Shown: positions 1-64,000 of the stretch, one piece after another | Layout of the letters: the number at the start of each line of letters is the position of its first letter | How positions within the stretch are numbered: position 1 is the first letter of the stretch | Assembly: GCF_014773225.1 (NCBI RefSeq) | Contig: NZ_JACXAJ010000008.1 | Coordinates: 1 to 64,000, forward strand | DNA: 64,000 bases | Direction of reading: 5' to 3' | Origin: Pontibacter aquaedesilientis | GTDB lineage: Bacteria > Bacteroidota > Bacteroidia > Cytophagales > Hymenobacteraceae | The notes under the pieces: model-generated | Databases searched by the model: none | Seen by the model: the letters and a program-made list of their open reading frames with translations, nothing else | Told to the model about the DNA's origin: nothing | Position numbers and translations under genes: made by a program

Positions 1-1
1 G

Positions 2-80
2 TCTGTTCTGTCATGGCTGTTACGAGTTAAGTCTGCAAACTTTAAAACGTACAGGAGCTATTGGCAGAACAGATTTTTTT
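2..80 (+). ncRNA. possible structured RNA or long terminator
   Basis: Three nested inverted repeats are visible: TCTGTTCTG (2-10) with CAGAACAGA (65-73), CTGTTACG (17-24) with CGTACAG (48-54, one bulged base), and AGTT (25-28) with AACT (38-41). The outer stem is followed at once by a run of T (74-80), as in an intrinsic terminator read on the plus strand. It may be the 3' end of a small RNA or the terminator of a gene left of the window. The fold is inferred by eye only. Confidence 0.3.
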
Positions 81-139
81 GTTTTACCCCCGCGTGCACT
101 ATCACGCAACTTGAGTTAATTAATATATCACCGTCTAAC

Positions 140-192
140 AAATAAGGGTACCCCCCCCTCAGGCAAATAAAAAGAGGGGGGTACCCTTATTT
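140..192. repeat. 17-bp perfect inverted repeat with C/G runs
   Basis: The left arm (140-156) and right arm (176-192) are perfect reverse complements, each holding AAATAAGGGTACCCCCC or its complement, around a 19-nt A-rich loop. The left C-run is two bases longer than its partner. There is no clean T-run after either arm, so a terminator role is possible but not typical. A protein-binding site or a recombination or replication site of the element is an alternative. Confidence 0.6.
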
Positions 193-426
193 GGTCTTAA
201 GGGACTATATAATCTCGGGCCGATTTTAACCTTTTGAGACAACTGTATTATCACCACCAAGACGTTTTGTCCTATTCAATTTGCTTCGGAATGATTTTTA
301 TTGTAGTGCTGCACTCAATCACCTTCAGCTTAGATACTGTTTTTAAACTTGTTTAAAACTGTTTTAACACTGTTTTTATACTGTGTTCTTTATAACCCTA
401 TCCTATGTTTCGATAAAATACCCACT

Positions 427-1233
427 TTATTTCTTTCTAAATCTGATGAGAGGTATTATCTCATTCTCGAGTTGTTCCAATATAGCAATTCGACCTTTAT
501 TCTCTCCGTTCTTAATGGCCCTACATTTAAGACGGTGATGCTTGGTGGGGTACTTTTCTTTTAGGTAGTCTTTGATATACCTACTTTTTGGAAAAACATC
601 AATCTTTTGGTACTTCTGTTTTGTGATTAAAAAACCTGCCCTATGAGCAGCTTGCCTTAACTCAGAGCATCGGCTTAATGACTTGCCAATCAGTTCAGAG
701 ATATAATGTACAGAGAGGCCGTTATAGTCAAAAACAGTCGAGGGTAGGCTTGGGTTGGTGCCGTTTACCCTATATTGTGGCACGAGCCTATTCCCTCTTC
801 TGTTTCTTTGCTTTGCATATTTTATGTGGTTGATTTTGCAACATACAATGGAAGCAAAAACAAACTCTCTGAAGTTTCTAAATGAATCAGTTTCAAACCA
901 AACGTATGTTTTATCGGGAATCTCAAGCTGAGAACATATTCTGTTGTAGCTCCTTATGAAGATGTAATTGGAAGATTCATTGTGACCAATCCAGTTAAGG
1001 GCTATAAGCTTGTTCAGGTGCTTTTTGAATGTCTTCCTACACTTAATACCTATATGCTCTCTCAGAGGCTTTATCAGCCTGCTATTGGCCTTTATTTTGC
1101 CAGAACATAACATCTTGAGAGCTACATATACCTTCAACTCTTCAATCAAACTAGCACGCTCTGCATGTAGGGCTAATTGTACAGGAATCCAGCTCTCTCT
1201 CTGATGAAAGAGGTTTGCTGCGTTGGCATCCAT
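427..1233 (-). CDS. hypothetical protein with two possible winged-helix segments
   Basis: I do not recognise the family of this 268-residue basic protein. The ATG at 1233 is preferred over the TTG one codon upstream. Two stretches read like winged helix-turn-helix DNA-binding segments: around residues 55-90 (K..F.KHL..L..L.WIG) and around 185-215 (YISELIGKSLSRCSELRQAA followed by HRAGFL). Its position directly after an excisionase-like HTH gene, 8 bp away on the same strand, fits a replication, mobilisation or regulatory protein of the integrated element. Base composition is AT-rich like its island neighbours. Function is not assigned. Confidence 0.6.
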   Translation of the reverse strand: MDANAANLFHQRESWIPVQLALHAERASLIEELKVYVALKMLCSGKIKANSRLIKPLREHIGIKCRKTFKKHLNKLIALNWIGHNESSNYIFIRSYNRICSQLEIPDKTYVWFETDSFRNFREFVFASIVCCKINHIKYAKQRNRRGNRLVPQYRVNGTNPSLPSTVFDYNGLSVHYISELIGKSLSRCSELRQAAHRAGFLITKQKYQKIDVFPKSRYIKDYLKEKYPTKHHRLKCRAIKNGENKGRIAILEQLENEIIPLIRFRKK

Positions 1234-1241
1234 CAATATAA

Positions 1242-1580
1242 CTAGGATGCTCTTCTCTTGCTGACTCTCATAATAGCCGAAGTTTCAGCTACTATCTCAG
1301 TTTGTGTTCTTTGGTATTGTCCTTTTACCCAAGCAATCAGGTCTTGCCTGTTGAAGTAAACCCTCTTACCTTTTTTGAAATGTGGGATTTCCCTTGTACT
1401 TGTCTTGCTATATATTGCGTGTTTGGATAGGCTAAGAAGAGCAGCGGCCTCAACTACAGTCATTATATCATTATTGGACTGTGACTTGTTCGTTAGGCTC
1501 AAATGCTCCTCAAAACGCAGTAGTATAGACTCTATTCTGCTTAAACGTTGCTCAATTATGGTGAACGGATTCTCTGTCAT
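1242..1580 (-). CDS. excisionase-family helix-turn-helix protein
   Basis: This 112-residue protein starts with a short coiled-coil-like segment (IEQRLSRIESILLRFEEHL, about residues 9-27) followed by a MerR/AlpA-like DNA-binding domain of the HTH_17 type (about residues 40-90: V.EAAALLSLSKHAIYSKTS, then an R/K-rich wing and RQDLIAWVKGQ). Such proteins are common in Bacteroidota integrative elements, where they act as excisionases or transcription regulators. Repeats of TATTTGCA lie just upstream of its start (1623-1650) and may be its operator. An ATG start at 1580 is used. The role as excisionase is inferred from family and context. Confidence 0.75.
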   Translation of the reverse strand: MTENPFTIIEQRLSRIESILLRFEEHLSLTNKSQSNNDIMTVVEAAALLSLSKHAIYSKTSTREIPHFKKGKRVYFNRQDLIAWVKGQYQRTQTEIVAETSAIMRVSKRRAS

Positions 1581-1622
1581 ACGCCTCTATCATTTGGTTC
1601 GGTACAAATGTCCGAAAGAGGG

Positions 1623-1650
1623 TATTTGCAAAATTTGCTAATTATTTGCA
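1623..1650. promoter_or_regulatory. repeated TATTTGCA boxes upstream of the HTH gene
   Basis: TATTTGCA occurs at 1623-1630 and again at 1643-1650, with AATTTGC between them at 1632-1638, so the three copies are spaced about one helical turn apart. They lie between the stop of the 260-residue gene and the start of the excisionase-like gene. The complement TGCAAATA also occurs at 4063-4070 near the tRNA end of the island. A binding site for the HTH protein is plausible but inferred. Confidence 0.4.
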
Positions 1651-2420
1651 GACAGATTTGTTTTGTTTTTTATAGCATCAAGCAATCTTTGTTTATGACG
1701 GTCTACTTCTTGACGTTCAATTGCACTTGCGTTTGACTCACTGTAGTTGCTTATATATTTAACCAGAAGCTGTCTTGTTCCAACTTTTTTGAACGTAGTT
1801 TCAAGTGCTCGGTGTAGTTCTTTTTGTCCTGTAAGATGCTTATAAATAAGGTACCCTAACTCACTCAATACGACAAGCATTATTGAGTATTCTTTTTTTA
1901 GTCTTACATCTGTGTACAGCTCCAGTATGATAGGATATATTTTCTTACCCTCATCTGTTAAGAGGTAATAGAAGTCAAACTCAGTAATGGTTGTGGGGGG
2001 ATGCTGTTGATGTGCTGTGTCTGCTTGATGATGAGGAGAGTTGACTTGTGTAGCTTTCTTGATTTTAGTTATTATCTCTCTCTGTAGATCAAATAGAGGA
2101 TACAAGTCCCAAGTTATAACACCTCCTAAAAGTTTGTCTGTATCAAGTATTTTTTCCTCACCACCTTTAGGGAATTTGATAACCTTCATAGGTAACTCCT
2201 TGCCCTGTTGAATGTATTGGTCCTCCAATTCGTTTATTCTGTCAGAATAACTTGCCTCTACTTGGTCTTTACGGTTTAGGGTGTGATAGTGTACCTCCTC
2301 TAACAGGGCTTTGAGTCTGTCTAATTTGTGATTTCCTGTAACATGGTCAATGTATGCTAATATCTCCAATCGGTCGAGTTCACCAGATTCTACAAATAGC
2401 AAAAACTCCTCTAGTTTCAC
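1638..2420 (-). CDS. hypothetical island protein, 260 aa
   Basis: I do not recognise this protein. It is predicted soluble, with charged helices at the N-terminus (EEFLLFVESGELDRLEILAY) and C-terminus and a low-complexity His/Gln/Pro linker near residues 125-142. The central part (about 143-215) is rich in hydrophobic helices without a clear membrane span. It lies on the same strand as all other island genes, with 57 bp to the HTH gene downstream and 26 bp to the membrane-protein gene upstream, so co-transcription is possible. No signal peptide or catalytic motif is visible. Confidence 0.6.
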   Translation of the reverse strand: MKLEEFLLFVESGELDRLEILAYIDHVTGNHKLDRLKALLEEVHYHTLNRKDQVEASYSDRINELEDQYIQQGKELPMKVIKFPKGGEEKILDTDKLLGGVITWDLYPLFDLQREIITKIKKATQVNSPHHQADTAHQQHPPTTITEFDFYYLLTDEGKKIYPIILELYTDVRLKKEYSIMLVVLSELGYLIYKHLTGQKELHRALETTFKKVGTRQLLVKYISNYSESNASAIERQEVDRHKQRLLDAIKNKTNLSANN

Positions 2421-2446
2421 CTTGGTTTAGTTGTTAACAGATTTAC

Positions 2447-2950
2447 CTAACTTATATTAATTTTTTTCTGCATCTCTAAAATTTTGCTTAAAATAAGTAA
2501 GCACCTCCATAACGTCAATACAATAATTACTAATCCAAGGATATTATAGAAATAAAGAGCAAACCTGTATTTCTCGGGAAGACCAAGTTTTAATGAAAAT
2601 CCAATTATCGATATTATGATTAATGATTTTATGCAGTTTTTAAGATGTTTTACGGTCTCAAAATAGAGCGATGATGCGAAGAACAGTTTAAATGTTGATT
2701 GCTCTTCTCTAAAGTTTTCTTGGGTTACATCGGAGCCACTTTTGAATGTTATTAAAACTGTTAGTAACGTCAGTATAAACCCTGAACTAGTCAAGCTTAT
2801 GGTAGATAAATCAGAGGCCATTGGCAAATAATGGGACTCCTGTGGAAGGGGGAGAATTTTCTTTAGGTAAAACCAGAATACGGTAGCTGCTATAGTGATA
2901 GCAATCGTGTAGTCCCAAAACAGAGGTCTTATAAAGTACTTATCTAGCAT
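2447..2950 (-). CDS. four-helix membrane protein, candidate phage-exclusion effector
   Basis: This 167-residue protein has four likely membrane segments, at about residues 13-29, 51-69, 107-121 and 130-154, with a charged amphipathic stretch between the second and third. That plan matches RexB of phage lambda and KwaA of Kiwa, small inner-membrane effectors of two-gene exclusion systems. Segment two (SSGFILTLLTVLITFKSGSD) is similar in character to the RexB segment that precedes its own charged loop. The gene starts 2 bp after the stop of the 319-residue soluble gene, so the two are surely translated together. The similarity is by layout and by eye; sequence homology is unproven. Confidence 0.7.
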   Translation of the reverse strand: MLDKYFIRPLFWDYTIAITIAATVFWFYLKKILPLPQESHYLPMASDLSTISLTSSGFILTLLTVLITFKSGSDVTQENFREEQSTFKLFFASSLYFETVKHLKNCIKSLIIISIIGFSLKLGLPEKYRFALYFYNILGLVIIVLTLWRCLLILSKILEMQKKINIS

Positions 2951-2952
2951 AA

Positions 2953-3912
2953 TTATAGGTCAGACATAAACTCATTAAACTCCTCATGAATCAGCTCATA
3001 CCACTGTCTGCTGCTCTTAATTGATTTTAAATTAACCTCTTTTAAAACTTCCTTTTTTCCTTTGAGTAGATTAAATACCTCCTCCTTTCCTTCTACATCT
3101 TCATATTTAACCACAAAATTATCGAAACAATCAATATTATATGGTCTAGTTTTAAAAGCGTTGAGAAGGTCCAAGAACATTTTGTTACCCTCATTATTTA
3201 TCTCTGAACTAGTATACGCCCTGCCTGGAGTTTGAAAAAGAGCTTCTAACTTCAGAAATTTTGGATGTACCAGATTTCCGAGGTTATTCAATCCTGTAAA
3301 ATATTTACCCACAAGTGTTTTATCCATCTGTACGAAGTTCTTGGGTTGAATCTTAATATCCATATTAAGAACGTTTTTAAGATTTCTCAACGTGTCATCG
3401 ATAGAAGTTTCCATGAACATCTCAACCTCTGTTGCTTTGGATTTTCTTAGTGTTTGATAAGAAACATTCCTAAGGTAATATTCAATATCCGAAATTCGAG
3501 GTCCGTGATGATTATACTCAACACAAATTACACTCTTATTCCTGCTGAAGTCTATAAAGAAGTGTGTTTCTTCGGCAACGGTTCCTATACTTGAAAGAGG
3601 GACTAGTTTATAATCATCAACAGGCTTAAGTTTAGGTACTCGTCCTGGTCTTAGGAGTGCAATTGAGCACCGAATCCTTCTTTCTCGATGCATAATAATA
3701 GCACTCGTCATAAAAAGCTCTCTCCTTTCTTCTTGGGGACGATTTTGATTCCTGTCTATTAGATGTCCTTTACCTGCATGCTTTTGTACTGATATATATG
3801 TTATTACATCTTTTAATATGGAATTATGGTCTTCATTCGAACCTTTAAATGGTGTGAATCCTAACGAGTAGAAGTGAAATTTTATAGGTGTTAAATTTTT
3901 CGATTGTTCCAT
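2953..3912 (-). CDS. soluble partner of the membrane protein, candidate RexA/KwaB-like sensor
   Basis: The ATG at 3912 gives 319 residues; a TTG at 3939 would add nine. No signal peptide or membrane segment is seen. A conserved-looking core at about residues 117-147 (THFFIDFSRNKSVICVEYNH then HGPRISDIEYYL) recalls the RexA stretch in which a beta strand pair is followed by a GP..SDL..FL segment. The N-terminus (KFHFYSLGF, residues 11-19) may be a beta strand of the same fold. Together with the downstream four-helix membrane protein it forms a two-gene unit at the tRNA end of a mobile element, a typical place for anti-phage genes. The function is inference and needs profile and structure comparison. 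Confidence 0.65.
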   Translation of the reverse strand: MEQSKNLTPIKFHFYSLGFTPFKGSNEDHNSILKDVITYISVQKHAGKGHLIDRNQNRPQEERRELFMTSAIIMHRERRIRCSIALLRPGRVPKLKPVDDYKLVPLSSIGTVAEETHFFIDFSRNKSVICVEYNHHGPRISDIEYYLRNVSYQTLRKSKATEVEMFMETSIDDTLRNLKNVLNMDIKIQPKNFVQMDKTLVGKYFTGLNNLGNLVHPKFLKLEALFQTPGRAYTSSEINNEGNKMFLDLLNAFKTRPYNIDCFDNFVVKYEDVEGKEEVFNLLKGKKEVLKEVNLKSIKSSRQWYELIHEEFNEFMSDL

Positions 3913-4040
3913 AACGTTAACTGGGGTAGTCAAAAGCAATTTTATCAGGTCTATGAACTACCCACTAAAGTATAGTATTATAACTACTTGTGCTAATATA
4001 TGAATTATAATATGCTATCAGTGAATACCAGTGTCAGTCA

Positions 4041-4070
4041 TGCAGTTTGTATGCAAATTGTATGCAAATA
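4041..4070. repeat. TATGCAAAT direct repeats near the attachment end
   Basis: TATGCAAAT occurs at 4050-4058 and 4061-4069, an 11-bp period, preceded by the related TGCAGTTTG at 4041-4049. They sit about 50 bp from the tRNA 3' end, in the position expected for arm-type binding sites of an integrase or excisionase. The octamer TGCAAATA is shared, in opposite orientation, with the boxes at 1623-1650. Confidence 0.4.
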
Positions 4071-4106
4071 AAAAAAGCCACTTAACAGTTTTACCTGTAA
4101 GTGGCT
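4068..4106 (-). terminator. terminator after tRNA-Arg
   Basis: The arms AGCCACTTA (4076-4084) and TAAGTGGCT (4098-4106) pair perfectly and are extended by an ACAG/CTGT pairing with a small bulge. On the minus strand the hairpin is followed by a T-run (the A-run at 4068-4076). It lies just downstream of the tRNA gene, so it should end the tRNA transcript. Confidence 0.75.
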
Positions 4107-4116
4107 GATTTTCAAG

Positions 4117-4190
4117 TGGTCGCGAAGGGAGTCGAACCCCTAACCTTCTGATTCGTAGTCAGATGCTCTATCCAGTTGAGCTACGTGACC
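4117..4190 (-). tRNA. tRNA-Arg (ACG)
   Basis: The complementary strand folds as a cloverleaf: acceptor GGTCACG/CGCGACC, D-stem GCTC/GAGC, anticodon stem TCTGA/TCAGA with loop CTACGAA, and T-arm AGGGG-TTCGACT-CCCTT. The anticodon ACG (4154-4156) reads CGU/CGC/CGA arginine codons after inosine modification. The discriminator is A and CCA is not encoded. The acceptor has one A5-C68 mismatch and the T-stem one G-U pair, both involving the 3' half, which faces the AT-rich island. This fits a gene whose 3' end was rebuilt by integration of the element. Confidence 0.93.
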
Positions 4191-4257
4191 ATTCCGTTAT
4201 TGTGATGCAAAGTAAAGGCCTTTTTTCTTGCAATGCAAGCCCCCAGGCGAATTTTTC

Positions 4258-4986
4258 TTAATTTTTAGCTGTCGCTTTTCGCAATGCTTTCTTCAAGGCC
4301 TGGTCGAACACAAAGTAAAGGCCGCCTATCGAAATGATTATCAGGGATATCATGAGCAGCTGGCTGCCTTTGTTGCTGCCTGGGTCCTGCAATAATTTTA
4401 TGACGTCGCTGGCCTGCGTGCCTACCCAATAGAAGAAAAGTGTGCGCGGCAGCATGCCCACCATACTCGCAATGAAGAACCTGACCTTGTCTACCTGCAG
4501 CAGCGAAAGCACAAAATTCATGAGCGCAAAAGGGAGCACCGGCGATATACGGGTCAGGAAAATCAGGCTCCAGCTCTGGTCGCGCAATTCCTGCATGAGG
4601 TACTTGGTCTTCTCGAAGCGGTTTAAGAAGTTCATCATCTTGCCATGATCGATCAGGCGGGCCAGGGTATAGCCGATGAGCGAGGCAATGCCATACGACA
4701 CCACAACCCCCGCAAAGCCCGGCCAGCCTAGGTAGAAGCCGCTCACCAGGGCCACAAAAGTAGTTGGGGTGAGCGCAAGCGACATCGTAACGGAGATCAC
4801 CACAAAATAAAGCAGCATCTGGGGCCAGCTCAGGTCCCGCAGCAGGTCCTGGTATTGGTATAGAAAAACCGCCGCCGTAGAGCTCACCACCAGCGGCACA
4901 GCTACCAGCAGCAGCATAGAAACAAACGAAGAAGCATTTTCCCGTATAAAGGTCCGCAACATGGACAGTTTTAGCATAGAACTCAT
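4258..4986 (-). CDS. TVP38/TMEM64 (VTT-domain) membrane protein
   Basis: This 242-residue integral membrane protein carries the VTT/SNARE-associated domain. After an N-terminal membrane segment (about 20-45) comes a hydrophobic core with the typical re-entrant motif: TPTTFVALVSGFYLGWPGF near residues 75-93, then LTRISPVLPFALMNFVLSL near 145-163 and a C-terminal membrane helix. Relatives (DedA, YdjX/YdjZ, TMEM41B) move lipids across membranes or support proton-dependent transport, but the substrate here is unknown. It is the first backbone gene beside the tRNA, transcribed away from the divergent transsulfuration gene. Confidence 0.85.
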   Translation of the reverse strand: MSSMLKLSMLRTFIRENASSFVSMLLLVAVPLVVSSTAAVFLYQYQDLLRDLSWPQMLLYFVVISVTMSLALTPTTFVALVSGFYLGWPGFAGVVVSYGIASLIGYTLARLIDHGKMMNFLNRFEKTKYLMQELRDQSWSLIFLTRISPVLPFALMNFVLSLLQVDKVRFFIASMVGMLPRTLFFYWVGTQASDVIKLLQDPGSNKGSQLLMISLIIISIGGLYFVFDQALKKALRKATAKN

Positions 4987-5146
4987 GTTTTTAGAAGATG
5001 GCTATACCTGAAGCCATACGCAAAGTTGAAGAAGGTATACGTAAGAACAGAAAAGCAAAAGCTTTTGAAAGCATTCAGACGGTCCTGCCTCCTGGAAAGT
5101 AAATTTATTAACTTGCAGCATACCATTCACACTTAATGATAAAACT

Positions 5147-6286
5147 ATGAAATTCGGAACGAAAGCTATACATGCCGGTGTGGAGCCGGACCCAACCACA
5201 GGCGCCATCATGACGCCAATCTACCAGACGTCAACCTACGTGCAGCGGTCGCCGGGCGATCACAAAGGGTACGAGTACTCACGCTCGCACAACCCCACCC
5301 GCACAGCCCTGCAGAACGCTTTAGCAGAGTTGGAGAACGGTCAGCATGGCCTCTGCTACGCGTCAGGTATGGCGGCCATCGACGGCATCATCAGAATGCT
5401 GAAACCAGGTGATGAGGTAATCTCTACGAACGATCTGTATGGCGGCAGTTACCGCATTTTCACCAAGATATTCCAGGATTACGGCCTCAAGTTCCACTTC
5501 ACCGATATGAGCGACCTGAACAATGTTGAGTCGCTGGTGAATGAAAATACCCGAATGATCTGGGTGGAAACACCAACCAACCCCTTGCTCAACATCATCG
5601 ACATAAAAGGCTGCGCCGAAGTCGCCAAGAAGCATAACCTCCTGCTGGTAGCTGACAATACGTTTGCGACGCCATTTCTGCAAAACCCGCTCGACCTGGG
5701 CGCTGATATTGTGATGCACTCGCTTACCAAGTACATGGCCGGCCACTCTGACGTGGTGATGGGCGCTGCGATTGTGAAGGATGACGAACTGCACAAGAAA
5801 CTGGCCTTTATCCAGAATGCCTGCGGCAGTGTTCCAGGGCCGCAGGACTGCTTTCTGGTGCTACGTGGCATCAAGACGCTGCACGTGCGTATGGAGCGCC
5901 ACTGCGAGAACGGCCGTGCCGTAGCACAATACCTCAAAAACCACCCGAAGGTAGAGAAGGTGATGTGGCCTGGTCTTCCGGATCATCCGAGTCACCACAT
6001 AGCCAAGGAGCAGATGCGCTCTTACGGCGGTATGATTTCGTTTGTGCTGAAAGGCGATCAGATGGACGATGCCATTAAGGTGCTCGAACGCTTCAAGTAT
6101 TTCACGCTGGCCGAGTCGCTGGGCGGAGTAGAGTCACTGTGCGGTCACCCGGCCTCCATGACGCATGCCAGCATACCGAGTGAGGAGCGCCAGAAAGCCG
6201 GCCTGAGTGATTCGCTGATTCGCCTGAGCGTGGGTATAGAAGACATCGAAGACCTGCTGGCCGACCTGGAGCAGGCCATCGGCTAG
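5147..6286 (+). CDS. metB: cystathionine gamma-synthase or gamma-lyase (PLP)
   Basis: This 379-residue protein is a full-length Cys/Met-metabolism PLP enzyme. Seen motifs are the N-terminal TKAIHAG, YEYSRSHNPTR (phosphate and substrate binding), ASGMAAI, VADNTFATPF and HSLTKYMAGHSD with the PLP lysine at residue 195, plus the C-terminal SLGGVESL and RLSVGIED. The enzyme either joins an activated homoserine with cysteine to form cystathionine for methionine synthesis, or cleaves cystathionine to cysteine. The family is hard to divide by sequence alone, so the symbol is tentative. It stands alone with a terminator directly downstream (6305-6343). Confidence 0.9.
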   Translation: MKFGTKAIHAGVEPDPTTGAIMTPIYQTSTYVQRSPGDHKGYEYSRSHNPTRTALQNALAELENGQHGLCYASGMAAIDGIIRMLKPGDEVISTNDLYGGSYRIFTKIFQDYGLKFHFTDMSDLNNVESLVNENTRMIWVETPTNPLLNIIDIKGCAEVAKKHNLLLVADNTFATPFLQNPLDLGADIVMHSLTKYMAGHSDVVMGAAIVKDDELHKKLAFIQNACGSVPGPQDCFLVLRGIKTLHVRMERHCENGRAVAQYLKNHPKVEKVMWPGLPDHPSHHIAKEQMRSYGGMISFVLKGDQMDDAIKVLERFKYFTLAESLGGVESLCGHPASMTHASIPSEERQKAGLSDSLIRLSVGIEDIEDLLADLEQAIG

Positions 6287-6304
6287 TTGCGTCTGAACCT
6301 TTGC

Positions 6305-6343
6305 AAAAAAGCCGTTTCGGGTTAAACCGGAATGGCTTTTTTT
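6305..6343 (+). terminator. terminator after the transsulfuration gene
   Basis: AGCCGTTTCGG (6310-6320) pairs with CCGGAATGGCT (6328-6338), with one G-U and one mismatch, flanked by A6 on the left and T7 on the right, so it can work in both directions. Confidence 0.8.
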
Positions 6344-6371
6344 GTAAATTATCGGCTCAAACAGGTATAGA

Positions 6372-6881
6372 TTGAAAAATACACAGGTCATATTCCGGGA
6401 GCGACAGCGATTCAGGCAGTTCTGGCTATGGGCGCTCATAATAGGTATAGCCGCCATCTTCTGGGCCGGGTTTGTATACCAGGTGGTACTGGGCGGAGCT
6501 TTCGGCAACAGACCGGTGACGGATGTGCAGCTGAGCATTATGCTGGCGCTCATCGGTTTTGGGCTGCCTTTTTTCTTTTACTGGATGTCGATGACAACAG
6601 AGGTGCAAACCGGTATGCTCTATGTTCGGTTCAAGCCATTTCACCTGAAGCCGGTGCGTATACCTTTGCACACCGTTCGGGATTACGAGAAAGTAACCTA
6701 CAGCCCTATCAGCGACTATGGCGGCTGGGGTATCCGGTGGGGCGCCAAAGGCAAAGCCTACAGCATGTCGGGCAGGGAAGGGGTGCTGCTGCATTTCTAT
6801 AACCAGCAGCCGCTGCTGGTTGGCTCGCAGCGGGCCAAAGAACTGTTCAGGGCAATCGAGCAGGCCAAAGTGTCTGGCTAA
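6372..6881 (+). CDS. hypothetical membrane protein with PH-like C-terminus
   Basis: The 169-residue protein begins with TTG at 6372; no ATG occurs before the second membrane helix, so the TTG start is needed. Two membrane segments (about 16-38 and 57-77) are followed by a soluble beta-rich tail (TEVQTGMLYVRFKPF, IPLHTVRDYE, YGGWGIRWGAKGKAYSMSGR, GVLLHF), a pattern typical of DUF6141 and bacterial PH-like proteins. The word GGWGIRW followed by a ligand-like G.GV.L is common to that group. It lies between two hairpins and seems to form its own unit. No specific role can be named. Confidence 0.7.
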   Translation: MKNTQVIFRERQRFRQFWLWALIIGIAAIFWAGFVYQVVLGGAFGNRPVTDVQLSIMLALIGFGLPFFFYWMSMTTEVQTGMLYVRFKPFHLKPVRIPLHTVRDYEKVTYSPISDYGGWGIRWGAKGKAYSMSGREGVLLHFYNQQPLLVGSQRAKELFRAIEQAKVSG

Positions 6882-6914
6882 GGACTGGGGAATAAAGCAG
6901 ACAGGTATAGGCAT

Positions 6915-6959
6915 AACAGCAAAGGCCGCTACTCGGGGTGAGTAACGGCCTTTGCTGTT
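6915..6959. terminator. two-way terminator, 20-bp stem
   Basis: The arms 6915-6934 and 6940-6959 pair over 20 positions with one mismatch (AACAGCAAAGGCCG and complement) around a five-base loop. It sits between convergent genes and lacks a clear T-run outside the stem, though the stem itself ends in A/T-rich pairs. Confidence 0.65.
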
Positions 6960-6974
6960 GATCAGGTATAAAAA

Positions 6975-7691
6975 TTACTTCTGCGCCTGGATACCAAGGA
7001 TTTTGTAAATCTCAGTGAAGTCTGGCGTCAGGATGATCTCCGTACGACGGTTCTTAGCTTTTGCGGCAGCAGAACGACCCGTATCCACAGGCTGGAAGAA
7101 AGCACGTCCGGCAGGCGTTACACGGTCAGGAGAAAGGCCGCGCTGTGTCATCAGACGAGTGATCTCAGTGGCACGCAGTACGCTCAGGTCCCAGTTGTCG
7201 GCAATGTTCTTGGTGCCGGCCAGTACTTCCACGTCATCTGTGTGGCCTTCTACCATCACACCCACGCTCTGGTTTTTCTTCAGTACGTTCACCAGTTGGT
7301 CAAGAGCTTGCTTACCGGTGTTGTTCACTTTCGTGCTGCCTGTCGCGAAAAGCAGTTTGTCAGACATAGACACGTATACCTTGCCATCGCGGATGCTCAC
7401 GCTCAGGTCACCCTGGTTGAAGCCCGCAAGGGCGGTGTTCACCTCATTGCGCAGATCGTCCAGAATTTTCTTCTGATCATTCATGGCGCGCTCCAGGTCA
7501 GCAAGCTTCTGCTCACGCTCTTTCAGGGTACTGCTCAGCTCGTTTACTTTGTCGCGGTTGGCAGCCTGCTCACGCTCCAGCGCCTCTTTGCTGGCTTTCA
7601 GTTCGTCATACTTCTTAGACGAAACGCACGAAGACATCATAGCGCCGCATAGCAGCAGGGATAAAGAGGCTTTTGTGAAATTAGATTTCAT
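6975..7691 (-). CDS. OmpA-family lipoprotein with coiled coil
   Basis: The 238-residue protein has a lipoprotein signal (MMSSC, lipid-modified Cys at residue 22), a long coiled coil (about residues 27-85, rich in Glu/Lys/Leu) and a C-terminal OmpA peptidoglycan-binding domain (about 105-215). The domain shows LLFATGSTKVN, the peptidoglycan-contact motif EGHTDDV, LSVLRATEITRLM and the ending AKNRRTEI. Such proteins tether the outer membrane to the cell wall in Bacteroidota. It starts with ATG at 7691 after a signal-like leader and is transcribed alone from the 430-bp intergenic region it shares with the divergent peptidase gene. Confidence 0.88.
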   Translation of the reverse strand: MKSNFTKASLSLLLCGAMMSSCVSSKKYDELKASKEALEREQAANRDKVNELSSTLKEREQKLADLERAMNDQKKILDDLRNEVNTALAGFNQGDLSVSIRDGKVYVSMSDKLLFATGSTKVNNTGKQALDQLVNVLKKNQSVGVMVEGHTDDVEVLAGTKNIADNWDLSVLRATEITRLMTQRGLSPDRVTPAGRAFFQPVDTGRSAAAKAKNRRTEIILTPDFTEIYKILGIQAQK

Positions 7692-8121
7692 GTGAATGGG
7701 TTGTTTATTTTGTTGTTTGTTAATTTTTAACTGGCAACTATGGGAAAGAACGCATTAGGAAACCCTGATCGTATACCTGGTCTCTTAAATAATTCGGATT
7801 CACTGCCCCAGCTGTCGTTTGAATAAGCAAATATTATGCTAAAACTATATATTATAAGCTTTATAGGTGAAAAATATTTTTCCGGATGGGTTTTGCTTTC
7901 TTTGTGAGTAAGTAATGGTCTGTTAATAAGTGCTATGTGGTGTAAAGCGAGGCTATGTGCTCCTGTGCAAGGTGATGCAGGCTGTTTAATTGAAACAGCG
8001 GATCGAACTGTGGGCACACGGAAGGTTCACATTGGGAAAACGCATTTCTGTTTACGGAAAAATAACTTAAATTTAGAGATTGTTTACATTCACGGAAACC
8101 TTACATACCTATACCTTCCCC
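7692..8121. other. 430-bp intergenic region between divergent genes
   Basis: No gene is supported here. The region separates the start of the OmpA lipoprotein gene (minus) from the isoaspartyl peptidase gene (plus) and must carry both promoters, but I find no exact TAnnTTTG box. Near-matches exist (for example GCATAATATTTGC read on the minus strand at about 7827-7840). Several AGGTATA/TATACCT words occur (7772-7778, 8110-8116). Possible start extension of the peptidase to 8080 is unlikely because it would precede the signal peptide. Confidence 0.5.
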
Positions 8122-9150
8122 ATGAAAAAGAAACTATACCTGAGCTGGGTTCTGGTGCTGCTTAGCTTTGTCAGCTTTGCACAGCAGAAGCCCGACTATT
8201 CTAAAATAACCCTGGTCATACACGGCGGTGCGGGCACTATCACCAGGGCCAACATGACCCCCGACAAGGAGAAAGCCTACAAGGAGACGCTCAACCAGGC
8301 ACTCGAAGCAGGTTATGCCATCCTCAAAAAAGGTGGCACCAGCCTGGACGCGGTGGAGGCCACCGTGCGGGTGATGGAAGACTCACCGCTGTTTAATGCC
8401 GGTAAAGGGGCCGTGTTCACCAACGAAGGCAAAAACGAACTGGACGCTGCGATTATGGACGGCCGTGATCGCAATGCAGGGGCCATCGCCAGCGTGACCA
8501 CCGTACGAAACCCCATCTCAGCGGCCCGTGCCGTGATGGAGAAGTCGGAGCATGTAATGATGATCGGTTCCGGTGCCGAGAAGTTTGCCACCGAGCAAGG
8601 TATAGAGATCGTGGACCCGTCTTACTTCCACACCGAGACCCGCTTCCAGCAACTGCAGAAAATCAAAGACAAAGAAAAGACCGAACTGGACCACAGCGGC
8701 TCTGGCAGCAACGAGAAGATCTTCATCGAAGGCAATAAGTTTGGCACCGTCGGAGCTGTCGCCCTGGACGCCTACGGTAACCTCGCTGCGGCCACCTCCA
8801 CAGGCGGTATGACCAATAAACGCTACGGTCGCGTGGGCGATGTGCCGATTATAGGGGCCGGCACCTTTGCCGACAACAACACCTGTGCGGTGTCGGCAAC
8901 GGGCCATGGCGAGTACTTTATTCGCTCGGTGGTAGCGCACGACATCGCTGCCCTGATGGAGTACAAAAAGTTTTCGGTAAAAAAGGCCGCTGAAGAAGTG
9001 GTGATGAAAAAACTGGTAGAGCGTGGCGGTGAAGGCGGCGTGATTGCCCTGGACCGTAACGGTAACTTCGCCATGCCTTTCAACTCGGCAGGTATGTACC
9101 GTGGCTACATCAAGAACGGCAAAAGCGAAGTGGCGATCTACAAGGACTAA
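8122..9150 (+). CDS. iaaA: isoaspartyl peptidase/L-asparaginase, exported
   Basis: The ATG at 8122 gives 342 residues with a clean signal peptide (MKKKLYLSWVLVLLSFVSFA). The Ntn-hydrolase fold of the plant-type asparaginase family is evident: LVIHGGAGTI near residue 31, GKGAVFT near 95, LDAAIMDG near 107, and the autocleavage site FGTVGAVALD in which Thr209 becomes the N-terminal nucleophile of the beta subunit; SNAG-like FNSAGMYRG closes the protein. It removes beta-aspartyl residues from peptides or hydrolyses asparagine, here likely in the periplasm. A perfect 20-bp terminator stem follows at 9163-9213. Confidence 0.93.
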   Translation: MKKKLYLSWVLVLLSFVSFAQQKPDYSKITLVIHGGAGTITRANMTPDKEKAYKETLNQALEAGYAILKKGGTSLDAVEATVRVMEDSPLFNAGKGAVFTNEGKNELDAAIMDGRDRNAGAIASVTTVRNPISAARAVMEKSEHVMMIGSGAEKFATEQGIEIVDPSYFHTETRFQQLQKIKDKEKTELDHSGSGSNEKIFIEGNKFGTVGAVALDAYGNLAAATSTGGMTNKRYGRVGDVPIIGAGTFADNNTCAVSATGHGEYFIRSVVAHDIAALMEYKKFSVKKAAEEVVMKKLVERGGEGGVIALDRNGNFAMPFNSAGMYRGYIKNGKSEVAIYKD

Positions 9151-9162
9151 ACCTCGATCAGG

Positions 9163-9213
9163 TATAAAACAGGAGCGGCGGATCTATCAAAGGTCCGCCG
9201 CTCCTGTTTTATA
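9163..9213. terminator. two-way terminator, perfect 20-bp stem
   Basis: Positions 9163-9182 (TATAAAACAGGAGCGGCGGA) and 9194-9213 are perfect reverse complements around an 11-nt loop, with an A4/T4 tract inside the outer end of the stem. It separates convergent genes and should stop transcription from both sides. Confidence 0.85.
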
Positions 9214-9226
9214 GGTATAAGAAACG

Positions 9227-9613
9227 CTACTGTTCGTTATCTGCCTTTATCCAGTGCAATGCTTTGTCACGGTCGATGTGCTCGAAATACTTTACCTTGG
9301 CCGTCGTGAAAGGAGATGCCATCACAGTGAGCCAATCCAGCCACTTCCGATTGCCCACTATGGCCACCCTGTTAAAGTCTGCGGCATGCCTGAAGTCGAA
9401 TTTCAGGTCTTCCCAAAGCGCCCTGAGCGAAAGATCCTCCACCTCCTGTAATTCCGCATAGACGCGGACTTTGCCATACTGCTTTATTTTCTCCTCCAGG
9501 ATAGGCAGCATCACCTGGTAGTCGTACTTGTCAATGCTGCCGGTAAGGCGTAAAGCCACCAGGTCTTCTTTCGACTCTTCAAGTAACTGTAGCATGGTGA
9601 TCAGGTTTGTCAT
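9227..9613 (-). CDS. SpoIIAA-like (STAS/SEC14) protein
   Basis: The ATG at 9613 gives 128 residues; an upstream GTG at 9634 would add seven. The fold pattern matches the SpoIIAA-like family: an N-terminal beta strand (LVALRLTGSIDKYDYQVMLP), central strand-helix unit (KVRVYAELQEVEDLSLRALW), then FNRVAIVGNRKWLDWL and a C-terminal FEHIDRDKALHWI. Members of this family are small cytosolic proteins of uncertain role, often stress-linked and possibly lipid or ligand binding. It is followed by the two-way terminator at 9163-9213. Confidence 0.8.
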   Translation of the reverse strand: MTNLITMLQLLEESKEDLVALRLTGSIDKYDYQVMLPILEEKIKQYGKVRVYAELQEVEDLSLRALWEDLKFDFRHAADFNRVAIVGNRKWLDWLTVMASPFTTAKVKYFEHIDRDKALHWIKADNEQ

Positions 9614-9689
9614 AAGTACGTAACGCCCGATCACGCGTTCAGGTATAGGATCTGATTACAGCACTACTTATACCTTGTTTTGTGCTAAT

Positions 9690-10088
9690 TTATGGTGTGT
9701 TTCCATCAAGGCGGCGAAGCTCACGGAGTAGCGCCTCGCGGGTGGTGACTGTTTTGCCGTCTGCGAACCGAATGCTGTAAGGGGTACCCGAAGATGACGC
9801 CGACGCCAGCTTAAGGATAAAGCCTTCCGCTGTTTTTACTTTCTCGCCGTGCTTCTGCCATTTCGACTCCAGATGGCTGGCTGCTTTTTTGGGGTCGTAT
9901 TCGCTGTTATTCCGGATAAAAGTGGCACCTTCGAGACCGCGGATGTATTGCAGGAGCTTGGCTACCTTTTGGCCTTCGGAGAGGCTGCCGCCCACGTTAT
10001 GGGTATACTGTGGTGCTTGCGCTGCTGTGTATTGAAATGCCCCTTGGGTACCGAAAAGAGCGAGTGCGATCAAGACTACTTTAAGCAT
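9690..10088 (-). CDS. DUF5329 family exported protein
   Basis: The 132-residue protein has a signal peptide (to about residue 24, AAQA) and a small domain typical of DUF5329: a helix with LLQYIRGLEGATFIRNNSEY, then AASHLESKWQKHG, KTAEGFILKLASASSSGTPY and IRFADGKTVTTREALLRELR. The order of these motifs is what identifies the family; its function is not known. The gene stands alone, about 145 bp from the divergent large exported-protein gene at 10234. Confidence 0.82.
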   Translation of the reverse strand: MLKVVLIALALFGTQGAFQYTAAQAPQYTHNVGGSLSEGQKVAKLLQYIRGLEGATFIRNNSEYDPKKAASHLESKWQKHGEKVKTAEGFILKLASASSSGTPYSIRFADGKTVTTREALLRELRRLDGNTP

Positions 10089-10233
10089 AAATTTTGTACT
10101 TCTTTATTTTTAAAAAATCTGATAAACTGTAATTAATTTTGTGGCATTAACGCACTTAATTTCAGGTCGTAACGTTAGGTTCAGAAGCAAAAGCTATACC
10201 TTTTTCTGCCGTTGTAACGGTAACACGTAATTT

Positions 10234-12162
10234 ATGAAAAGAATAACTCCTCTATTCATGTTGGCACTGCTGATATGTCAGCAGGCTTTTTCCCAGCAGA
10301 ACATTGAAACCAGACTGGGCTATCATTACAACGATAAATTTGAATTTTCGGATGAGTGGCAGTATCTCTCCACGGATATTTACCTCTATAATGGCGGCCA
10401 GTTCAACCGGGTTTTGAATGAACTGGAGACTGGCGTGAAGAAGGATCGGAAGAACCGCTATGCGTATGAACTCGAGCACCTGTTCATCACGGCTCAGCTA
10501 AAGAACCTGAAGCTCTTTGGCAACGACCAGATTGTGTATCCGCTATTTAACTTCAACATCAATCGCGACAAAAACGACTACCACACCCAGGTGAGCGATC
10601 ATTTGGAGGTAGTGCGCATCATCGACAAGATGCCGCTCAGCTCAGCCCAGAACAATATTGATGCTGCCATCAACGCCAAAGCCGTCTCCACACAGGATGG
10701 TGATCAGGTGTTTAACCTGGTAGCCAGCCAATTGGTGAATCTCTCTAACCTGGCCAACCCGTCGGTGGCGGTGATGTCGCTGGTGGGGGAGTTCGGTAAC
10801 CTGCTGAGTGCCCGTGCCAAGAAGAAGGAATACAAGTTCAGCTCTACCATCCGGCTTTACGAAGGGCAGAACTTTGACACACGCCTGCACTCGGTTAAGG
10901 TTTACGTGTTTGTGCCGGGCAGCGTGAAAGCCGTGACCCTGAAACCAGCCAAACTTGCCGATTACCTGAGTAAAAACACAAGCAAGCTAGACCGTAGGCA
11001 ACTGGAAGATGCCATTGGCTACAAAGACTACCCTTACATTGTGGTGGCCAACTACAAATCGCTCTATAAAGTGGATGTGCTGACAGGGGACGAAGTAACA
11101 ATGGATCTGATCGAGAAACGCAGGCAGAAGATACAGACGGCTTACGATACCAAGCTGATGAATGACGAGACTTATCGCCAGGAGAAACTGTATGTGGAGT
11201 TCCTGCGGATTTTCGCGGAGATGAAACAGAACCTGAACGCTTACCGGCTCAACTATCGCAATAACTCCCCGGAGATCAATGCTAAAAACCTGTTCGGCAT
11301 TATGCAGGAATACAAGCGCATGAAAACCGCTTTTGAAGCCCGTGAAAAGGAGTTTGACAAGAACACGACTTACAAGAATATTTTCCGGCCTGAGTACGAG
11401 TCCATTTTGGGCAATGCTGACTTATACCTGGATGCCGACCATAATCTGAAAAACGCCAAGGTGCTGGTAAACACCCTGCAAGAACTCGAGAACAACCCCA
11501 AAGCGTGGGATATACCCGCCAAACGCGAAGCTGCACTGGCCAGGCTGTCGGCTGTAGAACTGCCCCGCGCCGATTACCTGTCGGCTTCGGTGGAAGGGGA
11601 AGCGATTGTGCGCCTGACAAAAAAGCTGGAAGACCTACAGTATCGCGAGGTGTTTGAGAAAGAGGTGAAGAAGCTGGCGGATGCGCAGGCCTCTGACGAA
11701 ACGGTGCCCATGCGCAATGCCCTGCAGGACAAGGCCAATACCAGCAACTGCGTGAGTTGTCGCGACAAAGTGCGCGACGCCGTCAGCGAGTATAACAAAC
11801 GCTACGAATCATTCCGGTTGAAGGAAGAGAAAAAGGAAATGGGCGCTTTGCAGAGTGCCGCTGAGGAGCAGGTGCTCCGCCAATTGCGCTGGCAGTCGTG
11901 CTTCGAAACCAACTTACAGGCAGTAGCTGTGGCCAGCACCGAAAACGGGATGGACAAATACTACAGCAAGCTGAATGAGAAGAGTAGCGATTTTTCCGTG
12001 ACCATCAAGGAGCTGGAGGCACTCGTGAAAAACGAGCCTGCAAACCCTCGGCTGCAGCAGGTGCAGGAATACAACAAAGAGCTTAAGCGGCTTATGCAAG
12101 ACGCAGAGCAGCACTATGCCCTGCTCTGTCAGTTGGACAAGAAACTGTGTCAGTGTCAATAA
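10234..12162 (+). CDS. large exported protein of unknown function, 642 aa
   Basis: I do not recognise this family. A signal peptide (MKRITPLFMLALLICQQAFS) indicates export. The mature protein is highly helical and charged: an N-terminal alpha/beta part with aromatic residues (residues 25-230), then a long helical region (about 310-640) with YRQEKLYVEFLRIFAEMKQN and several coiled-coil-like stretches. A CxxC pair (NCVSCRDK, near residue 512) and three more cysteines at the very C-terminus (CQLDKKLCQCQ) could bind metal or form disulphides. It is followed 41 bp later by the DUF421 gene and may form an operon with it. Confidence 0.65.
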   Translation: MKRITPLFMLALLICQQAFSQQNIETRLGYHYNDKFEFSDEWQYLSTDIYLYNGGQFNRVLNELETGVKKDRKNRYAYELEHLFITAQLKNLKLFGNDQIVYPLFNFNINRDKNDYHTQVSDHLEVVRIIDKMPLSSAQNNIDAAINAKAVSTQDGDQVFNLVASQLVNLSNLANPSVAVMSLVGEFGNLLSARAKKKEYKFSSTIRLYEGQNFDTRLHSVKVYVFVPGSVKAVTLKPAKLADYLSKNTSKLDRRQLEDAIGYKDYPYIVVANYKSLYKVDVLTGDEVTMDLIEKRRQKIQTAYDTKLMNDETYRQEKLYVEFLRIFAEMKQNLNAYRLNYRNNSPEINAKNLFGIMQEYKRMKTAFEAREKEFDKNTTYKNIFRPEYESILGNADLYLDADHNLKNAKVLVNTLQELENNPKAWDIPAKREAALARLSAVELPRADYLSASVEGEAIVRLTKKLEDLQYREVFEKEVKKLADAQASDETVPMRNALQDKANTSNCVSCRDKVRDAVSEYNKRYESFRLKEEKKEMGALQSAAEEQVLRQLRWQSCFETNLQAVAVASTENGMDKYYSKLNEKSSDFSVTIKELEALVKNEPANPRLQQVQEYNKELKRLMQDAEQHYALLCQLDKKLCQCQ

Positions 12163-12203
12163 CCAGCTGATAACATTACCCGGATGTTCCCCGTTGGAAA
12201 TGT

Positions 12204-12701
12204 ATGGTTGATGTGCTGGACACGCTTTTAGGGATAGGCTCCGATTCGCTCACATGGTGGCAGATGTCCATCAGAGCGGTGCTGGTTTTCATAGCGGCCT
12301 TGCTGATTATACAGGTCGGCAATAAGCGCATTTTCGGCAAGCATACCGCATTCGATATTGTACTGGGTATCATTTACGGCTCCATTCTCAGTCGTGCCAT
12401 TACAGGCAACTCCCCCTTTTGGCCCACGCTTGCTGCCGCCCTCACACTGGTTTTGCTCCACCGTTTTTTTGCGTTCATGGCTTACAATACATCAGGGTTT
12501 TTCGGACCCTTCATCAAAGGAGACCCAGTGTGTTTGATAAAAGACGGCAAGATTCAAGAAGATGAGCTGAAGAAACACAGCCTAACCGAAAAAGACCTGA
12601 ATGAGGCTTTGCGCTCTGGGGGCGTCACAGATGCAAAAGACGTGGCATACGGTTTTCTGGAGCGCAGCGGGGACATCAGTATCGTTAAAAAAGACTCTTA
12701 A
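12204..12701 (+). CDS. DUF421 (YetF-like) membrane protein
   Basis: The 165-residue protein shows three membrane segments (about 22-40, 48-65 and 72-92) followed by a cytosolic YetF/DUF421 domain. The signature parts are VGNKRIFGKHTAFDIVLGI and GSILSRAITG in the membrane part and GDPVCLIKDGKIQEDELKKH in the soluble part. YetF proteins of Bacillus have been linked to spore and membrane lipid biology; here the role is unknown. It is shorter than typical 220-residue YetF but ends naturally. Its stop codon lies inside a long perfect palindrome (12698-12743). Confidence 0.85.
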   Translation: MVDVLDTLLGIGSDSLTWWQMSIRAVLVFIAALLIIQVGNKRIFGKHTAFDIVLGIIYGSILSRAITGNSPFWPTLAAALTLVLLHRFFAFMAYNTSGFFGPFIKGDPVCLIKDGKIQEDELKKHSLTEKDLNEALRSGGVTDAKDVAYGFLERSGDISIVKKDS

Positions 12702-12743
12702 ACAGAAATGCCTTTCCGAATTCGGAAAGGCATTTCTGTTTAA
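12698..12743. terminator. 46-bp perfect palindrome, two-way terminator
   Basis: Positions 12698-12720 and 12721-12743 are perfect reverse complements (23 bp each, centre GAATTC), containing AACAGAAATGCCTTTCC and its complement. The DUF421 stop codon TAA (12699-12701) is inside the left arm and the thioredoxin stop lies 16 bp beyond the right arm. With essentially no loop it would form a four-base-loop hairpin in RNA and serves both convergent genes. Confidence 0.8.
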
Positions 12744-12759
12744 TGATTTAAGCAAATGC

Positions 12760-13086
12760 TTAGGCCATCTGAGCGTCCAGCTTCTGAGCCAGCGCGCCTT
12801 TTGGAACGGCACCTACTTGTTTGTCAACAACCTGACCGTTTTTGAAGATAAGAAGCGTCGGGATGCTGCGGATACCGAACTTGGCAGACGTCTGTGGGTT
12901 AGCGTCCACATCTACTTTACCGATAACAGCCTTGCCTTCGTACTCTCCGGCCAGCTCTTCTACGATCGGGCCTACCATGCGGCATGGACCGCACCACTCT
13001 GCCCAAAAGTCTACGAGTACAGGTTTATCTGAATTGATGATCTCATCAAAATTAGCGTCAGTGATTTCTAATGCTTTGTTAGCCAT
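12760..13086 (-). CDS. trxA: thioredoxin
   Basis: At 108 residues it has the usual thioredoxin length. The redox motif WCGPC is at residues 31-35 within [15 protein letters not shown], followed by [20 protein letters not shown] with the cis-proline region (IRSIPTL) and FKNGQ. It reduces protein disulphides in the cytosol with thioredoxin reductase, whose gene is not in this window. A TATATTTG box (13148-13155, minus) about 60 bp upstream is a likely promoter. Confidence 0.97.
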
Positions 13087-13147
13087 AACTTAAACGTTTT
13101 GTTGGTTAAATTCTGTGTTTTAAATATAATGATAATTACTAGTTCGT

Positions 13148-13155
13148 CAAATATA
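13148..13155 (-). promoter_or_regulatory. -7 box of trxA promoter
   Basis: The minus strand reads TATATTTG, an exact match to the Bacteroidota -7 consensus TAnnTTTG, 62 bp upstream of the trxA start. No clear TTTG -33 box lies at ideal spacing; a TTG occurs about 22 bp further up. Confidence 0.55.
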
Positions 13156-13360
13156 AGCCCAAAGTGCGCCTGTCTGACAAGCTGTCCTGTTTGCAAACAG
13201 TCCTTGCTGCAAATTTAGAATTTATACATACGACTTTTACAAATCGAGGGTATATTTATTTGTATAAACAAATGTTATGGGGTTTAGTTTCAGGGGAGCT
13301 AAGAGTAGGGGATACGGATGTCCGAATGAGCAATGAACCGGAGTACCGATTGCAACAAAA

Positions 13361-13388
13361 AAGGTATGCCACTACCGCAGCATACCTT
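13361..13388 (-). terminator. dnaE terminator
   Basis: AAGGTATGC (13361-13369) pairs with GCATACCTT (13380-13388). On the minus strand the stem is followed by a T-run (the A-run at 13356-13362), as expected downstream of dnaE. The arms each contain a copy of the GGTAT word that is common in this genome. Confidence 0.7.
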
Positions 13389-13452
13389 CTCTATACCTGG
13401 AGTTAAGAGAAATTCATTTCCAAATCGCTCCATCCCAAAAACTTCAAATCAA

Positions 13453-16400
13453 TTACAGCAGCTTACATTCGCCCAGTCCCAAGTCCTTGATCTGACCCAG
13501 AAAGAGCTTCGGATCGATTCTATACTTACGGGAGTAGGTAGGCAGTACCAGTTTTTCGTCTGGCACGTGCAGGGTAATCTCCAGTCGTTTCTGGCCCGGG
13601 CTGGTGGCAATGGCTTCTTCCAAAGCTTCGGCCAGATTCGGAGTCAAAAGTTGCAGATTCACGTTCACTTGCACGCCCTGCGCCATTTTGTCCATCACAT
13701 CGCCCAACAGCTGGATGTTGGTTGGCTTGAGCTCCCACTGGTCCTCGGTGCGGTAGCGCAGCTGCACCTTGCCTCTGATAAACAGGTATAGCCCCTGCCG
13801 CAGGTAAGGCTGGAACTTCATGTAATCTTCGCCGAACAAGGCCATTTGCAGCGTGGTGTCATAATCCTCGATAGAGAACAGTGCAAAGGGGTTGCCATTC
13901 TTGGCTGTCCTGATGACCACCTCCGACACCATGCCGGCCACATTAATGTCTTTATTCTTATGGTTGGCAATGTCAGCTAAGGCAGAAGTGCAGTAGGAGT
14001 CGATTTCCAGTTTGAACTGGTCGAGCGGGTGTCCTGAAATGTAGAAACCTACTACTTCTTTCTCGCGGCGCAGCATTTCGGCCTGCGTCCATACCTGTAC
14101 TTCCGGGATTTTAGGTAGCGGGGAGGCCACAGCGGCACTGCCTCCGAATAGCGACTGTTGCGCTGCCTGTTGCTCGGCCTGGTAGTTGTTGCCGTAGCGA
14201 ACCGCCTTCTCCAGCAAGCTGATGTTCTCGCCTTCCGGCACTTCCATCAGCTGGGCGCGGTGGTACAGTCCCCACGAGTCAAATGCTCCGGCCAATGCCA
14301 TGCTTTCAAAGGTTTTCTTGTTCACGGCACGCAGGTTAATGCGCTTCGCGAAGTCGAAAATATCCTGGTACGGACCGTTCTTCTCTCTTTCTGAAATAAT
14401 GGCGTCTACCGCGGCTTCGCCCGTGCCTTTGATGGCGGCCAGACCGAAACGGATCTGCCCCTGTTCGTTCACGTTGAACTTGAGCAAGGACTCATTCACA
14501 TCCGGACCCAACACAGCCACACCTTGTTTGCGAGCCTCCTCAATAAAGAACGTCACCTTTTTGATGTCGTTCATGTTGTTGGTGAGCACCGCGGCCATGT
14601 ACTCGGCAGGGTAATGCGCCTTCAGGTAACCGGTTTGGTAAGCCACAACAGAGTATGCGGCGGAGTGGGAGCGGTTAAAGCCGTACTGGGCGAACTTCTC
14701 CATTACGTCGAACACCTCCGAAGCTTTCTTGGCCGGAATCTTGTGCATTTCTGCAGCACCGGCAATAAACTTCTCACGCTCCTCGGCCATCTTTTTCATG
14801 TCCTTCTTACCCATGGCGCGGCGCAGCAAGTCGGCGCCACCCAGCGAGTAACCGGCCAGAATCTGGGCCGTCTGCATGATCTGCTCCTGGTATACCATGA
14901 TCCCGTAGGAGTAATTCAGGATTGGCTCGAGCAGCTCGTGCGGGTATTCCACTTCCTCTTTACCGTGCTTACGGTTAATGAAGTTCGGGATGAACTGCAT
15001 TGGACCCGGACGGTAAAGGGCGTTCATGGCGATCAGGTCTTCAATATTGGTCGGCTGCAGGTCCTTGAGGTACATGCGCATGCCTTCCGACTCGAACTGA
15101 AACGTACCGATCGTGTCACCACGCTGGTAGAGTTCGTAAGTCTTCTCGTCGTCTATCGGAATGTTGTCGATGTCGATCTCTACGCCATGGTTTTTCTTGA
15201 TCAGCTCCATCGCGTCTTTGATGATGGTCAGGGTTTTCAGGCCCAGAAAGTCCATCTTCAGCATGCCCGCACTCTCAATCACCTTGCCATCGAACTGCGT
15301 CACCAACAGGTCGGAGTCCTTGGAAGTGGATACCGGAATGTAATTGGTGATGTCGTCCGGGGCGATAATAACACCCGCAGCGTGTATACCTGTGTTTCGA
15401 ATCGAACCTTCCAGCTTTTCGGCCAGCCTCAGCACGGCGGCGCGTGCGTCATCCCCTTCGCGGATGGCGGCCAGCTCCAGGTTCTCCATAAAGGCCTTGG
15501 CCAGCGTGGTGCCCGGAGTTTCGGGTACCATCTTAGCCAGCTCATTGGCATCCGATAAAGGAAGTGAAGTTGAACGGGCCACGTCCTTGATCGACGATTT
15601 GGCAGCCATTGTACCAAACGTAATGATCTGGGCTACCTGCGTCTTGCCATACTTGTCTACCACGTAATCAATCACGCGCTGGCGGTTCACGTCGTCGAAG
15701 TCAATATCAATATCGGGCATGGACACACGCTCCGGATTCAGAAATCGTTCGAAGAGGAGGTTATACTTGATCGGGTCGATGTTGGTGATGCCAACACAAT
15801 AGGCCACCGCCGAACCGGCGGCAGAACCACGACCCGGACCCACGAACACACCCATGTCGCGGCCACGGTTAATAAAGTCCTGCACAATGAGGAAGTAACC
15901 CGCAAAGCCCATGGTCTTGATCACGTGCAGCTCAAAGTCAAGTCGCTCGGTTACTTCGGCAGTAATTTCAGAGTAGCGCTTGGCAGCACCTTCGTAGGTG
16001 AGGTGGCGCAGGAAATCGTCGGCGTCGGCGTGCTGCGGCGGTATAGGGAAGTTCGGGAGCAAAATATCGCGCTTCAGAACAGGCGGCGTGATCTTGTCCA
16101 CTATCTCGTTGGTATTATCCACCGCCTCGGGCACATCTTGGAACAGCTGGTTCATCTCTGCCTGCGTCTTGAAGTAGAACTGGTCGTTCGGGAAACCAAA
16201 GCGTGTTTTCGGGCCAGCCTCGTCAATGCGCTGCAACATCTGGCGCACGTTCATGTGGTTGCTGTACTTGCTGCGCACATTCTCTACCGTGTCGTAAATC
16301 ACTTTCTGGTCGTCGCTCAGGAAGCGGTAATACTTCGTGGCAAAGTCACCCACGGGGGTACTCTGGTCTTCGCCGGTGTTTACGCAAAGCAAGATGTCGT

Positions 16401-17076
16401 GCGCATTCCAGTCTTCCTGATCCACATAATGCGAATCGTTGGTGCAGATTACCTTGCAGTTATATTTCTTTGCCCACTTCAGCAGTACCTGGTTGATGTC
16501 CTCCTGGCTCTTGCCCGTGCCGTCGATGTTCTGCAAGCCATGGCGCTGTATTTCAATGTAGTAATCCTCACCGAACACATCGAGCCACCACTTGAATATT
16601 TCTTCGGCCTCCTCTTCACTTTTCCAAAGTATAGCCTGCGGTACTTCTGCGCCAATGCAGCAGCTGGTCGCGATCAGGCCTTTGCTATACCTGAGCAGCA
16701 GCTCCTTGTCGATACGCGGCCACTTGCTGTATACCCCCTCGATGTAAGAAAGCGAGCAAAGTTTGGCCAGGTTCTGGTAACCCTCCTGATCCTTAGCGAG
16801 CAGCAGTTGGTGGTGACGCACGTCCTTCTGCTCTTTGGTAAAGGTCTTGAGGTGACGGTCGGTTACCAGGTAAAACTCGCAGCCCACGATCGGCTTCACG
16901 TTATACTTGTTGGCCTCGTTCACGAAGTTGAAGGCGGCGAACATGTTGCCGTGGTCGGTCATGGCAACGGCGGGCATGCCATCGGCCTGCGCCTTTTTCA
17001 TGAGCGCGCTGATGCTGGCCTGACCGTCGAGCAGGGAGTACTGGGTATGGGTGTGTAAATGCGAAAAAACTGGCAA
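13453..17076 (-). CDS. dnaE: DNA polymerase III alpha subunit
   Basis: This 1207-residue protein is a full DnaE, the replicative polymerase. The N-terminal PHP domain begins at residue 3 with VFSHLHTHTQYSLLDG; the palm carries PDIDIDFDDVNRQRV (catalytic aspartates) near residues 430-445; RPGPMQFIPNF and YGIMVYQEQIMQ mark the fingers; HhH and OB-fold segments follow (SGHPLDQF, VAGMVSEV), with a C-terminal domain. The reading frame starts with TTG at 17076 directly before the PHP strand, and no ATG is available in frame upstream. It is transcribed alone, with a terminator at 13361-13388. Confidence 0.97.
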   Translation of the reverse strand: MPVFSHLHTHTQYSLLDGQASISALMKKAQADGMPAVAMTDHGNMFAAFNFVNEANKYNVKPIVGCEFYLVTDRHLKTFTKEQKDVRHHQLLLAKDQEGYQNLAKLCSLSYIEGVYSKWPRIDKELLLRYSKGLIATSCCIGAEVPQAILWKSEEEAEEIFKWWLDVFGEDYYIEIQRHGLQNIDGTGKSQEDINQVLLKWAKKYNCKVICTNDSHYVDQEDWNAHDILLCVNTGEDQSTPVGDFATKYYRFLSDDQKVIYDTVENVRSKYSNHMNVRQMLQRIDEAGPKTRFGFPNDQFYFKTQAEMNQLFQDVPEAVDNTNEIVDKITPPVLKRDILLPNFPIPPQHADADDFLRHLTYEGAAKRYSEITAEVTERLDFELHVIKTMGFAGYFLIVQDFINRGRDMGVFVGPGRGSAAGSAVAYCVGITNIDPIKYNLLFERFLNPERVSMPDIDIDFDDVNRQRVIDYVVDKYGKTQVAQIITFGTMAAKSSIKDVARSTSLPLSDANELAKMVPETPGTTLAKAFMENLELAAIREGDDARAAVLRLAEKLEGSIRNTGIHAAGVIIAPDDITNYIPVSTSKDSDLLVTQFDGKVIESAGMLKMDFLGLKTLTIIKDAMELIKKNHGVEIDIDNIPIDDEKTYELYQRGDTIGTFQFESEGMRMYLKDLQPTNIEDLIAMNALYRPGPMQFIPNFINRKHGKEEVEYPHELLEPILNYSYGIMVYQEQIMQTAQILAGYSLGGADLLRRAMGKKDMKKMAEEREKFIAGAAEMHKIPAKKASEVFDVMEKFAQYGFNRSHSAAYSVVAYQTGYLKAHYPAEYMAAVLTNNMNDIKKVTFFIEEARKQGVAVLGPDVNESLLKFNVNEQGQIRFGLAAIKGTGEAAVDAIISEREKNGPYQDIFDFAKRINLRAVNKKTFESMALAGAFDSWGLYHRAQLMEVPEGENISLLEKAVRYGNNYQAEQQAAQQSLFGGSAAVASPLPKIPEVQVWTQAEMLRREKEVVGFYISGHPLDQFKLEIDSYCTSALADIANHKNKDINVAGMVSEVVIRTAKNGNPFALFSIEDYDTTLQMALFGEDYMKFQPYLRQGLYLFIRGKVQLRYRTEDQWELKPTNIQLLGDVMDKMAQGVQVNVNLQLLTPNLAEALEEAIATSPGQKRLEITLHVPDEKLVLPTYSRKYRIDPKLFLGQIKDLGLGECKLL

Positions 17077-17221
17077 GACTATAGAGAATTAGTAATGACG
17101 AATGATGAATAATGGATGACACGCCGGTATAGTTCTGGTTATACCATCGGTCATTTTCGGGATGTTAAAATTACGGAAAATTGATCGGCTGCCCAAACCA
17201 AAAGCAACTCCCGACCAAAAC

Positions 17222-17250
17222 AAAAACGCGACGGAAATAGTCCCGTCGCG
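17222..17250 (-). terminator. terminator after the MscS gene
   Basis: CGCGACGG (17227-17234) pairs perfectly with CCGTCGCG (17243-17250); read on the minus strand it is followed by TTTTTG. It lies 41 bp after the MscS stop. Confidence 0.8.
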
Positions 17251-17290
17251 CTCCTTTATTTTGACTTTGCCTGGATCTCAAAATGTTATC

Positions 17291-18376
17291 CTAAAACATT
17301 TGCTGTGCTTCGTTTTCGGCCATTTGCTTTTCGTTCACGACATACAGTTTCTGGGTAGGGTAGGCGAACTCAATGCCGCGTTTTTCAAACTCTCTGAACA
17401 ATTGCATGTTGATGGCCTGCTGTGTGTCCATATACCTGTTATACTCGGATGAGAGCACATGGTATACGATTACAAAATCGAGGGAGGAATCGCCGTAGGA
17501 CGCAAAGTGTGCCCGGTCAAACTCCGCCAAATCCTGCGCCGTGATAATTTCTTTGATAATCTCAGGTATAGCCTCCACCTTGTCGGCGGGTGTTTCGTAG
17601 GTGACGCCAATGTTGAACTGAATGCGGCGGCGCTCCATGCGCTTGTAATTATGGATGCGCGAACTGGTGAGGTCAGAGTTCGAAATAATGAGTTGCTCAC
17701 CTGTCAGGCTTATGATGCGCGTGGTTTTCACACCGATATGCTCTATGGTGCCGCTCTTATCGCCGAGTGCCACAAAATCGCCCACCTCAAAAGGCCTGTC
17801 GAGAAAGATGACGAAGTAGTTGAAAAGGTCACCCAGAATATTTTGAGCCGCCAATGCCACGGCAATGCCGCCTATACCTAAGCCGGCGATAATAGCCGTC
17901 AGGTCGTAGCCCATGTTATCGAACAGGAATCCGAGACCGATAAACCACACGACCAAGTTGATGATCAGGCTAATGGCCCCGATCTCGTTGGCGTTGCTGC
18001 GGTCCTGGTGTTTTCGGTTTAAATAAGACTTCACTAAAAGCACCAGCGTGGTCGTGATAAACCGGATCACCATGAACGTAACGGCCACTGTAACCGCAAT
18101 CTGGAAGATACCTGCTACTTTTGGCGTCAGGTTCAGGGAGGTGATCCCGAAGTAGATGACGATAAAATGCACGATCGGAATGCCAAAGCGAGCAAAGCTC
18201 TGAACAGCATAGTCATCGAAGTTATTGTTGGTGTTCTCGGTCCATCTGCGAATGCGGATCAGGACGGAGCGCCTGAAAATGGTGATAAGCAGCGAGCCCA
18301 GCAGGATAATAGCGAAGGCAATAAGGTAATCTTGAACGGTGTTGTGGAAATAGACGCTCTCTAAAAGGTCGGTCAT
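17291..18376 (-). CDS. mechanosensitive ion channel, MscS family
   Basis: ATG at 18376 gives 361 residues (a TTG at 18388 is possible). Several membrane helices occupy residues 10-190. The pore-lining helix and neck are clear (GLGIGGIAVALAAQNILGDL, then FLDRPFEVGDFV near 195-210), followed by the beta domain (GTIEHIGVKTTRI, ISNSDLTSSRIHNY) and the C-terminal alpha/beta domain. It opens under membrane tension to release solutes during osmotic downshock. Spacing to its neighbours and its own terminator suggest a single-gene unit. Confidence 0.93.
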   Translation of the reverse strand: MTDLLESVYFHNTVQDYLIAFAIILLGSLLITIFRRSVLIRIRRWTENTNNNFDDYAVQSFARFGIPIVHFIVIYFGITSLNLTPKVAGIFQIAVTVAVTFMVIRFITTTLVLLVKSYLNRKHQDRSNANEIGAISLIINLVVWFIGLGFLFDNMGYDLTAIIAGLGIGGIAVALAAQNILGDLFNYFVIFLDRPFEVGDFVALGDKSGTIEHIGVKTTRIISLTGEQLIISNSDLTSSRIHNYKRMERRRIQFNIGVTYETPADKVEAIPEIIKEIITAQDLAEFDRAHFASYGDSSLDFVIVYHVLSSEYNRYMDTQQAINMQLFREFEKRGIEFAYPTQKLYVVNEKQMAENEAQQMF

Positions 18377-18491
18377 GTACTCTTGCAATGGTTGATGAAG
18401 TTTAAAGTTACAAATTATAGTTTAAACTTTGGGTATGGGGCTACCCGTAAGCACTTAGGTATGCACGAACAGGTAAACGCGTAAAACAGGT

Positions 18492-19820
18492 ATGGCGGAA
18501 GCAGAAGACTCAAGGAAGCCAGGGGGCATGTTCCGGGCACTGCGCTCGCGCAACTACCGGCTGTTCTTTACCGGGCAGGGAATCTCGCTGATCGGTACCT
18601 GGATGCAGCAGATCGCCATTAGTTGGCTGGTATACCGGCTTACTGATTCTGTGTTCCTGTTGGGTGCCGTCACATTCGCCAACCAGATTCCGTCTTTTCT
18701 GCTGGGGCCGTTCGCCGGTGTGCTGGCCGACAAATTTAACCGCTACCAAGTGTTGCTGGTCACCCAGTTCCTATCGATGCTGCAGGCGGGCACCTTGGCC
18801 GCATTGGTCCTCACCGACACCGTGCAGGTATGGCATGTGCTCGTGCTGATGGCGCTGCTCGGCACGATCAATGCCTTCGATATCGCCACCCGGCAGGCCT
18901 TTGTGGTGCAACTGGTGGAGAAACGCGAAGACATCAGCAATGCCATTGCCCTTAACTCTTCTATGTTTAACATGGCCCGCCTGGTAGGCCCATCCATTGC
19001 GGGTTTGTTGATTGCGTGGGTAGGAGAAGGCATCTGTATTCTGATCAATGCGGTGAGTTACGTCGCTGTGCTGGCCTCTTTGTTGATGCTGCGGCTGGAA
19101 CCGTTTATACCGCAGGCGGTGCAGCGCAAGGTATGGGAGTCACTCAGGGATGGCTTTTCGTATGCCTTCGGTTTCCCGCCTATCCGGACGCTCATCCTGA
19201 TCGTGGGTCTGATCAGTCTGTTCGGGATGCCCTTCAGTGTGATGCTGCCGGTGTTTGCCCGCGACATCCTGCAGGGTGGGGCCAATACACTGGGTTACCT
19301 GATGGGCGCTTCGGGTTTAGGTGCGCTGAGCGGGGCTCTTTTTCTGGCGCAACGCAAATCAGTGGTCGGGCTTGGCAAAGTCATTGTATTGACGATGGCC
19401 CTGTTTGGCACAGCCCTCATGGCGTTCTCTTTTTCCACGGTGCTCTGGCTCTCGCTGGTGCTGATGCTGTTCTCCGGCTTCGGTATAATCGTGACGATGG
19501 CTTCCTGCAATACTCTGCTGCAAACCCTGGTGGATGACGACAAGCGGGGGCGTGTGATGAGCCTGTACGCGACCGCCTTTATGGGGATGGCACCCCTGGG
19601 GAGTATGCTGGCCGGTGCGGTGGCAGAGCATATCGGGGTAGCCTATACCTTGCTGGGTTGTGGTTTTTTATGCGCCGTCAGCGTGATACCTTTCGCCTGG
19701 AACCTAAAGCGGCTTCGCCTGATGGTGCAGCCCATATATGAGCGTCTCGGCATAGAATCTGAGATTGCCACCGGGCTGCGCACCGCCACAAAGCTAACGG
19801 CTCCGCCGGGTAAGCGGTGA
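18492..19820 (+). CDS. MFS transporter, EntS/MFS_3-like exporter
   Basis: The 442-residue protein has about 12 membrane segments and begins with a charged N-terminus and FRALRSRNYRLFFTGQGISL, characteristic of the MFS_3 (enterobactin exporter EntS-like) group. The conserved loop-2 motif appears as GVLADKFNRYQVLL near residue 76, and a mirrored motif in the second half (DDDKRGRVMSLYATAFMGMA). Members export siderophores or drugs with proton antiport, but the substrate here cannot be read from the sequence. It converges on the LysM protein gene across a terminator. Confidence 0.88.
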   Translation: MAEAEDSRKPGGMFRALRSRNYRLFFTGQGISLIGTWMQQIAISWLVYRLTDSVFLLGAVTFANQIPSFLLGPFAGVLADKFNRYQVLLVTQFLSMLQAGTLAALVLTDTVQVWHVLVLMALLGTINAFDIATRQAFVVQLVEKREDISNAIALNSSMFNMARLVGPSIAGLLIAWVGEGICILINAVSYVAVLASLLMLRLEPFIPQAVQRKVWESLRDGFSYAFGFPPIRTLILIVGLISLFGMPFSVMLPVFARDILQGGANTLGYLMGASGLGALSGALFLAQRKSVVGLGKVIVLTMALFGTALMAFSFSTVLWLSLVLMLFSGFGIIVTMASCNTLLQTLVDDDKRGRVMSLYATAFMGMAPLGSMLAGAVAEHIGVAYTLLGCGFLCAVSVIPFAWNLKRLRLMVQPIYERLGIESEIATGLRTATKLTAPPGKR

Positions 19821-19840
19821 TGTTTGTCAGCTATACCTTT

Positions 19841-19880
19841 TAATTAAAAAAGCCAGCTTATCCAGCTGGCTCTTTTAATT
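19841..19880. terminator. two-way terminator between MFS and LysM genes
   Basis: AGCCAGCT (19851-19858) pairs with AGCTGGCT (19864-19871), flanked by TAATTAAAAA on the left and a T-rich TTTTAATTTAAT on the right, giving T-runs on both strands. Confidence 0.82.
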
Positions 19881-19897
19881 TAATCATTCTTGAGAGT

Positions 19898-22396
19898 TTA
19901 TTTCTTCCTGATTGTCAGCTTGTCGCCGGGCTTTACATTGAAGTCGGATTTTCCGTTCCACTCCATAATGTCTTTGATCGTAACGCCATACTTACGGGAG
20001 ATTTGGTAAAGGCTTTCGCCAGATGCCACCGTGTGCTGGGTACTGTTACCCGTAAATGTTTCTGCCGGCGCTTCTTCCAGGTCTTCGTTTGCGTTGGTCG
20101 CATCAGCGGGTGCTGTTACGCGTAGCTGTTGGCCAACGGAAAGCGCCGAGCCGGAGAGGTTGTTCCATGCTTTCAACTCGTTCACTGTCGCATTATACTT
20201 CCGGGACAGCATATAAAGCGATTCGCCCGAAGCTACTGTATGGATATCGGTGCTTTCTTCGGTAACTGCTGCTGCCTTTGCTTCCGCTTTGCCGACAGAC
20301 GATTCCGAAGGCACGGTAAGGGGCTCCGCAATAAGCAGTTCCTGTCCGATTTTGATTGGCGCGTCACCCAGGTTGTTCCAGGTCGTGATGTCATTCACGG
20401 TTACGGCGTAGAGCCTGGCTATGCCCCACAGCGACTCACCCTGCTTCACGATGTGGCGGGCAGGTTTGGCAACAGGAGCGGTTTCTTGCTGCGGAGCGGA
20501 TTTCGTTTCTTTCTTAACAGCCGCCACTTTGGCTGGCTCAGGCTTCGCCGGAGTGGTTTCCTTTTTCGGTGCTTCTGTAGTGGTTTCTACAACAATTTCT
20601 TCGGCTGCTATTTCCTCTTCCGTACCAGAGAACCCCACAAACACCTCCTCACCCAGACCAGCGGCCCACTCCCCGGATTCTTCTTTCTCTGCAACTTCCT
20701 GTTCTACAACTTTCGGTTTCTCGGGTTTTGTTTCCGGTGCTTTCTTGCCAGGGTATAGAATGGCGTTATGCTGTTTGGATTCTTGAGGATCTGCCTCGGT
20801 CTTTGTTTGCTGCTTCGGCTCCTTCATAGCCGTTTCTGTGGCAGGTATAGCAATTGCCGTGTCTTTCTTAGCAGGCACTTCTGCTACGGCCTCTTCCTCT
20901 TTTACCTTTTTATCAACGGTTGCCACTTCTGCGATTGGTTCTGGCTTAGAAGCCGGTGCAGGGGATGGCTCCGGTTGTTCCGGCTCTTTTGTGAACCGCT
21001 GCAGGCTGTTCTTAAAGCGTGTGAAGATGTTTTCGGTTGGGGCAGATTGTGTTGCCGGAGTTGTCTGGCTAGCAGTAACCGTGGTCGCAGGCGTTTTTTC
21101 CTGAGAAGCCACCGTTGGCTTAGCAGCTGGTTGTGTCCGCTTCACGTCACGCACTTCGATCGCTACCTTGGCTGGTCGGCGTTTCTGAAGCCAAAGCACA
21201 CGGCCCGGAACAGGCACTTCGGAGCGTTTCATACGGTTTTTGAAGATCAGGTAATCCATCCGGATGCCATACAGTTGTGCAATCTCCTGCATGGTTTCAC
21301 CCTGCTGCACGACGTGGTACTCTGTGTCGGCATTCAAATGCTTCGGCTGAATGTAATAAGCAGTGCCTTCTGTCAGCTTATCGAAATCGCGCAGGTCATT
21401 GTAGCGCAGGAACTGCCGGGTGGTAATGCCAGCCTTGATGGCCAGTTTGTCTTTGTTGTCTCCCTTGCTGGCCACGATGGCGTTCAGGTTGTTGCGTTTC
21501 ACAATGCTGCCTGCCGTTGGGGCCGCTGCCGCCTGCCGTACCGGAGTGGTGAGCGTTGGCTCAGCCGAGGCAACTATACCTGGCTCCACGTTACGGCGAA
21601 CCGGCAACATCACATAGTAATCCTTGTCTGCAGGTATAGCGCTTCCCAACAGCCATTTGTTATACTTCTCAAGTTCGGCGGGATCGGTCTGGTGGGCCAG
21701 TGCAATGTCTGCCAGGCTTTGGCCTGGTGTGGCACGCAACTCGCGCAATGAGACAACCGGCTGCGGGCTTTTGCCAATAAACGCGTCGTAAGCGACTTTG
21801 TGAGCCAGGAAGGTTAGCAGATAAGGATCTGAATTCTCCGTGATATCCATCTTCTTGCTTCCTTTATCCGATTCTTTGGTATAGGCCTTGGCGCCACTAT
21901 AACCATGGTAATAGGAGAGGAGTGCGTTGAACCAGTTGTTGTAATAGTTGTTACTGCGCTTGAAATAGCGGGCAGCGCCACGGCTGGCCTCTATGATGTG
22001 CTTTCGCTCATCCACGATGTGGTCCATGCGCAGGTTGAAGTCCATGGCAGCCTCTTTTTTGAATTGCCAGTAACCCACGGCATTCGATGTAGACACAGCA
22101 TCGCCACGCAGGCCACTTTCCTGCAGGGCTAGGTATTTGAAATCATCCGGCACCCCTTCTTCCTTGAACGTACGCTCTATCAGCGGAAAGTAAGCATCAG
22201 CCAGCTCCACCTTCATCTGGAAAAACTTCGGGCTGCGGTGCAGCGCATCGACTTTCTTTTGAATCTCATCCTGTGCCTTAGGCGAAATGCGCAGGTGAAT
22301 GTCGCCGAAATAGATGTTATGAGGTACGGTAACTTGTTGTGCCATACCCAGTAAAGGCAAAAGCAATAACAGCAAAAAGGGTAATGATGTCTTCAT
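19898..22396 (-). CDS. LysM-repeat lytic transglycosylase (MltD-like)
   Basis: The 832-residue exported protein has a signal peptide (LLLLLLPLLGMAQQ) and an SLT transglycosylase domain (about residues 70-200) with the catalytic glutamate in YLALQESGL and the motif SNAVGYWQFK. Then come a degenerate LysM (near 310-350), a clear LysM (VVQQGETMQEIAQLYGI), a long Pro/Glu/Ala-rich low-complexity linker (about 410-650) and three further LysM modules near the C-terminus (IVKQGESLWGIARLYAVTVN, TVASGESLYMLSRKY, TVASGESLYQISRKYGVT). It should cut peptidoglycan glycan strands in the periplasm. The linker explains the many long antisense open frames here. Confidence 0.93.
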   Translation of the reverse strand: MKTSLPFLLLLLLPLLGMAQQVTVPHNIYFGDIHLRISPKAQDEIQKKVDALHRSPKFFQMKVELADAYFPLIERTFKEEGVPDDFKYLALQESGLRGDAVSTSNAVGYWQFKKEAAMDFNLRMDHIVDERKHIIEASRGAARYFKRSNNYYNNWFNALLSYYHGYSGAKAYTKESDKGSKKMDITENSDPYLLTFLAHKVAYDAFIGKSPQPVVSLRELRATPGQSLADIALAHQTDPAELEKYNKWLLGSAIPADKDYYVMLPVRRNVEPGIVASAEPTLTTPVRQAAAAPTAGSIVKRNNLNAIVASKGDNKDKLAIKAGITTRQFLRYNDLRDFDKLTEGTAYYIQPKHLNADTEYHVVQQGETMQEIAQLYGIRMDYLIFKNRMKRSEVPVPGRVLWLQKRRPAKVAIEVRDVKRTQPAAKPTVASQEKTPATTVTASQTTPATQSAPTENIFTRFKNSLQRFTKEPEQPEPSPAPASKPEPIAEVATVDKKVKEEEAVAEVPAKKDTAIAIPATETAMKEPKQQTKTEADPQESKQHNAILYPGKKAPETKPEKPKVVEQEVAEKEESGEWAAGLGEEVFVGFSGTEEEIAAEEIVVETTTEAPKKETTPAKPEPAKVAAVKKETKSAPQQETAPVAKPARHIVKQGESLWGIARLYAVTVNDITTWNNLGDAPIKIGQELLIAEPLTVPSESSVGKAEAKAAAVTEESTDIHTVASGESLYMLSRKYNATVNELKAWNNLSGSALSVGQQLRVTAPADATNANEDLEEAPAETFTGNSTQHTVASGESLYQISRKYGVTIKDIMEWNGKSDFNVKPGDKLTIRKK

Positions 22397-22512
22397 AAGC
22401 GTAATCGGATAAAAAAAGAGACTGAGGCCGCGTGCAGGGCTACAGTAAATGTTGAAACAAGTGTTGATAACTATTTAAGGTATAGTGTGTTCTATATATA
22501 GATATACACTTG

Positions 22513-22520
22513 CAAAAATA
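22513..22520 (-). promoter_or_regulatory. -7 box of the LysM transglycosylase promoter
   Basis: The minus strand reads TATTTTTG (TAnnTTTG) about 117 bp upstream of the start; no -33 box is evident at good spacing. Confidence 0.45.
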
Positions 22521-22603
22521 ACGCAATTTGCCGCTCATTCTAAAGCTTAGAACGAAGTAATTTTTGAGAAATTTTCGGCTGTGGATAAATAGGAAGGCTA
22601 GTG

Positions 22604-22634
22604 CAAAAAAAGGGCGGTATTGCTACCGCCCTTT
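22604..22634 (-). terminator. terminator after the O-methyltransferase gene
   Basis: AAAGGGCGGTA (22609-22619) and TACCGCCCTTT (22624-22634) pair perfectly around TTGC. On the minus strand the stem runs into T7, a textbook intrinsic terminator only a few bases after the gene's stop. Confidence 0.9.
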
Positions 22635-22638
22635 CAGG

Positions 22639-23283
22639 TTATCGCTTTCGGGCCACCATGAGCCCGTCCCGCACCGGGAGCAGAATGTTTTCCACACGCG
22701 GGTCGTCCTGCACTTTTTTGTTGAATTCCAGCAGGGCGGCGGTGTCTTCGTCCAGCTTTTTTCGGTACTTCTCCAGTACCTTGCCGCTCCAGAGCACATT
22801 GTCGGCGATGATGTAGCCGCCGGAGCGCACCCGGTCTATCACCAGGTCGTAGTAATTGGCATAGTTATACTTGTCGGCATCGATAAACACCAGGTCGAAG
22901 GTCGCGTCGATGGCAGGTATAATCTCCAAGGCATTGCCCAAGTAGTATTTCACGCTTTCGGTCAGGCCGGCTTCCGCGATGTAGCCGCGCACGATGTCCT
23001 CCAGTTCTTCGTTGATGTCGATGGTGTGCAGCGTGCCGTCTTCCTGCAGGCCCTCGGCCAGGCAAAGAGCGGAGTAGCCGGTATAGGTGCCCACTTCCAG
23101 GATCTGCTTTGGCCGGATCATGTGTGAGAACATAGAAAGCAGTCGTCCTTGCAGGTGCCCCGAGAGCATGCGTGGCTTCATCACGTTCAGGTGCGTCTGG
23201 CGGTTTATCTTGTGCAACAGCTCCGATTCCGCAGAGGTATGGTCCTCTGCATAGTGCTGCAGGTCTTCGTCAATGAATTCCAT
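22639..23283 (-). CDS. class I SAM-dependent O-methyltransferase
   Basis: This 214-residue protein belongs to the catechol/caffeoyl-CoA O-methyltransferase type (Methyltransf_3). Motif I is LEVGTYTGYSALCLAEGL near residue 60, motif II follows at DINEELEDIVRGYI, and the metal and substrate part is FIDADKYNYANYYDLVIDRV with GGYIIADNVLWSGKV. It transfers a methyl group from SAM to a hydroxyl of an unknown small molecule, with a divalent metal. A tight terminator lies after it and an AT-rich hairpin repeat (23291-23347) before it. Confidence 0.9.
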   Translation of the reverse strand: MEFIDEDLQHYAEDHTSAESELLHKINRQTHLNVMKPRMLSGHLQGRLLSMFSHMIRPKQILEVGTYTGYSALCLAEGLQEDGTLHTIDINEELEDIVRGYIAEAGLTESVKYYLGNALEIIPAIDATFDLVFIDADKYNYANYYDLVIDRVRSGGYIIADNVLWSGKVLEKYRKKLDEDTAALLEFNKKVQDDPRVENILLPVRDGLMVARKR

Positions 23284-23290
23284 CTTATTA

Positions 23291-23347
23291 ATTGTTAAAT
23301 GGTTGAAGGTTAAATTGTTGTTCTTAACAATTTAACCATTTAGCAAT
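23291..23347. repeat. AT-rich nested inverted repeat
   Basis: GGTTAAATTGTT (23308-23319) pairs perfectly with AACAATTTAACC (23326-23337), and ATTGTTAAATGGTT (23291-23304) pairs with AACCATTTAGCAAT (23334-23347) with one mismatch; the two pairings overlap. Similar TTAAC/CCATTTAAC/AATTG words recur at about 31620-31660 and 44516-44700, so this looks like an intergenic repeat family. Confidence 0.6.
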
Positions 23348-23354
23348 TTAGCCT

Positions 23355-24587
23355 TTAACTAGGTACGTAGTTGAGAAAACTGAGCTTCTCTTCGGGCAGC
23401 ACGTCGTTGGCGATGTCGATCAGGTCCTGGGCTGTAGTGTTTTTGATCTGGTCAAAAATCTCGTTCAGGGTGTCGATGTGACCCTGGTCCAGTATGCTTT
23501 TGCCCATCATCATCATCAGGCCCATGTTGCTTTCCTCGGCCATGGCCAGCTGTCCCATCAGCTGTTCTTTGGCCGTGTGCAGCTGGAGGGAGCCAAGCTG
23601 TTTCTCCCGTAGCTTCTTAAGTTCTTTCAATACCAGGGCCGTGGTGCGCTTTAGCTGTTTCTTCTCCGTGCCGAAGTAGATCGAGAGCAGACCGGTATCA
23701 ATGTAAGTGGCGTAGTTCGCGTCGATGGTATACACCAGGCCGTGCTTTTCGCGGACGGCCAGGTTTAGTCTTGAGTTCATGCCTGGGCCACCCAACAAGT
23801 TGACCAGCATAAAGAAAGGTATACGGCGCTCGTCATTCAGGGCGTAAGCCGGACAGCCGATCACGCAATGCGCCTGCGAAATCGCTTTCTCGACAGTCAC
23901 CGTTTTAGGAGTATACTGTCCGAAAGGGGCGCGCTTGCGGGGTTTGCTGATACTCGGAATGTCAGCCAGGTACTTCTCCGACAATTTAAGCACCTGTTCG
24001 AAAGGCAGGTTGCTCACTGAGCAGTACACCAGGGCATCCGTACTCAGATTGTCTTTGATAAAACGCTGAAAGTCGTCTTTCTTAAAGCCTGCCACGCTCT
24101 CCTTGGTGCCCAGAATATTGTTGCCAAGCGGATGATGGTCGAACACCACGTTGTCGAACTCATCCACGATGGCTTCTTCCGGGGTGTCCAGGTACATGGC
24201 CATTTCCTCCAGAATCACGCCGCGCTCTTTCTCAATCTCCTTCTCAGGGAAGATAGAATGAAAGGTGATATCGGTCAGCAGCTCAAAGGATTTTTCGAAG
24301 TGTTTGTCTAGTACCGAGCTGTAAAAGCATAGTTTTTCCTTGGTGGTGTAGGCGTTGAGTTCGCCACCCACCGACTCAAGGCGGTTCAGAATATGGAATG
24401 ACTTGCGCTTGGCAGTGCCCTTAAACGCCATGTGCTCCCAAAAGTGGGCCAAACCTAGCTGCTCAGGCTGCTCATCGCGGCTCCCGATATCAAGAATGAA
24501 GCCGCTGTGGGCGATTTTGGTGTGTAGTACTTGTTTGTGAACGATACGGATTCCGTTCGGTAATGTATGGATATGATAATCAAGCAT
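23355..24587 (-). CDS. M16 family zinc peptidase
   Basis: The 410-residue protein is a single M16B subunit of the mitochondrial-processing-peptidase type. The inverted zinc motif HFWEH is in LGLAHFWEHMAFKGTAKR near residue 48, with the downstream zinc-binding glutamate in ERGVILEEMAMYLDTPEE near 123. The second half (about 200-400) is the paired non-catalytic domain, with SRLNLAVREKHGLVY. No signal peptide is seen, so it is probably cytosolic or periplasmic-facing by another route. It may degrade small peptides. The upstream M16 partner seen in some genomes is absent. Confidence 0.92.
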   Translation of the reverse strand: MLDYHIHTLPNGIRIVHKQVLHTKIAHSGFILDIGSRDEQPEQLGLAHFWEHMAFKGTAKRKSFHILNRLESVGGELNAYTTKEKLCFYSSVLDKHFEKSFELLTDITFHSIFPEKEIEKERGVILEEMAMYLDTPEEAIVDEFDNVVFDHHPLGNNILGTKESVAGFKKDDFQRFIKDNLSTDALVYCSVSNLPFEQVLKLSEKYLADIPSISKPRKRAPFGQYTPKTVTVEKAISQAHCVIGCPAYALNDERRIPFFMLVNLLGGPGMNSRLNLAVREKHGLVYTIDANYATYIDTGLLSIYFGTEKKQLKRTTALVLKELKKLREKQLGSLQLHTAKEQLMGQLAMAEESNMGLMMMMGKSILDQGHIDTLNEIFDQIKNTTAQDLIDIANDVLPEEKLSFLNYVPS

Positions 24588-24653
24588 TCAGTTCGCAATT
24601 AGCCTGCAAAGATACGCAAAATTAACAAATCTGGCTTGGCCGGTACCTGCTAG

Positions 24654-25406
24654 TTAGCGGCTAAGGTTACGGCCACCTACATTGATGACGAAACCGAGCG
24701 AGAAAACCGAGTAGCCTGCAGTAAGTGCCTTTCGGTTGCGCAGGCCGAAGTTGCTGCCACTGGTATACTGCAACTGCACCGTGGGGCTCAGCGCCAGGCG
24801 AGTGAAGAAAATCGGCTCCAGGAAGATGTTGTCCTCCTTTTCCTGTGCCACGCCGTTGAGCAGGTGTTTGTTCATGTCCACGTAGCTAAGCCGCAGGGCC
24901 GTGCCGTAGTTCAGTGGAAACTCATTGCCCAGCAAACGTAGCGACTTTTTCTTTTTAGAGCTAAAATTGACCTGCGTGAAATATTTGCTGAAACCGGCCT
25001 CGCGCCGGGTATAGGTTATGACGCCCTCTTTTTCCTCTTTTTCAGTACGGTCGCTGCTGCCGCCCCCAATGCCGGCGTATATCTCCAGCACCCGGTTCTG
25101 GTTCGGCCCGAAAGTGGTGAAGTAGCCAGCGCCGGCTTCGATCAGGTTATGTCGGAAATCACGCTTTTTGCGCTCCTGATCGAGCATAGAGCCATTTATC
25201 ATTACCCCAAACTTATCGGTTACGGCATAGGCCGTGTTGAAAGTGATGTTTCCCTTGGGAGTAATATGGCCTGCCGCACTCAGCTCGCCTTTTTCGGTGA
25301 ACATAGGTACGTTAGGCACATTCGGCATGTAAGTGGACACACAACCGGTAGTAAGCAAAAGGGCAACAAAAGGAAGAAGCTTCGTGAGATGTAAAACTGA
25401 TTTCAT
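24654..25406 (-). CDS. outer-membrane beta-barrel lipoprotein, unknown
   Basis: A lipoprotein signal is clear (LLTTGC, Cys at residue 22). The 250-residue mature protein alternates polar and hydrophobic residues with many Gly and aromatic residues (GAGYFTTFGPNQNRVLEIYA, GIGGGSS, LQYTSGSNFGL) and ends in a beta strand with an aromatic-like end (GFVINVGGRNLSR), consistent with a small outer-membrane barrel. I cannot name a family. It follows the M16 gene on the same strand with a 66-bp gap. Confidence 0.7.
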   Translation of the reverse strand: MKSVLHLTKLLPFVALLLTTGCVSTYMPNVPNVPMFTEKGELSAAGHITPKGNITFNTAYAVTDKFGVMINGSMLDQERKKRDFRHNLIEAGAGYFTTFGPNQNRVLEIYAGIGGGSSDRTEKEEKEGVITYTRREAGFSKYFTQVNFSSKKKKSLRLLGNEFPLNYGTALRLSYVDMNKHLLNGVAQEKEDNIFLEPIFFTRLALSPTVQLQYTSGSNFGLRNRKALTAGYSVFSLGFVINVGGRNLSR

Positions 25407-25589
25407 ACGGGTAACCTGGCTAAAAGAACTGCTAAGCTAATTCTCTCCTGGCTAAGAAGAAAAATATTTTTGCTCTTTTCCGCGAATGTCCAGCAGCAGG
25501 CCATCAGGCGACATGATGCACAGCCATGGGGTTATACCTGCTTTCAAGTTTAGGCGCATTCCCTTAGCTTTGCCGCCAGGTTATACCTT

Positions 25590-26588
25590 ATGAAGAAAAT
25601 CCTAATCATACAGACGGCCTTTCTGGGCGATGTGGTGCTGGCGACAGGCCTGGTGGAGAAACTGCATGCTCACTACCCACAGGCGCAACTCGACTTTCTG
25701 CTGCGCAAAGGCAACGAGTCGCTCCTGAAAGGGCACCCGCTGCTGCGCCAGGTGTTGGGATGGAACAAGCAGGAAGGGAAGTACAAGAGCCTGCTGCAAT
25801 TGCTCTCGCAAATCCGAAAAGAAAAGTACGATCTGGTAGTCAATCTGCAGCGCTTCGGAGCCACCGGTATACTGACCGCACTGTCAGGGGCTGGGGAGAC
25901 CGTGGGTTTCGATAAGAACCCCTTCTCCCGTTTTTTCACCCGCCGCTATACCCACGATGTAGCGTCCGGCACGCATGAGATAGAGCGCAACCATTTGCTC
26001 ATCGCTTCCCTCACCGACTCACAGCCAGCCAAACCGAAGCTATACCCTGCGGCAGAGGATTTTGCCAAAGTTCAAAGCCTGAAAGAGGAACCCTATATCT
26101 GTATGGCGCCTACCTCAGTTTGGTTCACAAAACAGTACCCGCAGGAGCAGTGGGTGGCATTGCTCAACCAACTGGGTGACAGGTACCGGGTATACCTGTT
26201 GGGCTCTCCTGCCGACAAGACGCATTGCGATGAAATTATTCAGCAGACCAGTAGCCAACGGGTAGAGAACCTTTGCGGCCAACTCAACCTGCTGCAATCG
26301 GCTGCCCTGATGCGCGATGCCGTGCTCAACTATGTGAACGACTCAGGCCCCATGCACCTGGCCTCTGCCCTGGATGCGCCAACCTGCGCCATTTACTGCT
26401 CTACCGTGCCCCGCTTTGGCTTTGGTCCGCTGGCCAGTTTTGCCAAAGTTGTCGAAAAAGAGGAGCCGCTTTACTGCCGCCCCTGTGGTTTGCACGGATA
26501 TAAATCCTGCCCGGAGGGACATTTTCGATGCGCAAAAGATATCAGGACGGAACAGCTGCTGGATGTGCTTGCAGGGCGTACAGAGTGA
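25590..26588 (+). CDS. glycosyltransferase family 9 (heptosyltransferase-like)
   Basis: The 332-residue protein is a GT9 enzyme of the WaaC/WaaF type, which adds heptose or related sugars to the lipopolysaccharide core from a nucleotide-sugar donor. Typical parts are ILIIQTAFLGDVVLATGLVE at the N-terminus, VNLQRFGATGI, the donor-site block PTSVWFTKQYPQEQWVAL, CGQLNLLQSAALM and NDSGPMHLASAL. The C-terminus has a Cys/His cluster (CRPCGL, SCPEGHFRC) shared with the second GT9 gene at 36329. It is transcribed alone. Confidence 0.92.
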   Translation: MKKILIIQTAFLGDVVLATGLVEKLHAHYPQAQLDFLLRKGNESLLKGHPLLRQVLGWNKQEGKYKSLLQLLSQIRKEKYDLVVNLQRFGATGILTALSGAGETVGFDKNPFSRFFTRRYTHDVASGTHEIERNHLLIASLTDSQPAKPKLYPAAEDFAKVQSLKEEPYICMAPTSVWFTKQYPQEQWVALLNQLGDRYRVYLLGSPADKTHCDEIIQQTSSQRVENLCGQLNLLQSAALMRDAVLNYVNDSGPMHLASALDAPTCAIYCSTVPRFGFGPLASFAKVVEKEEPLYCRPCGLHGYKSCPEGHFRCAKDIRTEQLLDVLAGRTE

Positions 26589-26677
26589 GCCAGTTATTAT
26601 TGAAAACTTGCCAAGCCACGGCCACACGCCGGCCCAGGTATAGCGTATTGGTATATTAGGTTTTTTCTATAGATGTA

Positions 26678-26707
26678 TTTGGTCTTGTGATAAAAGTGCT
26701 ACATTTG
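26678..26707 (+). promoter_or_regulatory. promoter of the aminopeptidase P gene
   Basis: TTTG (26678-26681) is followed after 18 bp by TACATTTG (26700-26707), matching the Bacteroidota -33/-7 consensus TTTG-N18-21-TAnnTTTG. The start codon lies 70 bp downstream. Confidence 0.7.
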
Positions 26708-26776
26708 CAGTGCAAAATCAGCTGTACGAAAAGCAGCTGACAAGCAAATCCGCTTAGCTACTATACCTACAAAACT

Positions 26777-28066
26777 ATGAAATACCAGCCCATCGACAAG
26801 GAGCTGTTCTGCCACAACAGGCGCAATTTTGCGCATCAGCTCAAACCTTCGTCCCTTGCTGTTTTTCATTCCAATGACGTGATGCCAACCAATGCGGATG
26901 GTACCATGGCGTTTCGTCAGAACAGTGACCTTTTCTATCTTTCCGGCATAGACCAGGAGGAGAGTATTTTGTTGCTTTTCCCGGATGCCCGCGACGAACG
27001 CATGAAAGAGATTCTTTTCCTGCGCGAATCGAATGAGCACATCCTGGTTTGGGAAGGGTATAAGCTCACTAAAGAACAGGCCCGCGAAGCCTCCGGTATA
27101 ACTACCGTCTATTGGCTGAAGGACTTCAAGCAAGTACTCAACTCGCTGATAGCCGAAGCCGAGCACGTATACCTGAACACCAACGAGCACCTGCGTGCCG
27201 TGGTAGAGGTAGAGACGCGTGATGCCCGCTTTATCAAGTGGTGCCAGCAAACCTACCCGCTACACCGCTACGAACGCAGCGCACCAATCATGCACCAGCT
27301 GCGGGCCATTAAATCCGATATCGAAATAGCGCTGCTTCGCAAAGCATGCCACATCACCGAACTAGGTTTCCGCAGGTTACTGCAGTTTATCAGGCCCGGC
27401 GTGATGGAGTATGAGGTAGAGGCGGAGATATACCATGAGTTCATACGCAACCGCTCACGTGGACCTGCCTATAGCTCGATCATCGCCTCGGGAGAGAACG
27501 CCTGCATACTGCACTATACCGACAACAGCCGGGAGTGTAAAGACGGCGACCTGCTGCTCATGGACTTTGGTGCCGAGTATGCCAACTACGCAGCCGACAT
27601 GACGCGCACCGTGCCGGTAAACGGGAAGTTCACCAAGCGCCAGCGGCAGGTATACGACGCCGTACTGCGCGTAATGAAGGCCGCCATCCAGATGCTCGTA
27701 CCGGGCAACTCACTCGATCAGTACCACGCCTTTGTGGGCACCGTAATGGAAAATGAACTGATTGGCCTGGGCCTGCTCAGCGAAGGCGACGTGCGCAACC
27801 AGGATCCTCATAACCCGCTATATAGGAAATACTTTATGCACGGCACGTCTCATTTTCTGGGGCTCGATGTGCATGACGTGGGCAGCAAATACCGTCCGTT
27901 CGAGGCAGGTATGGTGTTTACATGCGAGCCAGGAATATATATAAGGGAAGAGGGAATCGGGGTCAGGCTGGAAAATGATATTCTGGTGACAAAAGGCGGT
28001 CCGGTTGATCTGATGAAAGACATTCCACTGGAGGCAGAGGACATCGAGCGACTGATGAAAGGATAA
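26777..28066 (+). CDS. pepP: Xaa-Pro aminopeptidase (M24B)
   Basis: The 429-residue protein has the N-terminal aminopeptidase P domain (residues 1-150, with NRRNFAHQLKPSSLAVF and the early signature of PepP) and a pita-bread M24 catalytic domain. The dinuclear metal ligands are visible in order: LLMDFGAEYANYAADMTRTV, HGTSHFLGLDVHDVG, TCEPGIYI and RLENDILVT. It removes N-terminal residues preceding proline. It has its own promoter and no obvious operon partner. Confidence 0.93.
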   Translation: MKYQPIDKELFCHNRRNFAHQLKPSSLAVFHSNDVMPTNADGTMAFRQNSDLFYLSGIDQEESILLLFPDARDERMKEILFLRESNEHILVWEGYKLTKEQAREASGITTVYWLKDFKQVLNSLIAEAEHVYLNTNEHLRAVVEVETRDARFIKWCQQTYPLHRYERSAPIMHQLRAIKSDIEIALLRKACHITELGFRRLLQFIRPGVMEYEVEAEIYHEFIRNRSRGPAYSSIIASGENACILHYTDNSRECKDGDLLLMDFGAEYANYAADMTRTVPVNGKFTKRQRQVYDAVLRVMKAAIQMLVPGNSLDQYHAFVGTVMENELIGLGLLSEGDVRNQDPHNPLYRKYFMHGTSHFLGLDVHDVGSKYRPFEAGMVFTCEPGIYIREEGIGVRLENDILVTKGGPVDLMKDIPLEAEDIERLMKG

Positions 28067-28465
28067 TTTGCCTGTGTTCGGCGCATGCGCTCTACAGGCT
28101 CGCTTTTAACTCTCTGCAGCCTTTTTTATTGTATTTACGTTAAAAAAAAGTGGCTTTGCATTAAATAGTGTTGGGCAGACAACCTTAATGGGACTGCGAG
28201 GGTTGAATTAAACTGGTGCAACACATGCACAACGTGTGGAAAGCCGTGCAATAAGACAGGTTATTGGAAAATGGATTTAAGCTTTTAAAGGCAATTTTAT
28301 ACAACAACTAAATGCTTTTTGCTTATGGATAAACACTACACTCATGTAAAGACTACCCGCCTGACGTATCAAAATATACGTTCCGTCTGTTTTTTTATGG
28401 AAATATAAAAAAACTTACCTGAAAATATGTACGTATTGTCATATCAAAATATACTTTTTAAAATT
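28067..28465. other. 399-bp intergenic region upstream of the OmpA/TSP3 gene
   Basis: No gene is supported. The stretch is AT-rich near its right end and holds a 13-bp direct repeat, TATCAAAATATAC, at 28367-28379 and 28442-28454; the first copy is flanked by the inverted ACGTAT/ATACGT. These are good candidates for operator or promoter elements of the downstream gene. No clear terminator for the aminopeptidase gene was seen. Confidence 0.5.
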
Positions 28466-29941
28466 ATGCGAAAAACTCTAACGAAACTATGTGCAATTGC
28501 TTCTGCGTTTGTATTCCTGCTGTCTGCCAATTCAGCTGTGCTTGCGCAGAACGCTGACCAACGGACAAACCTCCAGCTATACGGAAGTGCGCTCCAATAT
28601 AAAGGTGATCTAGGTAACCAGTGGTGGACTTCAAAGCTAGGCTGGGGAGGCGGTGTATCGCTGAACCAATACCTGAGCCCGTCGCTTGACGCCGGCCTGC
28701 ACCTGAGCTACAGCAATCCTGAGTTCAGCAACGGATTCCCGAACACCATGAACACGAAAATAGGTATGGCCATGCTGGGCCTGCGCCTTAAGATGTATGG
28801 TAACATTCTGAAAGAAGACGCTTTCATCGGCCCATACCTGACCGTAGGTGGCGGCGGTCACTTCGCCAGAGCTGAAGGTATGTCACCGACGGGTGCTTAC
28901 GACGATAACTTCGTTGCCTTCGCTGGTTTTGGCGGTGCAGGTATCCGTTTCAGATTCTCTGACAACGTAAGCCTGTTTGTGCAGTCTGTTGCCCATTTCA
29001 CTAGCAACGACATGTACGACAACCTGGACGGCTCTCCGAACGCTCCTTCCGATATCAACGACCGTTTCCTGCAACACACGATTGGCCTTGGCTTCAACTT
29101 AGGCAAAGGTACTGACACAGACGGTGACGGTGTTCCGGATAGAAGAGACAAATGCCCTGACACTCCAACAGGTGTTCAGGTTGACAAAGAAGGTTGCCCA
29201 ATCGATACAGACGGTGACGGCGTAGCGGATTACCAGGACGACTGCCCAACTGAGGCTGGCGTAGCAAACCTCGGTGGTTGCCCTGACCGTGACAATGACG
29301 GTGTAGCTGACAAAGATGACCAGTGCCCTGACGAGGCCGGTACTGTTGCGACGCAGGGTTGCCCTGATAGCGACGGCGACGGTGTAGCCGACAAAGACGA
29401 CAAGTGCCCAGACACTCCACGTGGCGTACAGGTAGGTGCTGATGGTTGCCCAGTTGACTCTGACGGTGACGGTGTTCCGGATAACGAAGACCTTTGCCCT
29501 AACTCTGCTGGTACTGCTGAAACCAAAGGTTGCCCTGAGCTAGACGCTCGTACTAAGAAACTGATTGAAGAGAAGGTTCGCTTCGAATTTGACCAGGCTC
29601 GCGTACAGGATGGTTACCGCCAGCTGCTTGACAGCATTGTGGTAGCACTTGAGAAATACCCTGACCATGTACTCTTGATCAAAGGTCACGCTGACCACAT
29701 CGGTTCAGAAGAGTACAACCAGGCGCTGTCTGAGCAAAGAGCCCAGGCTGTGAAGGATTACCTGATCCAGCGTGGTGTTCAGAACCCAGACCGATTGGTA
29801 ACAAGAGGTTACGGTGAAACTCAGCCACTTGTACAGGTTAACACAAGACTCTCTAAAGCCAGAACAGCAGCGGCCCGTGCTCAGAACCGACGTGTCGGTT
29901 TCGAGATGAATACACCGGACATGAAGCTGAACATGGAATAA
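28466..29941 (+). CDS. OmpA family protein with TSP3 repeats
   Basis: ATG at 28466 gives 491 residues with a signal peptide (FLLSANSAVLA). An N-terminal eight-stranded OmpA-like barrel (about 30-210, ending FLQHTIGLGFNLGKG) is followed by calcium-binding thrombospondin type-3 repeats of the form DTDGDGVPDRRDKCPD (about 215-365, at least five) and a C-terminal OmpA peptidoglycan-binding domain (about 370-480, with VLLIKGHADHIGSEEYNQAL and AARAQNRRVGFEM). This is a typical abundant outer-membrane protein of Cytophagales; its codon choice is even and suits high expression. A strong terminator follows (29964-29997). Confidence 0.93.
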   Translation: MRKTLTKLCAIASAFVFLLSANSAVLAQNADQRTNLQLYGSALQYKGDLGNQWWTSKLGWGGGVSLNQYLSPSLDAGLHLSYSNPEFSNGFPNTMNTKIGMAMLGLRLKMYGNILKEDAFIGPYLTVGGGGHFARAEGMSPTGAYDDNFVAFAGFGGAGIRFRFSDNVSLFVQSVAHFTSNDMYDNLDGSPNAPSDINDRFLQHTIGLGFNLGKGTDTDGDGVPDRRDKCPDTPTGVQVDKEGCPIDTDGDGVADYQDDCPTEAGVANLGGCPDRDNDGVADKDDQCPDEAGTVATQGCPDSDGDGVADKDDKCPDTPRGVQVGADGCPVDSDGDGVPDNEDLCPNSAGTAETKGCPELDARTKKLIEEKVRFEFDQARVQDGYRQLLDSIVVALEKYPDHVLLIKGHADHIGSEEYNQALSEQRAQAVKDYLIQRGVQNPDRLVTRGYGETQPLVQVNTRLSKARTAAARAQNRRVGFEMNTPDMKLNME

Positions 29942-29963
29942 TATAGCCGAAAGGTTGAACGTT

Positions 29964-29997
29964 AAAAGGCCCCGCAGAGCGATCTGCGGGGCCTTTT
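29964..29997 (+). terminator. terminator after the OmpA/TSP3 gene
   Basis: AAAAGGCCCCGCAG (29964-29977) pairs perfectly with CTGCGGGGCCTTTT (29984-29997) around six bases, giving a GC-rich stem with a T4 end. Confidence 0.92.
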
Positions 29998-30106
29998 GCG
30001 TTTTGTAGATTCTGGAAATGAGAGTTTAACCGTAAGAAAGGTTTATACCTGATGGCAAGGTATAGAAGGCCAAAAATAGCGAGTAAAGCAGGTAGGAAAG
30101 CGAGTT

Positions 30107-31030
30107 TTACTTTTTCGAGGCCAGCAGGTATAGCACCGCCATGCGGATGGCGACACCGTTTTCTACCTGGTTGAGTATGATGGAATGATGGGAGTCGGCG
30201 GCGTCGCTGCTTAGTTCGACCCCGCGGTTGATCGGGCCAGGGTGCATCAGCACGATTTCCTTGTCGAGGCTATCGAGCATCTTTTTATCGATGCCATAGT
30301 ACAGAGTATACTCGCGCAGAGAGGGGAAATATTTCATCTGCTGGCGCTCCAACTGTATGCGCAGCACGTTGGCCACATCGCACCAGGCAAGGGCTTTGCG
30401 CACGTCCAGTTCCACTTTTACACCCAGTTCCTTGATGTATTTCGGGAGCAGCGTAACAGGGCCGCACACCATCACCTCGGCACCAAGTTTCTGGAGTGCA
30501 AAGATGTTGGAAAGCGCCACCCTTGAATGCAGAATATCGCCAACTATCACCACTTTTTTGCCAGCCACCTCGCCCAGTTTCTCACGGATAGAGAAGGAAT
30601 CCAGTAAAGCTTGTGTCGGGTGTTCGTGGGTGCCGTCGCCGGCATTCACGATGTTGGCGTCAATATGGCGGCTCAGGAAATGTGGTGCACCCGGGCTGGA
30701 ATGGCGCATCACGATCATGTCCACTTTCATGGCCAGAATGTTGTTAACCGTGTCGAGCAGGGTTTCGCCTTTTTTGACAGAACTGCCGCTGGAAGAGAAA
30801 TTGATCACATCAGCAGAGAGCCTTTTCTCAGCCAGCTCAAAGGAAAGGCGTGTGCGGGTAGAATTCTCGAAGAAAACGTTGGCAATGGTGATGTCGCGCA
30901 GCGAGGGCACTTTTTTGATGGGCCGGTTCAAAACATCCTTGAAGTTATCAGCCGTTTCAAATATCAGCTGAAGATCTTCTGCTGTAATGTCTTTGATGCC
31001 GAGTAAATGCCGGACGCTGAGCTCTTGCAT
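30107..31030 (-). CDS. pyrB: aspartate carbamoyltransferase catalytic subunit
   Basis: At 307 residues it has the usual PyrB length. The carbamoyl-phosphate site STRTRLSFELA (near 56), HSSPGAPH, HPTQALLDSFSI (near 140), and the aspartate loop LMHPGPINRGVEL (near 265) are all present. It makes carbamoyl-aspartate, the first committed step of pyrimidine synthesis. It lies 7 bp after pyrR on the same strand, so both are co-expressed. No regulatory pyrI gene is seen. Confidence 0.96.
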   Translation of the reverse strand: MQELSVRHLLGIKDITAEDLQLIFETADNFKDVLNRPIKKVPSLRDITIANVFFENSTRTRLSFELAEKRLSADVINFSSSGSSVKKGETLLDTVNNILAMKVDMIVMRHSSPGAPHFLSRHIDANIVNAGDGTHEHPTQALLDSFSIREKLGEVAGKKVVIVGDILHSRVALSNIFALQKLGAEVMVCGPVTLLPKYIKELGVKVELDVRKALAWCDVANVLRIQLERQQMKYFPSLREYTLYYGIDKKMLDSLDKEIVLMHPGPINRGVELSSDAADSHHSIILNQVENGVAIRMAVLYLLASKK

Positions 31031-31037
31031 GGGTGCT

Positions 31038-31586
31038 TTATTCTTCGTTTTTGGTTACTAACCAGATATTGTCTTCCTGTGTCTCCGGGCCTTCCCACTC
31101 TACAAGCACACGCTGCGACTGCAGGGAGTTGACGCGGCGCCCTACATAAGTAGGCTCGATAGGCAGGTGGCGGCTATAAAGGCGGTCTATCAGCACAAGC
31201 AATTCCACATTGGCAGGGCGCCCAAAGGCGATCATGGCGTCCATGGCAGCCCTGACGGAGCGACCAGTGTACAGTACATCGTCTACCAGGATCACTTTTT
31301 TGCCCTCAATCAGAAAATCGATTTTAGTGGCGTTGGCGGCCAGAGGAGTCTCCCTTCTGCGGAAGTCGTCGCGGTGGAAAGTAGTGTCCAGGTAGCCGGT
31401 CGGGACGGTAGTGCCCAGTATAGTAGCCAGCGTGCTTTGGATGCGTTGCGCTACCTGGCGGCCGCGTGGCTGCAGACCGATGATAACGGAATCAGAAAAG
31501 TCGCCGTGGTTCTCGATGAGCTGGTGGCAAAGGCGCATCACCATGATCTCAAGCAACTGGTGGTTTACAATGAGTCTTTTCTGCAT
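31038..31586 (-). CDS. pyrR: PyrR: pyrimidine operon regulator / uracil phosphoribosyltransferase
   Basis: ATG at 31586 gives 182 residues; a TTG at 31607 would add seven. The PRPP-binding loop VILVDDVLYTGRSVRAAMDA (near 98) and the N-terminal core RLCHQLIENHGD with GLQPRGRQVAQRI mark the PyrR family. In Bacillus, PyrR binds pyr mRNA and causes attenuation when UMP is high; I found no matching hairpin upstream, so regulation here is uncertain. It directly precedes pyrB, the usual partner. Confidence 0.94.
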   Translation of the reverse strand: MQKRLIVNHQLLEIMVMRLCHQLIENHGDFSDSVIIGLQPRGRQVAQRIQSTLATILGTTVPTGYLDTTFHRDDFRRRETPLAANATKIDFLIEGKKVILVDDVLYTGRSVRAAMDAMIAFGRPANVELLVLIDRLYSRHLPIEPTYVGRRVNSLQSQRVLVEWEGPETQEDNIWLVTKNEE

Positions 31587-31778
31587 GGCCGGAGGTATTG
31601 ATTGCAAATATAGAGACTTAGGTTGAATTGCTAAATTGTTTGATTGTTTAATTCTTGAATGGCTACATGGTTAGACGGGTGAATACTTAGCTAGTTAAAT
31701 AGCTGCATGGTATACCTATACCTGGAGTTTGGGTCAATTGATCAGTTCAACGTTTTAAGCATGTAGCCAGGCAGCCAT

Positions 31779-33257
31779 CTAAAAAGTGATTTTATTGATA
31801 TAGAAAACGCTGCGGCTGGGGGATTTAGGGGAGCGTATGCGCTGATAACCAAAGGCGACGAAACTGGACCCGTACCAACGCACTACTCCCGGCATTTCGG
31901 TGCTGGTTATTTTCTCGTCCTGCTTGTAAGGCAGCAGCTCGATTGAGGTTTCTTTGTCGCTATACCTGTCCTGCTCCATGATGCGGTATTGGAGTTTCTT
32001 CTCCTCGGGGTAGACCATGACAAAGCGCCCGCCAGGCAGGTGGCCGATCTCCACAGCATGGGTCAGCTCCGGGGTCGTGACATCGCGTAGCGGGAAGGTG
32101 TTGTCCCAAAGCAACACTCCGTTCTGGTCAAAGCCCAGGGCGACGGCATGTGTGCGCTTATAGGCGTTGGCAGCCCTTTCGCCGCTTCGCAACTTGGGGT
32201 CCAGGTAGCTGCTTCCGCTTCGGTACTGAGGATAGTAGGCTTCTGCGGCCAGCACATAGCCTGTTGGGGTAACCACGAGGTCGTGCAGCAGAAGCCGGAA
32301 GCGGTGGAGGGGCTCTTTGCCAGCGGCTACTCTGGCCAACTCACGCTTCTTCGTCCGCTCTTCCCGTCGGGGTTTCATGTACTTGAAAAAATTCTTCAGC
32401 TGTAGGAATGAGTAAAACTCTCCGCTAACCACCTGCGAGGCCACGGGCGAGGTGAAAAAACCCTGGGAATAGCGCAAGTCACGCGCCCCGTAAGTGCCCA
32501 GAAGCATTTTGGAAAGAGAGTCGCCGGGGGTTACTTCCGCATTGAGCAGGCTCTTGTTTTCCTGCTGCAGGATAAAGTAGTTGCCGAGGAGTTTACCTTT
32601 CGCATTAAACCGCTTAACCTGCAGGCGTGAGATCCGGCCATTGCTTTCGGTGAGCACCACATCGGCAAAGCCCTGAGTTGGGTCTACCAGCAAATCCGAA
32701 AACGTAGACTCGCTGCCGTAGACGGAGGGTAGCATGAGCGGCTTTTTTTCGGCCGGGTCTAGGTATAGCAACACCGGTTTCTGATCATAGCGGTTGTCGG
32801 CAATGATAAAGTATTTGCCCTGCAGCACGTTGAACTCATGCATCAACTCTGCCTCATCGAGCGTATACTCCTCCTGCCGTACCGTTCCGTTATCGTTGTT
32901 GATCCGGACAAAGGTATAGTGCTCGGGTCTGTTGGCCTGGAAAATAAGGTAGGTATAGGGGCTTTCGGTGTAATGTCTTACAAACTCATATTCGTACTTG
33001 AGATCGAGCTGAGCGCTCCAGCCTCGCTCCAACTGGGAATCAAATTTTTCAATCAGAAAGGTCGCATCCGTTAGCCAGGCGTTCGACTTCTTGCTGTAAA
33101 CCAACAGGCTGCTGTCAGGTATGGGGATCACCTCGAGGTGACTGGTGCCAATCTCAAACGGCAGCTCCAGGCGCACAGGTTGCTGCGGCTCCTGTGCCCA
33201 AAGCAGGGCAGGGGCTATTGTGGCAAGGTATAGCAGCAGGACTCGCAGGTTAGGCAT
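31779..33257 (-). CDS. hypothetical exported protein, 492 aa
   Basis: I do not recognise the family. A signal peptide (VLLLYLATIAPALLWA) marks export. The mature part is beta-rich and repeats aromatic-polar strands with recurrent patterns such as YFIIADNRYDQKPVLLYLDP and FVMVYPEEKKLQYRIM, suggesting a beta-propeller-like fold of about six or seven blades. A basic stretch (KPRREERTKKRELARV, near 296) interrupts the fold. No catalytic motif is visible. It stands between pyrR and the EVE gene without tight linkage. Confidence 0.65.
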   Translation of the reverse strand: MPNLRVLLLYLATIAPALLWAQEPQQPVRLELPFEIGTSHLEVIPIPDSSLLVYSKKSNAWLTDATFLIEKFDSQLERGWSAQLDLKYEYEFVRHYTESPYTYLIFQANRPEHYTFVRINNDNGTVRQEEYTLDEAELMHEFNVLQGKYFIIADNRYDQKPVLLYLDPAEKKPLMLPSVYGSESTFSDLLVDPTQGFADVVLTESNGRISRLQVKRFNAKGKLLGNYFILQQENKSLLNAEVTPGDSLSKMLLGTYGARDLRYSQGFFTSPVASQVVSGEFYSFLQLKNFFKYMKPRREERTKKRELARVAAGKEPLHRFRLLLHDLVVTPTGYVLAAEAYYPQYRSGSSYLDPKLRSGERAANAYKRTHAVALGFDQNGVLLWDNTFPLRDVTTPELTHAVEIGHLPGGRFVMVYPEEKKLQYRIMEQDRYSDKETSIELLPYKQDEKITSTEMPGVVRWYGSSFVAFGYQRIRSPKSPSRSVFYINKITF

Positions 33258-33366
33258 GGCACAGCATTAATGCTAACGGGTAGCAGAAAAGTAGAATGCG
33301 ACAGTAAAAGCTTTTTACTGTGTTTGTTAGGCTAACGTTGTGCCAGCTGACTTCAGGAGCACCGTG

Positions 33367-33771
33367 TTAGTTGCCCAGGGCCAGCAGCACGTCAAACTCC
33401 TCGGCCTTGAGCGGCATAACCGACAACCGTGACTGGCGCAGCAGGGCAATGTGTTCGAGTCGCTGGTCCTTTTTGATTTGTTCCAGTGTTACAGGGTCGC
33501 GGAAGTCGCGTACGGGCACCAGGTCCACAGCTACCCATTTGGCGTCGTCGGCAGTAGGGTCGGGGTAGGCGGCTTTGTCTACTTTGGCCATACCTACAAT
33601 GGCTTTTTCGGATACGCTATGGTAGAACAGCACCAGGTCGCCGGGCTGCATCTGCTGCAGGTTGTTTCGGGCCTGGTAATTGCGCACGCCGTCCCAGCAG
33701 GCACGTCCTTCTTTCACAAATCTAGACCAGGAGTATGTTTCGGGTTCTGATTTTACTAACCAGTATTGCAT
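33367..33771 (-). CDS. EVE domain protein
   Basis: The 134-residue protein is a near-complete EVE domain, a PUA-like fold that binds modified bases. The N-terminus MQYWLVKSEPETYSW, then CWDGVRNYQARNNLQQM and DLVLFYHSVSEKAIVGM, and WVAVDLVPVRDF follow the family pattern in order. EVE proteins are thought to read modified RNA or DNA bases; some are found with restriction systems. Here it is alone among housekeeping genes, as in most bacteria. Confidence 0.9.
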   Translation of the reverse strand: MQYWLVKSEPETYSWSRFVKEGRACWDGVRNYQARNNLQQMQPGDLVLFYHSVSEKAIVGMAKVDKAAYPDPTADDAKWVAVDLVPVRDFRDPVTLEQIKKDQRLEHIALLRQSRLSVMPLKAEEFDVLLALGN

Positions 33772-33847
33772 ATGATAGGGTGTATTCGGTGTTGTGATAA
33801 AATTCTGTTTGAGCTGCCTCTTCCCCTTATTCCAGGTTAGGGCAGGA

Positions 33848-34039
33848 TTATTTGGCAGCCCGCCTTTTCAGGTATAGCGTCAGCTCACCAATAATGACTG
33901 CGATTAAAAAACCACCTAAAAATCCTTTGAAAAACCCAGCTGCCGTGTCGGTTGCGATCAGGGTAGCCGAAACGAGAAGCAATGACGCGTAAAGAATGAT
34001 ACGGGTTTTTGCAGGGAGTTTTTCGGAAGGAGCTGCCAT
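33848..34039 (-). CDS. small membrane protein, 63 aa
   Basis: The ORF codes for two hydrophobic segments (about residues 12-30 and 36-56, with a Gly-rich turn GFFKGFLGGF between them) and a basic end LKRRAAK. It is preceded 29 bp upstream by the small lipoprotein gene on the same strand and may be co-transcribed with it. Unknown function; the codon composition and the intact start make it more than a chance frame. Confidence 0.55.
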   Translation of the reverse strand: MAAPSEKLPAKTRIILYASLLLVSATLIATDTAAGFFKGFLGGFLIAVIIGELTLYLKRRAAK

Positions 34040-34067
34040 CGGTATAAGGTATAGCGAATCAGGGGAA

Positions 34068-34466
34068 TCAGTTTTGTACGTCTGGGGTGATCCTGACTTT
34101 TAGCACGTTGTCTTTCAGCGAAACCACCTGCATGGTATAGCGCTGCTCCGGGTGGCCGTTGCCTTGAATATGCACCAGTACAGTATTCTTGTCCTTGTAC
34201 TCCCAAAGGCCAATTTGTTCCTCCAGTCCGTCGGCGGGCGCGATAACATACTGCTTGGCTACCCCTTCGCGCTCCAGAGCAAACCCGGTTCGGCCTCTGG
34301 AAGGCGGGAAATCATAGGAGTTGGGCCGGTATACCTGAATATCATCCTGATCTTCTTCGTACGAATGCAGCCAGGTTTGGCCAAGGAGCTCAGCCTCCGC
34401 CTTTTTCCGGCAGGTGTTGGACAAAAGCATCAGGCAAAGTATGCAGATAAACGAAGCGTATTTCAT
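34068..34466 (-). CDS. small lipoprotein, unknown
   Basis: A signal peptide with lipobox LLSNTC (Cys at residue 19) is followed by a small beta-rich domain of about 110 residues: LLGQTWLHSYEEDQDDIQVY, FPPSRGRTGFALEREG, EQIGLWEYKDKNTVLVHIQG and RYTMQVVSLKDNVLKVRI. The layout recalls lipocalin-like domains common in Bacteroidota lipoproteins, but I cannot assign it firmly. It lies upstream of the small membrane protein gene. Confidence 0.65.
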   Translation of the reverse strand: MKYASFICILCLMLLSNTCRKKAEAELLGQTWLHSYEEDQDDIQVYRPNSYDFPPSRGRTGFALEREGVAKQYVIAPADGLEEQIGLWEYKDKNTVLVHIQGNGHPEQRYTMQVVSLKDNVLKVRITPDVQN

Positions 34467-34593
34467 AAGTTATCTTTTACACCGGTTCTGGGTGGCTATT
34501 CTAAGGCTAAGATAGGTAATTCCAGCTTTATATAGAAACCTCAGAATATAAAACCCGTGGAATCCAGTGTGGCAATGGTTTGGAGGCTTTTTC

Positions 34594-34601
34594 TATCTTT
34601 G
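34594..34601 (+). promoter_or_regulatory. -7 box of the polX promoter
   Basis: TATCTTTG matches the TAnnTTTG consensus and lies 21 bp upstream of the TTG at 34622. It would sit inside the gene if translation began at the TTG at 34580, so it supports the 34622 start. Confidence 0.5.
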
Positions 34602-34621
34602 TGTTTAGACGAAACATAGCC

Positions 34622-36325
34622 TTGGAAAATAAGAAGATCATAAAGCTGTTTAAGCATGCGGCCGAGCTGATGGAGCTGCACGACGAGAATCCGTTTAAAG
34701 TGCGTTCTTACGTGAACGGGGCCGCAGCGCTGGAATTGGTGGAAGAGCCCTTGGCCTTGAAAAGCCAGGCCGAGCTGGAAGGTATAAGCGGTGTGGGCAA
34801 GAGTATAGCCGCCCGCATCATCGAGATAAACGAGACAGGCTCCTTTACAGAGCTGGACCAACTCCTATCCGTTACGCCGCCGGGCGTGGTGGAAATGCTG
34901 CGCATCAAGGGGATAGGTCCTAAAAAAGTACGCACGCTTTGGAAGGAGCTCGGAACAGAAACCGTGGAGGAACTGCTGGACGCCTGCGAGCAGGACAAAG
35001 TAAGCAAGCTCAAAGGCTTCGGGGCCAAAACGCAGGAGAACATCCGGCAGGCGCTGCTCTTCACGCAGCAGAACAGGGGCAAATTGCTTTATGCCGAGGC
35101 CGAACCCGCCGCCCAAGAACTGCTGGAACGAATGCAGAAAGTATTGTCGCATACCCAAATTGCGCTGGCCGGAGACGTGCGCCGCAGGCTGGAGATCGTG
35201 GAAAAACTGGAGCTGATTGTGGCGACGGATTCCGCAACCGATGCCGAAACTGCCCTGAACGAGCTGGACGTGCTGCAACAGGACGAAACCACATCCGGTC
35301 CTTTGGTATGGCGCGGCAAGCATACACTGAGCGGCTTGGCTACCGAGATCCGCTTTGCCAGTAAGGAGCGTTTTGCCAATGAGCTGTTTGTGCGGTCTGC
35401 CGCCGTAGCGCACCTTTCGCAGGTATTCGCCGCCGGCAAGACCATGCTGACCGTGGTGCGGGAGGGAAGCCATACCTCCGAAGAGGACATCTATGCCTCG
35501 GCAGGTATGGCCTATGTGGTGCCGGAACTGCGTGAAGGAACCAACGAGCTGCAACTGGCCATGGAGAACAAACTGCCCAAACTGCTTGAAATCACTGACC
35601 TGAAAGGCATACTGCACAACCACAGTACCTACTCCGACGGAGCGCATACCCTGGAGCAAATGGCGACTTACTGCCGTGATATGGGCTACCAATACCTGGG
35701 CATATCCGATCACTCCAAAACCGCTGCCTATGCCGGCGGACTGCGGGAAGGCGATGTGCTGCGCCAGCAAAAGGAAATTGACGAGCTGAACCAAAAACTG
35801 GCTCCTTTCAAGATATTCAAAGGGATAGAGTCTGATATTCTGGGCGATGGCTCCTTAGATTATGATGAGGACATTCTAGCTTCGTTTGACTTCATTGTAG
35901 CCTCTATTCACAGCAACCTGGGCATGGATGAGAAGAAGGCGACGGCCCGTTTGATCACGGCGATCGAGAATCCTTATACCACCATGCTGGGCCACCCGAC
36001 TGGCCGGTTGCTGTTGCGCCGAGAGGGCTACCCGATCGACCACAGAGCTGTGATCGATGCCTGCGCTGCCAACAACGTAATTATCGAGATTAACGCCAAC
36101 CCCTGGCGACTCGACCTGGACTGGCGCTGGGTGGCGTATGCGCTGGAGAAAGGCGTGATGCTCAGTATCAACCCAGATGCCCACCACACCAGCGGCTACG
36201 ACGACATGAAATATGGTGTGCTGGTTGGCCGAAAAGGAGGCCTTACCAAAGAGATGACCTTTAATGCGAAATCGGCGGAAGAGGTGGAGAAGTATTTCAG
36301 AGAGCGGAAGGAGAAGATCAAGTAA
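34622..36325 (+). CDS. polX: PolX-type protein: helix-hairpin-helix, degenerate polymerase, PHP
   Basis: From the TTG at 34622 the protein is 567 residues and begins ENKKIIKLFKHAAELMELHD, as in the family. Helix-hairpin-helix motifs (GISGVGKSIAARI, KGIGPKKVRTLW, GFGAKTQENI) precede the nucleotidyltransferase core. The core reads AGDVRRRLEIVEKLELIVAT where active PolX has GS.RR......D.D; both first aspartates are replaced (by Lys and Glu) and the third appears as Glu (LATEIRF). The C-terminal PHP domain is intact (HNHSTYSDGAHTL, DHSKTAAYAGG, GHPTGRLLLRR, NPDAHH) and should give 3'-5' exonuclease activity. It is followed 3 bp later by a GT9 gene. Confidence 0.92.
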   Translation: MENKKIIKLFKHAAELMELHDENPFKVRSYVNGAAALELVEEPLALKSQAELEGISGVGKSIAARIIEINETGSFTELDQLLSVTPPGVVEMLRIKGIGPKKVRTLWKELGTETVEELLDACEQDKVSKLKGFGAKTQENIRQALLFTQQNRGKLLYAEAEPAAQELLERMQKVLSHTQIALAGDVRRRLEIVEKLELIVATDSATDAETALNELDVLQQDETTSGPLVWRGKHTLSGLATEIRFASKERFANELFVRSAAVAHLSQVFAAGKTMLTVVREGSHTSEEDIYASAGMAYVVPELREGTNELQLAMENKLPKLLEITDLKGILHNHSTYSDGAHTLEQMATYCRDMGYQYLGISDHSKTAAYAGGLREGDVLRQQKEIDELNQKLAPFKIFKGIESDILGDGSLDYDEDILASFDFIVASIHSNLGMDEKKATARLITAIENPYTTMLGHPTGRLLLRREGYPIDHRAVIDACAANNVIIEINANPWRLDLDWRWVAYALEKGVMLSINPDAHHTSGYDDMKYGVLVGRKGGLTKEMTFNAKSAEEVEKYFRERKEKIK

Positions 36326-36328
36326 GGA

Positions 36329-37327
36329 ATGCCGAAAGTACTCATCCTCCGTTTTTCCTCTATTGGCGACATCGTGCTCACCACTCCTGTCATCCGTTGC
36401 ATCAAGCAGCAGGTGCCGGGGGCAGAGGTACATTACTGCACCAAGCAGGGCTTTAGAGGTATACTAGAGCATAACCCCTATGTGAACAAGGTGCACGTGT
36501 TGGGCGAGAGCCTGAGCGAACTGGTGCGGCAGCTGAAAGCGGAGAACTTCGACTACGTGGTAGATCTGCACAATAACCTGCGTACCCGCGTCATCAAAAC
36601 CCGACTCGGAAAACCATCCAAAAGTTTCAATAAGCTCAACTATGAAAAGTGGCTGATGGTAAACTTTAAGGTAAACCGGCTGCCGCATACCCACATCGTG
36701 GATCGTTACCTGGCAGCCGCCTCGGCGCTAGGTATACAGGACGATGGCAAGGGACTGGACTACTTTATACCTGCCCAGAACGAGGTGGAGCTTTATACTT
36801 TGCCCGAGCCGTTTCGGCAAGGCTACGTGGCCTTTGCCATCGGAGCGCAGCATTACACCAAACGACTGCCTACCGAGCGCATCATCGAACTGTGCGAAAA
36901 ACTGCAAAGCCAGATTATCCTCTTAGGCGGCAAGGAAGACATACCAGTAGGAGAAGAAGTAGCCACTTATTTCACACGATCAACGAACAACGATCAACGA
37001 ACAACGATCATCTACAACGCTTGCGGCAGGTATAGCCTCAACGGATCGGCATCGCTGGTGCGGCAGGCGGAGCTGGTCGTAAGTCACGACACGGGTCTGA
37101 TGCACATTGCGGCGGCTTTTCAGAAGGACATCATCAGCGTGTGGGGCAACACCATCCCGGAGTTTGGCATGTACCCTTTCCGCACCAGGTATAAGGTGCT
37201 GGAGGTAAACGGACTCAGCTGCCGCCCGTGCTCTAAAATAGGGTATAGCAAGTGCCCGAAAGGTCATTTTAAGTGCATGCGCGAAATTGATTTTAACGAA
37301 CTGACAAAGCTTGATTTCAGAACCTGA
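36329..37327 (+). CDS. glycosyltransferase family 9 with internal tandem repeat
   Basis: The 332-residue enzyme is a second GT9/heptosyltransferase: LILRFSSIGDIVLTTPVIRC, VVDLHNNLRTRVIKTRL, a donor block AIGAQHYTKRLPTERI, and VVSHDTGLMHIAAAF. The C-terminus has the Cys/His cluster CRPCSKIGYSKCPKGHFKC found also in the gene at 25590. A 14-nt unit (ACGATCAACGAACA) repeats 2.5 times inside the gene (36976-37010), coding the odd stretch TRSTNNDQRTTI; a change in copy number would shift the frame. Start 3 bp after polX implies a transcriptional unit. Confidence 0.9.
   Translation: MPKVLILRFSSIGDIVLTTPVIRCIKQQVPGAEVHYCTKQGFRGILEHNPYVNKVHVLGESLSELVRQLKAENFDYVVDLHNNLRTRVIKTRLGKPSKSFNKLNYEKWLMVNFKVNRLPHTHIVDRYLAAASALGIQDDGKGLDYFIPAQNEVELYTLPEPFRQGYVAFAIGAQHYTKRLPTERIIELCEKLQSQIILLGGKEDIPVGEEVATYFTRSTNNDQRTTIIYNACGRYSLNGSASLVRQAELVVSHDTGLMHIAAAFQKDIISVWGNTIPEFGMYPFRTRYKVLEVNGLSCRPCSKIGYSKCPKGHFKCMREIDFNELTKLDFRT
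36976..37010 (+). repeat. 14-nt tandem repeat within the GT9 gene
   Basis: ACGATCAACGAACA occurs at 36976-36989 and 36990-37003, followed by a partial ACGATCA (37004-37010). The unit length is not a multiple of three, so slippage by one unit would change the reading frame. Confidence 0.9.
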
Positions 37328-37354
37328 TTTCATTTCGTCTTTAAACAAAAGGAA

Positions 37355-37393
37355 CGCCCGCGCAGGTATGGACTTGCGCGGGCGATATTTTTT
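37355..37393 (+). terminator. terminator after the polX-GT9 unit
   Basis: CGCCCGCGCA (37355-37364) pairs perfectly with TGCGCGGGCG (37375-37384), followed by ATATTTTTT. The loop carries one GGTAT word. Confidence 0.88.
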
Positions 37394-37422
37394 AAGGTAT
37401 AGCTATACCTTGCATTGGCGGT

Positions 37423-38370
37423 TTACTGCAGCGGTTTCACGGTATAGCCAGCTTTCTGCAGCAGCTGGAGCAAACCGTTCTCGCCGGGTAGGTGCAGCGC
37501 GCCCACTGCAATGAAAGTGGATTGAGCCTTCATGATGGCGGGGAGTTTGGTCATCCAGGCCTTGTTGCGGTCGTCCACCATATAGGCCATGTCGCCACCT
37601 CCTGTAAGCTCATTGTATTCTTCCGAGATGGTCCACATACCTGCCAGGTCCTTATCGAAGTACAGTTGCGTGAGGCGCTCGGATATTTGCTCAGCCGGCT
37701 CCTTGTGCTTCACATACGCTACCAGGTGCTCTGCCTGTTTCTCGACTGTATGGTGGTCATAAAGTAGGTCAAACTGCTGCTCCATGGTTTCGAGCCTGTG
37801 GATCTTCTTACCGTCCTTATGGCCAGAGTTGGCAAAATAAACGTCGAGCGGCTGGCCTTTGTATTGCTTCAGCACCTCCATGTTCTGATACTGCGACATG
37901 GAAAGCATCAGGAGAATTGTCATGGGTTTCATCTGGTCTGCCATGGCCAGGTCAAAGCCAAAAGACTGCTTCACCTCGTTACTGACCAGGGCAAAATCTT
38001 CTTTACTCAGCAAGGCAGAAAGCTTATTATCCGGCATCACCATTTTAGCGCCCAGCTGCATCATTTTGGCCGAATCAATTTCCGTTTCCACTACCACTGC
38101 GCGGGCTTTTGTGAAGTGTTCCAATACTTCCGGCTCTGAGTTCAGGTAGCTTTGGTTTAGCAGGTGGAAGGTGCCGTACAGGTAGGAGGGCGCTTTCAGG
38201 TCCTTGCCGCTGATCTCCCAAAGCAGCGATTTGGCTAAAACTGTTGGATGGCTTTTGGCAGTCGCCTGCGCCGGTTTCGTCTTTACTTTTTGTGCCTCGC
38301 CCGCTACGGGGATCAGCAACAGGACAAACAAAAAGAGGTACAGGAGAGAAAGCTTGTTTTCGTGTTTCAT
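37423..38370 (-). CDS. TraB/GumN family exported protein
   Basis: The 315-residue protein has a signal peptide (LLYLFLFVLLLIPVAGEA) and the TraB/GumN domain: the first motif SYLYGTFHLLNQSYLNSEPE near residue 62, AVVVETEID, and the C-terminal AVGALHLPGENGLLQLLQ with the conserved GALH and PGE. The family includes Tiki-like metal-dependent proteases and GumN from xanthan clusters, so a hydrolase of the periplasm is likely, but the substrate is unknown. It converges on the polX-GT9 unit over the terminator at 37355-37393. Confidence 0.9.
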   Translation of the reverse strand: MKHENKLSLLYLFLFVLLLIPVAGEAQKVKTKPAQATAKSHPTVLAKSLLWEISGKDLKAPSYLYGTFHLLNQSYLNSEPEVLEHFTKARAVVVETEIDSAKMMQLGAKMVMPDNKLSALLSKEDFALVSNEVKQSFGFDLAMADQMKPMTILLMLSMSQYQNMEVLKQYKGQPLDVYFANSGHKDGKKIHRLETMEQQFDLLYDHHTVEKQAEHLVAYVKHKEPAEQISERLTQLYFDKDLAGMWTISEEYNELTGGGDMAYMVDDRNKAWMTKLPAIMKAQSTFIAVGALHLPGENGLLQLLQKAGYTVKPLQ

Positions 38371-38499
38371 GATGTCAACTTAAAGAGAGTTGGATCGAAT
38401 CAGGAGCTAAGATTTGCTATTTCAAGCGATTAGTATGAATTTGAAACTGAATATGGCGGAGGTCGCATATTCTTGGTAATAATCAGAAATACAATTGAG

Positions 38500-38910
38500 A
38501 TGTCCAAAAAGAATTTGACCTGGCAAGCTGCCGACGAACAGTTGCTGGAGGCACTGTTGCTGGCGACAGGCGGCGAAGGTGGTGCCTCTCTGCAGGATGT
38601 GTTGCTCATGGGCGACGCACTGGATGGCACTGTGCTAACGCTGCAGGAAATAGAACAGGCGCTGGAGAAACTGGTGTCGGTGGGTTTTGTCCTGATCCAG
38701 AAGAACAAGCTGTCTTTATCGGAAAGTTTTCTGAAAGCCTACGAGGCTATCACCTTAATCTCAGGTGCCGAGGAGTTGCAGAAACCCTTGCAGAAACTAC
38801 TGGAGCAGCAGGAGATAAGCGAAGAAGGTATAGCGAGGGCAAAAACTGAAACGCTGAAGAAATTCAAACTCAAAGCCTACTACCAGCAATACCTGGAGCA
38901 GTTTGGTTGA
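38500..38910 (+). CDS. hypothetical protein, 136 aa
   Basis: ATG at 38500 gives a helical, acidic 136-residue protein: WQAADEQLLEALLLATGGEG, then LQEIEQALEKLVSVGFVLIQ, SESFLKAYEAITLISGAEEL and a basic C-terminus (KKFKLKAYYQQYLEQFG). The pattern HxxEALxxLxxxGFV resembles a winged-helix regulator core (repeat helices with a hydrophobic wing FVLIQKNKLSLS), but I cannot assign a family. It is flanked on the right by a pair of inverted repeats and a terminator. Confidence 0.6.
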   Translation: MSKKNLTWQAADEQLLEALLLATGGEGGASLQDVLLMGDALDGTVLTLQEIEQALEKLVSVGFVLIQKNKLSLSESFLKAYEAITLISGAEELQKPLQKLLEQQEISEEGIARAKTETLKKFKLKAYYQQYLEQFG

Positions 38911-38930
38911 TTTTAAATTTGAAGATGTGG

Positions 38931-39110
38931 AGATTTGAAAATTTGGAGATGAAAAAATGTATGAATCTTCAAATTCGACCTTTAACTAAAGTTGCAAGGG
39001 GCTAAGGTATGGATCCAATAAAAAGAGCCGCTGAAATCACTCAGCGGCTCTTCTGTTTTATCAGGTATAGAGACATCTTCAAATCTCCACATCTCCAAAT
39101 TTTCAAATCT
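38931..39110. repeat. 21-bp inverted repeats around the serS terminator
   Basis: A 21-bp word (positions 38931-38951, GAAAATTTGGAGATG at its right end) recurs as its exact reverse complement at 39090-39110, ending at the serS stop codon. Related words (GATGTGGAGATTTGAA) overlap each copy. The terminator lies between them. Such AT-rich ATTTGAAAATTTGGAGA repeats occur as intergenic families in Bacteroidota. Confidence 0.75.
39024..39051. terminator. two-way terminator between hypothetical gene and serS
   Basis: AGAGCCGCTGA (39024-39034) pairs perfectly with TCAGCGGCTCT (39041-39051). A4 precedes and a T-rich stretch follows, so both strands can be terminated. Confidence 0.85.
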
Positions 39111-40384
39111 TAAGAAATCTTCTCAAAACCCAGGTATGGGTGCAGCACCTTCGGCATGTTGATGCCATCTGGCGTTTGGTTGTTCTCGAGTATAGCGGCT
39201 ACGATGCGTGGCAGGGCCAGGGCGCTGCCGTTCAGGGTATGCAGCAGCTGTGTTTTACCCGACTCGGTTTTGTAACGCAGCTTCAGACGATTGGCCTGAT
39301 AGGTTTCAAAGTTGGATGCAGAGCTTACCTCCAGCCAGCGGCCCTGTGCAGTAGAATATACCTCCATGTCGTAAGTCAGGGCAGAGGTGAAGCTCATGTC
39401 GCCGCCGCACAAGCGCAGCACACGGTATGGCAGTTCCAGCTTCTGCAGCAAGCCTTGGATGTAGCTGCTCATTTGTTCCAGTGCTTCGTAAGATTTCTCT
39501 GGCAAGGTAATCTGCACGATCTCCACCTTATCGAACTGGTGAAGGCGGTTTAGGCCCCGCACATCAGCACCCCACGAACCTGCCTCTCTTCTAAAACACG
39601 GCGTATGGCCCGCGTTCTTGATCGGCAATTGTTCCACCGGCACGATTACGTCACGGTAAATGTTGGTGATCGGCACTTCGGCTGTCGGGATCAGGTATAG
39701 GTTGTCTTCTGTGGCATGGTACATCTGCCCGTCCTTGTCAGGCAGCTGACCGGTGCCGTAGCCAGAGGCCTCGTTTACCAAAATCGGTGGCTGCACTTCC
39801 ATATAACCGGCTTTGATGGCCTCGTCGAGGAAGAAGTTGATTAGGGCGCGCTGCAGTCGAGCGCCCTGCTTCTTATACACCGGGAAACCAGCGCCTGAGA
39901 TTTTATTGCCCAGCTCGAAGTCGATGATGTCGTATTTTTGTATAAGCTCCCAGTGCGGTTGCGCTCCTTCGTGCAAAGTTGGGATTTCACCGTGTTGGAG
40001 AACTACTTCGTTGTCTTCTGCTGTTCTACCTTCAGGAACACTCGTGTGCGGAAGGTTAGGCAGTTTGTATAATGCCTGCTGTATTTGCTCCTCGATAGCA
40101 GATAGCTGGTCAGCCAGCGATTTGGTCTGCTGCTTCAACTCTGATGTCTCTGCTTTATAGGCTTCTGCCTTTTCGCGGTCGCCGCTTTTCATCAGTATAC
40201 CGATCTCTTTGGAGATCGTGTTGGCCCGGGCCTGTAATTCGTCGTGGGTGCTTTGCACCTGCCGGCGCTGCTGGTCCAGCTCCACCAGTGCAGCAACTTC
40301 TTGCGCTGCGTTTTTGTAGTTTTTCTTGTTCAGCCCAGCCACTACCAGGTCTGTCTGCTCTCTTAAAACGTTTAGCTGTAACAT
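39110..40384 (-). CDS. serS: seryl-tRNA synthetase
   Basis: At 424 residues it is full length. The N-terminal coiled-coil arm (residues 27-105) is rich in Gln, Lys and Glu; class II motifs follow: motif 2 FRREAGSWGADVRGLNRLHQ (near 263) and motif 3 LNGSALALPRIVAAILE (near 385), with TAEVPITN for the serine and ATP site. It charges tRNA-Ser with serine. It is a single gene with a candidate TATTTTTG box 23 bp upstream and the two-way terminator downstream. Confidence 0.97.
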   Translation of the reverse strand: MLQLNVLREQTDLVVAGLNKKNYKNAAQEVAALVELDQQRRQVQSTHDELQARANTISKEIGILMKSGDREKAEAYKAETSELKQQTKSLADQLSAIEEQIQQALYKLPNLPHTSVPEGRTAEDNEVVLQHGEIPTLHEGAQPHWELIQKYDIIDFELGNKISGAGFPVYKKQGARLQRALINFFLDEAIKAGYMEVQPPILVNEASGYGTGQLPDKDGQMYHATEDNLYLIPTAEVPITNIYRDVIVPVEQLPIKNAGHTPCFRREAGSWGADVRGLNRLHQFDKVEIVQITLPEKSYEALEQMSSYIQGLLQKLELPYRVLRLCGGDMSFTSALTYDMEVYSTAQGRWLEVSSASNFETYQANRLKLRYKTESGKTQLLHTLNGSALALPRIVAAILENNQTPDGINMPKVLHPYLGFEKIS

Positions 40385-40406
40385 AGTTTGGTGTTATGTA
40401 GAGGTG

Positions 40407-40414
40407 CAAAAATA
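40407..40414 (-). promoter_or_regulatory. -7 box of the serS promoter
   Basis: The minus strand reads TATTTTTG, a match to TAnnTTTG, 22 bp upstream of the ATG. The 281-bp region to rho also holds TAATATTTG on the plus strand and repeated ATTGCAAT-like words, but no second exact promoter box. Confidence 0.4.
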
Positions 40415-40665
40415 TACTTTTTTAGGTAGTAAGCGGCATTTACGAAATCTTTTAAAGAAATTCTGAAACATTTTCAACAAAAACACCGCTAATATTTGTT
40501 AATTAATAAGCATTGCAATAACATTGCAGTGCAATTTAAGGACGGCCCTTTCCTGAGCCTCACAAACTCTATCGCAACCTATTCTTTTTCCTAATAAAAC
40601 AGATGCTCTCGCTGCGTTCGCACACTGCGCGCCTGGCAGGTTAATTAAACTACCATATCATATTT

Positions 40666-42474
40666 ATGTACAATATTGAAGAATTGAAAGATCGGCTTCT
40701 TTCAGAACTCAAGGAAATTGCAGAAGACCTGGGTGTTAAGAATTTCAAGAAATTGAGCAAACAGGATCTTGTCTACAAAATACTTGACCAGCAAGCCATT
40801 ACCCCTCCCGACAAATTGCCGAAAAAAGTAAAATCCTCTCCTCGTCCAGCCGCCACCGGCGAATCAGCAGCTACTGAAAACACAATTACTGTTGTAGAAG
40901 AGCAAGAACCAGCAGTTGCACCAGTTGCAGCTGAAAAGAAACCAACTCGAGAAAGCGTAGCCCGCCAAGAAACTACAGCACCAACACTGGTGCAGCAACC
41001 AACTCCGGCGAAAGACCACGGTCCGCAAACCATGCAGCGTGAACGTACGCAGCAGCCCCGCCGCGACAATCGCAGTGAAGGCGGTGCACGTGAGCAGCGA
41101 AATGAACAGCGCACTGAGCGCACAGAGGCTCGTCCGGAACGCGTAGAACGTACAGAAAGGGTAGAACGCACCGAAAGAGCGGAGCAGCAACGCCCGGATC
41201 GCAGCGAGCGCAACGAGAACCGCCCTGAGCCAAGAGAGCAGCGTGCAGAAGTGGGCAACAGAAGCGACAGCCGCAGCGAGCAGAACCGCGGTGGTGACAA
41301 TTTCCAGCGTCGCGGACAGCAGCCGCAAGCCGCTGCCAGCAGCAATAACTTTAGAGAATTTGACGGAATAATCCTAAATGAAGGGGTGTTGGAACTGATG
41401 CAGGACGGCTATGGCTTCCTCCGTTCCACGCACTACAACTATTTAGCTTCTCCGGATGATATATATGTGTCGCCGTCGCAGATCAAATTGTTCGGTCTGA
41501 AAACAGGGGACACCGTAAAAGGCCAGATTCGTCCGCCGAAAGAAGGCGAGAAGTATTTTGCCCTTTTGAAAGTAGAAACCGTGAACGGACGCACGACAGA
41601 AGAAATCCGTGACCGTATTCCTTTCCAGCACCTCACGCCGCTTTTCCCGGAAGAGCGCCTGAAGTTAACAACCAAGCCAAGCCAGCTTTCAACTCGTATC
41701 CTAGACCTGTTTGCCCCAATCGGTAAAGGCCAGCGTGGTATGATTGTAGCGCAGCCAAAAACAGGTAAGACTGTGTTGTTGAAGGAAATCGCCAATGCGA
41801 TCTCTGAAAATCACCCGGAAGTATACTTGATGATCCTGCTGATCGACGAACGTCCGGAAGAAGTAACCGACATGGCCCGCAGCGTGAGAGCGGAGGTGAT
41901 CGCCTCTACGTTTGACGAGACAGCCGACCGCCATGTGAAAGTATCCAGCATTGTGTTGGACAAAGCCAAGCGTATGGTGGAGTGCGGACACGATGTGGTG
42001 ATCCTGCTGGACTCGATCACACGTCTGGCCCGTGCCTATAACACCGTGGTGCCTTCTTCTGGCAAGATTCTATCGGGTGGTGTGGACGCCAACGCGCTGC
42101 ACAAGCCGAAGCGCTTCTTCGGTGCTGCCCGTAACGTGGAGAACGGTGGTTCCCTGACCATCATCGCCACGGCCCTGATCGACACGGGTTCTAAGATGGA
42201 CGAGGTAATCTTCGAAGAATTTAAAGGTACCGGTAACATGGAACTGCAACTGGACCGCAAACTGGCCAACCGCAGAATTTACCCTGCTATCGACGTACCA
42301 GCTTCTGGTACCCGTCGCGAGGACCTGCTCATGGACAGAGACGAATTGAACCGTATCTGGATTCTGCGCAAGTTTATGTCCGACATGAACTCTGTGGAAG
42401 CCATGGAATTCCTGAAGGACAGAATGGTAGGAACGAAGAGCAACGAAGAGTTCCTGATTTCGATGAACAGCTAA
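40666..42474 (+). CDS. rho: transcription termination factor Rho with disordered insert
   Basis: The 602-residue Rho has the N-terminal Rho-N helical domain (residues 1-50, [20 protein letters not shown]), then an unusual disordered segment (about 60-225) rich in Arg, Glu, Gln and Asn ([18 protein letters not shown]), then the RNA-binding cold-shock domain ([20 protein letters not shown]) and the hexameric ATPase core with Walker [11 protein letters not shown] and Walker [15 protein letters not shown]. Bacteroidota Rho proteins with such inserts can form condensates and regulate in stress. A terminator follows. Confidence 0.97.
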
Positions 42475-42503
42475 GGTTATACCTGGCTCTATATAAAGAC
42501 CGG

Positions 42504-42540
42504 CCCCATTGCTGCAAAGCAAAGGGGGCGCTTTTTTTTT
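42504..42540 (+). terminator. rho gene terminator
   Basis: GCCCC plus ATTGCT pairs with AGCAAA plus GGGGGC (one A-A mismatch) around GCAA, followed by a run of nine T. Confidence 0.8.
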
Positions 42541-42563
42541 ATTTGAACTGATTGAGCGAAATA

Positions 42564-43033
42564 GTGAATGAGTGATTGAGTGTTTCTTATTTATTCATAG
42601 ATTTTCGTGCTTTGGCCATGATGGATAAGACTTCTATGAACTCCTTTTTCAAGTCTTGAACAGTACCTGTAGCGGTGGTCCCAGATTCTTCCAGAAGTTC
42701 AAGCCAGAAAAGACTTTCATCGGCTTCCTCTATCACGATACAAAGTTTAGCATAAAACTCTGCGGATGACCTGGCTCTGCAGGCCGCTCTGTAGTTGGCG
42801 GCAACCGATGTGGCGGAGCGTAGCAGTTGTCGCTTCATAATAATTGCCTCTTCCACTTTTGGCAATTGCTTGCTAAACTTGATTACATCCAATGCAAGCT
42901 GCTTGGTACGCTGCCTGAAAAGCTCGGCAAACTGTTCTTTGGGTAAACGTTCTCTATCCACATTACTTAAATTTGATTTACTGTGAAATCAAAAAGTAAT
43001 CTTTATAGTTCAATAATGTAATCACTCATTCAC
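42564..43033. repeat. 14-bp inverted repeats bracketing the four-helix-bundle gene
   Basis: GTGAATGAGTGATT (42564-42577) recurs as its perfect complement AATCACTCATTCAC (43020-43033). The right copy continues as a tandem array ACTCATTC repeated three times. The two copies sit just outside the gene at 42587-42961, with AT-rich flanks. Confidence 0.85.
42587..42961 (-). CDS. four-helix-bundle protein (S23/IVS-like)
   Basis: The 124-residue protein starts with GTG (an overlapping ATG is out of frame). It has the S23-like four-helix pattern: IIMKRQLLRSATSVAANYRA near residue 40, then RSSAEFYAKLCIVIEEADES and FWLELLEESG, ending in a helix IEVLSIMAKARKS. Relatives are encoded in intervening sequences of 23S rRNA genes and as free-standing chromosomal genes of unknown role in Bacteroidota. 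Here it lies between terminator and a membrane protein gene and is bracketed by the inverted repeats at 42564 and 43020, as if the whole cassette moved as a unit. Confidence 0.88.
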   Translation of the reverse strand: MDRERLPKEQFAELFRQRTKQLALDVIKFSKQLPKVEEAIIMKRQLLRSATSVAANYRAACRARSSAEFYAKLCIVIEEADESLFWLELLEESGTTATGTVQDLKKEFIEVLSIMAKARKSMNK

Positions 43034-43057
43034 TCATTCACTCATCCAAAATTTAAC

Positions 43058-43531
43058 CTAACTCCAAAACGGATAATTCGGGTGAGCGAGCAGGTACACG
43101 GTATAGGTTAGCACTAAGCCATAAACAATGTGAGCGAAAATGAGTGTTATCAAGTAAGTGCGGAGTGAAATAATGGGTGGGCGTGGGTGTACCAAAAAGA
43201 AAAGGTACCACAGAAACATCGCCATTAGCCCATGCGCCAGCCCAAACAGGAAACCCCAGGAAGCATTGATCAGACCCACCTCAGAGTGCCACAATGCGAG
43301 ATAGAAAAGTGCGAATATAATCCCGATAATGTAGTGGGCTACTGTGCCGTATACCTTGGTGCTAACTGTATCAGATAATGTACAGTCCGGATGGGTCCGG
43401 TTGGTTAGCATAGTGCCCAGAATCTTGATAACTTTCATAACACGGTGCGTAACCAGCGAGAGCAGGTATAGGAAGGCAGTCATGGCGGCCGTAGCGGCGA
43501 GTCCGGCAATTACAGCGTAGAGGAGTTTCAT
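43058..43531 (-). CDS. hypothetical four-helix membrane protein
   Basis: The 157-residue protein has four membrane segments (about 4-27, 63-82, 90-115 and 122-147) joined by short loops; TVAHYIIGIIFALFYLALWH is the most conserved-looking one and a His-Pro-Arg stretch (VHPRPP) precedes the last. I do not recognise the family with confidence; it resembles small DUF6789-type membrane proteins. It may be co-transcribed with the UbiA gene upstream (69-bp gap). Confidence 0.7.
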   Translation of the reverse strand: MKLLYAVIAGLAATAAMTAFLYLLSLVTHRVMKVIKILGTMLTNRTHPDCTLSDTVSTKVYGTVAHYIIGIIFALFYLALWHSEVGLINASWGFLFGLAHGLMAMFLWYLFFLVHPRPPIISLRTYLITLIFAHIVYGLVLTYTVYLLAHPNYPFWS

Positions 43532-43599
43532 GGCACAGGCGGTTTTTGGTGTTATACGAAATCCGGCTACGTAGTTTTGCTCAAGGGCCTCTGAAGGAA

Positions 43600-44505
43600 T
43601 CAGGAGTTATAAAAGGTGCGCCAGACAAGCATGAGCATGAAAGCCAGACTGATACAAAGCGATGAGATTTTGTTCATGCGCATGGTATTCTCAAAGTTCA
43701 CCTCTTTGGGGTTTCGCCAGGATTTTAGCACCCAACGTGTAAAAAAGAAAGAGATAGGAGCGGTGCAAAGCAGGAAAATCAGCACGTTCAGTAGTTGACC
43801 GGCGTTAAGGTATAGCCCAAGCAAAAGCGCCGCGCCAAGGCTTAAACTTATCCCGGCAAACAGGAAGGTGCCCCGCACGCCCAACAGCAGACTCAATGTC
43901 TTGTCGCCTCGCTGGCTGTCTTCCTGGTGCTGGTAAATCTGGGTGAGCGGGTAGGAGCCGCACAAAAAGAGCGTGCTTACCATAGCATACCAAATGTTAG
44001 GCGGCTGCAGCACGTGCTGCAAGTCCAGACCAGCCCCCACCTGAACCGTCAGGAAAGTGAAAGCCCCCTGAAAAAATGTAACCACCACGGTACTGACGAT
44101 CGGGTATTTCTTGAGCCGGACCCCTCTGTAGCTGTAGGCCTTTGATACGAGCAGGTATACAGCAACCAACAGGGCAAATAGCGGCGATAGGAAAAGACTG
44201 CCCAGCACCGCGGCCACATCGAAAAGCACAACTAAATGAAATAACTCCTGCGTAACCTGAGGCGGCCGCTTGAGCCCGCCAATGCTGCCTTCGTCGCGGT
44301 CGTGGTAGGAGTTGTAACCGTTGCTGGCAGGATACACAAGCAGATGCAGGATAATGAAAACCCCCACCGCCCGCCACAAGGTATAGCCATCGGCCACACT
44401 CAGGGCAAACCAGTACACCGGCATCAGGTATACCGAAAACGGAATCCGCATCAGGGTGAGTGCACTGCTGTATTTTCCGGAAACAGGTATGGCGAGAGGT
44501 TTCAA
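43600..44505 (-). CDS. UbiA family prenyltransferase
   Basis: The 301-residue membrane protein shows eight or nine hydrophobic segments. The two Asp-rich sites of UbiA enzymes are present: NGYNSYHDRDEGSIGG near residue 62 and YQHQEDSQRGDKTLS near 188. Such enzymes join polyprenyl chains to aromatic or other acceptors. The acceptor is unknown; the next gene codes for a membrane-associated SAM-binding protein, suggesting a small lipid-modification pathway. The frame begins with TTG at 44505; an internal ATG at residue 19 is less likely because it would remove the first helix. Confidence 0.85.
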   Translation of the reverse strand: MKPLAIPVSGKYSSALTLMRIPFSVYLMPVYWFALSVADGYTLWRAVGVFIILHLLVYPASNGYNSYHDRDEGSIGGLKRPPQVTQELFHLVVLFDVAAVLGSLFLSPLFALLVAVYLLVSKAYSYRGVRLKKYPIVSTVVVTFFQGAFTFLTVQVGAGLDLQHVLQPPNIWYAMVSTLFLCGSYPLTQIYQHQEDSQRGDKTLSLLLGVRGTFLFAGISLSLGAALLLGLYLNAGQLLNVLIFLLCTAPISFFFTRWVLKSWRNPKEVNFENTMRMNKISSLCISLAFMLMLVWRTFYNS

Positions 44506-44515
44506 GGTTATAGTT

Positions 44516-44695
44516 GCTTAATTGTTAAACTGTTTAATTGTTGGTTGATAGGATTTTTGTAATAAGTTATTCGGATAGTTATTGCAGCTTCTTTTTTCAG
44601 ATGAATAGCCATGGCTAAGGGATAGCGCAAAGCCATCAACTTATCAGTTAAGCCAACCAATAATTCAACCATTTAACCATGCAACCATTAAACCA
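44516..44695. repeat. AT-rich intergenic repeats between UbiA and SAM-protein genes
   Basis: The gap contains repeated words of the AATTGTTAAAC / TTTAATTGTTGG / ATTTAACCATGCAACC type, related to those at 23291-23347 and about 31620-31710. They seem to form a family, with no coding potential. Confidence 0.5.
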
Positions 44696-45508
44696 TCAAT
44701 CAGGATACCCCACCAGATAAATAACCCGCTTCCCCAAACCCTTGCCAACGATGCCGCTACGCCAGGTATAGCCGGGCGGTGTTTGCACTTTTGCCACCAG
44801 TTGGTCGAGCATGCGCGGGTTGTACAACCGGAAGAGCGACACAAACCCATCCCACATAATGCCCAATGGAATGACAGGTATAAGATACGTGAAAAACAGC
44901 CGGTTTAGTTTGAACGGCCGGATAAAAGGCGTAACAGCCAGAATGATGAAAGGGAAAGTGAGCAGAAAGATGAGCAGTTCGCCCCAGGTTTTGCCGCCTC
45001 CCTCCAGTATGCCAATGGGGACACGCTGATTGGCGGCATCCTGCAGTATGGCCACCGCCTGGTTTGGCCTGAAATGGTGAAAAGAGGAAAACATGGTTCG
45101 CAGGCCCGTAATTTGTGGCGGTACCTTGGTGGCGTCGACAGGTGAGGCAATAAAACCGATCAGGCCACCGGATTGCTTTTGCAGGAACCTGTAGGCAGCC
45201 ATGTTGGGATACAGGTCGGAAAGGGATACTCGCACAGGTTCACCCATGCGCTGGCTCAGGTCCTGGCGTATCCCCTCTATGCCACCGCCTGCGCCCGAGC
45301 AAAGGTCTGTGAAATGCATCTGACCGCTGCGTCGCAGCATTTCCTCCAGCAAAGGTATGGCAGCATGGTAAACCCTAAGCTTCGAGATCATGAATCGCAG
45401 GAAGTCTAGCATGCCCTGCCGGAAAATGTGCGGGAACCAAGGCTGGTCTTCCAGTTCGAAAAGGTGCAGGCGAATGTTCAAAGGCAGCTGGGAATGTACC
45501 ATCCGCAT
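44696..45508 (-). CDS. SAM-binding-like protein with membrane hairpin
   Basis: The 270-residue protein starts with a methyltransferase-like core: motif I FTDLCSGAGGGIEGI (near residue 65), the acidic motif II VSLSDLYPN, and a later TMFSSFHHFRPNQAVAILQD motif, then GILEGGGKTWGE. The second half holds two or three hydrophobic segments (LLIFLLTFPFIILAVTPFI, FFTYLIPVIPLGIMWDGFV). This is a class I SAM methyltransferase-like protein with an added membrane anchor; methylation of a lipid-linked substrate is a reasonable guess only. It neighbours UbiA and an exported YCII protein. Confidence 0.6.
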   Translation of the reverse strand: MRMVHSQLPLNIRLHLFELEDQPWFPHIFRQGMLDFLRFMISKLRVYHAAIPLLEEMLRRSGQMHFTDLCSGAGGGIEGIRQDLSQRMGEPVRVSLSDLYPNMAAYRFLQKQSGGLIGFIASPVDATKVPPQITGLRTMFSSFHHFRPNQAVAILQDAANQRVPIGILEGGGKTWGELLIFLLTFPFIILAVTPFIRPFKLNRLFFTYLIPVIPLGIMWDGFVSLFRLYNPRMLDQLVAKVQTPPGYTWRSGIVGKGLGKRVIYLVGYPD

Positions 45509-45532
45509 ACTGCCCTACCCCCATAAAAGTTG

Positions 45533-45994
45533 CTACGGAAGTTTAGTGCCGCGTTGGCTCATCCAGGGATGCAGTTCCATAATCAGCTTTCCGGCTTTCA
45601 CGGCTGGGTCTGCTTCGGTCAGGGCTTTGGCTTCCTCCAGAGAAGCTACATCAAAAATGAAAACGCCACGCAGGTCACCGTTGTCCAGAAAGGGGCCAGC
45701 CATCACGAGTTTGCCATCGGCGGCCATCTTTTGGATGTGCGCCATGTGGCCACGCTGTATGCTGTTTATCTCTGCGGTGTCAGTTGGCTGGTAAGGTCCT
45801 TTTTTAAGCAGCGCCATGTAATACGTCTTCATCTGGCTCATGTCCATCTCGCCCTGTTGCTGGGGTGCAGCCAGGGCTTTGGCAGCCGGTTTTTTACTGG
45901 TAGCCGCTTTTGCGCTGGACTGGGCTTGTGTGCTTAGGGAAAAGCATAGGCCAAAGGCCAGGGCTATACCTGTGGTTTGTAGCAGTTTTTTCAT
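45533..45994 (-). CDS. exported YCII-domain protein
   Basis: ATG at 45994 gives 153 residues with a signal peptide (GIALAFGLCFSLSTQAQ) and an Ala/Lys-rich linker. A YCII-related domain follows (residues 60-150): YYMALLKKGPYQPTD, HMAHIQKMAADGKLVMAGPF and ELHPWM with the conserved His and Asp-like positions. The family is ferredoxin-like dimers of unknown or lyase function. Export is unusual for YCII proteins, which are mostly cytosolic. Confidence 0.85.
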   Translation of the reverse strand: MKKLLQTTGIALAFGLCFSLSTQAQSSAKAATSKKPAAKALAAPQQQGEMDMSQMKTYYMALLKKGPYQPTDTAEINSIQRGHMAHIQKMAADGKLVMAGPFLDNGDLRGVFIFDVASLEEAKALTEADPAVKAGKLIMELHPWMSQRGTKLP

Positions 45995-46044
45995 TTCTGT
46001 TGGGTGCAGACGCATTATTTGTTCAGAAGTATATCAGGAGCAAA

Positions 46045-46560
46045 CTAGGCTTTATTCTCCATAATACCAGCCGCACCCGCACCGATGCTAAAATTATCGC
46101 CGGTGTTGCTGAACAGTTGCCAGTATGCCTCCTGTGGTTTACTTAGGTCAGGAGCAAGCACCAGGCAGTCGCCGTTCACAAAGGTGAGCTCTATACCATA
46201 GGCGTCCTTTATCTCCACACGCTCAATCGCCAGTGCCTGACTGCTGATAACCACACCCTGCAGACGCTGATCGCGCAGGTTGGCGCCGGGAACTTTCCAG
46301 TCGAACTTGGGAGAGGGCAGGCCGGGCTCTCGTTTGCGCATGAACACCTCGCTGTGCTTGATCGTTTCGCCTTTAGCCAGGTGAAGTGTCCAGGGGCAAT
46401 TCACAGCTAAGGTATAGGCACCTACATCCAGTATGAGGCCCTGCGGGGTGGTATAGCTGGTTTTTCCGAAGTGGAAGTATTGCACCAGTTCGTTGCGGGT
46501 GGTCTTGGTGAGCGGCAGGCCTTCGATCTTTCCGAAAGCTGCTTGTAATTGCTGTTGCAT
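46045..46560 (-). CDS. hypothetical protein, 171 aa
   Basis: ATG at 46560 is preferred; the 36 residues before it (from 46668) look like a chance extension. The product is beta-rich with conserved-looking blocks: GKIEGLPLTKTTRNELVQYF, ILDVGAYTLAVNCPWTLHL, GVVISSQALAIERVEIKDAY and YWQLFSNTGDNFSI. I cannot name the family. It lies divergent to the PBP1A gene, whose promoter box is at 46675. Confidence 0.6.
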   Translation of the reverse strand: MQQQLQAAFGKIEGLPLTKTTRNELVQYFHFGKTSYTTPQGLILDVGAYTLAVNCPWTLHLAKGETIKHSEVFMRKREPGLPSPKFDWKVPGANLRDQRLQGVVISSQALAIERVEIKDAYGIELTFVNGDCLVLAPDLSKPQEAYWQLFSNTGDNFSIGAGAAGIMENKA

Positions 46561-46674
46561 GGGCGTGTCAGGTAATCCGGGGCAAAGATAGGCAGGAAGG
46601 GGAAATTTATACGTCTTCTGGGCACCGTTGGCTAAGTTTTGAGCGTTTCTCAGAGAGTATTTGTACACAAAAGG

Positions 46675-46682
46675 TATATTTG
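46675..46682 (+). promoter_or_regulatory. -7 box of the PBP1A promoter
   Basis: TATATTTG matches the TAnnTTTG consensus and lies 59 bp before the ATG at 46741. No good -33 box is seen. Confidence 0.5.
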
Positions 46683-46740
46683 CAGTAGTTTAGATAGAAG
46701 CGTACGGAAATTACGGGTACTTTGCCCAGGATACATTAAC

Positions 46741-49074
46741 ATGCTGCAAGAGCAAGAACAAATTAAAGAACCGATCAAGAGCAAGAGGTCGTTATACGGC
46801 CGTATGATCACATTTGCCTGGAAGACGTTTCTGTTGGGTATGTCGGTGGTCATTGTATACCTGGTGAGCGTGGAGTATAATTTCTTCTACCTCTTCGGGT
46901 CTTCTCCAAGCCTCGACCGCCTGGAGAACCCACGCAGCGACCAGGCTTCCGAGCTATACACCGCCGACGGACAGCTGATCGGCAAATACTTCCGCGAGAA
47001 CCGTAGCCCGGTAAGCTATAAGCAGATGTCGCCCACGCTTATCAAGGCGCTCGTTGCCACAGAAGATATCCGTTTCTACGAGCACTCCGGTATAGACCCT
47101 GCTGCCATATTCGGGGCCGTTTACGACAACCTGCGTGGTGAGAACCGAGGCGGCAGCACCATCACGCAACAGCTGGCCAAGAACCTCTACAAAACACGCA
47201 CCGACGACTCCAAAGGGGTGATGGGGCATATCCCGGGGCTCAATATTATCATCTCCAAAACAAAGGAGTGGCTCACGGCCATCAAGCTGGAGCAACGCTA
47301 CACCAAGGAGGAAATCCTGGCCATGTACCTCAACACAGTGGATTTTGGCAGTAACTCGTTTGGTATACAGGTAGCTTCCAAAACCTTTTTCAATACCTCG
47401 CCCGACAGCCTGAAGGCGGAGCAGGCGGCTGTGCTGATCGGCTTGCTGAAAGCCCCGACTTATTATAGCCCCCGTTTCAATCCGGAAAACTCGACCCGCC
47501 GCCGTAACACGGTGCTGGGTCAGATGGCCAAGTATAACTACCTCACACAAGCCCAGGCCGACTCGCTGAGCCAGTTGCCGCTTGCGCTGGATTACAAAGT
47601 AGAGAACCACTACGACGGGCCGGCAACTTACTTCCGGGGCGCTGTGGCCGACTTTATGAAAGAATGGTGCAAGCAGAACGGTTACGACCTATACCGCGAC
47701 GGCCTTAAGGTATACACCACCATTGATTCCCGCATACAGGCACATGCCGAAGCCGCCATGGAGCAGCAAATGCGCAACTTGCAGCGCCGCTTCGATAACC
47801 ACTGGAAGGACCAGAACCCGTGGGTGGACGAAAAGAACCGTGAGATTCCGGGCTTTATCGAAGAGACAATCAAGCGCACGGATTATTACCGTCGCCTCAA
47901 GAAAAAGCATGGCGATAATGTGGCAGCCATCAACAAAGAGCTGAACACCCCGCGCGAAATGATGGTCTTTACCTGGGAGAATCCCGAACGGGAGAAGAAA
48001 ATGACATTGTCGCCGCTCGATTCCCTGCGCTATTACAAGCGATTCCTGCACGGTGGCATGATGACCATGGACCCCTTTACAGGTGAGATAAAGGCCTGGG
48101 TAGGCGGTATCAACTACAAGTACTTCAAATACGATCACGTCAAGCAGGCACGACGCCAGCCGGGTTCCACTTTCAAGCCTTTCGTGTATGTTGCCGCCAT
48201 CGACAACGGTTACTCGCCTTGCGACAAAATAGTGGACAAACGCATCACCATCAATTATGTAGAGAACGGGGAGAAGAAGAGCTGGTCGCCGACCAATGCC
48301 GACTGGGAATATACCGGTGCCCCGATGACACTGCGCAGGGCTATGGGCAAATCCGTTAACTCCGTGACGGCACAATTGACAGAGCTGGTAGGCTGGGAAA
48401 CCGTAGTAGACTATGCGCACAAACTCGGCATCAGCAGCCCGCTAGACAAGGTGCCCTCCATTGGGCTGGGGCCAAGCGATGTGTCGGTATATGAGATGGT
48501 GGGTGCGTACAGCACCTTCCCCAATCAGGGTTTCCACACCAATCCCATGTTCATTACCCGCATCGAAGACCGCAACGGCAACCTGATCCACCAGTTTATG
48601 CCGGAGCAGAAGAAAGTGCTAAAGGAAGAAACCGCTTTCCTGATGATGCACATGTTGAAGGGAGGCATGGAGGAGCCGGGCGGTACGTCACAGGCGCTCT
48701 GGGAATACGACCTCTGGAAAGGCAACGAGATAGGCGGAAAGACCGGTACGACCTCTAACCACTCCGATGGCTGGTTTATGGGCGTCACCAAGGACCTGGT
48801 TTCAGGCGTTTGGGTAGGCGGTGAGGATCGCAGCATTCACTTCCGCACTTCCCAGCTAGGCGAGGGTTCCAAGACAGCTCTGCCGGTTTATGGCCTTTTT
48901 ATGGAGCGTCTTTACAAAGACAAAGAGTTGGGCTATACCATGGGGCGCTTCCCGGGACCAACCGTTGAGATTACCAAGAAGTATAACTGTACCACCGTTT
49001 TGCCAAGGCCGCAACCTGACTCCACCATGCTGGATCTGGAGCTTGACATCCTGAATCTGATAGATACATTTTAG
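46741..49074 (+). CDS. penicillin-binding protein 1A (class A)
   Basis: ATG at 46741 gives 777 residues, with an extended upstream frame lacking a start. After a cytosolic tail and one membrane helix (SVVIVYLVSVEYNFFYLFG) comes the GT51 transglycosylase with EDIRFYEHSGIDPAAI, RGGSTITQQLAKNLY and KEWLTAIKLEQRYTKEEIL, then the transpeptidase domain with SxxK in QPGSTFKPFVY (catalytic Ser), SVNSVTAQL and GKTGTTSN. It polymerises glycan strands and crosslinks peptides in the cell wall. It has its own promoter and a strong terminator. Confidence 0.96.
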   Translation: MLQEQEQIKEPIKSKRSLYGRMITFAWKTFLLGMSVVIVYLVSVEYNFFYLFGSSPSLDRLENPRSDQASELYTADGQLIGKYFRENRSPVSYKQMSPTLIKALVATEDIRFYEHSGIDPAAIFGAVYDNLRGENRGGSTITQQLAKNLYKTRTDDSKGVMGHIPGLNIIISKTKEWLTAIKLEQRYTKEEILAMYLNTVDFGSNSFGIQVASKTFFNTSPDSLKAEQAAVLIGLLKAPTYYSPRFNPENSTRRRNTVLGQMAKYNYLTQAQADSLSQLPLALDYKVENHYDGPATYFRGAVADFMKEWCKQNGYDLYRDGLKVYTTIDSRIQAHAEAAMEQQMRNLQRRFDNHWKDQNPWVDEKNREIPGFIEETIKRTDYYRRLKKKHGDNVAAINKELNTPREMMVFTWENPEREKKMTLSPLDSLRYYKRFLHGGMMTMDPFTGEIKAWVGGINYKYFKYDHVKQARRQPGSTFKPFVYVAAIDNGYSPCDKIVDKRITINYVENGEKKSWSPTNADWEYTGAPMTLRRAMGKSVNSVTAQLTELVGWETVVDYAHKLGISSPLDKVPSIGLGPSDVSVYEMVGAYSTFPNQGFHTNPMFITRIEDRNGNLIHQFMPEQKKVLKEETAFLMMHMLKGGMEEPGGTSQALWEYDLWKGNEIGGKTGTTSNHSDGWFMGVTKDLVSGVWVGGEDRSIHFRTSQLGEGSKTALPVYGLFMERLYKDKELGYTMGRFPGPTVEITKKYNCTTVLPRPQPDSTMLDLELDILNLIDTF

Positions 49075-49091
49075 GTATAGGAAGCATAATG

Positions 49092-49134
49092 AAACGAAAA
49101 GGGGCAGCTCGTATTGAGCCGCCCCTTTTCGTTT
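49092..49134. terminator. two-way terminator after PBP1A
   Basis: AAACGAAAAGGGGC (49092-49105) pairs perfectly with GCCCCTTTTCGTTT (49121-49134), and GCTC/GAGC pair inside. Between convergent genes. Confidence 0.88.
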
Positions 49135-49173
49135 ACCTTGTTTTCTTGGTGAGAAGAAGGTGATTTGCCAATT

Positions 49174-50085
49174 CTAGTCCTGCTTATAAAAAGACTCAAG
49201 TGCCTCCTCCAGGTAGTTATATTCATAAGTGAAACCAGTATGCATGACCTTGTTGGCGCTTACCCGCTGGCCTGTCAGGACGACCTCGCTCATTTCGCCG
49301 AGCATCAGATTAAGAGCGAAGGAAGGCACCTTCGGCAATACCAGTGGCCTGTGCATCGATTCGGCCAGCTCTTTGGTAAACTCCTTATTGGTGACTGGGT
49401 GAGGGGCCACGGCATTGTATACGCCTTCAAAATGTGTGTCTTCAATGGCCCGGATGTAAAGACGGCACAAATCATCTATGTGTATCCAGGACATGTATTG
49501 GCGACCGCTACCCAAGGGAGCACCCGCCATAAGCTTAACTGGTCTGGCCATTTGAGGCAGCGCACCGCCTTTGTCGCTTAAAACAATACCGGTGCGCATG
49601 ATAACAGTCCGTATACCCAAGTCTTTGATCTGCCATACAGACGCTTCCCAGGCTTTGCATACCTCTGCCAGAAAATCTTCGCCATAGGTGCTCTCCTCCG
49701 ACATCAACTGGTCTCCCGCATCGCCGTAAATGCCAACGCCCGACGCCGAAATAAAGCCTTTGACGTGATGGTCGCATTTTCGTAGACTGTCCAGCAGGAG
49801 CTGCGTACTGTCTACACGGCTGCGCAGTATTTCCTTTTTGCGCGCATTTGTCCACTTCTCGTCGGCCAAGCCGGCACCTGCCAGGTGGATAATGTAATCC
49901 GCGTAGGTGATGGCGTTTTCATCCAGGTAAGGCTCTTTCACATCCCATCGGAATGATTTGTAATGGGAGAACTTATCCGGGCTTCTGGACAAGTGCGCCA
50001 CTTCGTAGCCCTGGTCAATGAGCATTTCGGACAGCCGCGAACCAATAAGACCTGAACCTCCCGTGATGAGTATTTTACCTGGCAT
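49174..50085 (-). CDS. TIGR01777 family epimerase-like oxidoreductase
   Basis: The 303-residue protein is an atypical SDR: dinucleotide-binding ILITGGSGLIGSRLSEMLI at the N-terminus, SASGVGIYGDAGDQLMSEES near residue 110, and the C-terminal GVYNAVAPHPVTNKEFTKEL and MLGEMSEVVLTGQRVSANKV that define the YfcH/SDR39U1-like group. The cofactor is probably NAD(P); the substrate is not known. It is a single gene, followed by a two-way terminator. Confidence 0.93.
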   Translation of the reverse strand: MPGKILITGGSGLIGSRLSEMLIDQGYEVAHLSRSPDKFSHYKSFRWDVKEPYLDENAITYADYIIHLAGAGLADEKWTNARKKEILRSRVDSTQLLLDSLRKCDHHVKGFISASGVGIYGDAGDQLMSEESTYGEDFLAEVCKAWEASVWQIKDLGIRTVIMRTGIVLSDKGGALPQMARPVKLMAGAPLGSGRQYMSWIHIDDLCRLYIRAIEDTHFEGVYNAVAPHPVTNKEFTKELAESMHRPLVLPKVPSFALNLMLGEMSEVVLTGQRVSANKVMHTGFTYEYNYLEEALESFYKQD

Positions 50086-50207
50086 AAATGTATTTGGGTA
50101 AAAAGAATTATATAGAAATATACCTATACGAGCAAGTGGTAGGATTCTGTTATGAATCCGGGATAAAAACTCATAAAGGTCTGCGCAGGCCTAGTAAACA
50201 GTAGGCG

Positions 50208-50873
50208 CTACTTCTGGCGGATATGGCTCAGGAACTCGTTGCGGTACTGCTCCTGCTCAAACAGGCCAGAGTACTCAGCAGTGATGGTACTGCTGCTTAC
50301 GTCGTTCACGCCGCGGCTCATCACGCACAGGTGGTCAGCCTCAATCAGCACAGCCACATTCTCTGTTCTCAAGGCTTCCTTCAGTTCATTGGCAATCTGC
50401 ATGGTCATGCGCTCCTGTACCTGCGGGCGGCGGGCATAGTAGTGCACAATGCGGTTGAGCTTAGAAAGGCCGATCACATGCTCGTTGGGCATATAAGCTA
50501 CGTGCGCCTTCCCGATAATCGGCACAAAGTGGTGCTCGCAAGAGGAGTATACCGTAATATCGCGCTCCACCAACATCTGGTTATACTTGTACTTGTTCTC
50601 GAAGCGTCGGATAACCGGCTTGTTTTCGGGGTGGAGTCCACTGAAGATTTCCTGCACATACATTTTGGCAACGCGCATGGGCGTGCCCTTCAGGCTGTCG
50701 TCTGTCAGGTCAAGGCCCATGGTCAGCATGATCTCACGGAAGTGCCTTTCGATGATCACGATCTTTTCGGCGTCAGAAAGCTTAAAAGCGTCAGGGCGCA
50801 AGGGCGTTTCCAATGAACTCATCATGTGGTCATCCATCTCTTCTGCGTCGCGTCCCAGGTCCTGGTTATCCAT
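50208..50873 (-). CDS. folE: GTP cyclohydrolase I
   Basis: ATG at 50873 gives 221 residues; starts further up (50903) are possible. Zinc and active-site motifs are clear: YSSCEHHFVPIIGKAHVAYM and CVMSRGVNDVSSSTITAEY, with LKGTPMRVAKMY and KLNRIVHYYARRPQVQERM. It converts GTP to dihydroneopterin triphosphate for folate or biopterin. Its start overlaps the stop of the PTPS gene (8 bp), implying translational coupling. Confidence 0.96.
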   Translation of the reverse strand: MDNQDLGRDAEEMDDHMMSSLETPLRPDAFKLSDAEKIVIIERHFREIMLTMGLDLTDDSLKGTPMRVAKMYVQEIFSGLHPENKPVIRRFENKYKYNQMLVERDITVYSSCEHHFVPIIGKAHVAYMPNEHVIGLSKLNRIVHYYARRPQVQERMTMQIANELKEALRTENVAVLIEADHLCVMSRGVNDVSSSTITAEYSGLFEQEQYRNEFLSHIRQK

Positions 50874-51273
50874 TATATTTAACAAAGTTTCTTTCAGTTT
50901 CATAAAGCGTTACAGCCAAATCATAGTTCCCGTTGATCTTCGCCCGAAGCCGCTCCCAAATCACGATGGCGATATTTTCGGCCGTGGGGTTAAGTTGCTT
51001 AAACTCCTCTGTGTCCAGGTTGAGGTTTTTGTGGTCGAACCGTTTGATCACCTCTTCCTGCACCAGTGTGCTGAGTTTTTTCATGTCGTACACGTACCCG
51101 GTCTCCTCATCCACATGGCCGGTTAGCTTCACTGTGAGCTGGTAATTGTGACCGTGGTAGTTGGGGTTGTTGCACAGCCCAAAAACTGCTGCATTCTGTT
51201 CGTCGCTCCAGGCTGGGTTGTGCAAGCGGTGGGCGGCATTGAAATGCTCTTTTCTACAGATTGTTACTCTCAT
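50866..51273 (-). CDS. queD: 6-pyruvoyltetrahydropterin synthase / QueD family
   Basis: The 135-residue protein has the metal-binding histidines FNAAHRLHN and YHGHNYQLTV, the Cys in GLCNNPNYHGHNY, and GYVYDMKKL, DHKNLNLD and PTAENIAIVIWERL. The C-N-P-N-x-H-G-H-N-Y form is nearer to the biopterin-type PTPS than to many QueD proteins, so it might serve tetrahydrobiopterin (or queuosine) synthesis. It is directly coupled to folE, which supplies its substrate. Confidence 0.92.
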   Translation of the reverse strand: MRVTICRKEHFNAAHRLHNPAWSDEQNAAVFGLCNNPNYHGHNYQLTVKLTGHVDEETGYVYDMKKLSTLVQEEVIKRFDHKNLNLDTEEFKQLNPTAENIAIVIWERLRAKINGNYDLAVTLYETERNFVKYNG

Positions 51274-51494
51274 CGTGTCTCCAACAGGCAGGTAAATGCT
51301 ATTGTTCGGGTGCGTTTAAAATCATTTTGGGACTGGTATGGCTATAAACACGTAAAGTTACGCGTCGCTGTACCCAATGCCAAACCATTTGGGCTGTAAA
51401 TTATTATCCCCCATATATCTGAAATATTATATGGATTGCCTATTTTCGTAGGTATACGATTGTTCCTGTCAAAACAATATTTCCAAGTATAGGT

Positions 51495-52202
51495 ATGCGA
51501 GTAAAAGGTTTAATAGTGGCGATTGGCTTGATGCTCTCGTCAGGGATGGCCAGTGCACAGGTGATGCAGGTAGATGAAAGTGAGCAGACCATCAGCGGCG
51601 TGAAGCGCAGAGGGCAGCAGCTTACCGTGCAGTTGGATCCCAAATTTGTGGAAAAACACTGGAAAGACCACCTTTCCAAGGAGGCCGGCAAAGCCAAGCA
51701 CTCTAAAGGGGTTTACACCGTGGAAGGCGCTGAAATTCACAGTATCAGCAAATCGCCCATGCGGATTTCCTCCACGGTAGGTAGCCATGGTGCCGGCAGT
51801 TTCGTGTGGTGGTCGCTGGACATGGGGGTGACGTACATAGACAAGAGCGCAACACCAGCTGAATATGCCGCCGCTGGGCGTTTTATGGAAGACTTTGCCC
51901 GCAAGCTATACCGGGAGGATGTGCTGCTGCAGATAAACCAGGCGGAAGATGTACTGCGCGCTACAAAGCAGGAGCAGGACCGTGTCGTGAAGCAGGCCAA
52001 CGACTTGCAGCTCAGCATCCAGAAAAACCAAAAACGCAAATTGGAACTAGAAGCAGAACTGGTGCGAAATGCCGAAGAACTCAAGCAACTGGAGCAAAAC
52101 GTAGAACTAAACGTGAAGCAGCAGGAAGCCAGCCGCCAACAGGTGCAAGCCATGGAACGTGCCGTGGAGGAAGTGCGGGACAGGCTGAAAGAGATCAAAT
52201 AG
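51495..52202 (+). CDS. hypothetical exported coiled-coil protein
   Basis: The 235-residue protein has a signal peptide (GLMLSSGMASA), a small N-terminal domain of strands (SEQTISGVKRRGQQLTVQLD, VEGAEIHSISKSPMRISSTV, GSFVWWSLDMGVTYIDKS) and a long C-terminal coiled coil (about 130-235, with LRATKQEQDRVVKQANDLQL and LNVKQQEASRQQVQ). Family not recognised; likely an envelope protein. It ends at a long palindromic terminator. Confidence 0.65.
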   Translation: MRVKGLIVAIGLMLSSGMASAQVMQVDESEQTISGVKRRGQQLTVQLDPKFVEKHWKDHLSKEAGKAKHSKGVYTVEGAEIHSISKSPMRISSTVGSHGAGSFVWWSLDMGVTYIDKSATPAEYAAAGRFMEDFARKLYREDVLLQINQAEDVLRATKQEQDRVVKQANDLQLSIQKNQKRKLELEAELVRNAEELKQLEQNVELNVKQQEASRQQVQAMERAVEEVRDRLKEIK

Positions 52203-52212
52203 CGATACTATA

Positions 52213-52264
52213 CCCTAAAACAAAAGAAAGCCGCTCTGCAGAGTGGCTTTCTTTTGTTTTAGGG
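52213..52264. terminator. 52-bp near-perfect palindrome, two-way terminator
   Basis: Positions 52213-52238 and 52239-52264 pair over 26 bp with a single G-U position, centre CTGCAG; the left arm contains CAAAAGAAAGCC. The stop codons of both convergent genes are just outside it. Confidence 0.85.
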
Positions 52265-52272
52265 ATTACTTA

Positions 52273-52860
52273 CTAGAGTTTCATCCAACGCAGGATTTCC
52301 TGCTCGGCAAATTGCTCATTGCGCCAACCTATAAAGCGGCTCTTGGCAGTTGGGTTATGGTAGACGAACCACTGTTGCAGGATGGCTTTCGCTGCCGGGT
52401 AGTCACGGCTAAAGCTATTGTAGTCCGAGGCGTTGATGCTGCGCTCGCTGGGGCGAGCCGGTACGGCCACAATTTTATGGTCCAGTTCCCCATCTGTCTC
52501 CAGTTGCAGCACGCCTACCGGGATCACCTCCATGATAGTGCCTGCCTCCACACTTCCTGCTATCACCACGATCTCCAACGGTTTTTTCTGGGCGTTTGTC
52601 TCTGTGGAAGGTATAAAACCGAAGTTGGCCGGGTATGGCAGGAAATCGATAATGCGGTCCTGGCCCGCCAGTTTATCCACCTCAAAAGCCTTGGTCTGTT
52701 GGTTGTAATGCATTTTGACAGCACTTCCTGCCGGCACTTCGATCACGGCATGCAATTGTTTATTTGGGTTATAGGTAGGCAGAGAGGCATAGTCTGTCTG
52801 GCAAGAGGCCAGCAGCACAAACTGCAACAGCAGCAAGGTATAGCGTAAGTAAGTTGTCAT
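52273..52860 (-). CDS. lipoprotein related to inorganic pyrophosphatase, altered active site
   Basis: The 195-residue protein has a lipoprotein signal (FVLLASC) and aligns with family I pyrophosphatase: VIEVP (Glu20 region), VDKL, YPANFGFIPST, PVGVLQL, DHKIVAVP, and a C-terminal GWRN. Compared with the E. coli enzyme, the metal-binding run DGDPVD reads QKKPLE, so Asp65, Asp67 and Asp70 are lost or changed, and Glu31, Arg43 and possibly Asp97 also differ; Asp102 remains. A surface-anchored copy with this site could be inactive or act differently. It may be an extracytoplasmic paralogue of the normal enzyme. Confidence 0.8.
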   Translation of the reverse strand: MTTYLRYTLLLLQFVLLASCQTDYASLPTYNPNKQLHAVIEVPAGSAVKMHYNQQTKAFEVDKLAGQDRIIDFLPYPANFGFIPSTETNAQKKPLEIVVIAGSVEAGTIMEVIPVGVLQLETDGELDHKIVAVPARPSERSINASDYNSFSRDYPAAKAILQQWFVYHNPTAKSRFIGWRNEQFAEQEILRWMKL

Positions 52861-52941
52861 CTGGGTAATCAGGAGGTAGGTATACCTGCAAATATAAGAA
52901 GCCTTGCCAAAGTGCTTGCAGTTTAGGCAGGTATGGGCACA

Positions 52942-52974
52942 AAAAAGAGCCGTTCGGTTAGAACGGCTCTTTTT
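52942..52974 (-). terminator. terminator after rplS
   Basis: AAAAAGAGCCGTT (52942-52954) pairs perfectly with AACGGCTCTTTTT (52962-52974); on the minus strand it ends in T6. It lies downstream of rplS. Confidence 0.9.
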
Positions 52975-53010
52975 ACTAAAACTATGGAAAACTTATGAAA
53001 ACAGGTATTT

Positions 53011-53364
53011 TTATCTTCTTTCCTTGATTCTAGCAGCCTTGCCCTGCAGACCTCTCAGGTAGTACAGTCTAGCTCTTCTAACACGGCCTTTTCTTACAAG
53101 CTCAATTTTCTCGATAGATGGAGAAAGCAGCGGGAAAATACGCTCCAGACCGATCTGGTTAGACACTTTTCTTACAGTGAATGTCTCACCATTTGTGTTT
53201 ACGTTTTTGCGCTGAATTACAACACCTTGGAACTGCTGGATACGCTCCTTGTTACCCTCACGGATCTTAACGTGGATGTTGATTGTATCGCCAGCCTGGA
53301 AAGAAGGGAAAGAGGCGCGCTTGTCTGTAGATTCCTGTTCGATAAATTTTAGTAATTCGCTCAT
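53011..53364 (-). CDS. rplS: 50S ribosomal protein L19
   Basis: ATG at 53364 gives 117 residues, normal for L19. [39 protein letters not shown] and [20 protein letters not shown] follow the family. L19 lies at the 30S-50S interface. It is the last gene of the rpsP-rimM-trmD-rplS cluster but has its own -7 box (53409-53416) 166 bp after trmD. Confidence 0.97.
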
Positions 53365-53408
53365 GGCTATGTTGTTAAAGCTAAATATCTTCTTCAAAAT
53401 TCGGACTG

Positions 53409-53416
53409 CAAAGATA
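53409..53416 (-). promoter_or_regulatory. -7 box upstream of rplS
   Basis: The minus strand reads TATCTTTG (TAnnTTTG) 45 bp upstream of the L19 start. The -33 region is AT-rich without a clear TTTG. Confidence 0.5.
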
Positions 53417-53529
53417 TGTAATTATTTATTACATAAGAATTTTTGCAGAAAAAAAATGTAAGTTTTTGAAACTTATACCTTAAATCGACTGTGGCAGCGA
53501 TTTTCGGCTGGTTTTGTGCTTGTATTGGG

Positions 53530-54207
53530 TTACTCGTTCAGCAAATCCGGGCGGCGCTGTTTGGTGCGCTCCACGGCTTGCTCAAAGCGCCATTGTTCTA
53601 TTTTAGGGCCATCTCCTGACAGCAATATATCCGGTACCTGCATGCCTTTGTAATCGGCCGGGCGGGTATAAACCGGCGGGGCCAATAAGCCGTCCTGGAA
53701 AGAATCAGTCAAGGCCGAAGATTCATCGTTGAGCACGCCCGGTATGATTCGGATGATGGCATCGGCTAGCACAGCCGCTCCCAATTCTCCACCCGAAAGT
53801 ACATAGTCTCCTATGCTTATCTCGTGCGTCACATAGTGCTGTCGCACACGCTCATCCACGCCTTTGTAGTGGCCACATAGAATGATTACGTTACGGAGGA
53901 GCGAGAACTGGTTAACTATTTTCTGATTCAGCGTTTGCCCGTCTGGTGTCATGTAGATCACCGCGTCATACTCCCGCTCGGCTTTGAGCTCCGAAAGAAG
54001 CTTGTCAATCGGCTCGATCATCATGACCATACCTGCTCCACCGCCAAAGGCGTAGTCGTCTATCTGGCCATGCTTGTTGATGGCGTACTTACGAAGATCG
54101 TGGATATGGATTTCTACCAGGCCTTTTTGCTGTGCTCTTTTAACAATGGAATGGCTAAAAGGACTGTCCAGCAGGTCGGGCTGGCAACTGATAATGTCAA
54201 ATCGCAT
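53530..54207 (-). CDS. trmD: tRNA (guanine37-N1)-methyltransferase
   Basis: This 225-residue SPOUT enzyme has [48 protein letters not shown] and the trefoil-knot end [20 protein letters not shown]. It methylates G37 of tRNAs to prevent frameshifting. The gene lies 12 bp after rimM in the conserved rpsP-rimM-trmD order. Confidence 0.97.
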
Positions 54208-54219
54208 GATAACAGGGGG

Positions 54220-54783
54220 CTACTCGTCGCGGTCGTCGGCGTCGTCAGGGGTGCCGGGCTGGGTGTATACCTCCAGCAGACCTTCCGGCAGGTTCACGTG
54301 CAGTACCTTTGCTTCGTGGTCGGCGCGTACAAACACCTCGTCCAGCACAGGTACCAACATTTCCTGGTTATTGTACTCCATGGCCATCAGCTGTTGCTGC
54401 GGCATGTCGTAAAAGTCCTTCACAGTACCAAGCGGGCCATGGTTCTGGTCCACCACCTGATAGCCGATCACCTCATGGAAATAGAACTGTCCCTCTTCCA
54501 ACTCCGGGAGCTCGTCGAGTGGCAGGTATAGGCTGACATTGCGGAGCTTCTCTGCTTGCTCGATCGTTTTGATATCCTCAAACTGGATAATAAAACGGCC
54601 TTTCTGCACGGGCTCCATCTTGTCAATAAAAAAAGGAATCAGCCTTCCTTGTTGTTCAAGAAAGACTGATTCCAGATCATCATAATCTTCGGGGTAGTCC
54701 ACGTCAAAGAACGCAACGACTTGGCCCTTGATGCCATGGGTCTTGACGATGTGACCTAACAGGAAGCAGTCATCAATGTGCAT
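54220..54783 (-). CDS. rimM: 16S rRNA processing protein RimM
   Basis: The 187-residue protein has an N-terminal RimM beta domain (LLGHIVKTHGIKGQVVAFFD) and a C-terminal PRC barrel (EVIGYQVVDQNHGPLGTVKD and VRADHEAKVLHVNLPEGLLE). It assists 30S maturation near S19. The tail is acidic (DDADDRDE). It is placed between rpsP and trmD with small gaps. Confidence 0.95.
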   Translation of the reverse strand: MHIDDCFLLGHIVKTHGIKGQVVAFFDVDYPEDYDDLESVFLEQQGRLIPFFIDKMEPVQKGRFIIQFEDIKTIEQAEKLRNVSLYLPLDELPELEEGQFYFHEVIGYQVVDQNHGPLGTVKDFYDMPQQQLMAMEYNNQEMLVPVLDEVFVRADHEAKVLHVNLPEGLLEVYTQPGTPDDADDRDE

Positions 54784-54795
54784 GGCCGATGTAAT

Positions 54796-55344
54796 TTATG
54801 CTTGTTCTTCAGTAGACTCGCCTTCAGCAGCAGGTGCCTCAGGAGCTTCTTCAGCTTCAGCAGCAGGAGCGTTGGCAGCAGCCTTATCAGCCTCACGCTG
54901 ACGGATAGCCTCTGCACGAGCCTCTTTTACTTTCGTTTCAGCATCAAATGCAGCCTTACGCTTCGCCTCTTTCTCAGAGCCAAGGGTAGTACGCTTGCTT
55001 TCGATCTTAGCTTCTTTCTCTTTCTTCCACTCTTCGAAACGAGCGTCAGCAGTTTCCTGAGAGATAGCGCCTTTTACAACACCGATCTGCAGGTGCTTCT
55101 TGTACAGAATACCTCTGTAAGAAAGCATCGCCTTCACTGTGTCAGTTGGCTGAGCACCGTTCATTAACCACTGGAACGCCTTTTCCTCGCTGAAATCGAT
55201 AGAAGCGGGGTTAGTGTTTGGGTTGTAAGTACCCAGTTTCTCGATAAACTTACCATCACGTGGTGATCGAGCGTCAGCTACTACGATATCGTAGATAGCG
55301 GCTTTTTTGCGGCCTCTGCGGGCCAGTCTGATTTTAACAGCCAT
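54796..55344 (-). CDS. rpsP: 30S ribosomal protein S16 with long tail
   Basis: The first 80 residues are S16 ([40 protein letters not shown]). A long C-terminal extension of about 100 residues follows, rich in Ala, Glu and Lys ([20 protein letters not shown]), likely coiled and disordered. Such extensions are common in Bacteroidota S16. It is the first gene of the rpsP-rimM-trmD operon, with a promoter at 55398-55431. Confidence 0.96.
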
Positions 55345-55397
55345 TTTTTATATAAAATTTAAAGTCGGCGAAACCCGTCCGCCAGTTTTTAGAACCG

Positions 55398-55431
55398 CAA
55401 AGGTAATGATTTTGTGCCGATTAATGCAAGG
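55398..55431 (-). promoter_or_regulatory. rpsP operon promoter
   Basis: The minus strand reads TTG (plus 55427-55429) - 21 bp - TACCTTTG (plus 55398-55405), matching the Bacteroidota -33/-7 pattern. It lies about 54 bp before the rpsP start. Confidence 0.7.
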
Positions 55432-55523
55432 TTTTTGGAATTTGATTTGAAGGTATGGTAGCAAGGTATAGCCCTCGACCTTTGTGGCCACTACACATAC
55501 CTTTGCAAATAAATGCGGCACCA

Positions 55524-55558
55524 TAAAAAAAAGCCCTCCGTTTCCGAAGGGCCTTCCT
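55524..55558 (-). terminator. terminator after the desaturase gene
   Basis: CCCTCCG and CGAAGGG pair around TTTC (one G-U), with further GGC/GCC pairing; on the minus strand the stem is followed by T8 (plus A-run at 55524-55532). Confidence 0.75.
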
Positions 55559-55575
55559 TTATAATCTTGAAGTAT

Positions 55576-56337
55576 TTAAGCGGCTACTTTGCTGCGGGCC
55601 GCTTTCACTTTCACGGGCTTCAGTTTGATGATGCTCAGCTTATCCAGTGTCCAGATTACCGGCCAAGTTGGGTCCACTTCCCACCACTTCACACCGAAGT
55701 TCACACGGTTAGGCAGTTTGTGGTGGTTGTTCTGGAACAGCTCGCCGCCTGTCAGGAAGTCGAAGAAAAGCGAGTTGCGAGACTTGTCGTTGTTGTCGAA
55801 GTTCTGGTAGCCGTACTTGTGTCCGCTCCAGTTCACGATCGCGCCGTGCACCGGACCCATCAGGAAGTGAAGCGGCAGCAACAGGAACATCCACCATTGC
55901 GTGGCAAAAGCGATGTAGAACAGCACATAAGCCACACCCCAGCCAATGCGTGAAATCTTGGAATCCCCGATCTTCTCCAAAGCCGGCCACAGCGGGTAGT
56001 CGCCATCGAAGCGGCGCTCCGGCTCCACGCGGTGGTTCAGCACGTCGTTGTAAATAGTTTTGGTCTTCCACATCATCGTGAAAGCGTTGTTGGAGTAATG
56101 CGGTGAATGCGGGTCACGCTCGGTGTCAGAGAAGGCGTGGTGCATGCGGTGCAAAATCGCATAGGCACGCGGCGAAAGGAATGAGGAACCCTGCGCCGTG
56201 TAAGTCAGGAGGTAAAAGGCCTTTTCCCAGAAAGGGTTCATGGTGAACATCTTGTGGGCTGCATAGCGGTGCAGGAAGAATGTCTGCACGAACAGCGACA
56301 GGTACCAGTGCAGAACAAAGAAAATGAGTATAGCCAT
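55576..56337 (-). CDS. acyl-CoA / fatty acid desaturase
   Basis: The 253-residue membrane protein carries the three histidine boxes of acyl desaturases: HRYAAHKMF (near residue 23), HRMHHAFSD (near 64) and NNHHKLP (near 205), with membrane helices around residues 4-20, 35-50 and 130-160. It introduces a double bond into acyl chains using a di-iron centre and oxygen, adjusting membrane fluidity. A TAATTTTG box at 56413-56420 may be its promoter. Confidence 0.93.
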   Translation of the reverse strand: MAILIFFVLHWYLSLFVQTFFLHRYAAHKMFTMNPFWEKAFYLLTYTAQGSSFLSPRAYAILHRMHHAFSDTERDPHSPHYSNNAFTMMWKTKTIYNDVLNHRVEPERRFDGDYPLWPALEKIGDSKISRIGWGVAYVLFYIAFATQWWMFLLLPLHFLMGPVHGAIVNWSGHKYGYQNFDNNDKSRNSLFFDFLTGGELFQNNHHKLPNRVNFGVKWWEVDPTWPVIWTLDKLSIIKLKPVKVKAARSKVAA

Positions 56338-56412
56338 TAAGCAATTAGTATGATGATGTGATTGTTATCTGATTCAGGTATAGCGGAGCCCAACATAGTC
56401 GCCCTGCTCTTG

Positions 56413-56420
56413 CAAAATTA
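56413..56420 (-). promoter_or_regulatory. -7 box of the desaturase promoter
   Basis: The minus strand reads TAATTTTG (TAnnTTTG), 76 bp before the start. The surrounding 295-bp gap to the RluA gene holds AT-rich sequence but no other clear signal. Confidence 0.45.
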
Positions 56421-56632
56421 CGACGCGATTCTATAGAAATAATAAAATCAGGTATAAAAGTTCAGAAAGATAATAAATATCAGTTTTTATGAATGGATGA
56501 AGACCCAATAGTGGACAAAAGAGAAGCTTATAGGATTGCTGAAAGGTATAGGAAGTCCACACCTTAATGCCCACAGCATGTTGGCTAATTCATTATGATT
56601 GAACAACCACAACTCATTAATCAGTAGAAAAA

Positions 56633-57322
56633 TTATTCGTTCGCCTTGAAAGCTGCCCAAATGGGGGCGGATGGGAGTGGTGCGCTCACTGTTACCAGGG
56701 TTTTGAGGGTTGGGTGCTCAAACTGCAGGCGGCGGGCATGCAGGGCGATGCTTTTGTCAGGAAGCGGCTTGTTGGCGCCATACCTGAGATCGCCTGCTAT
56801 GGGGCAATGCATAGAGGCTAGTTGCACCCTGATTTGGTGTGGACGGCCTGTAACGGGGTTCACCTCCAGCAAATAGTCTTTGTTGTGCTGGGCGATCAGG
56901 CGGTAACTGAGTTCGGAGCGGAGGCCCTTGCTGTTTTCGCGGGTATAGGCAGTGGTTACGTTGCGGCTGCTGTCTTTGATGAGCCAGTGCACCAATGTCT
57001 GCTGTTCTACGGCGGGTTTGTTCAGCACCACGGCCCAGTAGGTCTTGATGGTTTTTTTGCTTCGGAAAAGTTCGTTGAGGCGGGTAAGGGCTTTGGATGT
57101 TTTGGCCAGCAGGACGACACCACTCACCGGGCGGTCGAGCCGGTGCACTACCCCAATAAACACATTGCCCGGCTTGTTATACTTCTCTTTGATGTACTCT
57201 TTCGCTAGATCAGCCAGGCACACGTCGCCGGTCTCGTCGCCATGCACCAGCAAACCGGCCGGCTTGTTGACCACCAAAACATGGTTATCCTCAAAAAGAA
57301 CGTCTAACTTCTTAACTCCCAA
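56633..57322 (-). CDS. RluA family pseudouridine synthase
   Basis: The 229-residue protein has the catalytic motif VHRLDRPVSGVVLLAKTSKA (Asp near residue 63), an N-terminal VLFEDNHVLVVNKPAGLLVH and the C-terminal GRPHQIRVQLASMHCPIAGD. It isomerises uridine to pseudouridine in rRNA or tRNA. It lacks the S4 domain seen in larger members. The start is TTG at 57322. It lies 19 bp after panB and may be co-transcribed. Confidence 0.93.
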   Translation of the reverse strand: MGVKKLDVLFEDNHVLVVNKPAGLLVHGDETGDVCLADLAKEYIKEKYNKPGNVFIGVVHRLDRPVSGVVLLAKTSKALTRLNELFRSKKTIKTYWAVVLNKPAVEQQTLVHWLIKDSSRNVTTAYTRENSKGLRSELSYRLIAQHNKDYLLEVNPVTGRPHQIRVQLASMHCPIAGDLRYGANKPLPDKSIALHARRLQFEHPTLKTLVTVSAPLPSAPIWAAFKANE

Positions 57323-57341
57323 ACTTTCTAACTCTTAAACT

Positions 57342-58160
57342 CTAATACGCTTCTTTCTCGTTCGGGAAGTCTTTGCTCTTTACATCCTGCACGTAGTTTT
57401 TAACGGCATCGGTCATGATGCTGTGCAGGTCGGCGTAGCGGCGCAGGAAGCGGGGCTTAAACTCTTTGTTGATGCCCAGCATATCGTGCACGACCAGTAC
57501 CTGTCCGTCTACGTGCGGACCGGCGCCTATACCTATGATCGGGATTTGCAATTTCTCTGCCACACGCTTCGCCAGCTCCGAAGGGATTTTCTCCAGCACA
57601 ATGGCAAAGCAGCCCAGTTCCTGCAGCAATAAAGCGTCTTCTATCAGTTTCTGAGCTTCAGCGTCCTCTTTGGCGCGAACCGTATAAGTGCCGAATTTGT
57701 AGATCGACTGCGGTGTCAGGCCCAGGTGCCCCATCACCGGCACACCCGCGCTCAGGATGCGTATGATCGATTCTTTTATCTCAGCGCCACCCTCCAGTTT
57801 CACGCCATGCCCACCCGACTCCTTCATAATGCGGATAGTGGAGCGCAAAGCCTCCGAAGAGTTGCCCTGGTAAGAGCCGAATGGCAGGTCTACTACCACA
57901 AAAGCACGGTTCACACCCCTGATAACTGAAGAGGCATGGTAGATCATCTGATCGAGTGTGATAGGCAGTGTCGTTTCATGACCGGCCATTACGTTGGAGG
58001 CCGAGTCACCTACGAGCAGCACATCCACACCGGCGGCATCCAGAATGGTGGCCATAGAGTAGTCGTAAGCCGTGAGCATAGAGATTTTCTCTCCGCGCTC
58101 TTTCATATTCTGTAGTTGATGCGTGGTTATTTTTTTAACGTCGCTTTTGTGTACAGACAT
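57342..58160 (-). CDS. panB: 3-methyl-2-oxobutanoate hydroxymethyltransferase
   Basis: ATG at 58160 gives 272 residues; an extension to 58220 is not like the family. Seen motifs include [60 protein letters not shown] and [11 protein letters not shown]. The enzyme makes ketopantoate for pantothenate and CoA synthesis. No panC or panD is next to it in this window. Confidence 0.96.
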
Positions 58161-58199
58161 AGTATGCTGTTTAGGGTTCGGTTCAAAATTATAAAAATC

Positions 58200-58239
58200 A
58201 AAACAAAAACAGCCACCCAATTTGAAGAGGCGGCTGTTT
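58200..58239 (-). terminator. terminator after the lptD gene
   Basis: AAACAGCCACC (58207-58217) pairs with GGCGGCTGTTT (58229-58239) with one A-C mismatch; on the minus strand it is followed by a T-rich run (GTTTTGATTTTT). Confidence 0.72.
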
Positions 58240-58244
58240 AACTT

Positions 58245-60929
58245 TTATCTGAAGTTCATGCCCGATCGGTTCCGGGTGAGGCGCAGGTCGCGCAGCAGGG
58301 CGGAGCGGGCATTGATAGTCACGTTATAGCCTCGCATCAAGCCAAACGGCCGCCAGCCAATGCTCATTTCCCAGCAGTGCAGGTCTCGGTATATGTCGAG
58401 GCTGGCGTTGGAAATGTTCTTGTTCGAAAAGTCGTAGCCAGCCATATAGCCAAATTTCCACTTTTCGGTGAAGTTCACGGTACCCTGCACCCCAATGTTT
58501 TGCGTCAGGCTGCTTGGGTTAAGTGGGCTGGTGGCGCCGGTATAGAAAATGGTATAGTCGACACTAAGCGTCCATGGAATATTGAAGTCTACATAATCTG
58601 GTAAGAACTGATCGTTCGGGTTCAGCATACCTGGTAGGTTGGTCGGTGGCGGCGTGTTGCTGGCCCTTGCCTCCGGGTTGAAATTGGCCCTTACACTTAG
58701 GTTGGCATTAGTCAGTCTGGCCAGTTTAAAGCCATCGCCCTCCAGCATGTAGCGGTTTATGCGGCGCGTCCCGTCCGGGCTCAGTTGGTACGGGTCGAAG
58801 GTTGAGTTAACGTTTATGTCAAAAAGCTTGAGCAGGCGTGTGTTCATGTTCAGATTGATCGGGCTGAGTTGAAGCGAGTCAAGCGCAAAGTTGTAGAACG
58901 TACTCACGCCGAGGTTGTCAATCAGGCTGACCTTCTCGGTGGCAGTGGCAGCAGAGTCGGAGCGGGAGCGCACTTTCATCTGTACCTGGTTGTCAATTCG
59001 CATGCTCAGGCCGCTTGACATACCTGCCGCAGGCACGTTCCCGCTAAAGCGTGGCAACGTCTGGAAGATCTGTTGGTTGGTCAGGGTATCTATACCTGTC
59101 TGAGTGGTCTGGTAAAAGCCAAAGCGGTCCTGATCGCCAAAGTCAGGGCGATACTGATAACCTATGCTCGGGCGCATTACGTGGCGGATCGCCTCTACTT
59201 TCTTGCCCTTGCGAAACAGTACTGTACCATACACCGTCGTGTTAAGAGAAGCGCCTGCACTGTACTCATATACCCTGCCGAACTTAGCAGTATCTACCTG
59301 CACAGCCTGCGAATCGGGGTTAAAGGTATAAGTAAGCTTGTTGTCGAACCAGGACTCGCGGTAATTAACAGAAGGCGTCAGGTTAAAGAAGCGAAGCACC
59401 TTGTAGTTACCCAATCCTATCTGGAAGTTGTGGTCGGCGCTTTTGCGGCCATTGCGCCAGAGGCGGTCCAGGTTGTCTAGGTTAAGGGCAAAGGTATCGC
59501 CACGCGACTCGTTCAGTGTTGGGATATTGCTGAGCCTACGGGCCGCCACCGAGTTGGATACCTCGTTGCGGGCACGCACGTTATAGCCGATCGTGAAGTT
59601 CTCATACCACTTGCCTGTGGGCACATTCTTCGAGAAGATCTCATAGATGCTCATTTGCGTCATGGCAAAGTTAAGGTCCGGCAGCACGAAGTTCATGATG
59701 GTGGGAACCGGACTGCCATCGCTCAATCGCCCGCCGTTGTTCTGTCCCTGGCTCAGGGTGGCGGTATAGCTGAATGGCGTGTTCTGGATATTCTTCTGAT
59801 AGGTGATGGTTGAGTTGAAAGTAGGGGCCAGGTATTGGTTCGGGCTTTCGAAGTTTACCCGGTTGTGCTGGCTGCTACCCGCCCGAACGTTGGCCGTCAG
59901 GCGGCCTCGGCCAGGCTTCTGCACCGGGCTGTGCGACCAGGTTACGAAGGCCGTGCGCTGCGAAGGGGGCAGGCCCTGCAGGTTCGTGGTAGACCTGCTC
60001 GGGTCAGCGACATCGGCCTCATCGTTTTTGAAGTAGTCGTAGCTGATGTTGAGGTTGCCCCGGTAAGAGTAGCGGTTGACGTAAGTGTTGTCTACGGATA
60101 TTTTGTAGCCGCCCAGTGAATAGATGTCGCCGGTAATGCGGGTACCGATATAGTCGTTAAGGGCGAGGTAGTAACCCCCGTTGCTCAGGTAGAAGCCACG
60201 GGCACGGGACTCACCAAAAGTCGGCACGATGACGCCCGACGAGCGTTTGTTTCGCGGTGTCGGGAAGAGGCCAAACAGGAAGCCCAGCGGTGTGGGAATA
60301 TCTGCGATCACGAGGTTGAACGGCCCGGACATGATCTTATCGTTGGGAATGGCCTTGATCTTGCCGGCGCTGATGTAGAAGTGCGGATGCTCCAGGTTAC
60401 AGGTGGTGTACTTGTTGTGCAGACCGAAAATCTCGTTCTGCTCATTTTTTTTCACCACTTCTGAATGTATATACCCTTCGCCTTGTTGCGTTACTACTTC
60501 GGAGATACGGCCTTTTTTGGTTTTGTAATTGTAGGCTATCCGTTTGGCAGCATAGCTTTCTTCGCCATCCTTAAACACCGGAGTACCAACCTCCTTGCCT
60601 GTGGAGTCGGCCAGTGTGGTGGCGGTAAGGGTATTGAGGTCGTAATTGATCTGGATGTAGGCTGCCGTCAGGTCCATAGTGCCATAATTAATTTTGGCAT
60701 CACCATAAAGATGTACGACCTTGCGGTCTACCTCAAACTGGATAGAGTCTCTGGCAGAATATTTGATAGTCGTCTCGATGTCTCCCTTTGGCACGGTTGA
60801 TATGAGCGTATCCTGAGGAGGGATGATACTGACGGTATCTTTTGGTGTGGCAGATGGTCGCCTCACTCTTTGCCCCATCGCTGGTTGTGCAGAGAGCATG
60901 GCAAGCTGGGCCAGCAGCAAAAAAATCAA
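58245..60929 (-). CDS. lptD: LptD-like outer-membrane LPS assembly protein (OstA)
   Basis: The large protein has a signal-like hydrophobic start, a short OstA-type domain (about residues 50-180: YSARDSIQFEVDRKVVHLYG, ISEVVTQQGEGYIHSE) and a long C-terminal barrel region rich in Tyr, Asn and Gly, ending in NRSGMNFR. It should insert lipopolysaccharide into the outer membrane. The start at 60929 (TTG) leaves a truncated signal; the in-frame CTG at 60950 would give KKLRYILIFLLLAQ, a better signal. It shares a divergent region with the amidase gene. Confidence 0.9.
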   Translation of the reverse strand: MIFLLLAQLAMLSAQPAMGQRVRRPSATPKDTVSIIPPQDTLISTVPKGDIETTIKYSARDSIQFEVDRKVVHLYGDAKINYGTMDLTAAYIQINYDLNTLTATTLADSTGKEVGTPVFKDGEESYAAKRIAYNYKTKKGRISEVVTQQGEGYIHSEVVKKNEQNEIFGLHNKYTTCNLEHPHFYISAGKIKAIPNDKIMSGPFNLVIADIPTPLGFLFGLFPTPRNKRSSGVIVPTFGESRARGFYLSNGGYYLALNDYIGTRITGDIYSLGGYKISVDNTYVNRYSYRGNLNISYDYFKNDEADVADPSRSTTNLQGLPPSQRTAFVTWSHSPVQKPGRGRLTANVRAGSSQHNRVNFESPNQYLAPTFNSTITYQKNIQNTPFSYTATLSQGQNNGGRLSDGSPVPTIMNFVLPDLNFAMTQMSIYEIFSKNVPTGKWYENFTIGYNVRARNEVSNSVAARRLSNIPTLNESRGDTFALNLDNLDRLWRNGRKSADHNFQIGLGNYKVLRFFNLTPSVNYRESWFDNKLTYTFNPDSQAVQVDTAKFGRVYEYSAGASLNTTVYGTVLFRKGKKVEAIRHVMRPSIGYQYRPDFGDQDRFGFYQTTQTGIDTLTNQQIFQTLPRFSGNVPAAGMSSGLSMRIDNQVQMKVRSRSDSAATATEKVSLIDNLGVSTFYNFALDSLQLSPINLNMNTRLLKLFDINVNSTFDPYQLSPDGTRRINRYMLEGDGFKLARLTNANLSVRANFNPEARASNTPPPTNLPGMLNPNDQFLPDYVDFNIPWTLSVDYTIFYTGATSPLNPSSLTQNIGVQGTVNFTEKWKFGYMAGYDFSNKNISNASLDIYRDLHCWEMSIGWRPFGLMRGYNVTINARSALLRDLRLTRNRSGMNFR

Positions 60930-60978
60930 AATGTAGCGTAACTTCTTCAGACTTCCCTAAAGTTTTATTTATTTTGTA

Positions 60979-60986
60979 CAAAGTTA
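60979..60986 (-). promoter_or_regulatory. -7 box of the lptD promoter
   Basis: The minus strand reads TAACTTTG (TAnnTTTG), 29 to 50 bp upstream of the two possible lptD starts, so both starts are downstream of it. Confidence 0.5.
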
Positions 60987-61014
60987 TTGTTTTAGCTTTT
61001 AACTAACGAGCGTT

Positions 61015-61797
61015 GTGAGAAATATTGTTACTATTTCAATTCTGGCCCTTGTTCTACTGCTATTTTCCTCAAGCAAACTTGAGTTCCGTAAGGCGTATAA
61101 ACTGCGTACGGTAGTTATCGACGCAGGTCACGGCGGTAAGGATATAGGGTGTAACGGAAAAGTTTCGCATGAGGCTGATGTGGCTCTCAAGCTGGCTATG
61201 CAGGTGGGCAGCCTGATCGAAAAAAACCTGCCGGATGTGAAGGTGGTGTATACCCGAACGGATGATAAGTTTGTAGAGCTGATTGACCGTGCGGGAGTAG
61301 CCAACAAAAACAACGCAGACCTGTTCATCTCCATTCACCTCAATGCAGGCCCTCCGTCAGCGTTTGGTACCGAAACCTATACCATGGGGCTCCATACCAC
61401 CAATGGCAACCTGTCTGTGGCCAAGCGGGAGAATGCCGTAATCTTGCAGGAAAACGACTACAAGGAAAAATACGGAGGCTTCGACCCGAACTCGCCACAG
61501 AGCCATATCATGTTTGCCCTGCACCAGAGCGCCTACATCGATAACAGCTTACGTTTTGCCCAAAAAGTGGAAAATGAGTTTAAAACCCGGGTTGGCCGTA
61601 CTAGCCGCGGTGTGAAGCAAGCCGGCTTCCTGGTGCTGTGGAAATCGTACATGCCAAGCGTTCTGATCGAGGCTGGGTTCCTGACCAATCCAAATGAAGA
61701 AAAATTCCTTAACGATAAAACCGGCCAATCGTATATGGCATCAGGTATATATCGTGCCTTCAAGGAATACAAGCAAGAGCTTGAGGCCATGAACTAA
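61015..61797 (+). CDS. N-acetylmuramoyl-L-alanine amidase (Amidase_3)
   Basis: The 260-residue protein begins with GTG at 61015, a short N-terminal membrane or signal segment (ISILALVLLLFSSS) and an Amidase_3 domain: VVIDAGHGGKDIGCNG (zinc His), HEADVALKLAMQVGS (zinc Glu), DLFISIHLNAG (zinc His) and VLIEAGFLTNPNEEKFL (catalytic Glu). It cleaves the amide between MurNAc and the peptide. It is followed 22 bp later by the MCE gene and probably shares its transcript. Confidence 0.95.
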   Translation: MRNIVTISILALVLLLFSSSKLEFRKAYKLRTVVIDAGHGGKDIGCNGKVSHEADVALKLAMQVGSLIEKNLPDVKVVYTRTDDKFVELIDRAGVANKNNADLFISIHLNAGPPSAFGTETYTMGLHTTNGNLSVAKRENAVILQENDYKEKYGGFDPNSPQSHIMFALHQSAYIDNSLRFAQKVENEFKTRVGRTSRGVKQAGFLVLWKSYMPSVLIEAGFLTNPNEEKFLNDKTGQSYMASGIYRAFKEYKQELEAMN

Positions 61798-61819
61798 TGC
61801 AAAACGCTAACTCACCTTC

Positions 61820-62875
61820 GTGAAAATCTCTAAAGAAATTAAAGTTGCCCTATTAGGTATAGTGGCAATTGTCATCCTGTATTTCGGGTATATGTACCTG
61901 AAAGGCTCCGACCTCTTTTCAAAATCAAACACCTTTCATGTCGTTTACGACAATGTAGACGGGCTTACCGTCTCGAATCCCGTGTTTCTGAACGGTATTC
62001 AGGTAGGGCATGTGAAGAACATGACACTCCTCATTGACCGAGCCAACATGGTGCAGGTTGACATCGAGGTACGCAAAGACCTGCAGATCGGGGACTCTAC
62101 CATCGCCAGCCTCGGCAACTCTGACATCCTGGGAAGCAAGGCCATCACCTTACTGCTTCGCAACAACTCGAAACAGTACAATGGCGGCGAAGAGTTGATT
62201 GCCTTTAAGGAGACCAGTATTACCGATATGCTTTCTTCCAAGTCGGTACCCGTAATCGATAAGGTGGACACGACGCTCGCTCGCGTCAACAGGCTCCTGG
62301 ACAGCGAAGCCAAAAGCAACATACAGCAGATCCTGGCCAACTCCAACGAAACGACCAAGCTGATCAATGCGATCCTGGCAAACAACCAGCGTAACATCAA
62401 CCAAATTACCTCTAACCTGAGCCAACTGACTACGGCCCTTCGGCAAACGCAGCGTAACATCGACCGCCTTGCCCTGAACATGACCGAGATCACCGACACA
62501 CTCAAGCGTGTAGAGGTGAACAAACTGGTGCGCGACGCCAACTCGGCCGTGAATGAACTGGAAACCACCATCGCCAAGCTCAATTCCAACGAAGGCTCCT
62601 TGGGCAGGCTGATGAATGACGAGGAACTTTACCGAAACATGAATCGCTCGACGGAGGCGCTCAACCTGCTGCTGCGCGACATTCAGGCATATCCGAAGCG
62701 CTACGTGCAGTTTTCGCTGATTGGCCGCAAAGACAGGTATAAGGTAGATGCTACCGGCCGTGTGATCACGCTAGAGGAGGTGAAGGAGTTGCAGGACGAA
62801 AATGCAGACGAGTTCCGTCAGTCTAAGCCTGACTCTGTGAAGCCGTCTTCCGTAGATACCACAAAAAGGCAATAA
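61820..62875 (+). CDS. MCE family (MlaD-like) protein
   Basis: The 351-residue protein starts with GTG, then a membrane anchor (KVALLGIVAIVILYFGYMYL) and one MCE domain (about 37-115: YDNVDGLTVSNPVFLNGIQV, SDILGSKAITLLLR). A long helical stalk follows (residues 150-300, with NRNINQITSNLSQLTTALRQ-like heptads), then a basic end. It likely binds substrate lipids in the periplasm for an ABC transporter, as MlaD does. Its coupling to the amidase gene is common in this phylum. Confidence 0.93.
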   Translation: MKISKEIKVALLGIVAIVILYFGYMYLKGSDLFSKSNTFHVVYDNVDGLTVSNPVFLNGIQVGHVKNMTLLIDRANMVQVDIEVRKDLQIGDSTIASLGNSDILGSKAITLLLRNNSKQYNGGEELIAFKETSITDMLSSKSVPVIDKVDTTLARVNRLLDSEAKSNIQQILANSNETTKLINAILANNQRNINQITSNLSQLTTALRQTQRNIDRLALNMTEITDTLKRVEVNKLVRDANSAVNELETTIAKLNSNEGSLGRLMNDEELYRNMNRSTEALNLLLRDIQAYPKRYVQFSLIGRKDRYKVDATGRVITLEEVKELQDENADEFRQSKPDSVKPSSVDTTKRQ

Positions 62876-62893
62876 GCCATCTTATAAAAATTG

Positions 62894-62901
62894 TATATTT
62901 G
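62894..62901 (+). promoter_or_regulatory. -7 box of the acyl-CoA carboxylase gene
   Basis: TATATTTG matches TAnnTTTG and lies 65 bp before the ATG at 62966. The expected start of transcription falls inside the left arm of the hairpin at 62904-62928. Confidence 0.5.
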
Positions 62902-62903
62902 TG

Positions 62904-62928
62904 AAATCCGCCCTTAAAGCGGATTTTT
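62904..62928 (+). terminator. terminator of the amidase-MCE unit
   Basis: AAATCCGC (62904-62911) pairs perfectly with GCGGATTT (62919-62926), followed by T-rich TTT. It lies 29 bp after the MCE stop and directly after a promoter box. Confidence 0.75.
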
Positions 62929-62965
62929 CATTGTAAGTAGTCCCCTTATTTATAATAACCCTTTC

Positions 62966-64000
62966 ATGGATATCGAATTCAATAAGAACGAAGACTCTCT
63001 CAAACAGCTGAGTTTCCAGCTCAAAAGCAAACTAAACAAAATATACCTGGGTGGCGGTGAAAAGCGCATCGCCAAAGAGCACGCCAAAGGCAAGATGACC
63101 GCCCGCGAGCGCATCGACTACCTGCTCGACGAAGGCACGGAGTTCCTGGAAGTAGGGGCTTTTGCCGGCGACGGCATGTACGAAGAGGTGGGAGGCTGCC
63201 CGAGCGGCGGTGTGGTGACAGGTATAGGTTACATCAAAGGTCGCCAGTGCGTGGTGGTGGCCAACGACGCCACCGTGAAAGCCGGTGCCTGGTTCCCGAT
63301 CACTGCCAAGAAAAACCTGCGCGCCCAGGAAATCTCCATCGAAAACAAAATACCGATTGTATACCTGGTAGACAGCGCCGGTGTGTTCCTTCCTATGCAG
63401 GATGAGATATTCCCGGACAAAGAGCACTTCGGCCGCATGTTCCGCAACAACGCAGTGATGAGTTCGATGGGCATCGTGCAGATTGCAGCGATTATGGGCA
63501 GCTGCGTGGCCGGTGGCGCTTACCTGCCTATTATGAGTGACGAGGCCCTGATCGTGGAAGGTACAGGCTCTGTGTTCTTGGGCGGTTCTTACTTGGTGAA
63601 ATCTGCTATTGGGGAGACGATCGACAACGAAACGCTGGGTGGGGCTGCCACCCATTGCGAGATTTCTGGCGTAACCGATTACAAGTGCAAAGACGACAAA
63701 GAGGCGTTGGATCATATTCGCACTATTTTCGACAAGCTGGGTGATAACCCGAAGGCTGGTTTCAGCCGGGTGGAGCCTGCCGCGCCGAAACTGGACGAGA
63801 AAGAGATATATGGCATGCTGCCAGCCGACCGCACCAAGCCCTACGACATGATGGACATCATCAACCGTTTGGTCGACAACTCTGAGTTTGAGCCTTACAA
63901 AGAGCTTTACGGCCAGACGCTGATTTGCGGACTGGCGCGCATCGACGGCTGGGCGGTAGGTATAGTTGCCAATCAGCGCAAGATCGTGAAAAGCAAAAAG
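62966..64000 (+). CDS. acyl-CoA carboxylase beta subunit (partial)
   Basis: The gene begins at ATG 62966 and runs off the window end; 345 codons are visible. It is a biotin-dependent carboxyltransferase: ARERIDYLLDEGTEFLE near residue 48, VVVANDATVKAGAWFP, VYLVDSAGVFLPMQDEIFPD, NNAVMSSMGIVQIAAIMGSC and VAGGAYLPIMSDEALIVEGT. QDEIFPDKEHFG is typical of methylcrotonyl/propionyl-CoA-type beta subunits, so branched-chain or odd-chain acyl-CoA is the likely substrate. The C-terminal half and the stop are outside. Confidence 0.93.
   Translation, partial: MDIEFNKNEDSLKQLSFQLKSKLNKIYLGGGEKRIAKEHAKGKMTARERIDYLLDEGTEFLEVGAFAGDGMYEEVGGCPSGGVVTGIGYIKGRQCVVVANDATVKAGAWFPITAKKNLRAQEISIENKIPIVYLVDSAGVFLPMQDEIFPDKEHFGRMFRNNAVMSSMGIVQIAAIMGSCVAGGAYLPIMSDEALIVEGTGSVFLGGSYLVKSAIGETIDNETLGGAATHCEISGVTDYKCKDDKEALDHIRTIFDKLGDNPKAGFSRVEPAAPKLDEKEIYGMLPADRTKPYDMMDIINRLVDNSEFEPYKELYGQTLICGLARIDGWAVGIVANQRKIVKSKK

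What the first reader, a model, noticed from the sequence alone, without database searches (positions are those of the whole stretch)
42564..43033. Four-helix-bundle gene framed by 14-bp inverted repeats: possible small mobile cassette
The S23-like gene at 42587-42961 lies between GTGAATGAGTGATT (42564-42577) and its perfect complement (43020-43033), with a tandem ACTCATTC array on one side. S23-like proteins are best known from rRNA intervening sequences, which also move. No transposase is inside, so the unit may be mobilised in trans or by an unknown route.
Basis: partly seen in the sequence, partly recalled or inferred. Interest (0 to 1): 0.55.

Follow-up and report, generated by a model that had tools for sequence, protein, structure and literature searches.

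The report
Transposase-less mobile S23 repeat unit
A tiny gene for a probably ring-forming protein sits between two mirrored stretches of short repeated DNA words, and such gene-plus-repeat packages are found, and in some plasmids are present or cleanly absent, between genes of many bacteria, which may explain several families of unexplained bacterial repeats.

Summary
In detail: an S23/IVP gene (42587-42961, minus strand) lies between perfect 14-bp inverted repeats (0 of 500 shuffles), which are parts of two inward-reading arrays of 8-nt words.

It is not a one-off. By one flank score, S23 genes are framed in 86 of 95 loci of this genus and order, 65 of 78 from other genomes and 24 of 25 cyanobacterial loci; displaced controls give 1 of 189, 6 of 288 and 2 of 50. 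Word length, 7 or 8 nt, goes with the S23 protein clade and word sequence with the subclade. Genomes with the cognate S23 hold many more copies of a word.

Such packages come and go as blocks: in named Nostocales plasmids four gene junctions hold one while relatives have the genes 0-13 bp apart. The gap beside rho varies between species.

Best explanation: a transposase-less mobile unit whose S23 ring recognises its own arrays, about five words per arm for a five-subunit ring. Presence and absence as blocks is shown for sister units. Recognition, ring reading and the moving step are inferred.

The parts
42553..42585 (+). left (rho-side) array of 8-nt words, reading inward (GTGAATGAGTGATTGAGTG)
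   Evidence: inverted repeats I1/I2; 8-nt period usual in its S23 clade
42587..42961 (-). S23/IVP four-helix-bundle gene, 124 aa, GTG start
   Evidence: PF05635, TIGR02436; four helices, pLDDT 89.5; fold of 2rld and 2gsc; dN/dS 0.07 and 0.04 against the G016 and G010 copies, with dS 0.8 and 1.8, so rough
42972..42993 (-). leader hairpin TTTGATTT-ACTGTG-AAATCAAA just upstream of the S23 start
   Evidence: read by eye; similar leader in the G010, G015 and G016 copies and in the gene-less remnant of G005; function not tested
43020..43044 (-). right array of 8-nt words, reading inward on the minus strand (GAATGAGTGAATGAGTGATT)
   Evidence: inverted repeats I1/I2
42498..42541 (+). terminator-like hairpin after the rho ORF, outside the frame (boundary of the unit)
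   Evidence: read by eye; a hairpin at this place is also in framed and unframed relatives printed
38909..39109 (.). gene-free frame of another word family (TTTGAAGATGTGGAG), filling the gap between ORF 38473-38910 and the serS ORF and bracketing a terminator-like hairpin
44506..44695 (.). gene-free frame of a third word family (TTAATTGTTAAACTGTTTAATTG) filling the gap between the UbiA gene and ORF 44696-45508; arms overlap the gene ends by a few bases

Best explanation
The feature is one copy of a small mobile unit made of an S23/IVP gene between two inverted arrays of about five 7- or 8-nt words. SHOWN for sister units: units are present or cleanly absent as blocks at gene junctions in close relatives; word length and sequence go with the S23 protein clade; copies of a word are many in genomes with the cognate S23 and few without. 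SHOWN for this copy: the gap next to rho varies among species, the unit occurs in two orientations, and the intact copies compared look conserved at the protein level. INFERRED: S23, a pentamer in its solved relatives, binds its own arrays sequence-specifically, probably as a single strand with one word per subunit. INFERRED: by pairing the two ends or protecting the hairpin it lets the unit and its gene-free derivatives spread, with cutting and joining supplied by the host. rRNA intervening sequences would be this unit sitting in 23S rRNA.
For: Framing (score 14 or more): 86 of 95 (1 of 189 displaced, 2 of 285 shuffled), 8 of 8 genus loci fetched later (no controls), 65 of 78 (6 of 288, 7 of 234), 24 of 25 (2 of 50, 1 of 75); other ORFs of 100-220 aa 5 of 204 against S23 ORFs 6 of 7 in the same regions. 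Period: best lag 7 or 8 in 155 of 158 and 119 of 124 arms. By clade, over arms: 8-nt 40 of 42 and 14 of 14; 7-nt 38 of 38, 20 of 20, 23 of 24, 10 of 10; one clade split 4/4, one single locus with lag 10. Median 4.4-4.9 words per arm; the solved S23 entries 2rld and 2gsc have 5 chains each. Polarity, G>C reading inward: 72 against 13 (1 tie) and 62 against 1 (2 ties) elements; 30 against 1 in a scan of 849 kb not based on S23 matches. Word follows protein in pairs without shared neighbours: 26 of 35 at 70% identity or more, 19 of 2791 below 50%; Mantel r 0.40, 0 of 2000 permutations. Trans link over 25 genus genomes: words A, C, E have median 43.5/43.5/53 hits with the cognate S23 and 3/4/7 without (P 0.00024, 0.00015, 0.00045 at 65% identity; at 60 and 70% P is 0.013 or less). 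Empty/filled junctions at four sites. dN/dS median 0.05 in 39 S23 pairs.
Against: No enzyme is encoded, and no uniform target duplication was found: GTAA plus extra bases at one site, TA or TTCTA at another (by eye). At plasmid site 1 the direction is unsettled: Nostoc C052 (90% identical) holds an array and the first part of the same S23 gene at that junction (88% over 134 columns), so the clean neighbours could be losses. Gene-free frames often bracket native sequence such as a terminator; of 21 interior pairs 1 is clearly alike, 6 more lie just above the best shuffled score. Of 18 gene-free word-A loci checked in this genome, 9 had an opposite arm by score 13 and 9 did not. 9 of 95, 13 of 78 and 1 of 25 S23 loci fall below the threshold; 7 of 31 frames have an arm overlapping a mechanical ORF. 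The word-to-S23 link is not corrected for phylogeny, counts hits and not units, and one of six cross-controls is positive (P 0.029). The published Nostoc PCC 7120 heptamers are rarely paired, and 83% of the Xanthomonas repeats keep their gene context between two species (passages). Two of the five rho copies have stop codons. For the window's own unit the compared species are only 73-79% identical over the region. Binding and the one-word-per-subunit idea are untested.
Confidence: 0.7

Rival explanations
1. S23 is a sequence-specific RNA-binding regulator and the arrays are its sites at gene ends; the S23 gene is framed because it regulates itself, and movement is incidental.
For: Outer array ends lie a median 3 bp from mechanical ORF ends, 36 of 48 within 15 bp. 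Earlier authors suggested a post-transcriptional regulator for TAACTGA heptamers and an unidentified global regulator for paired heptad sites in Geobacter. 83% of Xanthomonas heptamer repeats keep their gene context. S23 looks conserved.
Against: Frames appear, vanish and change word at the same gap between sister species. Whole units are present or absent inside operons. Selection against intragenic insertion alone could place ends next to genes. Functions of the framed genes were not surveyed.
Confidence: 0.2
2. The unit is moved in trans by a known enzyme, either a reverse transcriptase (S23 resembles Avd) or a Y1/RAYT transposase.
For: The model matches Avd of diversity-generating retroelements (4dwl Z 13.6, 8ub7/8ub8 Z 14.3). 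A paper reports PF05635 as the commonest Pfam around such retroelements and likens it to Avd (passages).
Against: RT (PF00078) is found in only 12 of 25 genus genomes and Y1_Tnp (PF01797) in 19 of 25. G015 and G016 have neither by these searches, yet have 44 and 56 word-A hits and two gaps each whose frame differs in word from the sister species (which side changed is unknown). Past presence is not excluded.
Confidence: 0.15
3. The arrays are ordinary short tandem repeats grown by replication slippage; S23 genes are passengers.
For: Array lengths vary, and arrays without a partner exist.
Against: Slippage predicts neither inverted pairing around one gene family, nor fixed inward polarity, nor a period set by the protein clade.
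Confidence: 0.04
4. Chance inverted repeats next to a fixed host gene.
For: The rho position is shared by five sister species.
Against: 0 of 500 shuffles; dispersed family; variable rho gap.
Confidence: 0.01

Closest known systems
23S rRNA intervening sequence (IVS) encoding S23, as in Coxiella burnetii (PMC4990558, passages read)
   Same: S23 ORF between terminal inverted repeats (28-bp stem), with two or three tandem GACAGAT heptamers just upstream of the ORF
   Different: The window unit lies between protein genes, has words in both arms and has gene-free relatives in the genome; whether the Coxiella words recur inverted at the other end was not read
Xanthomonas GGGAATC and Nostoc GGGGA(C/T)T heptamers (PMC4692102, passages read)
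   Same: Intergenic heptads; 70 and 75 convergent G-rich pairs in two Xanthomonas genomes
   Different: S23 is not mentioned (0 hits); studied as quadruplexes; few pairs in that Nostoc; mostly stable gene context
TAACTGA heptamers of Beggiatoaceae, cyanobacteria and Bacteroidetes (PMC4679880, abstract, passages and section 10 read)
   Same: Intergenic heptads, often next to start codons, patchy distribution, mechanism unknown
   Different: Direct repeats, one inverted set reported in the main genome; S23 not mentioned (0 hits). A link is only suggested
Geobacter paired heptanucleotide sites (PMC2700814, passages read)
   Same: Five tandem heptads per site, paired sites, assigned to an unidentified global regulator
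   Different: S23 not mentioned (0 hits); not tested here
Avd of diversity-generating retroelements
   Same: Similar fold by structure comparison
   Different: No RT hit on the window's contig
MITEs and REP/BIME elements (recalled)
   Same: Short, non-coding, inverted, intergenic, multi-copy forms
   Different: The gene-bearing form read here encodes S23 and no transposase; interiors are mostly not shared

Membership tests
S23/IVP protein family (PF05635, TIGR02436) | Profile match over the curated cut-off | tested here: met
   60 bits against 33.8; 82.3 against 24
S23/IVP protein family (PF05635, TIGR02436) | Four-helix bundle fold | tested here: met
   Helices 8-30, 37-61, 66-92, 98-122; 2rld Z 18.2, 2gsc Z 16.7
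S23/IVP protein family (PF05635, TIGR02436) | Pentameric ring | not testable with these tools
   Only a monomer model was made; the solved relatives have 5 chains per entry
rRNA intervening sequence | Lies inside a 23S rRNA gene | tested here: not met
rRNA intervening sequence | Terminal inverted repeats around an S23 ORF | tested here: met
rRNA intervening sequence | Excision from the transcript by RNase III | not testable with these tools
   Needs RNA work
MITE | Related full element with a transposase and the same ends | tested here: inconclusive
   The framed forms read encode only S23; not every copy was read
MITE | Copies share interior sequence | tested here: not met
   1 of 21 interior pairs of word-A frames clearly alike, 6 slightly above the best shuffled score
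REP/RAYT | A Y1 transposase in the genome | tested here: inconclusive
   PF01797 in 19 of 25 genus genomes, the window genome included; 6 have none, among them frame-bearing G009, G015 and G016
Diversity-generating retroelement | RT partner beside the Avd-like gene | tested here: not met
   The window genome has 2 RT hits, on contigs C6 and C3, none on C17
Diversity-generating retroelement | Avd fold of the accessory protein | tested here: inconclusive
   8ub8/8ub7 Z 14.3, 4dwl Z 13.6, only 1 to 2 above unrelated helical bundles at 12.6; Foldseek E 0.017 for 4dwl

The most novel reading that the evidence does not exclude
A previously undescribed class of mobile element that carries no enzyme: a pentameric ring protein and two arrays of 7- or 8-nt words read one word per subunit, so that the period is set by the protein. 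It would seed bacterial genomes in trans with gene-free word arrays at gene junctions, and would be the common source of rRNA intervening sequences and of the cyanobacterial, Xanthomonas and other heptamer repeats.
Probability: 0.4. Interest if true: 0.95.

Novelty: new variant of a known kind. Interest (0 to 1): 0.85.

Why it matters
S23/IVP proteins have had solved structures since 2006-2007 (release dates) and were described as having no known function (PMC4990558, passage). Heptamer repeats in bacterial gaps have been reported without an accepted explanation (passages). Linking them gives the protein a probable target and the repeats a probable partner, predicts the target word of an S23 from its own flanks, and raises the question of how a unit with no enzyme of its own moves. 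It also suggests that rRNA intervening sequences are one landing place of a much more common unit.

Tried and rejected
Fixed host gene: rejected by the variable rho gap. Simple MITE copying: weakened, as interiors are mostly unshared and frames bracket native terminators. An RT or Y1 transposase required in the same genome: not supported. A uniform target duplication: looked for by eye at the plasmid sites and not found. Clean events near home: the G010/G015 insertion (279 bp against 0) and the G009/G016 replacements are frames without S23. The Anabaena 90 cas6/cas4 site was not clean, since the relative has other sequence there. L344 (a second Brasilonema plasmid) was fetched but not used, because its downstream gene is not annotated. 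Absence of other families from the structure list means nothing. Paper search hits that I saw only as listings include PMC5524665 and PMC9769881.

Limits of the counts: the 95 loci are 87 of the genus's 95 S23 hits and 8 from other genera; the 8 remaining genus loci were scored. L047 lacked full flanks but was counted. Two loci near contig ends and four cut loci were left out. At least five of the 30 loci repeat loci. L200 holds 2 kb of L131, so that one locus was counted in both sets; its title suggests that the genus is Pontibacter. Protein extraction took a wrong frame for L002 at least; redid it with a profile. Words for searches were chosen after seeing the frames. 7 of the 29 plasmid records were fetched for framing.

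Full report
WHAT IS THERE. The window gene 42587-42961(-) is an S23/IVP four-helix-bundle gene. It lies between inverted arms that are perfect over 14 bp and 88% alike over 25 bp; 0 of 500 shuffles gave a perfect 14-bp pair. Both arms are quasi-tandem 8-nt words. The word is dispersed in the genome: 42 hits against 0 for the reversed control, with 9 convergent and 0 divergent neighbours within 700 bp. Of 18 gene-free loci of this word that I checked, 9 had an opposite arm by score 13 or more and 9 did not. The window holds two more gene-free frames with other words, at 38909-39109 and 44506-44695.

EVERY S23 GENE OF THIS GENOME HAS ITS OWN WORD. The genome has six S23 genes. Read by eye, all six are framed, each by a different word; by score 5 of 6 reach 14 and L002 has 12.0.

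GENERALITY. I scored the best inverted alignment of the two flanks. Score 14 or more: 86 of 95 S23 loci of this genus and order, against 1 of 189 displaced and 2 of 285 shuffled controls; 8 of 8 further genus loci, without controls; 65 of 78 loci from other genomes, mostly Bacteroidota with some Ignavibacteria, Desulfobacterota and other MAGs, against 6 of 288 and 7 of 234 (2 more loci too near a contig end; one locus shared); 21 of 30 from six whole genomes, at least five of them the same loci; 24 of 25 cyanobacterial loci against 2 of 50 and 1 of 75 (4 cut loci left out); 7 of 7 S23 genes that I fetched from 29 plasmid records have scores of 20 or more, two of them nearly identical, without controls. 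Other ORFs of 100-220 aa in the same regions: 5 of 204, S23 ORFs 6 of 7.

REGULARITIES. (a) The best repeat lag is 7 or 8 in 155 of 158 and 119 of 124 arms. (b) The lag goes with the S23 clade: 8 in 40 of 42 and 14 of 14 arms of two clades; 7 in 38 of 38, 20 of 20, 23 of 24 and 10 of 10 arms of four others; one clade of four loci is split 4/4, and one single locus has lag 10. (c) The word sequence follows the subclade: Mantel r 0.58 for all pairs of 77 loci and 0.40 for pairs of 83 loci without shared neighbours, 0 of 2000 permutations in each. (d) Arms hold a median of 4.4-4.9 words; both solved S23 entries have five chains. (e) The strand reading inward is C-poor: G>C in 72 against 13 and 62 against 1 elements, and 30 against 1 in a scan of 849 kb that was not based on S23 matches, although 5 of its 41 stretches were centred on S23 genes. 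(f) In that scan 24 of 31 frames had both arms outside ORFs of 110 aa or more, and their outer ends lie a median of 3 bp from an ORF end (mechanical ORF calls).

A TRANS LINK. Over 25 genomes of the genus, hits of three words were counted and compared with the presence of the cognate S23 at 65% identity or more. Medians 43.5 against 3, 43.5 against 4 and 53 against 7; P 0.00024, 0.00015 and 0.00045. At 60 and 70% identity P is 0.013 or less. Five of six cross-controls are not significant, one is (P 0.029). Hits are not units, and relatedness of the genomes was not corrected for.

THE RHO GAP. The neighbour gene was found in 16 of 25 genomes. G000 and G016 hold the S23 gene in one orientation and G015 and G010 in the other, within the same kind of frame; G009 has a framed copy at a contig end. 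The G015 and G009 copies have a stop inside. G005 has an arm and leader remnant; G011 has, by eye, a gene-free frame with another word; G004 and G002 have gaps of about 100 bp; G003 has no frame; G001, G006, G008, G013 and G014 have long gaps with other repeats; G012 was not resolved. Over the region these species are 73-79% identical to the window, so insertion of this copy is inferred.

CLOSE PAIRS. In 100-125 kb of G009/G016 (90% identical) and G010/G015 (87%), frames compared in the sister species were: G009 5 frames (2 other word, 1 no frame, 2 unmapped), G016 4 (1 same, 2 other, 1 unmapped), G010 8 (4 same, 2 other, 2 no frame), G015 6 (4 same, 2 other). By eye one gap has three different words and one absence in the four species.

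EMPTY AND FILLED JUNCTIONS in named Nostocales plasmids. Site 1: Trichormus ATCC 29413 and Scytonema NIES-4073 hold the unit between two genes that are 13 bp apart in Aulosira NIES-50, Nostoc linckia, N. carneum and Tolypothrix PCC 7601 (97-98% identical); three more distant plasmids have gaps of 6, 24 and 39 bp without the unit; but Nostoc C052 (90% identical) holds an array and the first part of the same S23 gene there (88% over 134 columns), so gain against loss is not settled. Site 2: pNsp_a and pC052_D hold a related unit at a junction that is 3 bp wide in the four other plasmids fetched (91-96% identical). Site 3: pNsp_c alone holds a different unit, with another word, at the next junction of the same operon, which is 0-3 bp wide in the five others; gain is the simpler reading. 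Site 4: two nearly identical Calothrix brevissima regions hold a unit at a junction that is 3 bp wide in the three relatives fetched (about 90% identical). Similarity between the units of sites 1 and 2 is confined to the unit. Short flank duplications are seen but are not uniform.

HOW IT MAY WORK. The S23 model has four helices (pLDDT 89.5) and matches 2rld and 2gsc, then Avd of diversity-generating retroelements; helical bundles score high in general, so the Avd match by itself is modest. PMC10053308 (passages) also relates PF05635 to Avd. A ring of five that reads one word of 7 or 8 nt per subunit on one C-poor strand would explain why arms are tandem, why there are about five words, why the period depends on the protein and why the polarity is fixed. 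That is an inference. The step that cuts and joins is unknown. Neither an RT (12 of 25 genomes) nor a Y1 transposase (19 of 25) was found in all genomes with frames.

RELATION TO WHAT IS KNOWN. The Coxiella IVS has S23, a 28-bp terminal stem and two or three tandem heptamers just before the S23 start (PMC4990558, passages). Xanthomonas has 70 and 75 convergent pairs of GGGAATC heptamers in two genomes, mostly in stable gene contexts, while the related Nostoc repeats are rarely paired (PMC4692102, passages). XCC0516 of Xanthomonas is the S23 of 2gsc; whether it is framed was not tested. Geobacter (PMC2700814, passages) and Beggiatoaceae (PMC4679880, abstract, passages and section 10) have further unexplained heptads; a link to S23 there is only suggested. 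I found no paper that links S23 with such arrays in the ten searches that ran (open-licence papers only; listings and the passages named).

VERDICT. Mobility of such units: about 0.9. Recognition of its own arrays by S23: about 0.75. One word per ring subunit: about 0.4.

Noticed in passing
38909-39109: A gene-free frame whose arms abut both flanking ORFs and bracket a terminator-like hairpin that is also in unframed relatives; in G010 both arms have another word.
   Followed up: partly
44506-44695: A gene-free frame in a gap that is 9-45 bp wide in several relatives and holds other words in others.
   Followed up: partly
G009 and G016, joined pieces g9 and g16r, about 108574 and 111212: Two species 90% identical overall hold frames with different words between the same stop and start codons: replacement in place.
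   Followed up: partly
L333 (Anabaena 90 plasmid), 1495-1863: An S23 unit sits between cas6 and cas4 of a type I-D CRISPR operon; Pseudanabaena galeata also lists a four helix bundle protein beside these genes.
   Followed up: partly
L011 and L012 (own genome, C11 about 114.2 and 115.9 kb): The only pair of word-A frames with clearly similar interiors lies 1.7 kb apart, perhaps a local copy.
   Followed up: no
g9/g16r comparison: Several extra pieces of 0.9-1.4 kb in G009, some with their own terminal inverted repeats, perhaps insertion sequences.
   Followed up: no
G002 genome: Fourteen reverse transcriptase hits, several with the same score and lying in pairs.
   Followed up: no
L042, L044, L089, L123 and others: Fourteen elements (13 and 1) have words richer in C than in G; several belong to the same S23 subclades.
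   Followed up: no
L200 and L131: Two kb of L131 (unnamed G018) lie letter for letter inside L200, titled Pontibacter, so the genus of the window is probably Pontibacter.
   Followed up: partly
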